Shown here: piece by piece, positions 1 through 29,852 of the stretch | Numbering within the stretch: position 1 is the first letter of the stretch | Layout: every line of letters begins with the position of its first letter | Source of the DNA: a virus | Length of the DNA stretch: 29,852 nucleotides | Direction: 5' to 3' (one strand) | Virus record (IMG/VR): IMGVR_UViG_3300023109_000086 | Span: 1-29,852 of that record | Position numbers and translations under genes: made by a program | The notes under the pieces: generated by a model | Told to the model about the DNA's origin: nothing | The model's input: the letters and a program-made list of their open reading frames with translations, nothing else | Databases searched by the model: none

Positions 1-150
1 CCATCAAAAACACTTGAAACTTCTCCACAGAATCAGGTAGCTAACTCCCTATCCCCTTCATCGAATTTAAGTCGTCACTTATCAAGTGTTTGTGGTGGAG
101 TCGCTGGGTACTGCCCCCAGGTCCAGTATGTGTCCACGCCGCTTCAACGT
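1..150 (-). ncRNA. ssrA: Probable permuted (two-piece type) tmRNA, 3' part cut by window edge
   Basis: tmRNA rescues stalled ribosomes and tags the unfinished peptide. Read on the minus strand, 120-93 forms a tRNA-like 3' end: T-stem CTGGG (120-116), seven-base loop GGCAGTA (115-109), CCCAG (108-104), acceptor strand CGACTCC (103-97) and encoded ACCA (96-93). As I remember them, acceptor pieces of alphaproteobacterial two-piece tmRNAs end this way, with a T-loop unlike the usual TTCRA. About 44 nt of intervening sequence follows. The coding-piece 5' end may be GGAGTTA (48-42), which pairs 6 of 7 with the acceptor strand, or GGGGATA (56-50), which would keep a G3-U70 wobble. GATTC at 35-31 recalls the D-like arm. 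The pseudoknot and tag ORF would lie beyond position 1. The 5' end near 150 is inferred from the late-promoter box. The acceptor end is convincing; the coding-piece start is uncertain. Confidence 0.55.
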
Positions 151-157
151 TTACATC

Positions 158-364
158 TTATTTATAATTCATTTTTTCCCTGTTTGCCCAAGCTTCAGAA
201 AATCCATCTTCATTAACACAATTTTCGTGATTACCCCAGATACGTTTCATATAGCTATGGTATATGCCTTCTACATCTTTGTCGGACCATGTCTGGGGGA
301 TTAATGAACCCTTTACTATCCAGTAAAAACGGTTGGCTTCTTTACGCACAAATGGGCTGCACAT
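158..364 (-). CDS. Small hypothetical protein
   Basis: A 68-residue protein I do not recognise. It is rich in aromatic residues (YWIVKG, QTWSDKD, RIWGNHEN) and charged residues, with no signal peptide or membrane segment. The ATG at 364 is preceded by a strong Shine-Dalgarno sequence (AAAGGAGA, about 7 nt upstream), which supports real translation. It is the last gene of the regA/mazG run, 21 nt after the MazG-like gene. Its stop codon overlaps a late-promoter box. Confidence 0.6.
   Translation of the reverse strand: MCSPFVRKEANRFYWIVKGSLIPQTWSDKDVEGIYHSYMKRIWGNHENCVNEDGFSEAWANREKMNYK
159..166 (-). promoter_or_regulatory. T4-type late promoter box before the tmRNA-like RNA
   Basis: The minus strand reads TATAAATA, an exact match to the T4 late-promoter element recognised by gp55-programmed RNA polymerase. 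It overlaps the stop codon of the 68-codon gene. A start about 8-10 nt downstream would begin the transcript close to 150, just ahead of the tRNA-like acceptor piece, so the RNA is probably made late. Confidence 0.6.
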
Positions 365-385
365 TAGTAGTCTCCTTTGTAATAT

Positions 386-742
386 TTATCTTACAAACTG
401 AGCTAGTTCTGGTGCTTTCCAGCCTTCTGGTTTAAGCACTTTACCGTCTTCACGTTTGCGCACTTTACCTGTTTCTGGATCAATCTTAGCGAAGTTTGTA
501 TCCATTACTTCTTTCCAAGCTGCTTCTCCGTCCCAACCTGCAGCCCGAATAGCACCCATAGTAACAACCAGAATGTCAACGAGTGCATCAAGTTGTTCTA
601 CTTTGTCGTTGTCTTGGATAGCTTCTTCTAGCTCTTCTGTTTCTTCACGGATTAGATCGAGATACATTTTGTAGTTTGCTTCGCTTGGTTCTTGATCACA
701 AGCAGTTTGAAACGTATCAATATCCTTAAATGGGTTTGTCAA
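386..742 (-). CDS. mazG: MazG-like nucleoside triphosphate pyrophosphohydrolase
   Basis: A 118-residue all-alpha NTP pyrophosphohydrolase of the MazG / phosphoribosyl-ATP pyrophosphatase type. These enzymes hydrolyse NTPs or dNTPs to the monophosphate and pyrophosphate, and in phages are thought to clean or rebalance nucleotide pools. The metal-binding signature is visible as EETEE at residues 33-37, followed by E49, D52 and D56 in EQLDALVDI. The start codon is TTG, overlapping the regA stop as TTGA. A Shine-Dalgarno GGAAGGAAG lies about 5 nt upstream, and the next in-frame Met is about 25 codons in, so TTG is the best start. The coupling places it with the replication genes. The substrate cannot be told from sequence. 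Confidence 0.8.
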   Translation of the reverse strand: MTNPFKDIDTFQTACDQEPSEANYKMYLDLIREETEELEEAIQDNDKVEQLDALVDILVVTMGAIRAAGWDGEAAWKEVMDTNFAKIDPETGKVRKREDGKVLKPEGWKAPELAQFVR

Positions 743-1131
743 TCTTTCTTCCTTCCAATATTATATTTCGCAGTCAACGTCCAGTTAGCCTTTTCTTTAT
801 AGGGCAGAACCTTAATCTGACTCAAAGGTGTCAGAGGTTCACCAGACTTATTTTCATCAACTAATTCAACAAGACCCCACTCAGCTAACAAATTAGCGAT
901 GGTGTTACGGCGTCCTTTATCTTCGTCCCCAAAGTTGTTGGGTTTGCCATCAAGCATAAAGAGTTCTTTAAAATGCACGATGTAGTATTTACCCTGCTTG
1001 TGCAGAATATGGCAAGACTGATAGATTGTCTTGTCTTTACGAGAAGCAACGCCAATACGTGTCAGCGTTTCTCTAATTTTAAGGAAATCGTCTTCGTTTG
1101 TGAGGCGCACCTCTACCATTGAGTCAAGCAT
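739..1131 (-). CDS. regA: RegA translational repressor of early mRNAs
   Basis: RegA binds the translation-initiation regions of phage early mRNAs, including its own, and represses them. The protein matches T4 RegA throughout: DDFLKIRETLTRIG, YQSCHILHKQGKYYIVHFKE and a C-terminal K-x-x-W-x-L-x-x-K-Y-x-IG pattern. The frame is open to a GTG at 1140. The ATG at 1131 has the best Shine-Dalgarno (AAGGTGG, 5 nt away), while the ATG at 1119 aligns with the T4 start; I chose 1131. It overlaps the end of gene 62 and abuts mazG, as in the T4 order 44-62-regA. Confidence 0.93.
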   Translation of the reverse strand: MLDSMVEVRLTNEDDFLKIRETLTRIGVASRKDKTIYQSCHILHKQGKYYIVHFKELFMLDGKPNNFGDEDKGRRNTIANLLAEWGLVELVDENKSGEPLTPLSQIKVLPYKEKANWTLTAKYNIGRKKD

Positions 1132-1516
1132 TTCGTCCACCTTTTTCCATTCTGTTTCTTATTGTTTTTATTTGGTCGTCGGTGAGGACAGAAAGTGCTT
1201 GCCTTGCTTTAACATCGTTGTAACCATAATACAGCTTAATCACTTCCACGTCACCAGTTTTTTCTTTTTTAGCCCACTTCGCAAAGCGTTTTTTGGGTCT
1301 AACTGTATTTAGTAGAAAGTGGAACTGAAGCTTTTTGTCAATGTCATGCCGAGTGTTCATCTCATTAGCAAGCCAAATGGTATCAGGAAAGTTTGACAAC
1401 GAACGGTTGGTTAGAAAAGGATCATAACCCTTCTCTGCCAACACGTCGTTATCCGTGCCAGTCATTATGTCTTTTTTAGAGACATTGATCTCATTAACAT
1501 AATCAAACGGATTCAT
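1124..1516 (-). CDS. 62: Clamp-loader small subunit gp62
   Basis: The small, non-ATPase subunit of the T4-type clamp loader, which forms a complex with four gp44 subunits and loads the gp45 clamp at primer junctions. At 130 residues it is shorter than T4 gp62 (187). The N-terminal PFDYVNEIN and the middle segment with YDPFLTNRSLSNFPDTIWLANEMN fit the family as I remember it. ATG overlaps the gene 44 stop as ATGA, so translation is probably coupled, which would help set subunit ratios. The assignment rests on these motifs and on its place between 44 and regA. Confidence 0.9.
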   Translation of the reverse strand: MNPFDYVNEINVSKKDIMTGTDNDVLAEKGYDPFLTNRSLSNFPDTIWLANEMNTRHDIDKKLQFHFLLNTVRPKKRFAKWAKKEKTGDVEVIKLYYGYNDVKARQALSVLTDDQIKTIRNRMEKGGRNA

Positions 1517-2454
1517 TTCCAGTCAACCTCTACCATCATCTCAGAGAACATAGCCATCATGTTAATCTCATGATCAGCTACGAAAGCGGATTTGTACTGG
1601 TAGTCTGCAAGAGTAACTACAACTTGCGGGATAGACTGTGGGTTGATATATTCGTTCATGTTGTCATAGATTTTGCGGAAGATATCTGCTCCATCACCAT
1701 CAACGTTTTGGGCAACCCATGAGCGAACCTCTTTGAAGTTCTTGTCACGCAGACCATTGATCAGGTCTTTGATCTGAACATCAGAGAAGTTTGCCAACAC
1801 ACCTGCATCAATAGTACCTGTGCTTGAATAGCGTTGTAACTCATTAAGAATACGGCGGTTATCAGGGAAGTGCTTCTTGATAACCTCTGCAACAACTTTC
1901 TTGTCAAACGTCACGTTCTCGTCAGAAAGAATGGTGCAGACACGCTTATACATTTGCGCAGCCATAGCAGGTTTGTCATCTTTAGAAAGACGGAAGTTGA
2001 CCACCGAGCATCGAGAGTGAAGCGGATCAATGATCTTCTTCTCAAAGTTACATGTGAGGATAAACCCGCAGTTGGAACTGTATTCCTCCATGAAATTTCG
2101 GAGAGCTGGTTGTACAGTCTCGGCATTCAGATAGTCAGCTTCATCCAAGATGACATATTTGCGACCCCCAGCAAGGGACATGGAGGACGCAAAGTTTTTA
2201 ATTTTGGTTCGGAGAGTGTCAATCAAACGACCCTCGTCCGAACCATTGATCACGATATAGTCACACCCCAGCTCCTCGAGCATAGCCTTAGCAATGGTGG
2301 TCTTACCAACGCCAGCACTACCAGTTAGCAGAAGGTTCGGGATGTTATCCTGATCAACGAAAGTCTGGAAGGTGGTCTTCAGACTTTCAGGTAGAATTGT
2401 AGACTCAACAGTTTTTGGGCGATACTTCTCGACCCATAGGAATTCTTCGCTCAT
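1513..2454 (-). CDS. 44: Clamp-loader ATPase subunit gp44
   Basis: AAA+ ATPase of the replication clamp loader. Counting from the upstream TTG of the longest frame, the Walker A motif GSAGVGKTT is at 50-58, Walker B with DEAD at 109-112, and the SRC motif bearing the arginine finger at 152-154. A collar domain follows. The longest frame begins with TTG at 2469, but ATG at 2454 follows GGAG by 9 nt and gives a protein beginning MSEEFLWVEKYRP, matching the family start, so I placed the start there (313 residues; T4 gp44 has 319). It acts with gp62 and gp45 at the fork. Confidence 0.96.
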   Translation of the reverse strand: MSEEFLWVEKYRPKTVESTILPESLKTTFQTFVDQDNIPNLLLTGSAGVGKTTIAKAMLEELGCDYIVINGSDEGRLIDTLRTKIKNFASSMSLAGGRKYVILDEADYLNAETVQPALRNFMEEYSSNCGFILTCNFEKKIIDPLHSRCSVVNFRLSKDDKPAMAAQMYKRVCTILSDENVTFDKKVVAEVIKKHFPDNRRILNELQRYSSTGTIDAGVLANFSDVQIKDLINGLRDKNFKEVRSWVAQNVDGDGADIFRKIYDNMNEYINPQSIPQVVVTLADYQYKSAFVADHEINMMAMFSEMMVEVDWK

Positions 2455-2471
2455 AATATAGTTCTCCAAAA

Positions 2472-2642
2472 TTATTCAAAGTTGTCTGTTGTTTCAGACT
2501 CAGCTGCATCAATCCCATCAGTTAGACGTTTACGCATCGTGGCGACAGGGAGTAGCTCCTCCCCGTTCACCGCTCCTCGTTTAGTGACTGTGTCGATCAT
2601 TTGTACCAAAGCTTTGGCAATATCAACCTCAATTTTAACCAT
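2472..2642 (-). CDS. Small hypothetical protein between clamp and clamp loader
   Basis: A 56-residue, mainly helical protein with an acidic tail (AAESETTDNFE). I do not recognise it. The frame extends back to 2681, but the ATG at 2642 overlaps the last codons of gene 45 by 8 nt and starts the hydrophobic-patterned sequence MVKIEVDIAKALVQMID, which looks like the real N-terminus. Its position between 45 and 44 in the replication operon suggests a replication accessory role, but no motif supports this. Confidence 0.6.
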   Translation of the reverse strand: MVKIEVDIAKALVQMIDTVTKRGAVNGEELLPVATMRKRLTDGIDAAESETTDNFE

Positions 2643-3294
2643 CGTATGTTGAGCCTTTCTCTGTTGCAATCCAATACTCAACCATCGAACCTTTGAAGTG
2701 AGAAATGCCCTTTGCAGAGATGGTCACATCATAGTCATCGGAAATGAGTTTCATATTCTCTGGGCGGAATACGAACACAAACGACGCATTAGTCTGACCA
2801 ACTTCACGGTTAAACTCGTTTGATGTTGGGTTAGAAACATCAGTAGCTGTGAGAGTGATCGAGCCATCCTGACCACGAACAACAATATTTGGAAGTTGAA
2901 GTTGGTTAGCTGCATTACGAACCTTAGCAAAGTCGTCGGCAGTCATTTTAAAGGAAACTTCACGTGAAGGCAATTCAAGGTTTTTCTCTGGTGGTGTAGT
3001 CACCATAGAAGGATCTGTGTATGTGTAGCGAGAACGTGTTGAACCTTCCGCTACAGTAACAGCCTTCTCACCAAACTCATAGTCTGGGTCTTCAAAGATC
3101 GAGTCAAGACCCAAAAACTGGTTCAGCTCATAGATAGCAAAGTCTGATGGAAATGCCTCTGCAACCACAGCCTGAGCCAAGATATTCTTACCTTCAGAAA
3201 TAGTTCGCAGAGTGTTGCCCTGCTTGATCGCAATAGACTGATTGATTGTCGAGAAGTTTTTCAAAACGTTAAGGGTATTGTCACTGATTTTCAT
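2635..3294 (-). CDS. 45: Sliding clamp gp45
   Basis: The trimeric T4-type sliding clamp tethers DNA polymerase and, in T4, activates late transcription. The 219 residues are close to T4 gp45 (228) and show the two-domain clamp pattern: a helix-forming N-terminus (LNVLKNFSTINQSI), the conserved IYELNQFLGL segment and C-terminal strands ending in a lysine/tyrosine-rich tail. The ATG at 3294 has GGAGAA about 6 nt upstream. It heads the 45-x-44-62-regA-mazG operon behind its own consensus promoter. It is relevant to the clamp-tail peptides at 8869 and 9687. Confidence 0.95.
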   Translation of the reverse strand: MKISDNTLNVLKNFSTINQSIAIKQGNTLRTISEGKNILAQAVVAEAFPSDFAIYELNQFLGLDSIFEDPDYEFGEKAVTVAEGSTRSRYTYTDPSMVTTPPEKNLELPSREVSFKMTADDFAKVRNAANQLQLPNIVVRGQDGSITLTATDVSNPTSNEFNREVGQTNASFVFVFRPENMKLISDDYDVTISAKGISHFKGSMVEYWIATEKGSTYDG

Positions 3295-3322
3295 ATGTTT
3301 TCTCCGTGTTCATAATAATAGA

Positions 3323-3351
3323 ATTGTAACATAATTCAACATGAATGTCAA
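3323..3351 (-). promoter_or_regulatory. Sigma70-type promoter for gene 45
   Basis: On the minus strand TTGACA (3351-3346) is separated by exactly 17 nt from TACAAT (3328-3323). The 45 start codon lies 29 nt beyond the -10 box, in a gap between genes. It is a near-perfect host housekeeping promoter and likely an early phage promoter. Confidence 0.8.
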
Positions 3352-3860
3352 GAAGTTTGATCATGGATATTAGCCATAAGTTGATCCACGTTGAATTGAA
3401 GTTCGTCAAGCGAACCATTATTGTCGATGGTATAGTCTGCCATCCATTGCTCAAGACTCATACTATCCTTGCTTTCGGTTGGAAGGTGGTTGCTTCGATC
3501 CACCCAAATAGCATAGTCGTATGCGTCAATATTCTGAAGCGCAAAGAACTCACGTTTGTTGCGCAATCCACAATAAATATCATACCGCCCTAAGATAGCT
3601 GTTCCGAGGGCAGCAGCGTTTGGAATATTGAACGAACAGATAGAGTCATACCATTCAGCACGATGATTGTGTCGATCATCATAACACTCCTGTTCGTTCA
3701 TGTATCCATATACATCTCTTAGATCATCATAGATAAAGAGTTTGGAGCAAAAACGGGAACTGCTCTCAAAAGTGTACCCGTATTTGTCTCGCAAAATCTC
3801 ACAGACGGTATCTTTACCGTGTCGACCATGACCAATAACTAAAAGTTTTAAATTTGGCAT
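3348..3860 (-). CDS. Deoxynucleoside monophosphate kinase-like P-loop protein
   Basis: A 170-residue P-loop kinase. The N-terminus is a beta strand running into a Walker A motif, GHGRHGKDT at residues 10-18, of the GxxxxGKD type seen in phage dNMP kinases such as T4 gp1. A DDRHNHRAEWYD segment and a late IDNNGSLDELQ segment also fit that group. Such enzymes phosphorylate dNMPs, and in T4 also the hydroxymethylated dCMP, to diphosphates for replication. The start codon overlaps the stop of the upstream glycosyltransferase by one base (TAATG), so the two are co-translated. Substrate unknown. Confidence 0.7.
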   Translation of the reverse strand: MPNLKLLVIGHGRHGKDTVCEILRDKYGYTFESSSRFCSKLFIYDDLRDVYGYMNEQECYDDRHNHRAEWYDSICSFNIPNAAALGTAILGRYDIYCGLRNKREFFALQNIDAYDYAIWVDRSNHLPTESKDSMSLEQWMADYTIDNNGSLDELQFNVDQLMANIHDQTS

Positions 3861-4711
3861 TATTTCTTCATTTTCTTAATAGCTGATACATCAGCTGTCG
3901 CAGAAGCACCAAGCTGAGCAATATCCGCCAGAGAACCACCAAAGACATAGGAACCAGCATGGATAAGCTTCATCCATGGGCAGAACCATACTTGCACATC
4001 AACCTTGCGCATCCACTGACAAAACATATAATCTTCCGAAAGATATCTCTTTGACTTCGGATCAATCAATGCCTGAAAATACATCATGATCTCACGTGTG
4101 CCATCAAAGTTCTTCGTGCGCACATGGTCGGGAAGATATGAATACTCGGGATATTCCTTTTCAAACTTCTCAAATGCAGAGCGCTGGATCATCATAAACC
4201 CTGTACCACCTTCAAGAACAGAGACTGGCTCATCAATACGAATTTGAGACTGACCCTCAGCTGGGTTAAAGACAAAGTCTCCAACATACTTTTCAAGGTT
4301 TCCTGGATTGTCGTCAGCATAGCCTTTGTCAACAGCCATCTTGATCTTCTCCCAAGAGATAGTTTTCTTTGGGTATGGACCACACATGATTTCATATTTC
4401 TTATCTTCTGGATCCATAAGAGCCGCAAGAGTGAGAACGTCTTGGGGGTCAAACCCAATGTCACTATCAATAAACATCATATGCGTGCAATCAGAACGCA
4501 GGAACTCATCAACGCAATAGTTGCGAGCACGTGTAATTAGAGATTCATTGAACAGGTAAAAGAAACGACACTCAATATTATAAGCTTGACAAAGCTTGGC
4601 GAGATCCGCACATGCCTTAGCATACATGCCATGACATTGACCCCCATACATGGGGGTGGCTACAAACAACCTTCGCTTTTGTAGCTCTTCTGTTGAAATT
4701 TCAATATTCAT
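3860..4711 (-). CDS. GT-A-type glycosyltransferase
   Basis: A 283-residue glycosyltransferase-like protein with a GT-A nucleotide-sugar fold. The N-terminal RLFVATPMYGG strand is followed by an alpha/beta region. The metal-binding DxD is FIDSDIGF at residues 80-87. An EGGTGFMMI segment, a late SEDYMFCQWMRK (the ED acid region) and an H in LIHAGS complete the usual order. It would transfer a sugar from a nucleotide sugar; the acceptor is unknown. Coupling to a dNMP kinase makes DNA-base modification a possibility, but lipopolysaccharide or protein targets cannot be excluded. It has its own promoter within the end of the upstream AAA+ gene. Confidence 0.75.
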   Translation of the reverse strand: MNIEISTEELQKRRLFVATPMYGGQCHGMYAKACADLAKLCQAYNIECRFFYLFNESLITRARNYCVDEFLRSDCTHMMFIDSDIGFDPQDVLTLAALMDPEDKKYEIMCGPYPKKTISWEKIKMAVDKGYADDNPGNLEKYVGDFVFNPAEGQSQIRIDEPVSVLEGGTGFMMIQRSAFEKFEKEYPEYSYLPDHVRTKNFDGTREIMMYFQALIDPKSKRYLSEDYMFCQWMRKVDVQVWFCPWMKLIHAGSYVFGGSLADIAQLGASATADVSAIKKMKK

Positions 4712-4747
4712 ATATTTTCCACCTTCAGTTAGTAATTAATGTAGCAT

Positions 4748-4769
4748 GTGAGGCAGTTTCCCACCTCAC
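4748..4769 (-). other. Inverted repeat in leader of the glycosyltransferase gene
   Basis: A six-base stem, GTGAGG with CCTCAC, encloses a 10-nt loop and lies just after the -10 box of the promoter, so it would sit at the 5' end of the transcript. No run of T follows, so it is not an intrinsic terminator. It may stabilise the mRNA or be an operator. Confidence 0.4.
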
Positions 4770-4770
4770 A

Positions 4771-4800
4771 AATATATAGGGATTTAAAACGAAGTGTCAA
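4771..4800 (-). promoter_or_regulatory. Sigma70-type promoter for glycosyltransferase/kinase pair
   Basis: TTGACA (4800-4795) lies in the last codons of the CobS-like gene. TATATT (4776-4771) follows at 18 nt; TATATA at 16 nt is the alternative. The start codon of the glycosyltransferase is about 60 nt downstream. Confidence 0.65.
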
Positions 4801-5935
4801 GCGTTTCCTGAGAATTTTCTTCACCCAAAGAAACTTCATCATCAAGCTTCGTATACAAGTCACGGAAAGACAGTTTTGTCTCTTCGTCGAAGCGGTTGAT
4901 GCACATCTCGATAGCTTTCATCTTATCATTAAAGATAGAGTAAGCTTTGGCGATGTGGACGAGACGACGAGTAGAGATGATCTCGTCAACACCACCGTCA
5001 TCAAAAGTCTTGCGAACAATATCCGCCCAGTCAACAAGCTTGGATGAGAAATTATCGTCGTCGATATTCAAACCTTCGAACACACGGTTCAAGATTTTTT
5101 TCTCAGTGGCGACAGTAGGATATTCCTGCTCACAAGTGATTGGAAAACGCTCGAGGAAAGCTTCGTTCAAGACGTTAGTACCGATAAAGCGCCCGTCCTC
5201 AGAACCTTTACCTTTGGTATTTGCAGTAGCAATAACCGTGAATCCAGGAGTAGGAGTGATATACTCGCCAGTCTTTTTCATAAAGTAGCCATTACCCTCA
5301 AGGATAGACTGGAGGCACATGATTTTAGCAGGATTACCCAAGTCGATTTCATCGAGGAGCAAGACAGCGCCCATCTCCATAGCACGAATAACTGGTCCTT
5401 TGAAGAACTTAGTATCACCATTGACCAAGCGGAAGCCACCGATCAAATCATCTTCATCGGTTTCAATGGTGAAGTTAACACGGATAACCTCACGCTTGGT
5501 CGCAGCACAAGCTTGCTCAATCGAAAACGTCTTACCATTACCAGACATACCAGTAACAAACGCAGGATAGAACATCTTGGAGGCAATAACTTTTTTCAGA
5601 GTAGCAAAGTTGCCGAAAGGAACAAACAGAGGATCTTTGGCTGGAACCAAGTTCTCAGTAAAAGAATTAGACTGAACATTCATATCAACAGTAGTAGGAG
5701 CAGCTACAGGAGCCACTGGTGCAGGAGCAGCAGTGGGAAGCTGCGTAACCGTCGCAGCAAGATTGTAAACACCACGCTTCACACGAAACGTATCTTTGTT
5801 ACTGAAAACTTGCGAAACACTCAGGTTTGATTCGGCAGCGACTTCCAGTAGCTGTTTGTTGGTCACCACGCTTGTGCCATACTTTTCAATACAGGCATTA
5901 TTCAGAGCAGCAGTCATTGTTGTCACATCAGTCAT
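4784..5935 (-). CDS. cobS: CobS/MoxR-like AAA+ ATPase
   Basis: A 383-residue AAA+ ATPase. A short helical N-terminal domain (1-60) and an Ala/Pro linker (66-80) precede the ATPase core: Walker A GMSGNGKT at 129-136, Walker B AVLLLDEID at 189-197, then VIATANT (sensor 1) and an arginine-rich ISTRRLVHIA segment. The closest families I know are CobS, the ATPase subunit of aerobic cobaltochelatase, and MoxR proteins. Both work with a VWA-domain partner, and the gene just upstream encodes one. No cobN chelatase subunit is in view, so a remodelling or chaperone role is at least as likely as cobalamin synthesis. It has its own near-perfect promoter. Confidence 0.82.
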   Translation of the reverse strand: MTDVTTMTAALNNACIEKYGTSVVTNKQLLEVAAESNLSVSQVFSNKDTFRVKRGVYNLAATVTQLPTAAPAPVAPVAAPTTVDMNVQSNSFTENLVPAKDPLFVPFGNFATLKKVIASKMFYPAFVTGMSGNGKTFSIEQACAATKREVIRVNFTIETDEDDLIGGFRLVNGDTKFFKGPVIRAMEMGAVLLLDEIDLGNPAKIMCLQSILEGNGYFMKKTGEYITPTPGFTVIATANTKGKGSEDGRFIGTNVLNEAFLERFPITCEQEYPTVATEKKILNRVFEGLNIDDDNFSSKLVDWADIVRKTFDDGGVDEIISTRRLVHIAKAYSIFNDKMKAIEMCINRFDEETKLSFRDLYTKLDDEVSLGEENSQETLDTSF

Positions 5936-5970
5936 AATATATTCCTCAATTTTTCATCAGTTACAAAACG

Positions 5971-5999
5971 ATTGTAACGCATAGAAAGAGATATGTCAA
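5971..5999 (-). promoter_or_regulatory. Sigma70-type promoter for CobS-like gene
   Basis: TTGACA (5999-5994), a 17-nt spacer and TACAAT (5976-5971) lie in the 93-nt gap between the CobT-like and CobS-like genes, 35 nt before the start codon. This separates the two genes into independently initiated transcripts. Confidence 0.8.
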
Positions 6000-6028
6000 C
6001 CCCTTTTTTGTATTTTTTTCATCTTTTT

Positions 6029-8164
6029 TTATGCTACCATCTCAATAAACTCGGTCAGCATTTTACGGGAAGTAAGGCGATTTGACATAGACTTACTGAA
6101 CGCAGTTTTGATCTTGTTTTTTGATGCATCTTCATCGACCTCAAACTCAGCATTAGAAGCTTTCATGCTAGTGTCAAGAATAAGGAAACTCTTATCAAAC
6201 CCACGGGATTCATATGACATCCATTTATCTTTACGAATGGTTTTTCGAGCAGCCGCAACCCCATCCCAATCTATCTGAGTTTTATGAGAAAGTATATGGT
6301 GCAAATGATGACCACGAATATCAAACTGCGTAACAATACGAATGCCAACAACATTTGAACCAGTCTCATCAGCATAAATCTCGAGAAGAGCTTTAGTCGG
6401 GTCTTCTCGATCATCCAAAATATACCGTTGGTTGCGGAATTTTATCTGCGTTTTACGGTTCCCCCAAATGCGGCTATATTGATATTCACCATCATCGTAT
6501 GTTAAAGCGTTTGAGCACCCATCTGTCAAGAATATCGCATTTACAATATCAAGACGATTAGCAGCTTTAAATTTATTGTGGATCTTCATGCCAGCAATAA
6601 TCGCATCATTGAGTGGAGTGCTGTTAAGGCGATAATGGGCAAGGCGGTCCATGCTATCATATCCTTTATTCATAATATCCCAGGAAATGCCCAGCTGCCG
6701 ATTACTAGGGCGGTCTCGTGTATTCATAACAGAAAGGAACAAGAGGTTTTTACAAGCCTCAGTAAACTTACTGCGAGTCAAATCACTATTCAACAATTCA
6801 ATGAAACGGAAGTTCTCAGCCACAGACATGTGGTTTTTTTGGCGACGGGGCATAACATTAGAAGTGCCGGACAAGTCAGTAAAAGCCAACACTTTGAATG
6901 GGATTGCCACTTGCTTACAAAAGGAAGCAAGGCAAAGGCACTGCTCAACCGTTTTACTGAAAGAAGAATACATAGAACCAGACCAATCAAGATACAAAAT
7001 CATACCGTGGCTCTTACCATTGGCCACCACACCAACTCGTGAGAAGATGTCGTCAGAGAACTTGTAGTTATTCATCTTAACAGTATCAATGACACCAGAC
7101 TTCGAAGTTGTGGTGCGGGCATACTCAGCGGCACGTTTCTTCATCTCAAACTCTTTGACGAGGTAATTAATTGTTTTCTTGTTATTGGTTTTAAATTTAT
7201 TGAACAGAGCGTCTTTGAAAGCCGCAGGAACCGAAGCAGCAGCAAGATCCTTTGCGATCTGATCAGGTGTGGTAACTTTGATGTTATCCCAATTTTGGGG
7301 GTCAACTACAACGGTGGTAACGTTTTCATTAGTGCTGCTGATCTCACGAATAGAATTAGAAAGAACCTTATCTGTCAGTGATACTGGCTCTTCGCTCGTT
7401 TCACCACCAGTGTCTGTAGTTGTCTGACTCTGTGATTCTGATTCTTGATCATCAGAACCGACTTCATCTTCTTTACCAGAAGCATCATCGTTGGCAGCTT
7501 CCGTTTCTTTTCTAGTTTCTTCAGAAGTATCACCATCTCCTGATTGGTTGGTGGGAAGGTCTAATTCTTGGTCAGAAGAATCAGAAGATTCAGGCTGGGG
7601 AGAAGAAGAAGACATAGCTTCAAACAAACGAATGGCGCAGTCAAGAGCCTCTTCAAAAGTCTCGAGACCACGCATCTCCTCGACCCAAACCTTCTCGTCC
7701 TCTTCAATGCGAACACCAACAGACTCACCGCATTTGAACAAAACATTCAAGCGGTCGATCAGATCATAGGAGCTGTTGATTTCATCAACGCTGGCACCAA
7801 AGAAATTGTCAGCGAGCATATTTTGATAAGAACGAACGAAAGAGCGACGGAGTCCAGGAAAGCGGCGCTGAATCAACTTTTCGATACGAGCATCTTCCAC
7901 GACATTTAGAAAACCCTTAAAAGCTTGACCACGCTCCTCAACTTCATCCATCCAACCTTCAGATGGTGTGTACAGAGCGTGGCCAACTTCGTGACCCACG
8001 AGATGGTCATAAGTAAAGCTTTCCATTTTATCCCACATGGGGAGAGTCAGAACACGGTTCAAGACATCGAAGGAAGCAGTGGCGACGGTATCGTGGGTGA
8101 CGTCGATATTCTCTTGGGAGAGAAGACGGGCGAGAATTTCTTTGGAAGCGGTGTTAACAGTCAT
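6029..8164 (-). CDS. cobT: CobT-like protein: zinc-metallopeptidase motif plus VWA domain
   Basis: A 711-residue protein. The N-terminal domain carries HEVGH (58-62), an HExxH zinc motif, and NVVEDARIE (about 87-95), the CobT-type VEDARxE segment that could give a third ligand. An acidic, Ser/Asp/Glu-rich linker spans about 185-260. A C-terminal VWA domain has the MIDAS motif DWSGS (393-397) and a later LTDGCS. This layout matches CobT, the partner of CobS in cobaltochelatase, and the VWA partners of MoxR ATPases. With the CobS-like neighbour it probably forms an ATP-driven complex. Target unknown. The intact HExxH suggests that peptidase activity is possible. Confidence 0.8.
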   Translation of the reverse strand: MTVNTASKEILARLLSQENIDVTHDTVATASFDVLNRVLTLPMWDKMESFTYDHLVGHEVGHALYTPSEGWMDEVEERGQAFKGFLNVVEDARIEKLIQRRFPGLRRSFVRSYQNMLADNFFGASVDEINSSYDLIDRLNVLFKCGESVGVRIEEDEKVWVEEMRGLETFEEALDCAIRLFEAMSSSSPQPESSDSSDQELDLPTNQSGDGDTSEETRKETEAANDDASGKEDEVGSDDQESESQSQTTTDTGGETSEEPVSLTDKVLSNSIREISSTNENVTTVVVDPQNWDNIKVTTPDQIAKDLAAASVPAAFKDALFNKFKTNNKKTINYLVKEFEMKKRAAEYARTTTSKSGVIDTVKMNNYKFSDDIFSRVGVVANGKSHGMILYLDWSGSMYSSFSKTVEQCLCLASFCKQVAIPFKVLAFTDLSGTSNVMPRRQKNHMSVAENFRFIELLNSDLTRSKFTEACKNLLFLSVMNTRDRPSNRQLGISWDIMNKGYDSMDRLAHYRLNSTPLNDAIIAGMKIHNKFKAANRLDIVNAIFLTDGCSNALTYDDGEYQYSRIWGNRKTQIKFRNQRYILDDREDPTKALLEIYADETGSNVVGIRIVTQFDIRGHHLHHILSHKTQIDWDGVAAARKTIRKDKWMSYESRGFDKSFLILDTSMKASNAEFEVDEDASKNKIKTAFSKSMSNRLTSRKMLTEFIEMVA

Positions 8165-8188
8165 ATCGAACCTCTCAAGTTATACCTC

Positions 8189-8217
8189 ATCATACCATAT
8201 GGGTGCAGTAATGTCAA
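8189..8217 (-). promoter_or_regulatory. Sigma70-type promoter for CobT-like gene
   Basis: TTGACA (8217-8212), a 17-nt spacer and TATGAT (8194-8189) lie in the 62-nt gap after the GIY-YIG-like gene. The start codon is 25 nt downstream. Confidence 0.8.
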
Positions 8218-8226
8218 CCCCTAAAA

Positions 8227-8796
8227 TCACATTTTTTCGAGTTTTTTAAAAATATTTTTTTGCTCTGACTTTGGCAGTTGCTTAAACATTTCCATGATAC
8301 GATCTTGAGTGCAGATCGGACCATCACATGTTGGGAGACCGCCATACTTTGCAACGTATTCTTGGTGCAACCTACTCTCTACCCCATGTGCTGGAATCTT
8401 AATTCCCTCGCCATAGCCCATTGGGTAGTATGCAACATAAAGGTTTTCTTTGTTTTCTTCACCATACTTTATCCTGAATAGCGTTCCGTTTGCGTATGGG
8501 TTTTTTAGGTGAGCTGCACGTGTAATCGTGCCCATAAAATCTGCGGTGCGGCTGCGGATGCCTCTATATTTACTGGAACCAGCAGTTCCGATATAAACTA
8601 CTCGTTCGTCTAGGTGATCAACCTCTTCCTCAGCAATCGTGTGTTCGGTATCGTATGCATACAGGTAGCAGCCGCCCATGTGATACTTCTCTTGATTCTT
8701 CCTATTAAAGCCAACAACCTCATCACTGAGCTTGCAAACACCATCATCGTCCCAGAGGCGAATCCACTTCGCCTGATAGTCATTGTAGAGCAACAT
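8227..8796 (-). CDS. GIY-YIG-like nuclease domain protein
   Basis: A 189-residue protein that I read as a divergent GIY-YIG domain. GCYLY (42-46) stands for GIY. VVYIG (66-70) is a clear YIG strand, followed by arginines at 78 and 81 in the place of the catalytic Arg. A Glu at 140 in HGVESRLHQEYVAKYG sits where the metal-binding Glu is expected. GIY-YIG proteins cut DNA in repair, restriction or homing. It stands alone between two promoters, which fits a moron-like or homing-type gene, but I see no intron nearby. The insert between the two halves is longer than usual, so the call is moderate. Confidence 0.5.
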   Translation of the reverse strand: MLLYNDYQAKWIRLWDDDGVCKLSDEVVGFNRKNQEKYHMGGCYLYAYDTEHTIAEEEVDHLDERVVYIGTAGSSKYRGIRSRTADFMGTITRAAHLKNPYANGTLFRIKYGEENKENLYVAYYPMGYGEGIKIPAHGVESRLHQEYVAKYGGLPTCDGPICTQDRIMEMFKQLPKSEQKNIFKKLEKM

Positions 8797-8819
8797 TTAG
8801 CTTTTCCTCAAATGATTAC

Positions 8820-8854
8820 AACCCAACTCTATAATACAAGAGCTGGGTTGTCAA
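8820..8854 (-). promoter_or_regulatory. Promoter with embedded 11-bp palindrome
   Basis: TTGACA (8854-8849) and TAGAGT (8831-8826) are 17 nt apart. The region between and including the -10 box is an inverted repeat: 8820-8830 pairs with 8839-8849 around an 8-nt loop, with one non-Watson-Crick position. It would be an operator for a dimeric repressor or an RNA hairpin. No T-run follows, so a terminator is unlikely. Confidence 0.6.
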
Positions 8855-8868
8855 GGAGTTTTTTACAT

Positions 8869-9690
8869 TTAAGAGAAAAAACTTTCAAGGGTCGTTTCAG
8901 GTTTCTGGTACTTACCTTTAGTAGAGTCTCGAAGTTTCAACTCAGCGTGACCTGTTGTTTTGCGGATATACATCTTACAAAGGTCAGGAAACTCGTCAGC
9001 GATCCACTTCACGCTGTTGTAGATATACTGTTCAGTTCGCACAGTTTGTAGACCGCCAGCCTGTTTATAGTAATTTGACTTAACCGTGATGTCATCGAGG
9101 CGAACCACCACGCCGTGCTTCACATACTGCCGCAAGCTGTACTCATAATCTTCGCCGTGGTTTGTCACACGATCTAAGTATGGATCATGGTCTACAATAA
9201 CACCGAACATGGATGCAATAATATAGCTAAGTTTTGTGTAGGTTCTATGTTTCATAAAGTATGCGTTTGATGCAGCATAGATACCGAACGTTTGCGCTTT
9301 ATTCTCTTCGCACGCAGCAAACCCTCGGAAGATAACTTCTTCCTCAAGATCATCAACCCGTGCAAGGTCTTGCTCACTCACTTTCTTTTGGACCTCATCG
9401 ACGTCATCATCAAACATCATAAGATATGTTCCCTCGGGATACCACTTCTCAATGAAGTTTCGTTGAGCGCCAATAGTCGGTACGCCCTTCACAACCTCGA
9501 TATCTTTAGTGTAATCATTATCTGTTAGCGCCTGAGTGTAGTTTTCATATTCACCTTCTTCTTCAGCGTTAATAAACACTTTAATACGGGATGGGTCGAT
9601 ACCATATTCTTTCAGAACACGCAGCGTCTTACCCTGAATAATATCATGGCGCTTATATGACGGGATAGCAATTTGATAATCATAACTCAT
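8869..9690 (-). CDS. TET-associated glycosyltransferase-like protein (DNA-base modification)
   Basis: A 273-residue GT-A-type protein. It opens with IAIPSYKR, has GVPTIGAQRN (69-78), a metal-binding DDDVD (94-98) and a later GEDYEYSLRQYVKHG acid segment. It overlaps the dioxygenase gene by 4 nt (ATGA). Families of this kind next to TET/JBP dioxygenases were proposed to glycosylate oxidised bases in phage DNA. Here it would transfer a sugar to the hydroxylated base made by its neighbour; this is inference. The extreme C-terminus, TTLESFFS, nearly repeats the tail of the dioxygenase (ASLEGFFS), suggesting a shared partner such as the gp45 clamp. It ends the long uvsY-to-GT run. Confidence 0.72.
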   Translation of the reverse strand: MSYDYQIAIPSYKRHDIIQGKTLRVLKEYGIDPSRIKVFINAEEEGEYENYTQALTDNDYTKDIEVVKGVPTIGAQRNFIEKWYPEGTYLMMFDDDVDEVQKKVSEQDLARVDDLEEEVIFRGFAACEENKAQTFGIYAASNAYFMKHRTYTKLSYIIASMFGVIVDHDPYLDRVTNHGEDYEYSLRQYVKHGVVVRLDDITVKSNYYKQAGGLQTVRTEQYIYNSVKWIADEFPDLCKMYIRKTTGHAELKLRDSTKGKYQKPETTLESFFS

Positions 9691-11084
9691 GAAAAGAACC
9701 CCTCCAAGCTTGCCTCTTTCTCATATGCTTCAGGGTGATATTCACGAACCATATCTTCACCACCGTTAGCTTCTAGATAATCATACCATTCCTGGGTTGT
9801 CCACATAGAAGGCGATACACCATTCCACATCGGCTTCCATAGTTCATGCTCTTTATTAAAACGGCGACTATCAACAAAGTTGCGACGAGCCGCCTCATAT
9901 TCCCAAGAACCCAAATTTGTCATCTTCTCACGGAAGTAGCAGACCAAAGAAACACGTTCCATGTCTTCGATCTTTTTACCTGCAGGCGGTTTCAATTCAG
10001 TATTGCCGTGAATGCCGCCATGGTTATTGATCAATAGCAGATCTCCAGGACGAATATTCACGGCAACCCGAAACTCAGGAAGAACAAGGTAGCCCCCTTC
10101 CCAAGCTTTGTCTTTCGCAACCACCGTCAGATTGGAGAACCCATCATTTAGATCACCCGCATCGTAATGCGCAGCGGTGCGAAAGTTTTTATTCACAGTA
10201 ATTGTTGTGAATGGGGTGTCTTCACCAGCGACACGAAAGCGGCTGTCAATAGTATCAGCAACGGCTTTTTGAACCCCGAAACGTTGAGGCAGAAGTTCTG
10301 CAAACTTATTCGAAAGTTTGCGCATAAATGGATAGCACTTCTCATAATCATCACGATGTTGCTCTGTATATGCTGTAGCCCGACCATATGGAATGCGTGG
10401 ATAGCGATCAAAGAAACCTGCTATCCCAGAGTTTACAGCATTGGCATATGTAGTGTCAGAAATAAATGTTTTCTTCACAGTCGCCGCATCTTTAGCAGCT
10501 GCCTCTGGAGACATATCTTGCCACTCTTTCATCTTCTGCTGGAAGAAGTCCTCATAGTTATATCCAGCGTCATTGATTTTACTCCGCAACCAAACGATTC
10601 CACGTGTAGAACCTTCCAACGATTTATGTTTCTCAATAATCGCTTGGACTGGATCCGAACCATCGTCAAATAGAGAAGCCTTGGGACTGATGTAATGGTC
10701 CATGATTTCGACCTGCTCATCTGTTGCCCAATCACGTGCCCCACTTTGATCACCCTTTGGACCAGCCGCAACACCACGGTTTTGTGTTGGCTGTGCTGCA
10801 GGCATCAGACCATCAAAAGCACCGAGTTGCTCTTGCTCTGTGAATATGTTTTTGCGGTACTTGAAGATAATGTTAGCTTCGCCGTTTTCAGCTTCTCCTG
10901 TCAAACCGCCTGATGCTGGGGCATAGAAGTCCATGTCATCTTCGACTAGAATATCATAGTCGGTATCTTCCATATATGTACCGAGCTTGTGCTTGCAGTC
11001 ATCCCAAAACTTTGCAGTAACTACTGGGATGCCATCCTGCATCTCGACGCTATAGTTTTCAGTATTAATATCACTAACCATCAT
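9687..11084 (-). CDS. TET/JBP-type 2-oxoglutarate/Fe(II) dioxygenase
   Basis: A 465-residue protein with a C-terminal double-stranded beta-helix dioxygenase domain. Iron ligands are H306 and D308 in AAHYDAGD and a distal His, H355 or H359, in NNHGGIHG. GGYLVLPE (330-337), RPGD (345-348) and an Arg in RVSLVCYF (about 377, for 2-oxoglutarate) match the TET/JBP pattern. These enzymes oxidise the 5-methyl group of 5-methylcytosine or thymine in DNA. The N-terminal 200 residues include an acidic, low-complexity part and no domain I recognise. The start ATG at 11084 has AAGGA upstream. No cytosine methyltransferase is in the window, so the substrate base is open. The C-terminus LEGFFS is shared with the next gene. 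Confidence 0.78.
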   Translation of the reverse strand: MMVSDINTENYSVEMQDGIPVVTAKFWDDCKHKLGTYMEDTDYDILVEDDMDFYAPASGGLTGEAENGEANIIFKYRKNIFTEQEQLGAFDGLMPAAQPTQNRGVAAGPKGDQSGARDWATDEQVEIMDHYISPKASLFDDGSDPVQAIIEKHKSLEGSTRGIVWLRSKINDAGYNYEDFFQQKMKEWQDMSPEAAAKDAATVKKTFISDTTYANAVNSGIAGFFDRYPRIPYGRATAYTEQHRDDYEKCYPFMRKLSNKFAELLPQRFGVQKAVADTIDSRFRVAGEDTPFTTITVNKNFRTAAHYDAGDLNDGFSNLTVVAKDKAWEGGYLVLPEFRVAVNIRPGDLLLINNHGGIHGNTELKPPAGKKIEDMERVSLVCYFREKMTNLGSWEYEAARRNFVDSRRFNKEHELWKPMWNGVSPSMWTTQEWYDYLEANGGEDMVREYHPEAYEKEASLEGFFS

Positions 11085-11346
11085 TCATTTTCCTTATGCT
11101 CCAAGACATATCAGAAACTTGTCGCCAGCTCAAGGTATCCCCTGCCTGCCAACCCAAGCTTTCCATAAAATCATCAGGGAGCTCTAGCATGAGTTCCCCA
11201 TCTTCATCTTCTGTAACAGTAATATACCTTGAATTTGCGTCGCTGTCAACTATTTTATTTAAGTTTTCTTGAACAAAACTAGAGAACCCAGAATAAATAT
11301 CCTTGCCTTCTTGCTCGCCAGTATCTTCATCACTAAAATCACTCAT
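11074..11346 (-). CDS. Small AbrB/MazE-like protein
   Basis: A 90-residue protein with an acidic N-terminus and a segment (about 42-75) reading like a SpoVT/AbrB swapped-hairpin domain: ITVTEDEDGELMLELPDDF, then LGWQAGDTLSW. The pattern of strand, LP, short helix, LGxxxGD and strand is typical of AbrB and MazE DNA-binding or antitoxin domains. No toxin partner is adjacent. It overlaps its neighbours by 4 and 11 nt, so it is expressed with the deformylase-like protein and the dioxygenase. A regulatory or DNA-binding role is inferred from the motif only. Confidence 0.55.
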   Translation of the reverse strand: MSDFSDEDTGEQEGKDIYSGFSSFVQENLNKIVDSDANSRYITVTEDEDGELMLELPDDFMESLGWQAGDTLSWRQVSDMSWSIRKMNDG

Positions 11347-11867
11347 AGTAGTACTGATTCCTTTCTCGCTTTATCAAGCCGTTTTTTCTGTTTGATTGCT
11401 CTCTCTAGGTAATACCTGTTTGCCTTCTTAGTATATAGAAGACCTTGAAGAAGATCATACTGGTGCTGGAAAATACGGGCTGTGATCCCATCAAACTTAA
11501 CAACATCCGTTACCATCTCTGCTGTTGTATAACGAACACGGATACTGGTTGGGCGTTTGATCTTGATGAACAATCCAGGGAAGCATGGATTCATCTCCTC
11601 CTCAACCGCAGTTTCCTCACCATAAGATGTGATGATGGGATTGAACGCTGCAAAGGCTGAGGAAGTGTCTGCTGGGTTGCCAACTGTCATAACCTGCAGA
11701 GGCAAGCCAAATTGGTTGGCTGATAACCCCATAATGCGTAGCTTTGACATTCGATCAGTCATCTGCAGGGAAAGTTCTACTGGGTCTATTTCTGGGTTGG
11801 AGAAGTCAAACTTCTCTGCTGCTGTTCTCAAAATAGGGTCTGAACCCTTTACAAGTTTCATATTCAT
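11343..11867 (-). CDS. Peptide deformylase-like protein with degenerate catalytic motifs
   Basis: A 174-residue relative of peptide deformylase, which removes the formyl group from nascent N-termini. Motif I is kept as GLSANQFG (47-54). Motif II, normally EGCLS before FPG, reads EMNPC before FPG (91-98), so the metal-binding Cys aligns with Asn93. Motif III, normally QHExDHLxG, reads QHQYDLLQG (134-142): the catalytic Glu is Gln136 and the second His is Leu139. Only His135 of the metal site remains. It is probably inactive as a classical deformylase and may be a binding protein. ATG overlaps the gene 46 stop (ATGA), with AGGA upstream. Confidence 0.75.
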   Translation of the reverse strand: MNMKLVKGSDPILRTAAEKFDFSNPEIDPVELSLQMTDRMSKLRIMGLSANQFGLPLQVMTVGNPADTSSAFAAFNPIITSYGEETAVEEEMNPCFPGLFIKIKRPTSIRVRYTTAEMVTDVVKFDGITARIFQHQYDLLQGLLYTKKANRYYLERAIKQKKRLDKARKESVLL

Positions 11868-13579
11868 GCTGCTATCCTACTAAAGTTTTTTACTTTCTCG
11901 AAGCGAATCTGGCTTCTAAATTTATCTGTCAACACATCACCTTTATGGCTGATCACAAATACGTTTGTATCTGCCCCGACCTCGTTGAGTAGCTTCAGGA
12001 ACTCATCACAGCCAGTGGTATCAAGGGATGCATCAAATACTTCATCAAGAATCAGAAGGTTTGTGTTTGTGCTATTCTTCAGACGAGCGATAGACCGCCA
12101 AGTAAATAGCAGAGCCAAGTCAATACGCATCTTCTCGCCTTCACTGAAGCTGCTGTACGAAAACTCATCTCTGTGTCGGCTCTTGATAACTTCATTAAAC
12201 TCCTCATCAAGTTCAAAGTTTACGAAGAAGTCAAGCGCCTGTAGATATTTGTTCACTAGCTTATTCATAATTGGAACATACTGGCGAATGATCTTGGTTT
12301 TGATCCCGCCATCTTTAAGCATCGCAGAAGCAATCTCAAAGAGCTGTTTCTGTTCGAGCAACTCAATACCACGCTTCTTGAATGTATCAAGATCTTCTCT
12401 AAGCTTCGACAAGTCAGAGGTGTCCGTTCTCTTTTCTTCAGCCTTTGCCTCAAGAGCTACAATATCTTTTTCAGTCTTCTCGATTTGCTTATTGTAAAAG
12501 TCAATCTGAGATTGATTCTCACGAATATTGTTCTGTAGCTTAGAGATGTTTTGCTGCGTTTGAGAGATTGCCTCAAGCTCATCTTGAATGCCGCCCAAGT
12601 CACCCTGAAGCTTATCAATGGCTTGCTCAGTCTCACCGATAACTTCCTTTGTCTGATTAATCTTAGCAACCTTCACCTCAAGGTCGATATGCTGCTCACA
12701 AGTTGGGCAGTTATCATGGTTCTCAAAAAACCCAGCACGTTTATGCGCTTTGCTATGTTTGTCTCTGAGCTTCAACAAAATCTCAGACATCTTCTCAGAC
12801 TTACGCTTATATGAACCTTCGCTAGTAACTGTCTGGAGCAACTCATCTACTGCTTGAGAATAACCATCCGAAGAATCAGAAAGCTCTTTATTCTTCTCAA
12901 TATATCCTTCAATCGTTTTCTTCAGATCATCAATCCGATCAGTATAGTCAGTTTGGATCTGCTCCATGTATTTCTTCTGGATGTCAATCTTTTCTTTGGT
13001 GATGTCTGCGTTACGTTTAATCTCTGCAATATCACTCTTATTTGTGGACATCCGATCCTTTAACAGAAGGTTCATACTACTGAAGATCTGAATATCAAGC
13101 AAATCTTCGATAACCTCACGGCGGTCACGTGTAGATAGCTGCATGAATGGAGTAAAGGAAGCATTACCAAGCACAACAATCTGCGTGAATGATTTGTAGT
13201 TGAGTTTAAGAATTGTTTCTTCGAGCTGTGCCTGATACTCACGGATAGTTCCAGGCTGATCAATGAGAGAACCATTCTTCCAGATCTCAAACAAGTTCGG
13301 CTTCATACCACGTCGAATAAGATAATCTGTGTTGCCATTACTAAAGTTCACCTCAACCACCACATCCTTTTCGTTGATGCTATTGGGTAGCTGAGTCTTA
13401 TTAATATTTCTGAATGGCTTGTTGAATAGAACATATGTAATAGCATCAAGCAAGGTAGACTTACCTGCGCCGTTCTCACCAACAATAACAGTAGAAGAAG
13501 ATCGATCTAGATGAATCTCTGTCCACTGGTTGCCCGTCGAAAGAAAATTCTTCCAACGGATATTTTTAAATTTCAGCAT
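11864..13579 (-). CDS. 46: Recombination endonuclease subunit gp46 (Rad50/SbcC-like)
   Basis: The ATPase subunit of the gp46/gp47 nuclease, which resects double-strand ends for recombination-dependent replication and degrades host DNA. At 571 residues it is close to T4 gp46 (560). Walker A is GENGAGKST at 34-42. A long coiled coil is interrupted by the zinc hook CPTC at 291-294. The ABC signature YSSFSEGEKMR and Walker B LLILDEVFD follow, then a His-loop ISHKGD. It begins one base after the gene 47 stop and overlaps the deformylase-like gene by 4 nt. Confidence 0.97.
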   Translation of the reverse strand: MLKFKNIRWKNFLSTGNQWTEIHLDRSSSTVIVGENGAGKSTLLDAITYVLFNKPFRNINKTQLPNSINEKDVVVEVNFSNGNTDYLIRRGMKPNLFEIWKNGSLIDQPGTIREYQAQLEETILKLNYKSFTQIVVLGNASFTPFMQLSTRDRREVIEDLLDIQIFSSMNLLLKDRMSTNKSDIAEIKRNADITKEKIDIQKKYMEQIQTDYTDRIDDLKKTIEGYIEKNKELSDSSDGYSQAVDELLQTVTSEGSYKRKSEKMSEILLKLRDKHSKAHKRAGFFENHDNCPTCEQHIDLEVKVAKINQTKEVIGETEQAIDKLQGDLGGIQDELEAISQTQQNISKLQNNIRENQSQIDFYNKQIEKTEKDIVALEAKAEEKRTDTSDLSKLREDLDTFKKRGIELLEQKQLFEIASAMLKDGGIKTKIIRQYVPIMNKLVNKYLQALDFFVNFELDEEFNEVIKSRHRDEFSYSSFSEGEKMRIDLALLFTWRSIARLKNSTNTNLLILDEVFDASLDTTGCDEFLKLLNEVGADTNVFVISHKGDVLTDKFRSQIRFEKVKNFSRIAA

Positions 13580-13580
13580 C

Positions 13581-14639
13581 TTATACCTCTAAATGAATTG
13601 CTTCATTATATAATGTACGCATCAAATTGTCAAGCTTTTTCTTTGGTACATCGTCTGACATATTTTCAATATATTTTGACAAAATTGTTACTGTGTCTTC
13701 TGCCTCATTCACAACCTCATCATCTTCCAACCCAAGATTGATTGTGTCCTCAACGATCCGAATATTGATCGGCTCATGCTTATACAGGTTATCAAGCATC
13801 ATATCAAACCAGTAAGGGTTGTTGACAGTTTGCTTCACCACCTTAACATAAGTGTCTTTATATTGACTGAAGTCGATGTTGGTGAAGTCTTCCATAGACT
13901 TACCTTCATCATCATAGTAAACTTTATGGAACATCGAGAAGGGGTTACGAATAAACTCAATCTCCCGAGTTTCTGTGTCGTAAATATGGAAACCTTTTGG
14001 ATCTTGGTAGTCAGACCAAGTAATCTCGTATGGACAACCAAGATAGTGAATATTTTCCTTACTGTTCTTGTGGTGGAAGTGGCCAGAGAATACATGCTCA
14101 AACCGCTTAAACATCTCCATATCCATACCGTGTTCGTTTGCCATACCCCGCATCATCATCATTCCAGAGATCTCAAGGTGTCCCATCATAACAGAAGCTG
14201 TTGTTGTTTTCATAGAATCAACAGCATGGGCATAGTTTGAGTTGTTGATCCAAGGCATCATCAGTATATCAGAACCATCAAACTCCACAGTCTCTGGCTC
14301 GTCATAAAACTTGACATTATGCTGATCGAACAATTCTTTCATAGAATTGATCTCGTTCGTGTTTTTATATGGCACATCGTGGTTGCCAATAATGACATGC
14401 AGGTCTAGATTCATATCAACACAACGATTGATAAATTTATCTTTGAGGCGACGCAGAGTTGTATAATTGATATACTTACGGCGATCTACAATATCACCAA
14501 GGTGGATAATCGTATCAATGCCAAATTCTTCAAGATACGGAAAAAACAGTTCATCGTGAAACTTACTGAAATAATCTAAGAATACTTGGCTGTCATTTCT
14601 GGCACCCCAATGGGTGTCTGTAATCAATGCAATTTTCAT
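13581..14639 (-). CDS. 47: Recombination endonuclease subunit gp47 (Mre11/SbcD-like)
   Basis: A 352-residue metallophosphoesterase nuclease, the partner of gp46. The five phosphoesterase motifs are in order: DTHWG (8-12), GDIVDRR (48-54), GNHD (85-88), GHLE and GHFHHKN. T4 gp47 has 339 residues. It trims DNA ends to expose single strands that UvsX, loaded by UvsY, can coat. It lies between 55 and 46 in the uvsY operon, 10 nt after the gene 55 frame. Confidence 0.97.
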   Translation of the reverse strand: MKIALITDTHWGARNDSQVFLDYFSKFHDELFFPYLEEFGIDTIIHLGDIVDRRKYINYTTLRRLKDKFINRCVDMNLDLHVIIGNHDVPYKNTNEINSMKELFDQHNVKFYDEPETVEFDGSDILMMPWINNSNYAHAVDSMKTTTASVMMGHLEISGMMMMRGMANEHGMDMEMFKRFEHVFSGHFHHKNSKENIHYLGCPYEITWSDYQDPKGFHIYDTETREIEFIRNPFSMFHKVYYDDEGKSMEDFTNIDFSQYKDTYVKVVKQTVNNPYWFDMMLDNLYKHEPINIRIVEDTINLGLEDDEVVNEAEDTVTILSKYIENMSDDVPKKKLDNLMRTLYNEAIHLEV

Positions 14640-14649
14640 AATTTAATTC

Positions 14650-15204
14650 TCACTCTTCTTCAATAATGCGTTTCTTCTTCACCTTCTTACGTTTATTTTG
14701 TTCAAAGTTTTCTACAAAGTTTGATACATAATCTTCGTTCCAGTCATTGACTTTAGAATTAGAAGTATAGTCTGTACCAGCATCATGAGCCTGAGAGTCA
14801 GACGTCTCGCCAAAGAGTGTCGCTTGTTCAGTGGCTTTCATTTTTACATACAAATATTTCTTCTCTTTCTGGATACGACGAAGAAAGGCATAGTAAATAA
14901 TTTGTGTGAAGTATGCGAAAGGGTTTTTACTCTTCTCAGGATTGAAGTTGTCAATATACTGTAGACAGTTTTCAACCCCATCCATAATCATATCTTCACG
15001 GAAAGAGTAGTTGATAAAGTTTGGTTTATAGGATAAGTGAGTGGCAATTTTAATAATGCAATCAGCAACATAAAATGGAACATTTGGTCGCTCTTTACCA
15101 GCTTGCGCTGCTTCGGCAATCATTTCTCGATATTCGATCATTGCTTGTAGAAATGCTTTATTGTCCACATAATATGGTCTTTTCTTTTTATCTTTAGCAG
15201 CCAT
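14650..15204 (-). CDS. 55: Late-transcription sigma factor gp55
   Basis: A 184-residue divergent sigma factor that directs host RNA polymerase to TATAAATA late promoters, several of which are visible in this window. PYYVDNKAFLQAM near the N-terminus, the central FREDMIMDGVENCLQYIDNFNPEKSKNPFAYFTQIIYYAFLRRIQKEKK stretch (read in parts) correspond to sigma regions 2.1-2.4. T4 gp55 (185 residues) ends in a hydrophobic/acidic tail that binds the sliding clamp. Here the C-terminus is highly charged and ends RIIEEE, so that tail appears to be absent. It shares one base with the upstream gene (TAATG). Confidence 0.94.
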   Translation of the reverse strand: MAAKDKKKRPYYVDNKAFLQAMIEYREMIAEAAQAGKERPNVPFYVADCIIKIATHLSYKPNFINYSFREDMIMDGVENCLQYIDNFNPEKSKNPFAYFTQIIYYAFLRRIQKEKKYLYVKMKATEQATLFGETSDSQAHDAGTDYTSNSKVNDWNEDYVSNFVENFEQNKRKKVKKKRIIEEE

Positions 15205-15572
15205 TAGTGTAATCTCCCCCTGCTCTTCTCAATAAAAGACTGTATAACATCATCATACTCGTCATCTTCTGGGGAGTCAACCCCAAATTCTATTGGATCG
15301 TTCAACTTTTTGATTTTCTCCATACTGTCAAGATAGTGATTCTCTAGTTCTTCATGAACCTCAGCATTTACAATAACGTGATCATTCCTAACAGGAACAA
15401 CAACAGGCTCTGTTCCCAGAGGTATCCAATATGTTAACGCTGTCCCCCTGTATCCTTCTGTAATTTGAGTTTCTAACTTGAGTGGGTCAGAAATACTTGT
15501 GTGGGTTTTTGTTTCACCAAGAACCTCACCACAAATGTTTTCCCCACTAACTAGCCTTAGCATTTTAATCAT
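15204..15572 (-). CDS. Small conserved-looking protein between uvsW and 55
   Basis: A 122-residue protein of unknown function. The N-terminus, MLRLVSGENICGEVLGE, has the strand-turn-strand pattern with a GE-x-x-x-GEV core found in Sm-like and other small beta-barrels. A longer strand-rich region (ALTYWIPLGTEPVVVPV) and an acidic helical tail follow. I recall similar small genes near uvsW/55 in marine T4-like phages but cannot name a function. It overlaps uvsW by 8 nt and 55 by one. Confidence 0.65.
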   Translation of the reverse strand: MIKMLRLVSGENICGEVLGETKTHTSISDPLKLETQITEGYRGTALTYWIPLGTEPVVVPVRNDHVIVNAEVHEELENHYLDSMEKIKKLNDPIEFGVDSPEDDEYDDVIQSFIEKSRGRLH

Positions 15573-17037
15573 TGTTATTTAACCTTATGTTATACATCTT
15601 GTATTCAAATTGTTCGTCGTTATACATTTTAACTCTCTCAGCGAAGTGCTTCAGAGTATGGTTAATTTGGGATTTATACTGCAAGTTATCTGATATATCA
15701 TACAGAGTTGCAGATTCTTTATTGTCACCCTTTCGAAGCGCTCTACCTATTGACTGTAGAGTGCGTACCCTTGATTTAGAAGGGGAAGCAAATATAACAT
15801 TATGTAAGTTTCTAATGTTAATACCTGTCGAGAAAGTCCCGTAGCTCGCAACGATAATAGCGTCATTTTGAGTCTCAGTGATTCCTCTAATTTCTTCCCG
15901 AACAGTTGCGTCCACACCACCATATACAAAAAATACTTTCCTGCCATCTTCAACCTCATCCTTAATCATATCGTGAAGAAGCTTACCATGCTTCTCCACA
16001 TATTGGAATAGTAATAGTGTATTACCTTTTCTTGTAATAGTCAAGTTCTTTATAAAATTATTTCGAGCCTCGTTACCAACTAGAAAGTCCATCTCATCCT
16101 GATACTTCGCCTTACTGATCAACTTACACGTCTGGTCATCATACTTGAGTGTGAGACACTTGATTCGAAATGATGATAGAGTCTTGTTTTCAATAAGTTC
16201 TTTGGTCTGGACAACCCTCATCACGGGACCAAATAACCCCTCAAGAACAAGCTTGTTCGTCTGAGTGCCGTCGAGAGAGCCTGTGAAGCCGAATCTATAC
16301 TTACAATTGTCGAGTTTCTCCATAATCTTAGTGAGAGAGGTTGCCTTGAACAAATGCGCCTCGTCGCCGATCACAATATCAAATTGATCGAAGTAGGATT
16401 TTGGTTGTTTGTATATGGATTGCCATGTAGAGATATAAATTTGTGCTTCTTCTGAATTTTTCTCTTGACCACCGACGATTAAATGAGTATAATAAAACTG
16501 TACTTCTTTAGAATAATCTTTAAAATCATTATCCATTTGGTACACTAATGATGTGGTGGGTACAATTACCAGAGCTTTCTTCTGGGACTTTCTCATGTAA
16601 AATCGCAGAAGACAATAAATTATGAAAGACTTACCACTCGCCGTAGGCGAGAGAATTAATGCTCTGTGATTTCTGATGGCGTGGGCAACTGCCCGAAGCT
16701 GATAATCTCTCAGCTGATACTCTCCATCGTTCAAGTATTTAGCCAACCCATTGAGAGGGATGTCTAGAGTTTCAAGTAAGTCGTCGTGATAGACTAGCTC
16801 ATATCCTCGCTCTTCACAAAAATATTCCAAACGTTTTGTTAATCCAGAATACATCAGTTGGGTGTTCACATTAAACAAACGGATCTTGCCGTCCCAAACT
16901 TTATTTCGGACAGCTGGCATAAATTTGGCTCCAGGAACCTCAAAGGTGAAATACTCTGATATTTCCATAGCGGTTCCACGATCACATTCTAGTTTGATGT
17001 GGACTTCAGACTTCTTGTATACGTGGATCTTTTCCAT
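15565..17037 (-). CDS. uvsW: UvsW RNA-DNA / DNA helicase
   Basis: A 490-residue superfamily 2 helicase, matching T4 UvsW (503). The N-terminal domain (1-100) precedes the motor: motif I SPTASGKS (130-137), motif II GDEAH (224-228), motif III GFTGSL, and motif VI QSIGRALRKG near the C-terminus. UvsW unwinds R-loops and branched recombination intermediates and, in T4, helps switch from origin-dependent to recombination-dependent replication. It lies directly downstream of uvsY in the same transcript. Confidence 0.96.
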   Translation of the reverse strand: MEKIHVYKKSEVHIKLECDRGTAMEISEYFTFEVPGAKFMPAVRNKVWDGKIRLFNVNTQLMYSGLTKRLEYFCEERGYELVYHDDLLETLDIPLNGLAKYLNDGEYQLRDYQLRAVAHAIRNHRALILSPTASGKSFIIYCLLRFYMRKSQKKALVIVPTTSLVYQMDNDFKDYSKEVQFYYTHLIVGGQEKNSEEAQIYISTWQSIYKQPKSYFDQFDIVIGDEAHLFKATSLTKIMEKLDNCKYRFGFTGSLDGTQTNKLVLEGLFGPVMRVVQTKELIENKTLSSFRIKCLTLKYDDQTCKLISKAKYQDEMDFLVGNEARNNFIKNLTITRKGNTLLLFQYVEKHGKLLHDMIKDEVEDGRKVFFVYGGVDATVREEIRGITETQNDAIIVASYGTFSTGINIRNLHNVIFASPSKSRVRTLQSIGRALRKGDNKESATLYDISDNLQYKSQINHTLKHFAERVKMYNDEQFEYKMYNIRLNNND

Positions 17038-17038
17038 A

Positions 17039-17470
17039 TTACCCCATAGTAAATTTCATCCAATCAATTGAGTTCTTGATCTGATACCCACGATTGTTGA
17101 TTTGCCTGATAACAGCATCGAGGTAATTTACCTTTTCTTCCTGCATAGCAAGCTTGAGGGTTGCAGAGATCATCATATCATCTGATTCGATATATGTTTC
17201 TACTTCGTTCTTTAGTATTTTCTTGTAGATCTGTGGACGACCAAATTCCTCAAGCTCATCTCTATCCATCTCACCGAGATAATATTCTAAGAGTCTTCGC
17301 TTGGTTTTCTTGTATTCTGCCCGCAACTTATTATACACAAACTTCTCAGCTGTGTACATCTTTAAATATTTGTTGTGTTTGATTGGTATATTTGAGCTTT
17401 CAATGCCAAGCTCTGTCGTATCCATTTTGCAATCTTTATCCCACTCATTCATAATATCTTCAAGCTTCAT
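17039..17470 (-). CDS. uvsY: UvsY recombination mediator
   Basis: A 143-residue helical protein (T4 UvsY: 137). The N-terminal MKLEDIMNEWDKDCKMDTTELGIES pattern, the basic helical middle region with RRLLEYYLG, and the C-terminal DAVIRQINNRGYQIKN match UvsY. It loads the UvsX recombinase on single-stranded DNA covered by gp32. It opens a long operon behind a consensus promoter, with AGGAAC about 5 nt before the ATG. Confidence 0.92.
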   Translation of the reverse strand: MKLEDIMNEWDKDCKMDTTELGIESSNIPIKHNKYLKMYTAEKFVYNKLRAEYKKTKRRLLEYYLGEMDRDELEEFGRPQIYKKILKNEVETYIESDDMMISATLKLAMQEEKVNYLDAVIRQINNRGYQIKNSIDWMKFTMG

Positions 17471-17501
17471 TCAGTTCCTCACATGTTAAAACAAATAATA
17501 T

Positions 17502-17530
17502 AGTATAGCGTATTATTTTATTTTAGTCAA
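17502..17530 (-). promoter_or_regulatory. Sigma70-type promoter for the uvsY operon
   Basis: TTGACT (17530-17525), a 17-nt spacer and TATACT (17507-17502) lie 32 nt before the uvsY start. The -35 box overlaps the end of the upstream virion gene. It would drive uvsY through the dioxygenase/glycosyltransferase pair, as no other clear promoter interrupts that run. Confidence 0.72.
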
Positions 17531-18040
17531 CTCATATTTTCTATACGCAAATGTGGCATCTCCAACCATAGGCACTATGTTGGTTTCTTCAATATTGAAT
17601 TCTGGGATATTGAGGCTTACTGGATACAGGTCTACAAACTTCACTTCCATGTTGGGTTTGTATGATGCAGTAGTAACAATAAGTGTCCCGTCACTATAAA
17701 CATCACCCTGACGTTGAACACCTTGAGATATATCTGCACGCTGTTGGAAGTTGTCTGGATAACCAAGCCCGATCATCCAGTTATAAACTTCTGAGAAATT
17801 TTCTAGATCTTCATCAATACGGAATCTAACAGTCAATAACCCAAATGACAGTTTATCTCCAGGAACAGGCAGTTTGATAAAAGTGTTATCTACTGTGTCA
17901 ATCTGACCAAGTGTCATGTCGGGGATATTAGCTGATGTACAGAAATAACTTACATGCGGAAGTTTGTTGATCACAAACTTAAACCCTACAGGAGAAAGAA
18001 AAGACTTGTTTTCGATATCGGTTTGATTAAGGGTTGCCAT
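17513..18040 (-). CDS. Tail-tube-fold virion protein (gp19-like, in the place of gene 3)
   Basis: A 175-residue structural protein with the tube-protein pattern of T4-type phages: GFKFVINKLPHVSYFC, then NIPDMTLGQ, KLPVPGDKLSFG, and the signature RIDEDLENFSEVYNWMIGLGYP in the middle. The same DED-x-N-x-W-x-GLGxP signature marks gp19, gp48 and gp54 relatives. As I recall the marine T4-like order, gene 3 (tail completion, 176 residues in T4) sits here between 23 and uvsY, so a tail-terminator role is possible. The ATG at 18040 has a strong GGAGGT. It is the only virion gene downstream of the gene 23 terminator. Confidence 0.7.
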   Translation of the reverse strand: MATLNQTDIENKSFLSPVGFKFVINKLPHVSYFCTSANIPDMTLGQIDTVDNTFIKLPVPGDKLSFGLLTVRFRIDEDLENFSEVYNWMIGLGYPDNFQQRADISQGVQRQGDVYSDGTLIVTTASYKPNMEVKFVDLYPVSLNIPEFNIEETNIVPMVGDATFAYRKYELTKIK

Positions 18041-18062
18041 TATTACCTCCAGAATTACTTAG

Positions 18063-18070
18063 TATTTAGG
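18063..18070 (-). promoter_or_regulatory. Possible weak late promoter box
   Basis: CCTAAATA on the minus strand matches 6 of 8 positions of TATAAATA. It stands between the gene 23 terminator and the tube-fold gene, 22 nt before its start codon, where a new late start would be needed. Weak on sequence alone. Confidence 0.35.
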
Positions 18071-18073
18071 CAA

Positions 18074-18098
18074 TAAAAAAGGGCGACCGAAGCCGCCC
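18074..18098 (-). terminator. Intrinsic terminator after gene 23
   Basis: On the minus strand GGGCGGC pairs with GTCGCCC (one G-U pair) around a TTCG tetraloop, followed directly by TTTTTTATT. It lies 37 nt after the major capsid gene and should end or weaken the heavy capsid transcript. This is the clearest terminator in the window. Confidence 0.9.
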
Positions 18099-18134
18099 AG
18101 TTTTATAGTCATAGATCGGTTAGCCCGATTCTTA

Positions 18135-19454
18135 TTACATAAGGTTAGTAACGTTGACTTTTCTGTAGTAGATGTTTTTCTTCGCAGCGTCGACGGCACC
18201 GTCAGCGGCAGAAGTTGCAAATGGGTTAGCAACCATACCGTAACGAGTTTTAAAGCCGATTTTTGGCTGGAAGGTGTTTTCACCTACCGCACGAACCATT
18301 TGCAGCGGCACGTATGGGCAGTAGAACAGACCAGCGTCAAACGCCGATGTACCTTTGTAGCCCATTGTGTAGAAGTTACCTGTTGCATATGGATCGATGT
18401 ATACTTTGATACGACCGTTCAGAACACCAGCAAAAGTATTGCCTGTGTCATCTACATTCAGGTTGTTCGACAGAGCTGGGGTGTAATCAAGAACACCAGC
18501 CATGTTCAAAGCAGAAGCAACATCAGAAGAAGTAATCATGATGTTACCTTTACCTCTACGAGTTGCTTTTGCAATCGCATTGGCGTCACGCTCGATCTGG
18601 AAGATCAGACCTTTGAATTTCTCAACTGACCAACGACCATTCGAGTCGGTGTCCAGATCGAAAGTACCAGCAGTGGTTGTATCTGTTTGAGCACCAGCAG
18701 CAGCTGTCATGTTGATCGAACGGATAACTTCACGGTTGATTTCTGCCAAGATTTCAGTAGACAAGATATTCGACAGTTCTGTTTCAGCATCAAGACCGTG
18801 AACGGCTTTGAGATCCTGAGCGAGTTCCATTGAATACTCTGCTTTCAGCGCACGAGAAACAGCTGTTACGCTTACTTTCTCGATTGAGAATGCCATCTCT
18901 TGGAATGCGTTGGTAGCGCCATCGCCCAGAGCTTCAGCATCAGAACGAGCCATACCAGTAGAAGTAGTATAAGTACCAGTTCCTGGGTTTGTGCCTGTCT
19001 GTGTTGTATACGAAGCAGTGTTACCAGCTGCAGAAGCAGAGTGGTTTGTATCAGCTTCGTTAAACAGAGCTTCAGCACCGCCTTGACCTTCATAACGTGA
19101 ACGCATTGCGAAGATCAGTCCTGTTGGACCACTCATTGGCTGAACGCCAGCAACATCGTATGCGATCATGTTTGGAGCCGAGCGACGGATCAAAGAGATC
19201 AGTACTGGGTCAAACGTATCGATTGCGCCATCAGCAGCACTGGAGCTGGAAGCGCCCATTGCGTTTGTTGGAGCTGCTTCACCCAAAAGTGATTGGTTGA
19301 AATTGCCGCCCAATTGCATTGCTTGCTCACGGGCTGCATTCTGTTGGTTTTCCAGAAGCGTTGCTGTTACGCTGCGCTTATGGGGGTCTTTGATGGCATC
19401 AAGTTCTGGGTGCTCCAGAATCGGTTGCCACTTCTGTACAAGATTGTCAGACAT
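18135..19454 (-). CDS. 23: Major capsid protein gp23
   Basis: The 439-residue precursor of the HK97-fold capsid protein (T4: 521). The conserved run LIRRSAPNMIAYDVAGVQPMSGPTG (in parts) and FAMRSRYEGQ are diagnostic of gp23. The N-terminal scaffold-like segment is likely removed by the gp21 protease; a candidate cleavage is after E59 in QSLLGE, ahead of an Ala/Ser-rich stretch, by analogy with the T4 cleavage after an I/L-x-E site. Later strands (GRIKVYIDPYAT, GLFYCPYVPLQMVRAVG, PKIGFKTRYG) are standard. It has its own late promoter and a strong terminator. Confidence 0.98.
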   Translation of the reverse strand: MSDNLVQKWQPILEHPELDAIKDPHKRSVTATLLENQQNAAREQAMQLGGNFNQSLLGEAAPTNAMGASSSSAADGAIDTFDPVLISLIRRSAPNMIAYDVAGVQPMSGPTGLIFAMRSRYEGQGGAEALFNEADTNHSASAAGNTASYTTQTGTNPGTGTYTTSTGMARSDAEALGDGATNAFQEMAFSIEKVSVTAVSRALKAEYSMELAQDLKAVHGLDAETELSNILSTEILAEINREVIRSINMTAAAGAQTDTTTAGTFDLDTDSNGRWSVEKFKGLIFQIERDANAIAKATRRGKGNIMITSSDVASALNMAGVLDYTPALSNNLNVDDTGNTFAGVLNGRIKVYIDPYATGNFYTMGYKGTSAFDAGLFYCPYVPLQMVRAVGENTFQPKIGFKTRYGMVANPFATSAADGAVDAAKKNIYYRKVNVTNLM

Positions 19455-19494
19455 GTTAGGTTCTCCTTTCGGTAATCTACCTTTTTACAATTAT

Positions 19495-19502
19495 TATTTA
19501 TA
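19495..19502 (-). promoter_or_regulatory. T4-type late promoter for gene 23
   Basis: Exact TATAAATA on the minus strand, 40 nt before the gene 23 start codon and just after the gene 22 stop. Confidence 0.85.
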
Positions 19503-19507
19503 AAATA

Positions 19508-20602
19508 TTACTTTTTAGCGGTTCTTGAAATGGCATCCATGTAAGCCGCCATAGAAGGATCAACTGCAACAGCAGAAGTTTCTTCGTCAAGCTCAAGTGG
19601 CTCATCATCCATTGCGAAGTTCTCAGTCAAAGAACCAGTAGTTTCTTCTGCAGTCTCTGCAAAATATGATTCTTTGATTGTTGAGAGTTTATCGGCATAC
19701 TGCTCAGCATCTTCAAACTCTACACCTTCAGCAAGAGATTGCAGCTTTTCACACTGAGTTTCGGTAAGACCTTCTGAGATATCGTTAAATACCAGAGTTG
19801 CCTTTGCCTCTACCAATTCTTTACGCAGTTCAATGTTGCGGTCGATTTCTTCGTTCATAGAAGCATCTAATTCCTCAACCTTGGCTGCGAGTTCATCTAC
19901 TAAGTCAACTTTCTCTTCAGGAATGTCAACGTAGTTTTCTGCGAACAAGTTGCGGAGACCGCTCATGAAATTCTCTACGATTTCTGAACGAATGCCCTGC
20001 TCAACTGCCAGTTCATTTTCTTTCATCCACTCTTCAGCAACATACTCCAGATAATCGTCAAGGCGATTAGCCAGACCTTCGTGGATTTCTTCTTTATCTG
20101 CTTCAAGTTCTGCTTCGAGATCTACAGTAACAGTTTCAAGAATTTCGTTTACCTTTGAAACAACGGCTGCTTCAAAAATTGTGGTCGCTTGTGTTTTGAA
20201 GTCTTCTGTCAGTTCTTCCGAACCAAAGATAGCTTTGACGTCTTCTTCGACGTTGACATCAGCAGAAGTGATCTGTCTGATTTCACGGAAAGAAACTTCT
20301 TCCGCTTCAGCAATCGCTTCAAGCTCTTCTACGTCAAAACCTTCAGCTTTCATAGAAGCCATGATTTTACCGTAACCTGCTTGAAGATCTGCTTTCTTCA
20401 TACCCTTCATGGCACCAACCATAGCATTGATCATGCCAGTTTTAGTTGTTGGAGCTTTGGCTTGATTGGGTGCGCCTTTTTTAATTGTAGCAGCAACTTC
20501 TGCTGCAGCTGCGTCGCCATCCATTGGCTTCTCAGCTTTTGCTTCATCGAGAGTTGCTTCTGTTTCAAGCGCCTCTTCTTCAATTTTGTTTTCGTTATCC
20601 AT
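19508..20602 (-). CDS. 22: Prohead core scaffold protein gp22
   Basis: A 364-residue, very acidic, almost wholly helical protein with long Glu/Ala/Lys stretches, as expected for the internal assembly core that shapes the T4 prohead and is later cut to small peptides by gp21. Many Glu residues in hydrophobic-x-Glu settings offer cleavage sites. It is longer than T4 gp22 (269). It sits between 21 and 23, the invariant order, and is preceded by a late promoter. Confidence 0.92.
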   Translation of the reverse strand: MDNENKIEEEALETEATLDEAKAEKPMDGDAAAAEVAATIKKGAPNQAKAPTTKTGMINAMVGAMKGMKKADLQAGYGKIMASMKAEGFDVEELEAIAEAEEVSFREIRQITSADVNVEEDVKAIFGSEELTEDFKTQATTIFEAAVVSKVNEILETVTVDLEAELEADKEEIHEGLANRLDDYLEYVAEEWMKENELAVEQGIRSEIVENFMSGLRNLFAENYVDIPEEKVDLVDELAAKVEELDASMNEEIDRNIELRKELVEAKATLVFNDISEGLTETQCEKLQSLAEGVEFEDAEQYADKLSTIKESYFAETAEETTGSLTENFAMDDEPLELDEETSAVAVDPSMAAYMDAISRTAKK

Positions 20603-20643
20603 TGGATTACTCCTCTGTAAAGTAGTTATCTCATATTACCATA

Positions 20644-20651
20644 TATTTATA
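20644..20651 (-). promoter_or_regulatory. T4-type late promoter for gene 22
   Basis: Exact TATAAATA on the minus strand in the gap between genes 21 and 22, 41 nt before the gene 22 start codon. Confidence 0.85.
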
Positions 20652-20656
20652 ATAAT

Positions 20657-21316
20657 TTAAAGTTTAGATAAAAAGTCTTTAAATACGTTCAATTTTGCCT
20701 CTTCCAATTCATGGCGAGAAGCTTTTTTAATGTCTGTTTGATAGTCGGCGATCTGCGCTTCACGAATAACGCCGTTTTCCCAAACCCACTCCTTGCTTTC
20801 CATAATACCATTTACAAAGGCATCTGGCGCAGATGGATCAGCAACAATATCCGCAGCAGTAGCCAAGTAGAAATCACCTTGCACTTCAGCTACACCTTGT
20901 TTATTTGTTTTAAGAGAACCCATACCACGAGATGAGACACCCAACTGTGCGCCCTCATCCATTAATGACTTAACAATTGCCCCATAGGGTGTTTCAGTCA
21001 TAATCTTTGCTCTTCCCATAAAGTTTGAACCATCACGTTTCAGTTCGGTGATCATATGGGAGACACGCTCAAGGTTAATAGTTGGACCAGAAGGGTGGCC
21101 AAGTTCACCATAAGCACGGTTTTTAGAAACATAAGACTCATTATATCTCTGGACTTCTTTGTCCAAAGTCTCTGCTGGGTAAACTCGACCATTGCGGTTC
21201 TTGATGTCCCCTTGCATGAAGACACCTTCAATCATATATTTCTTTTTCCCAGTCGCTTCACAAAGCTCCTCGGTTACATAATTGATTTCTTCATTTACTT
21301 CACAGATGAGTTTCAT
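20657..21316 (-). CDS. 21: Prohead core protease gp21
   Basis: A 219-residue prohead protease (T4 gp21: 212) of the herpes-assemblin-like fold. NRNGRVYP (40-47) and GELGHPSGP (70-78, likely catalytic H74) precede GVSSRGMGS (126-134, likely catalytic S128 or S129). These are the hallmark segments of phage maturation proteases. It cuts gp22, gp23 and other core proteins before DNA packaging. The ATG at 21316 has AAGGAAATGAG upstream. Confidence 0.95.
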   Translation of the reverse strand: MKLICEVNEEINYVTEELCEATGKKKYMIEGVFMQGDIKNRNGRVYPAETLDKEVQRYNESYVSKNRAYGELGHPSGPTINLERVSHMITELKRDGSNFMGRAKIMTETPYGAIVKSLMDEGAQLGVSSRGMGSLKTNKQGVAEVQGDFYLATAADIVADPSAPDAFVNGIMESKEWVWENGVIREAQIADYQTDIKKASRHELEEAKLNVFKDFLSKL

Positions 21317-21327
21317 TTCTCATTTCC

Positions 21328-21588
21328 TTATTGGTTATCGTAGTACGTTTTGCTGAGTTCGCTGAAGTATTCAGTGTTCGAACCGACCAGTCTGCATTTA
21401 ACATACGTCTCTTGTGTGTTACCGGCAGGACTCACATACGTCCTAATCCCAGAGGTTACAGTTCCTGCAGCATCTCTATAGTATTCGTCAGCTGTATTCG
21501 CTATAGCATTATTAGCTAATACGCCAAGAGTTGGAGCATTATCATACTCCCAAATACCATCAGATCCTGCGACTGCAACCCAAGCCAT
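21328..21588 (-). CDS. Small head-cluster protein of unknown function
   Basis: An 86-residue protein beginning MAWVAVAGSDGIWEYDNAP and ending in SELSKTYYDNQ, with strand-like segments (GIRTYV, TYVKCRLVG) and few charges. I do not recognise a named family. It sits between the prohead core genes and the protease, so it is probably a late virion or assembly protein, perhaps a minor head component. There is only a 3-nt gap to the upstream gene, so it is co-expressed. Confidence 0.65.
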   Translation of the reverse strand: MAWVAVAGSDGIWEYDNAPTLGVLANNAIANTADEYYRDAAGTVTSGIRTYVSPAGNTQETYVKCRLVGSNTEYFSELSKTYYDNQ

Positions 21589-21591
21589 TCT

Positions 21592-21798
21592 TTAGCTCTT
21601 AACTTCTTTGCGGTCGCCGCTAAACTGTGTGTCTGTTGCGACAGGATGTTTTTTCTTCTCAGGGTTTTTACCTTTGAGGTCATCCACCATTTCTTTTTCT
21701 TTTTTAGGAGTACCCTTTTCGGTATCCATTTCTTTGTAATCATCTGCATCGTTTGCAGCTTCTACAAAGGACTTAAACCTCTTGATCTTCATCTTCAT
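21592..21798 (-). CDS. Small lysine-rich protein in the place of prohead core gene 68
   Basis: A 68-residue hydrophilic protein with many Lys, Asp and Glu residues. The IKRFKSFVEAA start resembles the short amphipathic N-terminus of prohead core proteins. In T4 the order is 20-67-68-21, so position suggests a gp68 counterpart, though it is half the T4 length (141). ATG at 21798 directly abuts a GAAGGGG Shine-Dalgarno; the second ATG at 21792 has better spacing and may be the true start. It overlaps the gp67-like gene. Confidence 0.55.
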   Translation of the reverse strand: MKMKIKRFKSFVEAANDADDYKEMDTEKGTPKKEKEMVDDLKGKNPEKKKHPVATDTQFSGDRKEVKS

Positions 21799-21985
21799 CC
21801 CCTTCGATGTTTTGATCTTCAGCTTCGTCTTCTACTGACAGGAAGTTAGCAGCGACTTCGCTTTTTTTCAGTTCAACAGCATCCTTAACACGGTCCATCA
21901 AGAGGTCATTAACTGCCTTCTTGAATTCCAACCCATTACCGCTTGCTGCAAAATTAACAGCGTCTTGTGTGGTATATTCACTCAT
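21773..21985 (-). CDS. 67: Prohead core protein gp67-like
   Basis: A 70-residue protein with a helical N-terminal half (DLLMDRVKDAVELKKSEVAANFL) and an extremely acidic tail (EGDEDEDQEV). This matches T4 gp67 (80 residues), whose helix is followed by an Asp/Glu-only tail and which is cut to internal peptides in head maturation. It lies directly after the portal gene, as gene 67 does in T4, with a late promoter 20 nt before its start. Confidence 0.8.
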   Translation of the reverse strand: MSEYTTQDAVNFAASGNGLEFKKAVNDLLMDRVKDAVELKKSEVAANFLSVEDEAEDQNIEGDEDEDQEV

Positions 21986-22004
21986 AATAATCTCCTTTAG
22001 TACA

Positions 22005-22012
22005 TATTTATA
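22005..22012 (-). promoter_or_regulatory. T4-type late promoter for the gene 67 group
   Basis: Exact TATAAATA on the minus strand, just after the portal stop codon and 19 nt before the gp67-like start. It would drive 67, the gp68-position gene, the 86-residue gene and 21. Confidence 0.82.
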
Positions 22013-22015
22013 ATA

Positions 22016-23521
22016 TTAGATATCTTCTTCATTTTCGTCGTCATACAAATCTTTTTCGCTTTGGATTTGACTATCAATGTCTTTTATATCGTCTTCTGTT
22101 TGCATCAAGATATTTTTACGAACGAATTCTACAGAATAGTATTTACCAACATACTCATCAAGCTCACGAAGAAGAGCCATTCTTCCTGTGAGGACTTCAT
22201 TGTTCTTCAACTCAGTGAAGTGGTTGTCTTCAATAAAGTCGTAGTATATCTTTTCTTTTATTTCTTTCCACTCAGCTTTAGTCATAACTCCTTTGAGGAG
22301 TAGCTGCTTTTCTAAAAGAATTTGAAATAGCTCAGAGAAACGAGTCCGTAATCTGTTTACGAATTTTGAAAATTTAAGTTCATCACGTGTGATTTCAGAA
22401 GAACGTCCCAAGTTAAATTGGCCATCTGATTGAAGTCTTGAAGTTGGTACATTCAAGGCTTCATAAAGTTTTTGCTTGAAGTAATCTACATCATCCATCT
22501 CACCAAGGTTTTGTCCACCTGGAAGTGTTGAGATCTCAGTACCTCTTGATCCCTCTTTACGTGGGAGCCAATAGTCCTCAAGCATAGTCATAAACTTACG
22601 ATCGTCACGGACTTGACCAGTATTAGCATCGTACACAAGTTTATTCTTATGACGAGCCATCATATCTCTGACGTATTGCTCAGCCTTACCGTTTGGTAAG
22701 TTACCGACATCGATATAGAATATCCTACGCTCGGGCGCACGTGCGAGACGATAGATCACAACAGCATCTTCAAGCATTCTTAATTGGTTTAGGGGTTTAA
22801 TTGCTTTATGTAGATGAGAGAGAACCATAGAGTTTCTCTCATTCATAACACCCGAATGAATATGTACAATTGAGTCTGGTGCAATTTTTAAACCTTGGTG
22901 ACCAGAGGAAACACCCTTTGCAGAGTAAATAAAATATTCATCATACTTCTTATCAATAACTTTATTTACTGTATTGTTAGTGGGTGCTTTGGGGTTCCGC
23001 TTTTGTACTCTAACCTTTTTGATCTTTCTTGGATCAATGTAGCGGAGTTCCTGAATACCTTCTCTGGGTTTTTCTTTGTCGATCATAATGTGATAGTAAA
23101 GTCTACCGTCAACATACCAATCTTTGAAGATGTCATATGATCTGTTATTAAACTTGAGGAGCGTGAGAATCTCATCAAACTCCTCACGAATTCTTTTCTT
23201 GATGGGTTCACCAAGTTTATCCACATCATCCAAAACAATCTGGACTGAAGCATCGTGGTCATTCATAACAATAGCTTCATTCACAACATCATCAACCGCA
23301 CGTTCGCACTCTGGTTGCTGAGACATTTCACGATATTTTGTTATGAGAAGCGCTTCTGTTTTTGCTGTGCCGTCTAAATCGACAGACGTGCCAAAAACTC
23401 CCCCTTCGTTGACAGCAATAGCACCGTCATCGTTTGGGGGTGGAGCAAATGATTGAACACTAGGTGGCTTTTCCTCTTGTTCTTTTTTGCCGATCTGGAA
23501 TCCGAAAAGTTCTAATGCCAT
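22016..23521 (-). CDS. 20: Portal protein gp20
   Basis: A 501-residue portal (T4: 524), the dodecameric ring through which DNA is packaged and to which the neck attaches. Family segments are clear: ITKYREMSQQPECERAVDDVVNEAI near residue 60-85, YIDPRKIKKVR, the RAPERRIFYIDVGNLP region with downstream GRSSEITRDELKFSKFV, all read in parts. The ATG at 23521 has AAGGAA upstream. A late promoter inside a hairpin precedes it. Confidence 0.97.
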   Translation of the reverse strand: MALELFGFQIGKKEQEEKPPSVQSFAPPPNDDGAIAVNEGGVFGTSVDLDGTAKTEALLITKYREMSQQPECERAVDDVVNEAIVMNDHDASVQIVLDDVDKLGEPIKKRIREEFDEILTLLKFNNRSYDIFKDWYVDGRLYYHIMIDKEKPREGIQELRYIDPRKIKKVRVQKRNPKAPTNNTVNKVIDKKYDEYFIYSAKGVSSGHQGLKIAPDSIVHIHSGVMNERNSMVLSHLHKAIKPLNQLRMLEDAVVIYRLARAPERRIFYIDVGNLPNGKAEQYVRDMMARHKNKLVYDANTGQVRDDRKFMTMLEDYWLPRKEGSRGTEISTLPGGQNLGEMDDVDYFKQKLYEALNVPTSRLQSDGQFNLGRSSEITRDELKFSKFVNRLRTRFSELFQILLEKQLLLKGVMTKAEWKEIKEKIYYDFIEDNHFTELKNNEVLTGRMALLRELDEYVGKYYSVEFVRKNILMQTEDDIKDIDSQIQSEKDLYDDENEEDI

Positions 23522-23543
23522 TTTGTTTCCTTAATAATAAATA

Positions 23544-23575
23544 GGGTGGCCATACATGTATTTATATAGCCACCC
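23544..23575 (-). other. Hairpin enclosing the gene 20 late promoter
   Basis: GGGTGGC (23575-23569) and GCCACCC (23550-23544) form a 7-bp stem after the gene 19 stop, followed by TATTTATTATT. It resembles a weak intrinsic terminator for gene 19 transcripts. Its 18-nt loop contains the TATAAATA box of gene 20, so a transcript started there would contain only one arm of the stem. Confidence 0.6.
23559..23566 (-). promoter_or_regulatory. T4-type late promoter for gene 20
   Basis: Exact TATAAATA on the minus strand, 37 nt before the portal start codon, within the loop of an inverted repeat. Confidence 0.85.
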
Positions 23576-23596
23576 CGAGTCACTCTTTACCAGACA

Positions 23597-24145
23597 TTAA
23601 ATGCCGCCAGCATTACCTGTGACACCACCAGAAACCTGCCAGTAATCATACTGGAAAGTTACCTGATACTCTTGGACACCTTCTTGATCCCAAGCGAGAT
23701 CAATTTGTGAAACTTCGGAGGGATAAAGCCCAACAAAGTCATAAACACGAAGGATTTCTCCAGTTTTGCTAAACTGAGTAACCTGAGCAACTGATTTATA
23801 CAAAGACGGAGCAGAGCCGCCAGCTGTAGAAATGTTGCCTTGAAACGAGTTAATTGAGTTTGACCATTGCTCCATAGCATTACGGATAGCAAAGTCCTCA
23901 TCGTTTATGATTGTTGGTGCCCACTCCGCATAAGTTCTATTTCCTGCAAGTTTGATCGTACGACCAAAGTATGGAACCTCGACAGTACCAAGTGTTGCAG
24001 CTGGGATAGCTGCTGCCTTGCAGAGAAATGGTACAGTAACATCTGACACCCCATTAATTGGGTTGGTGATCTGTACTTGGAAGAGGGCACTACGTGCGCC
24101 CCCATCCTTCAATGCACCAGCAAATTGGTTTACATTAAACGCCAT
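23597..24145 (-). CDS. 19: Tail tube protein gp19
   Basis: A 182-residue tube protein (T4: 163). ARSALFQVQITNP, FLCKAAAIPAATLGTVEVPYFGR and the C-terminal EYQVTFQYDYWQV show the beta-barrel pattern of gp19. It polymerises on the baseplate to form the inner tail tube. It lies between sheath (18) and portal (20), as in T4. The ATG at 24145 has AGGAGAAAC upstream. A one-mismatch late promoter lies 20 nt before it. Confidence 0.93.
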   Translation of the reverse strand: MAFNVNQFAGALKDGGARSALFQVQITNPINGVSDVTVPFLCKAAAIPAATLGTVEVPYFGRTIKLAGNRTYAEWAPTIINDEDFAIRNAMEQWSNSINSFQGNISTAGGSAPSLYKSVAQVTQFSKTGEILRVYDFVGLYPSEVSQIDLAWDQEGVQEYQVTFQYDYWQVSGGVTGNAGGI

Positions 24146-24165
24146 TTTGTTTCTCCTATTCTACC

Positions 24166-24173
24166 TATTTATG
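24166..24173 (-). promoter_or_regulatory. Likely late promoter for gene 19
   Basis: CATAAATA on the minus strand, 7 of 8 matches to TATAAATA, overlapping the gene 18 stop codon and 20 nt before the gene 19 start. Confidence 0.6.
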
Positions 24174-26085
24174 CTCTGCCAACGATCTCGGTGAATTCAA
24201 CACCAGTCCGTACAGCAACAAAATTGAGTTGGATAAAGTTGATAGAACGAGCAGGTTTGATGTAAATGTCACCAATAAATTCGTTGCGATCAATAACCTC
24301 ACCAGTATTATTGGTTCCATCACAAACAACAGCGAAGTCAGTAATACCACGACGACCTTGCACGTCTCTCAAGAATGGCTCGACCAAGTTTTTAAACTGT
24401 GCTCTGGTAAATTCATCATTGAATTCAAACAAAGTGAATTTAGAAGCAGTCGAAATTGCTTTCTCAAGAACAATAAACAAGCGTCGCACATTAATACGAT
24501 CAAACGCACTAGGCTGTGAGAGCATAGTCTTATCACCAAACAATACCGTACCTTGTCCTGGAAATGTAACGACAGGGTTTATACCAGCTTTATAGAGGTT
24601 ATCTCTATCTGTTTTGGTTGGGTTGTACGCCAACTTAATAACGTTCTTCACATTACCACGGTTGAAACCTGCTGGGGAATACCAAGGGTCACGTGTAAGA
24701 TCAGTTTGAACCATAAGACCAGCTGTGTCACCGCAAAGTGGAACCCAACGATATATATCGTTATACTTGTCGTACTGATATTTCCAACCCGAATCCATAA
24801 CAGCATAAGAGCTGGATGGTAGAGTATTACGATATGCAATTACATCGTCAGTTTGTTTTCCGTCATAAGAGCCGTTATTTACACAGTCATCTTTTTCTGG
24901 CGAAATAACCAACAAGCAGTCTTTTCTTGCCTCAACGATATTATTGATGATATGCTTGATTGTAGTCACATCATGACCCGAACCAAGAACCAAAGAAACA
25001 TCAATATCTTCAACAGATTTAAACTTGTTGTATCCTTTAATCAAAGCAGCAGGTGTCAGAGATGCTGTGTCAGTACCACCTGTGAAGGAAGTTACCACTG
25101 GCTCAGAAGAACCTGTATAAGCGACAGTACCATCAGCTCTGGAACCAGCACCGCCAAGATTGGAGTTGTGATTACCAAACCAAACCCAAGAAGAGCGTTG
25201 GTTGACGATATCTAGATAGTAGTTGCTAGAACCTTCATTGGTTTTTGCATCGGGTGCTACAGAAAGCTGATTGTAAACTTCAAGAACGCTACCCTTTGAT
25301 CCTGAAATCAGACCATCTTCGTCGACAACAACTACATGAATGCCGTCGTTTGTTGATCCATACTTATCTGCATAGTCTGTTGTTCCTGGAACACCAGTTG
25401 TCAGATCAGCATATTCCCAACGACGAGTCATTGTGGAAAAATCTGTATTAGCAACATCTGTGCCGACATATTCAGCTTCCAAAGTCAAGTCTTGACCTGA
25501 GATTGCAGCAATTTTTACTGTCAACTTTTCAGCGCCGACAACAAGGTTGTCACCTACTGTGAAAGAACTGGAAACCTCAGAGTTAGCCAATGTAAGAGTT
25601 TTAGAACCTCTTACCAAAGTATAACCCGATGTTACATCAGATGTCCACGCTGCGTCTGTCTGACATACAGAAATTTTAAGGCTGTTGCCCAAAGTTCCTG
25701 GATAGCGTGCAACGAAGTCGCCATGATCATTCGGAAGCGAACCAGTTGTCGCTTGCGTGTCATAGTCTTCTTCGTTTTCGACCATAATTGTTGTGTTCGA
25801 TGAACCTGCCGCAGCATTATACCCATCAACGTTACCACGAACAACGTGCAAAGCATTTCCGTATGCTAGGAAGTTAGACGCAGTAAAGAAGTCTGTGGCT
25901 GTTGCAGAATTTGGTGTGTTAAAGACTGATACCAGCCTATCCTCGGAATCAACCAGAATCGACTGATTCACTGGACCCCAACGGAAATTACCAGCAACCG
26001 CACCATCTGTCGTAGAAACAGCTGGAACAACGGTGGTTAGGTCAATCTCGCTGACGTTTACCCCTGGACTTACTTGAAATGCCAT
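24169..26085 (-). CDS. 18: Contractile tail sheath protein gp18
   Basis: A 638-residue sheath protein (T4: 659). The N-terminus SPGVNVSEIDLTTVVPAVS and AGNFRWGPVNQ are classic sheath signatures. The C-terminal domain with INVRRLFIVLEKAI, FNDEFTRAQFKNLVEPFLRDV and DIYIKPARSINFIQLNFVAVRTG (in parts) is the conserved inner sheath domain that contacts the tube. It contracts to drive the tube through the cell envelope. A late promoter lies 48 nt upstream. Confidence 0.97.
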   Translation of the reverse strand: MAFQVSPGVNVSEIDLTTVVPAVSTTDGAVAGNFRWGPVNQSILVDSEDRLVSVFNTPNSATATDFFTASNFLAYGNALHVVRGNVDGYNAAAGSSNTTIMVENEEDYDTQATTGSLPNDHGDFVARYPGTLGNSLKISVCQTDAAWTSDVTSGYTLVRGSKTLTLANSEVSSSFTVGDNLVVGAEKLTVKIAAISGQDLTLEAEYVGTDVANTDFSTMTRRWEYADLTTGVPGTTDYADKYGSTNDGIHVVVVDEDGLISGSKGSVLEVYNQLSVAPDAKTNEGSSNYYLDIVNQRSSWVWFGNHNSNLGGAGSRADGTVAYTGSSEPVVTSFTGGTDTASLTPAALIKGYNKFKSVEDIDVSLVLGSGHDVTTIKHIINNIVEARKDCLLVISPEKDDCVNNGSYDGKQTDDVIAYRNTLPSSSYAVMDSGWKYQYDKYNDIYRWVPLCGDTAGLMVQTDLTRDPWYSPAGFNRGNVKNVIKLAYNPTKTDRDNLYKAGINPVVTFPGQGTVLFGDKTMLSQPSAFDRINVRRLFIVLEKAISTASKFTLFEFNDEFTRAQFKNLVEPFLRDVQGRRGITDFAVVCDGTNNTGEVIDRNEFIGDIYIKPARSINFIQLNFVAVRTGVEFTEIVGRA

Positions 26086-26133
26086 ATTTTATCTCCTTCT
26101 CATTAAAGAGTTATTTCTCATTCAATTACCCAA

Positions 26134-26141
26134 TATTTATA
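26134..26141 (-). promoter_or_regulatory. T4-type late promoter for gene 18
   Basis: Exact TATAAATA on the minus strand in the gap between genes 17 and 18, 48 nt before the sheath start codon. Confidence 0.85.
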
Positions 26142-26153
26142 AAACGCTGAGTT

Positions 26154-27797
26154 TTAGTAGTTATCATAATTACCTTGTGTTATATAATCTTGGATATCGA
26201 AAGCCGCAGAGTTGTTTTGGATTTGTTCAACTTCCTCTAAACCACCATCATCGTAGAATCCAAAAGGGGTCAATTCGTCCATCATTTGCTGATCGGACTT
26301 TTCCCTCAGTTTAAAAATTGTATTAATATCCGTCACTTCTTTAAAATACATTTGATCGCTCAACCAAGCAAAGAGAACAAGACACATAACTAAGTCATCA
26401 TGGCATCCAGACTCGGCTTCAAATGAATTCGCTTTTCTACTAAAGGTTGACAGCTCATTAATAGTTCTGAAATCGTTAATAATTAATTGATCTTGTTCAA
26501 TCATAAGTTTTAAGATTGAACAACCAACTGATTTAACTGTCTTTGTTGTTCGTATACCTTTATCAATTCCCCTACCGAAACCGCCAGATATCCTTTTGCC
26601 AGATCTACCCGCACTTTCTGTGAATAATACATTTTCATATTCAAAATCTGAGTGTAGCATTTCTCCGACTTGCTCACCAATATCATTGACTTCAACTAAT
26701 ACAAGAGCTTCATTAAAAGTCTTACATGTTCTATATATTACTTCTGCATATTCAGAAGGAGTGATGAAGTTATCTCTATATACACACACTTGTTTATACG
26801 GCATTGATGTGATATCAATAATCTGGAAAGCTGAGTAATCCAACCCCTTACCTCTTGACACATCCACAATACAGGAGTATATGCGATCTTCCTTTGGCTT
26901 TTCATATAAACATATGCCATGAGCCTCTTGAATTGGCGTTTTCACAACTAAAGACTTCAGTTTCGAACCGTCGATCAAAGTACCAGAGCTACCTAAAAAT
27001 TCACACTCAAATTCTTGCGCAAACTTTTGATAGTCAAAGTCCATACCCTGCAGAGTATTTTTCTTCCAATCATCGTCGTGGCCAGGAACACGATACCAAG
27101 GGACTTCAACGTATTCATAGCCGTTAGTTCCCTCTCTGGCTCCCTCGCAAGTCTTATAGAAGTGGTTAAGACCATTTGGTGTACTTGTGAATAGAATCTT
27201 TGTTGTATTACCAGAAGAAATCGTTGGAAACACCGATGCAAAAAACTCATCCCAGTTCTGAACAAATGCAGTTTCGTCAATATAAAGTAGTGAGATAGAT
27301 TTACCACGGATAGCACTTGATGATGTTGCACCCGCAATAATCTTACACCCGTTTTCAAATTCAACAGAACCTTTATTCCACTCAACCACGCCTTGTTGCA
27401 TCCACTTAGGCAGAGCTTCATAGGCAATCTTAATGCGATCAAGAATTTCTCTTGCAGCATCACCTTTGTTAGCAAGCAATGCGACTGTCTTGTAGTCATT
27501 GAACAAAACATAGTGGAGAATAATTGCAACCGCAGTAGTTGTCTTACCAGCCTGACGAGATGTGCAAACTGCAACCTGACGGCTCTTGCCCATCTTCTCA
27601 ATAATTTCTTTTTGATAGTCATAAACTTTAAGAGGTATCAACCCGTGGTCAACGTGGACAATCTTAATGTAGTTTGTGATGAAGTGTAGTGGATCTTCTG
27701 CACACTTAACATACTCTTTGAGCATGTCAGGTGTCCATTGAATGTCAATACCTTTTCGTTTAAGGTTGGCATTACCATTATACGTTTCTGTCGCCAT
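26154..27797 (-). CDS. 17: Terminase large subunit gp17
   Basis: The DNA-packaging ATPase and nuclease (547 residues; T4: 610). Walker A is SRQAGKTT (about 80-87), and Walker B with catalytic Glu is SLLYIDET. The C-terminal RNase H-like nuclease has CIVDVSRGKGLDYSAF and a late CHDDLVMCLVLF acidic pair. The longest frame starts at a GTG at 27806, but the ATG at 27797 has AAAGGG 8 nt upstream and gives MATETYNG, so I placed the start there. It overlaps gene 16 by 20 nt. Confidence 0.97.
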   Translation of the reverse strand: MATETYNGNANLKRKGIDIQWTPDMLKEYVKCAEDPLHFITNYIKIVHVDHGLIPLKVYDYQKEIIEKMGKSRQVAVCTSRQAGKTTTAVAIILHYVLFNDYKTVALLANKGDAAREILDRIKIAYEALPKWMQQGVVEWNKGSVEFENGCKIIAGATSSSAIRGKSISLLYIDETAFVQNWDEFFASVFPTISSGNTTKILFTSTPNGLNHFYKTCEGAREGTNGYEYVEVPWYRVPGHDDDWKKNTLQGMDFDYQKFAQEFECEFLGSSGTLIDGSKLKSLVVKTPIQEAHGICLYEKPKEDRIYSCIVDVSRGKGLDYSAFQIIDITSMPYKQVCVYRDNFITPSEYAEVIYRTCKTFNEALVLVEVNDIGEQVGEMLHSDFEYENVLFTESAGRSGKRISGGFGRGIDKGIRTTKTVKSVGCSILKLMIEQDQLIINDFRTINELSTFSRKANSFEAESGCHDDLVMCLVLFAWLSDQMYFKEVTDINTIFKLREKSDQQMMDELTPFGFYDDGGLEEVEQIQNNSAAFDIQDYITQGNYDNY

Positions 27798-28194
27798 TAT
27801 CATCACCCTTTAACATCTTGAGGATATCTGCAGTACTGCCAACGAATAGGTTATTATTCACCGTGTCTGGAGAAGTATCTTCAACCTTCAAATCTTTTAC
27901 TTTTTTCTGGACATCCAAAAGATCTTTGTTTGCATCAACCAGAGTTTTAGTTAGTTGACCAACAACCTCAAATGCTCTAGGGTGGTCAGACTGTTTGGCT
28001 ATTTCCAAAAGATAGTCTAGAGCCTCAGAACCCTTACTAATTGCATTATGGATATTGTTTCTAGCAAATTCATAGTCGGTTGTTATGTCATCACCCTTAT
28101 CAATAGGAGCAAGAACCTCGTTCTTTTCATCATCAACCAATTCTGATTTTATTTCAAAAAGTTCATTTAAATTGTCAGTCACATTATTTTTCAT
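27778..28194 (-). CDS. 16: Terminase small subunit gp16
   Basis: A 138-residue helical protein (T4 gp16: 164). The central part, ARNNIHNAISKGSEALDYLLEIA, then HPRAFEVVGQLTKTLVDANKDLLDVQKKVKDL (in parts), is the conserved helical-hairpin core of T4-type small terminases, which form rings and regulate gp17. It ends inside the gene 17 start region, so translation is coupled. Confidence 0.92.
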   Translation of the reverse strand: MKNNVTDNLNELFEIKSELVDDEKNEVLAPIDKGDDITTDYEFARNNIHNAISKGSEALDYLLEIAKQSDHPRAFEVVGQLTKTLVDANKDLLDVQKKVKDLKVEDTSPDTVNNNLFVGSTADILKMLKGDDNGDRNV

Positions 28195-28198
28195 TTTA

Positions 28199-29852
28199 TT
28201 ATCCTGGAGTTATGGGTAACGCAACTGAAGTGTTGCCCTGCGTTACATTAATAGTTCCATAAACTTGGTTGTTAGCGATAGACCAGTAATAGAAAGAACC
28301 ATTTTCTTTCGGTGCAAAGATAATTGTTTCATTATCAACCGCACCATTATTAATAATAATTTCAGAATTTGTTATAACTGTATTTGAGTCAAGTCCAAAA
28401 ACAGGATTTATTAGATCAGCAATAGATTGATTATTTGCTGAAAGGAAGTTTGTGTTGGAAGAAATAAATACATTTTCTCCTGACACGTTCTTAACATAAA
28501 GTATGGAGCTACCAGAAAGAATTTCTATTGTGGCAAAATCCCCATCAATATTATAACGAGTATTCGCATTCTCGGGTTGAGTGTTTCTGTCATAACCAAA
28601 CACGCTGATTAGATTGTTTGCGGAAGAAACTTCAACTTCATATGCTTCTGCACCAGATGGTCTATTTTGATTATTATACTTCACTTCCCCACTTAATGAA
28701 CCGACACCACTAACAGAAACAATACCACCTTCGAGTTCCCTATAGGAGAAGTTGTATGAAACATCAAAATATCTATCAAGATAGTCATTCACATTATTGC
28801 TCGATAAGTTGAGTCTTACTGTGGAAGATCCTGTATTCGGTGTTAGTGTCCCTGAATTCGGAACGTTGAACAAATTATCGGGAAGTGAAATGCGTGATAG
28901 CATAATATAAGAAACTTCTTCGTCTCCCCTCACATTAACAGAAGAAACAATTTGTGTAGTTTCATTGGAGAAGACCTCATCGAAACTTGTCATTTGTAAA
29001 CTTGGTATCAAGGAAGTCTGTACGTTGACAGAAACGTTTGCCTGATTGAGCGAGTTATCAAAGTTTTTAATATAAAACTTAGCTTCCACCTCACCTGATG
29101 TAGTTCGCAGATCATTATAGATGTTGAGGGAAATTTCTGATGCACTATTCGCAATTACAAACTCATTATTACTAGATGCTGTATATGCAGCTGCGTTGGA
29201 GAAAGTTCCGTTAGCAACTGGGAAATTGTCTGAGACAAGTTTGTATATAGAACCCTCTTCGACGTTATCCGAATCAATAAAGAAGTTGAGTGTGTCGCTA
29301 GTGTAGCTCTGAATAGAAGTATTCGGAACAACAGACAGGTAGAACTTACGATCAAACGAAGTGTCGAGAATTGTTACAGTAGTATTTGCTTCACCGTTAT
29401 CTAAGGTGAGCGTCATATATTCTGTTGCTTCTGTTAGGAAGTCTTTATTGATAGAAATCACAACCTGTGCCTTTTGATCAAGCACAACAAAGTAACCCGT
29501 TCTTGAGCGAACAATATCATCTGACGAAATGCCAGTTATGGTCCAAGGAACCCTTGTTCTGTCTGGAACATTAAGAGCCTCTAGAGTAAATACAACATCA
29601 TCAGCCGCTTCGCCAGTAACATTATCACCTTCGTCGGCTGTGACTGGAGTTGCAGAAAGGGAGTAGAATGGTGTTTCGCCGAAGAATGGTGGTATTTCTT
29701 CGGGTGCTGCATCAACACCAATTTCTTCTCTTCTTGTTATGATATCAAAGTAATTTTCAATGTCGAATGCATACCCATAATTTGAGTTGGCGTCGATTTG
29801 AGAAATAGGAACACTCAAAGAAGAAAGCGCTGTTGGGTCGCCGTTTGCCTTC
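28199..29852 (-). CDS. Virion structural protein with Calx-beta-like segment, 5' end beyond window
   Basis: At least 550 residues, open to the right edge. A TTG at 29818 could be taken as a start, but upstream codons continue without a stop (reading KANGDPTALSS), so the gene is probably cut by the window. A segment with ATPVTADEGD, then FTLEALNVPDRTRVPWTITG, DFLTEATEYMTLTL and VTILDTS has the pattern of Calx-beta or Ig-like beta-sandwich repeats found in phage surface proteins. The rest is Asn/Ser/Thr-rich and strand-rich. Its place just before the terminase genes suggests a neck, fibre or decoration component. Exact role unknown. Confidence 0.65.
   Translation of the reverse strand, partial: KANGDPTALSSLSVPISQIDANSNYGYAFDIENYFDIITRREEIGVDAAPEEIPPFFGETPFYSLSATPVTADEGDNVTGEAADDVVFTLEALNVPDRTRVPWTITGISSDDIVRSRTGYFVVLDQKAQVVISINKDFLTEATEYMTLTLDNGEANTTVTILDTSFDRKFYLSVVPNTSIQSYTSDTLNFFIDSDNVEEGSIYKLVSDNFPVANGTFSNAAAYTASSNNEFVIANSASEISLNIYNDLRTTSGEVEAKFYIKNFDNSLNQANVSVNVQTSLIPSLQMTSFDEVFSNETTQIVSSVNVRGDEEVSYIMLSRISLPDNLFNVPNSGTLTPNTGSSTVRLNLSSNNVNDYLDRYFDVSYNFSYRELEGGIVSVSGVGSLSGEVKYNNQNRPSGAEAYEVEVSSANNLISVFGYDRNTQPENANTRYNIDGDFATIEILSGSSILYVKNVSGENVFISSNTNFLSANNQSIADLINPVFGLDSNTVITNSEIIINNGAVDNETIIFAPKENGSFYYWSIANNQVYGTINVTQGNTSVALPITPG

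Follow-up and report, generated by a model that had tools for sequence, protein, structure and literature searches.

The analysed stretch of 29,852 nucleotides (hereafter termed the window) is the complete IMG/VR record IMGVR_UViG_3300023109_000086 and represents a fragment of a T4-like myovirus, in which all genes, including gp17, gp18, gp19, gp20, gp21, gp22, gp23, UvsY, a helicase, gp55, gp47/46, CobS, gp45, gp44, gp62, RegA and MazG, are carried on the minus strand. The gp45-gp44-gp62-RegA cluster spans positions 3294-739, and RegA and the features downstream of it, up to the contig end, are collected in Table 1 together with the late sigma factor gene. In protein comparisons with isolates, gp23 is closest to its counterparts in the phage Melnitz, a Stenotrophomonas phage and cyanophages (62-66%), and TerL to those of Sinorhizobium phages (59%). 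Another viral record, L123, shares the order gp44-gp62-RegA-MazG with the window at a protein identity of 79-85%, and L086 matches the region of the small ORF at 67.5% over 142-364. In addition, the window harbors two gp19-like tail tube genes (17513-18040 and 23597-24145, PHROG 45), a phage-encoded peptide deformylase (11343-11867, PHROG 2890) and two large ORFs without any PHROG match (8227-8796 and 28199-29818).

Table 1. Features of the window discussed in the text, with positions, strand and basis of each assignment
Feature	Position	Strand	Basis or remark
First two bases (GG) of the tmRNA coding piece	1..2	-	Alignment with L123, L114, L008, L063 and others at the border between ..GAT and GGGGNCG
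Intervening sequence (IVS) between the two tmRNA pieces, 90 nt	3..92	-	Borders by alignment with complete relatives
P1 closing helix, 3' arm	8..17	-	Pairs with 91-82
Conserved structured RNA core, 61 nt, model R1	19..79	-	cmsearch 85.8 bits, the window itself being part of the model
P3, UUC/GAA	65-63 with 23-21	-	
P4, AGGG/CCU..U	50-47 with 37-32	-	Loop AGUUAGCUA at 46-38
P2 hairpin, AGU-GACG-ACU	79-70	-	
P1 closing helix, 5' arm	82..91	-	Pairs with 17-8
tmRNA acceptor piece (5' extension GTAAAC.., T-arm, acceptor 3' strand, encoded ACCA)	93..154	-	RF01849 and RF04321
Acceptor-stem 3' strand CGACUCC and ACCA	93..103	-	Sequence
T-arm CUGGG-GGCAGUA-CCCAG	104..120	-	Direct reading; fits alpha_tmRNA consensus loop GGCgGUA
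Small ORF, 68 aa	158..364	-	Stop codon overlaps the late promoter box
T4-type late promoter octamer TATAAATA	159..166	-	74 nt before the end of CCA
MazG-like nucleotide pyrophosphohydrolase gene, upstream of the tmRNA	386..742	-	PHROG 671, E 4e-35
RegA translational repressor gene	739..1140	-	PHROG 242, E 1e-59
Late sigma factor gp55 homologue	14650..15204	-	PHROG 234, E 5e-58

The initial annotation had proposed a phage-encoded permuted tmRNA of the alphaproteobacterial type from a fold on the minus strand at 120-93, and the letters there read exactly as it described them, namely CTGGG-GGCAGTA-CCCAG-CGACTCC-ACCA, which comprises a 5-bp T-stem, a 7-nt loop, the acceptor 3' strand and ACCA. tmRNAs are charged with alanine through a G-U pair and act in trans-translation together with host SmpB; in the acceptor 3' strand of the window, a U occupies the position that pairs with G3, and the G-U alanine identity is expected from the 5' strand GGGG of the relatives (GGGGTCG). 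The 5' extension GTAAAC.. of the acceptor piece has its partner, GTTTAC, in the coding piece of relatives. Moreover, the acceptor piece is 85-95% identical to those of the complete phage tmRNAs L123, L109 and L114.

No tmRNA was called in the window by ARAGORN or by the Rfam scan at gathering thresholds, because the gene runs off the contig. A permissive covariance search of the contig end returned the alphaproteobacterial model alpha_tmRNA (RF01849) at 35.5 bits (E 8e-9), against a gathering threshold of 50 bits, as well as tmRNA_permuted (RF04321) at 29.1 bits (E 3e-4), with both matches flagged as cut at the 3' side. As a truncation control, the complete tmRNA of L123 scored 113.8 bits with alpha_tmRNA, and shortening it to the equivalent base lowered this to 37.4 bits (28.8 bits with tmRNA_permuted); the low score of the window is therefore what truncation predicts. 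Minimum free energy folding of the whole end was uninformative (z -0.42). The acceptor-piece match is not a matter of chance, and the covariance match, the truncation control, the syntenic L123 and the T4-like gene set together uphold the annotated gene type, which supports the assignment of the contig end as the first half of a permuted, alphaproteobacterial-type two-piece tmRNA gene.

Alignment with complete phage tmRNAs places the border of the coding piece between ..TTTGAT and GGGGNCG, and in the window only the final GG at 2-1 belongs to this piece. The remaining part of the gene thus lies beyond the contig end. The same applies to the tag peptide, as had been anticipated, while a coding-piece start about 44 nt after CCA, which had also been suggested, proved wrong: the sequence in question, GGGGATAGGG, is internal to the 90-nt IVS and is followed by no GGAUCGAC region. 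In L123, a complete permuted tmRNA comes after gp44-gp62-RegA-MazG, and its tag, ANDNFAPSDYALAA, is of the Ala-Ala type. The missing part of the gene in the window would be expected to consist of a coding piece GGGGTCG..AGGATCGAC, a resume codon and a tag of the ANDN..ALAA type. A search with the exact start of the IVS found no sibling contig extending past the window end. Among whole IMG/VR contigs with the acceptor motif, 7/69 have it at most 130 nt from an end, where 2.8 were expected, and the conserved tmRNA gene may be a preferred break point in assembly, as in the window. Unusually long tags were predicted by ARAGORN in the viral tmRNAs L033, L037, L043, L047 and L090, for instance ANDNALSNVTFVDFSAPVTAVNEDFALAA.

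The type of the tmRNA had further been taken as a pointer to the host group. A marine alphaproteobacterium is a plausible host. The inference is nevertheless soft, since Melnitz, an OM43 phage with a gammaproteobacterial host, carries a tmRNA of the alphaproteobacterial type (PMC9004378), and the host is thus not settled by the tmRNA type. A 170-nt query found matches in 79/390 Rhodobacterales, which were confined to the acceptor T-arm. The exact acceptor sequence GGACCYGGGGGCRGTACCCRGCGACTCCACCA occurs in many Rhodobacterales, and also in Sphingomonas and Xanthobacteraceae; as a means of host identification it points to Rhodobacterales but is not decisive, the sequence being shared with the latter two. 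The bin of one Rhodobacteraceae bacterium, Water_Bin34 (L291 / G053), contains eight distinct permuted tmRNAs on different contigs, which are probably phage contigs binned along with it.

The tmRNA gene is immediately preceded by a T4-type late promoter box. The octamer TATAAATA occurs six times in the window (chance expectation 1.17), always on the coding (minus) strand and always outside the annotated genes; four copies sit 45-56 nt ahead of gp18, gp20, gp22 and gp23, and the copy at 22012 falls in the gap after gp20. Across distinct viral permuted-tmRNA upstreams, the octamer is located 60-85 nt before the end of CCA in 72/108, compared with 2.2% of same-strand background windows of 90 nt, whereas even TATAAAT was encountered in only 1/110 of the bacterial tmRNA upstreams. 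Of these 72 viral tmRNAs with a late box, 55 possess TTGAC a further 16-18 nt upstream, and most phage tmRNAs thus bear a composite host-sigma/late promoter. Examples of the composite TTGACA-17-TATAAATA, which keeps a constant spacing to the tmRNA, are L063, L109, L046 and L325. Unlike most relatives, the window has no TTGACA 16-18 nt upstream of the box at the tmRNA and has the late element only.

Since the box directly precedes the gene in the same orientation, and a gp55 homologue that would recognise such boxes is encoded in this contig, transcription of the tmRNA is expected to take place mainly late in infection, by which the timing voiced in the initial annotation gains support; the retagging of host or phage proteins envisaged there is a putative role. 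An early promoter and a glutamine riboswitch have been predicted for the tmRNA of Melnitz (PMC9004378), and the late box bears on the early expression postulated there.

The IVS that separates the two tmRNA pieces is closed by a helix, P1, which is formed by 9/9 pairs in the window. In its fixed register, 698/720 cells were paired over 80 unique viral IVSs, compared with 529+-7.7 when partners were shuffled. Against tmRNAs with acceptor pieces 85-95% identical to that of the window, the IVS interior is 3-44% identical, and in comparison with L109 and L114 the acceptor is 90-95% and the IVS 29-53% identical. The opposite pattern is found with L329/L333, where the IVS is 94-96% and the acceptor piece 61% identical; L326 and L330 likewise have an identical IVS between diverged flanks, in a mosaic pattern. 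These opposite patterns of identity indicate that the spacer is passed on or exchanged separately from the two halves of the tmRNA. The viral IVS has a median length of 79 nt, versus 24 nt in hosts (113 genomes). Most phage tmRNAs have an IVS unlike that of the window, or a short hairpin.

Inside P1, the IVS of the window holds a conserved structured RNA (hereafter the insert). P2 is a hairpin of three base pairs whose GACG loop never varies and in which the pairs AGU/ACU, GGU/ACC, GAG/CUC, CGG/CCG and CAG/CUG were observed, while P3 and P4 form one arm with conserved internal loops (GAAGNNGRTA and GATNCNRTGGA) and a UAGCUA-containing loop, the whole domain being closed by P1. Over nine distinct insert sequences, on which the structure was itself drawn by eye, 180/180 cells are paired and 14/20 pairs change on both sides, with the sequences falling into two groups, so that the independent compensatory events are few. 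In alignment A6 (eight sequences, with N as spacer letters in three rows and L364 left out), 80/80 cells are paired and the covariation score is 0.586 against 0.197 for shuffled alignments, the signal being lost when the partners are slid; the MAFFT alignments A2-A5 were set aside on account of a misplaced P2 hairpin. The same three helices were predicted by RNAalifold unaided, and the covariance model R1, built without the L364 type, scored this held-out type at 63.5 bits. The helices thus appear to be maintained by compensatory changes, the firmest case being P2, for which three pair types are found at one position.

A profile of the window's IVS and its close relatives gave a weak match in L178 (E 0.002), from a different T4-like phage; it coincides exactly with the 95 nt that separate two tRNA-Lys genes there. 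Further scans disclosed copies of the insert in the IVS of other tmRNAs (the L364 type and L374) and between tRNA-Asp or tRNA-Lys and tRNA-Lys genes (L366/367/371, L370 and L372/373); among the latter, L367, L371, L372 and L373 carry their tRNA-flanked copies on contigs that, like the window, encode the gp45-gp44-gp62-RegA cluster. A divergent copy is likely present in L108, again in the IVS (E 0.006 on the short set), and a match of L335 to one pattern was dismissed as chance, as it falls in a coding gene. Apart from the window, the insert is placed between tRNA-like units, that is, tRNA or tmRNA, in 20/20 contigs, and this position therefore suggests a small RNA that is released by tRNA-type processing.

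The search of Rfam 15 with the insert matched no riboswitch, ribozyme or other family and returned only the tmRNA models and chance-level matches, while blastn of both insert forms against 50,697 phage records gave chance-level matches only. The insert was found neither by DNA search nor by model R1 in 385 alphaproteobacterial genomes, and R1, which in the same search recovered 13/13 records known to carry the insert, had no match in Melnitz or in T4 (whole genome and tRNA cluster). No description of conserved RNAs in phage tmRNA spacers was found in the literature searched. Phage two-piece tmRNAs as such have been published from the Methylophilales phage Melnitz and from further marine phages, with 50/53 being of marine or aquatic origin (PMC9004378), and what is new here is the late promoter before the tmRNA and the conserved structured RNA in the IVS.

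Built on the acceptor piece, the promoter box, the IVS borders and the structure and distribution of the insert, all of which are shown at the sequence level, the overall proposal is considered highly probable: a T4-like phage would transcribe a permuted tmRNA from a late promoter, the IVS would be cut out, and the insert would most likely constitute a small trans-acting RNA. Two-piece tmRNA is established to arise from a precursor that tRNA-processing enzymes cleave, after which its pieces pair with each other (PMC11915505). In the present phage, processing, charging and tagging would follow the known biology of two-piece tmRNAs. The precursor would be ordered as acceptor piece, 90-nt IVS and coding piece, and the arms of the IVS would pair as P1, so that the spacer forms a closed hairpin domain next to the acceptor stem. 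The tRNA-processing enzymes of the host would then excise the IVS, with RNase P acting between GAT and GGGG and 3' maturation taking place at CCA. The two tmRNA pieces would stay together through base pairing, receive alanine and serve in trans-translation with host SmpB, and the excised IVS would carry the three-way junction P1/P2/P3-P4 with its GACG and UAGCUA loops. As the structured RNA is also present between tRNA genes of related phages, it is most likely set free as a stable small RNA of the phage that works in trans.

The IVS RNA might instead act only in cis, as a riboswitch- or thermosensor-like regulator or as a processing signal for the flanking tRNA-like units, to which the location of every copy between such units would correspond. 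A glutamine riboswitch has been reported with the tmRNA of Melnitz (PMC9004378), the internal loops GAAGNNGRTA and GATNCNRTGGA resemble a binding pocket, and, by our own reading, CACTT could pair alternatively with AAGTG. This alternative is nevertheless rather unlikely: no Rfam riboswitch family matches the insert, including the glutamine riboswitch, whose covariance model gave no match to it; one core serves unrelated flanks (tmRNA, Lys-Lys and Asp-Lys); and the insert is dispensable for maturation, because in the majority of phage tmRNAs its place is taken by a different IVS or by a short hairpin. The maturation of other phage tmRNAs without the insert argues equally against a small self-cleaving ribozyme that frees the ends of tRNA and tmRNA. 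Such an activity would suit an element that sits between RNAs requiring separation and that has a compact three-way junction with conserved internal loops, but no Rfam ribozyme family was matched, no hammerhead core could be recognized by eye, and we regard a ribozyme as very improbable.

The mosaic pattern, exemplified by L326 and L330 with the same IVS between diverged flanks, and the occupation of the same slot by unrelated IVSs or mini-ORFs in other phages would also be accounted for by a parasitic or freely exchanged, recombination-prone spacer, which spreads between tRNA-like ends and has no function for the phage. Neutral hitch-hiking does not predict four helices kept by compensatory changes together with fixed loops, which renders this explanation improbable, if less so than a ribozyme. 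The least credible of the alternatives concerns the gene itself, in which the contig end would be a degenerate, acceptor-only relic of a tmRNA or a CDS-less decoy like that of phage DS6A. The tag lies outside the record and CDS-less tmRNAs do exist (PMC11915505), but the 3' arm of the IVS, the border between ..GAT and GG and the promoter are all intact, and the syntenic L123 has a full coding piece and tag. With the released, trans-acting RNA as the preferred reading, a broader one may be advanced tentatively, in which the insert belongs to an undescribed family of small structured RNAs that moves among tRNA and tmRNA genes, is freed by host tRNA processing and acts in trans, and in which phage IVSs generally provide a cargo slot for small RNAs and mini-proteins.

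Several known systems can be compared with the locus. Melnitz resembles it in having an alphaproteobacterial-type permuted tmRNA in a T4-like phage, with 44 bases of the acceptor region 91% identical, and in the sequence TTGACA-17-TATAAATA ahead of the tmRNA, of which the window keeps the late box only; it differs in its genome neighbourhood and in its IVS of 142 nt, which contains a 41-codon frame rather than the RNA of the window. The ssrA genes of alphaproteobacterial hosts (e.g. Rhodobacterales and Caulobacter) share the GGCRGUA T-loop and CGACUCC-ACCA in many Rhodobacterales genomes, and are set apart by the shorter IVS and the scarcity of TATAAAT upstream given above. RNAs C and D of the T4 tRNA cluster (NC_000866) are likewise small stable RNAs among phage tRNA genes, with unknown function, but show no match to the insert in sequence or structure; T4 rnaC (L375:1109-1247) ends in a T-arm-like CCGGGTTCGAATCCCGG, as if derived from a tRNA-like RNA. 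ROOL and GOLLD are structured phage RNAs of unknown function that are often found near tRNA islands (PMC12286853); they extend over hundreds of nucleotides, in contrast with the insert core of 61 nt, and their Rfam families gave no match here. The nearest precedent for cargo in an IVS is a tRNA-Ala gene inside the intervening sequence of one permuted tmRNA (PMC11915505).

Previously, two-piece tmRNAs of phages were known, their spacer was treated as waste and the timing of their expression was guessed to be early. If the proposal is true, the spacer would serve as a slot for phage small RNAs or mini-proteins by way of the host tRNA-processing enzymes, the tmRNA would be placed under the late programme of the phage, linking ribosome rescue by an RNA with the late phase of infection, and a directly testable family of small RNAs would be at hand.

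Other contents of phage IVSs were noticed as well. In many long phage tmRNA IVSs, an ATG opens a frame of 27-77 codons, and this is frequently accompanied by a Shine-Dalgarno-like site (examples being L325, L007, L034, L073, L084, L029, L080, L064 and L091/L105/L116), and in 18/30 of the IVSs of at least 100 nt the frame is longer than in 95% of shuffles; the frames of L034 and L007 encode related peptides (MDEVILWE..). A possible second RNA type is seen in the IVS of L039, L087 and L103, consisting of a GTAG-loop-CTGC/CTAC hairpin, the loop of which is complementary to a downstream stretch (ATGCAC/GTGCAT, ATACAC/GTGTAT and CTGTAA/TTACAG) and would, by eye, form a covarying pseudoknot. Yet another IVS is common to L046 and L096.

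Follow-up and report, generated by a model that had tools for sequence, protein, structure and literature searches.

The sliding-clamp-binding motif (SCBM) of phages T4 and RB69, carried by the DNA polymerase gp43, gp55, gp33 and DNA ligase, is a short hydrophobic-acidic C-terminal peptide that follows a variable linker. The C-termini of T4 gp43, gp55 and gp33 bind the gp45 sliding clamp and are interchangeable between these proteins, while the gp55 epitope is preceded by a linker that diverges strongly (PMC2988020; PMC7892883). The RB69 gp43 tail bound to gp45 could be resolved in a crystal structure (PMC2988020). The gp43 peptide of RB69 (1B8H) and the ligase peptide of T4 (6DRT) both occupy a hydrophobic patch of the clamp. 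A DNA-modifying glycosyltransferase has also been associated with gp45: a 2026 study of T4 reported that alpha-glucosyltransferase (alpha-GT) copurifies with gp45 while beta-GT does not (PMC13216743). In the TET-TAGT hypermodification clusters of mycobacteriophages and Arthrobacter phages (Pfam Tet_JBP and TAGT), a dioxygenase adjoins a TET-associated glycosyltransferase (TAGT); no gp45 was detected in those phages, and their enzymes carry no such tail.

The stretch of viral DNA analysed here, hereafter the window, consisted of positions 1 to 29,852 of IMG/VR record IMGVR_UViG_3300023109_000086 (29,852 nt). As in the mycobacteriophage and Arthrobacter phage clusters, a dioxygenase gene adjoins a TAGT gene. 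The first (9687–11084, minus strand) encodes a 465-amino-acid TET/JBP-type 2-oxoglutarate dioxygenase (Pfam PF12851, E 1e-22; Tet_JBP profile match of 80 bits against a cut-off of 35), and the second (8869–9690, minus strand) encodes a 273-amino-acid TAGT with a GT-A fold (PF20691, E 2e-13; 51 bits against a cut-off of 27.5). The AF2 model of the dioxygenase (mean pLDDT 87) had its best PDB matches in CcTet, TET2 and NgTET1 (Foldseek, E 1e-9 to 1e-8), and that of the glycosyltransferase (mean pLDDT 84) matched GT-A glycosyltransferases; rows from named phage records were left out of the input alignments. The dioxygenase ends in ...HPEAYEKEASLEGFFS (EKEASLEGFFS) and the glycosyltransferase in ...KGKYQKPETTLESFFS (KPETTLESFFS). 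The original prediction of closely similar tails, ASLEGFFS and TTLESFFS, on two unrelated proteins could thus be confirmed, with ORFs and C-termini as described and with the two enzymes in different protein families, Tet_JBP and TAGT. The span given for it, 8869–9716, does hold both tails but comprises the whole glycosyltransferase together with the dioxygenase tail; the two putative gp45-binding motifs alone occupy 9690–9713 (dioxygenase) and 8872–8895 (glycosyltransferase), both on the minus strand.

The proposed partner is encoded in the same window, as had been noted. A gp45 gene was found at 2635–3294 on the minus strand (gp45-slide_C, E 4e-18; phrog_223, E 3e-73; PDB gp45 chains, E 1e-20), and gp45 is also encoded by the records G001, G002, G003 and G006 and by DLP_6, C48C1 and Cr30. 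ORFs for the clamp loader large subunit gp44 (1513–2469) and small subunit gp62 (1124–1516), both on the minus strand, were assigned by the gene order gp45-gp44-gp62-regA annotated in DLP_6 and Cr30. A second putative glycosyltransferase, read from the sequence and without a Pfam match, lies near the clamp gene (3860–4711), and none of the 18 distinct C-termini among its homologues carries the tail. At 4784–8164, a CobS-like AAA ATPase (AAA_5, CbbQ_C) adjoins a 711-amino-acid CobT-like protein. The uncharacterised 189-amino-acid protein at 8227–8796 (minus strand) has no Pfam match and no tail; its homologue in contig L088 (10027–10692) ends in STLEGFF.

The polymerase gene lies outside the window fragment, and gp43 tails were read in relatives. 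All 19 true C-termini of the relatives' gp43 end in the same peptide or a close variant, including DLP_6 (ATLDSFFA), C48C1 (ATLEDFFG), G001 (SSLESFFA), G002 (KKSSLESFFG, that is, SSLESFFG), G003 (ASLEDFFG) and G006 (ASLEDFF); the dioxygenase of G002 is 66% identical to that of the window. The expected ending was observed on every gp43 of the relatives with a true C-terminus; the gp43 of this phage itself falls beyond the fragment. The relatives' gp43 sequences align along their whole length with T4 gp43 (ending in EEKASLDFLFG), and by this alignment their tail occupies the position of the clamp-binding tail of T4 gp43 (ASLDFLFG). The consensus here is S/T-L-E-x-F-F, compared to S-L-D-F-L-F in T4. 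In G001 and G002, gp43 is split into two ORFs in a 43A/43B-like manner (G001:C1:15313-18136 and G002:C1:29824-32653), with the tail on the C-terminal piece.

The tail was also sought on this phage's gp55 and gp33, which carry it in T4, although its use on other enzymes does not require this; the expectation was not borne out: gp55, a late sigma factor at 14650–15204 (minus strand) recognised by a weak Sigma70_r2 match and by synteny with the annotated gp55 of DLP_6 and Cr30, ends in KKKRIIEEE and has no T4-type clamp epitope, and gp33 was not identified. A loose version of the clamp tail was present in 7 of 29 gp55 C-termini, T4 included. The gp55 epitope is likewise absent from most close relatives, with a loose version near the C-terminus in L022, L039, L066, L080, L084 and L108, and late transcription may be wired differently in this phage.

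A viral-contig search with the dioxygenase as the query yielded 80 loci; in metagenomic relatives, 58 of 63 distinct dioxygenase C-termini end in L-x-x-[FLM]-[FLM]-x(0-1). The five exceptions are L128, which ends in ATLESFFGD, the tail plus two residues; Cr30, which ends only in ...GATLF though it has gp45; and two small phages and S-CBWM1, all three with no detectable gp45. Alignment of 53 dioxygenases revealed an invariant Leu460, with Phe463 and Phe464 each present in 49 of the 52 scorable tails, while the linker residues before the motif were variable. The tail was thus conserved in close relatives, as predicted, and remained near-invariant among homologues down to about 45% identity, which implies selection. 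The TAGT homologues of the clade also end in the tail, except in L135.

Rare tail variants were shared between proteins of the same phage. L041 carries DLSAFLV on the polymerase, SLAGFL on the dioxygenase and SLADFLV on the TAGT; L119 and L126 both have -LEDLF on dioxygenase and TAGT (one of these contigs is without a polymerase, and the polymerase of the other is without its C-terminus); L079 has TLDNLFG on the dioxygenase and TLDELFG on a GT4-type glycosyltransferase; and Cr30 has DLSSLFD on the polymerase and DLSKLF on a TAGT-like protein. Pairs in which both proteins carry a variant occurred five times against 0.9 expected (permutation, p ~0.0007, from few independent lineages). Such co-variation would be expected if the proteins docked at one common site, and we take it as supportive only.

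A chance origin of the shared tail could be rejected. In six related genomes or fragments, L[ED]xF[FLM] occurred 6 times in 179,787 internal residues, while 16 of 662 C-termini carried it against 0.04 expected; DLP_6 was left out of this figure, being GC-rich with overlapping ORFs, where gene calling missed genes. For the window, 0.0023 C-terminal occurrences were expected and two were seen (Poisson P ~3e-6). The genome surveys revealed 13 C-terminal and no internal cases of the strict motif, and the reversed motif was found at no C-terminus in the genome survey. A scan blind to protein family, in which no protein served as the query, covered 2.9 million viral contigs and looked for DNA that encodes S-L-E-[VADEG]-F-F-x-stop. 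Among the 80 matches listed for this pattern, 72 were T4-type gp43, four were TET dioxygenases, one was a TAGT and three were others; with the motif reversed as a control, there were 6 matches, compared to more than 120 for the motif itself. For a second set of codons, in which the stop directly follows FF, the result was complete, with 49 matches, including 17 ORFs of at least 60 amino acids (8 gp43, 7 TET dioxygenases, 1 TAGT and 1 unknown). The tail peptide is therefore close to a signature of the T4-type polymerase and of modification enzymes.

Other modification enzymes of the relatives carry the tail as well. It was present strictly in 16 of 25 C-termini of the amino acid:DNA transferase (ADDT, PF18724), with several more nearly matching, in 9 of 13 C-termini of the GNAT acetyltransferase encoded beside ADDT, in all four of the GT4-type glycosyltransferase, and in 5 of 7 of a second TAGT lineage, where both misses are in phages without gp45. 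Among neighbouring families, 13 (gp44, gp62, gp45, gp46, gp47, gp55, UvsW, RegA, peptide deformylase, CobS-like, CobT-like, Lsm-like and the second putative glycosyltransferase) had the tail in none of 271 distinct C-termini, and one of 11 MazG-like C-termini matched a loose pattern. In the whole records G001, G002, G003, G006 and G008, the C-terminal motif was found mainly on the polymerase and modification enzymes, with a few looser matches on other ORFs.

On the sequence evidence, it is highly likely that S/T-L-E-x-F-F is the clamp-binding tail of gp43, used as a portable short linear motif that tethers DNA-modification enzymes to gp45. The original interpretation is in this way supported by sequence for the two enzymes and gp43, since the tail is conserved, is the same as that of the relatives' gp43 and is absent from the homologues in eight phages without detectable gp45. 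In each enzyme, a flexible linker would join the folded catalytic core to the tail. The dioxygenase would oxidise a base methyl group, the glycosyltransferase would then put a sugar on the resulting hydroxymethyl base, and the tail would dock in a hydrophobic patch on the gp45 trimer, with the enzymes of successive steps tethered to newly copied DNA. What we infer is the binding to gp45, with its three sites used simultaneously or alternately, the coupling of modification to the fork and, for this phage, the catalytic steps and the base substrate. For the wider proposal, the chances appear to be about even: the clamp tail would be a general address label by which TET oxidation, followed by glycosylation or by amino-acid transfer and acetylation, all takes place on gp45, with bases modified just behind the fork. 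If true, the trimeric gp45 clamp would be a moving assembly line for post-replicative base hypermodification.

The clamp-binding tail of gp43 is known; its presence on several kinds of DNA hypermodification enzyme is a new use, and no earlier report of a polymerase-type tail on modification enzymes was found in the limited open-access literature searched. Unlike the SCBM of T4, the tail here is on a TET dioxygenase, TAGT, amino acid:DNA transferase, GNAT and GT4. It also resembles the eukaryotic PIP-box (Qxx[I/L]xxFF, bound by PCNA) in its h-x-x-F-F spacing; where the PIP-box has Gln, the phage tail often has an acidic residue, and the window tails read E-x-x-L-x-x-F-F. The likeness is one of spacing only, as the phage tail has no Gln, is at the extreme C-terminus and has gp45 as its clamp. 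DNMT1-PCNA is a functional analogue. The finding touches the question of how base-modifying phages complete the modification of each new copy before restriction enzymes act, and a polymerase-type tail would offer a direct, removable handle on each enzyme of the pathway. Being near family-specific, the tail could also guide the search for DNA-modifying enzymes of T4-like phages that are not yet known.

The alternative that survives best, although we consider it rather unlikely, accepts the binding step of the preferred reading and holds that the tail is functionally minor, raising the local concentration of the enzymes without coupling them to the fork. T4 lends it weight, as promoter swaps and not clamp affinity explain alpha and beta glucosylation there, and the ratio of the two is set mainly by expression strength (PMC13216743). 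The near-invariance of the dioxygenase tail argues the other way. In addition, T4 makes its hydroxyl in the nucleotide pool, whereas here it probably arises on the DNA itself, which may make timing more important. How much tethering matters for function is the real uncertainty; by analogy with T4, where expression strength and not clamp affinity mainly sets glucosylation, tethering need not be functionally important. The T4 alpha-GT had been invoked as a precedent. Its association with gp45 is real according to PMC13216743, which cites Sommer 2004; however, alpha-GT, which ends in EQFDIITK, lacks a tail of this kind and must bind gp45 some other way, and it was rejected as a tail homologue. 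It also differs in fold from the window TAGT, being GT-B and not GT-A. The TAGT of T6, a family relative, was likewise rejected as a tail homologue, as it has no tail although T6 has gp45; the presence of gp45 is thus not sufficient for the tail.

On the substrate, no C5-methyltransferase (PF00145) could be found in 13 records, among them the window, six related virus records, DLP_6, C48C1 and Cr30, and this enzyme was rejected as the preceding step of the pathway; thymine, or 5mC formed by another route, is therefore possible as the substrate. Of ten records, Cr30 alone had an enzyme of the thymidylate-synthase family, so that no route at the dCMP level is evident. Given the absence of the first enzyme and the near absence of the second in the records examined, a plausible pathway is JBP-like oxidation of thymine in DNA followed by glycosylation or, in ADDT-bearing relatives, amino-acid transfer.

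It is improbable, and less parsimonious, that the tail binds another partner shared by the polymerase and the modification enzymes, such as the clamp loader, gp32 or the host beta clamp. Sequence alone cannot name the partner, and bacterial beta-clamp motifs are likewise short Leu/Phe peptides (PMC9690074). The gp43 tail of T4 and RB69 in the same position does, however, bind gp45, as seen in the RB69 crystal structure (PMC2988020), and the tail occurs in phages with gp45 but was absent from the tested phages without it. The homologues lacking the tail, a comparison that had been suggested at the outset, sit in phages without gp45: none of 12 Tet/TAGT homologues from eight phages in which no gp45 could be detected (HTVC112P, P12024L, Indlovu, Rich, Altadena, Bolt007, ctUhy936 and LuckyBarnes) carries it. 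S-CBWM1, with no gp45 detected, is ambiguous, as its dioxygenase has no tail and its TAGT ends in ELEDLLP.

Still less credible is the reading that the tail serves the structure or oligomerisation of each enzyme, with the likeness due to convergence. Both AF2 models do predict the tail as a short helix, but the pLDDT drops to about 59 (dioxygenase) and 44 (glycosyltransferase) at the tail tip, compared to about 90 across much of the cores, which would fit a flexible peptide; moreover, the linker sequence varies, and the identical peptide is present on several unrelated folds, including the polymerase.

The least probable alternative, a constraint on the nucleotides (the Shine-Dalgarno sequence of the next gene or an overlapping start) or gene conversion between neighbours, can be dismissed as the sole cause: Shine-Dalgarno-like strings do occur in 41 of 61 dioxygenase tail codings, but tails are kept where neither such strings nor an overlapping start is present (e.g., L011, L056, L062 and L063), tail codons vary freely, and the polymerase carries the tail too. 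The shared LExFFS core is encoded by CTT GAA AGT TTT TTC TCT in the glycosyltransferase and TTG GAG GGG TTC TTT TCA in the dioxygenase, which differ at all synonymous sites (CTT/TTG, GAA/GAG, TTT/TTC, TTC/TTT and TCT/TCA); a recent DNA duplication between the two genes is ruled out by these codons. Shine-Dalgarno constraint as the sole cause is refuted by the persistence of the amino acids without such strings, and nucleotide constraint may help to explain why pairs such as Glu-Gly and Glu-Asp are preferred. In the window, the dioxygenase tail codons contain the likely ribosome-binding site GGAGGGG (9699–9705, minus strand), 8 nt before the glycosyltransferase ATG (9688–9690), which is a second use of the tail DNA. 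The dioxygenase stop and glycosyltransferase start overlap (ATGA), and two constraints thus fall on one DNA stretch (9687–9705).

A few further carriers could be observed in relatives. The tail was present in one of six C-termini of the D12 N6A methyltransferase; the carrier, a D12-class N6-adenine methyltransferase of C48C1 (L003:3847-4728), lies directly after gp43 and ends in STLDAFFG, while its five homologues have no tail. Some small nucleases also carry the tail. A 148-amino-acid ORF (L173:4601-5044) with a weak match to the SinI restriction endonuclease ends in PVASLEDFFG; it may be a further protein with the tail, or else a gene with a frame shift.
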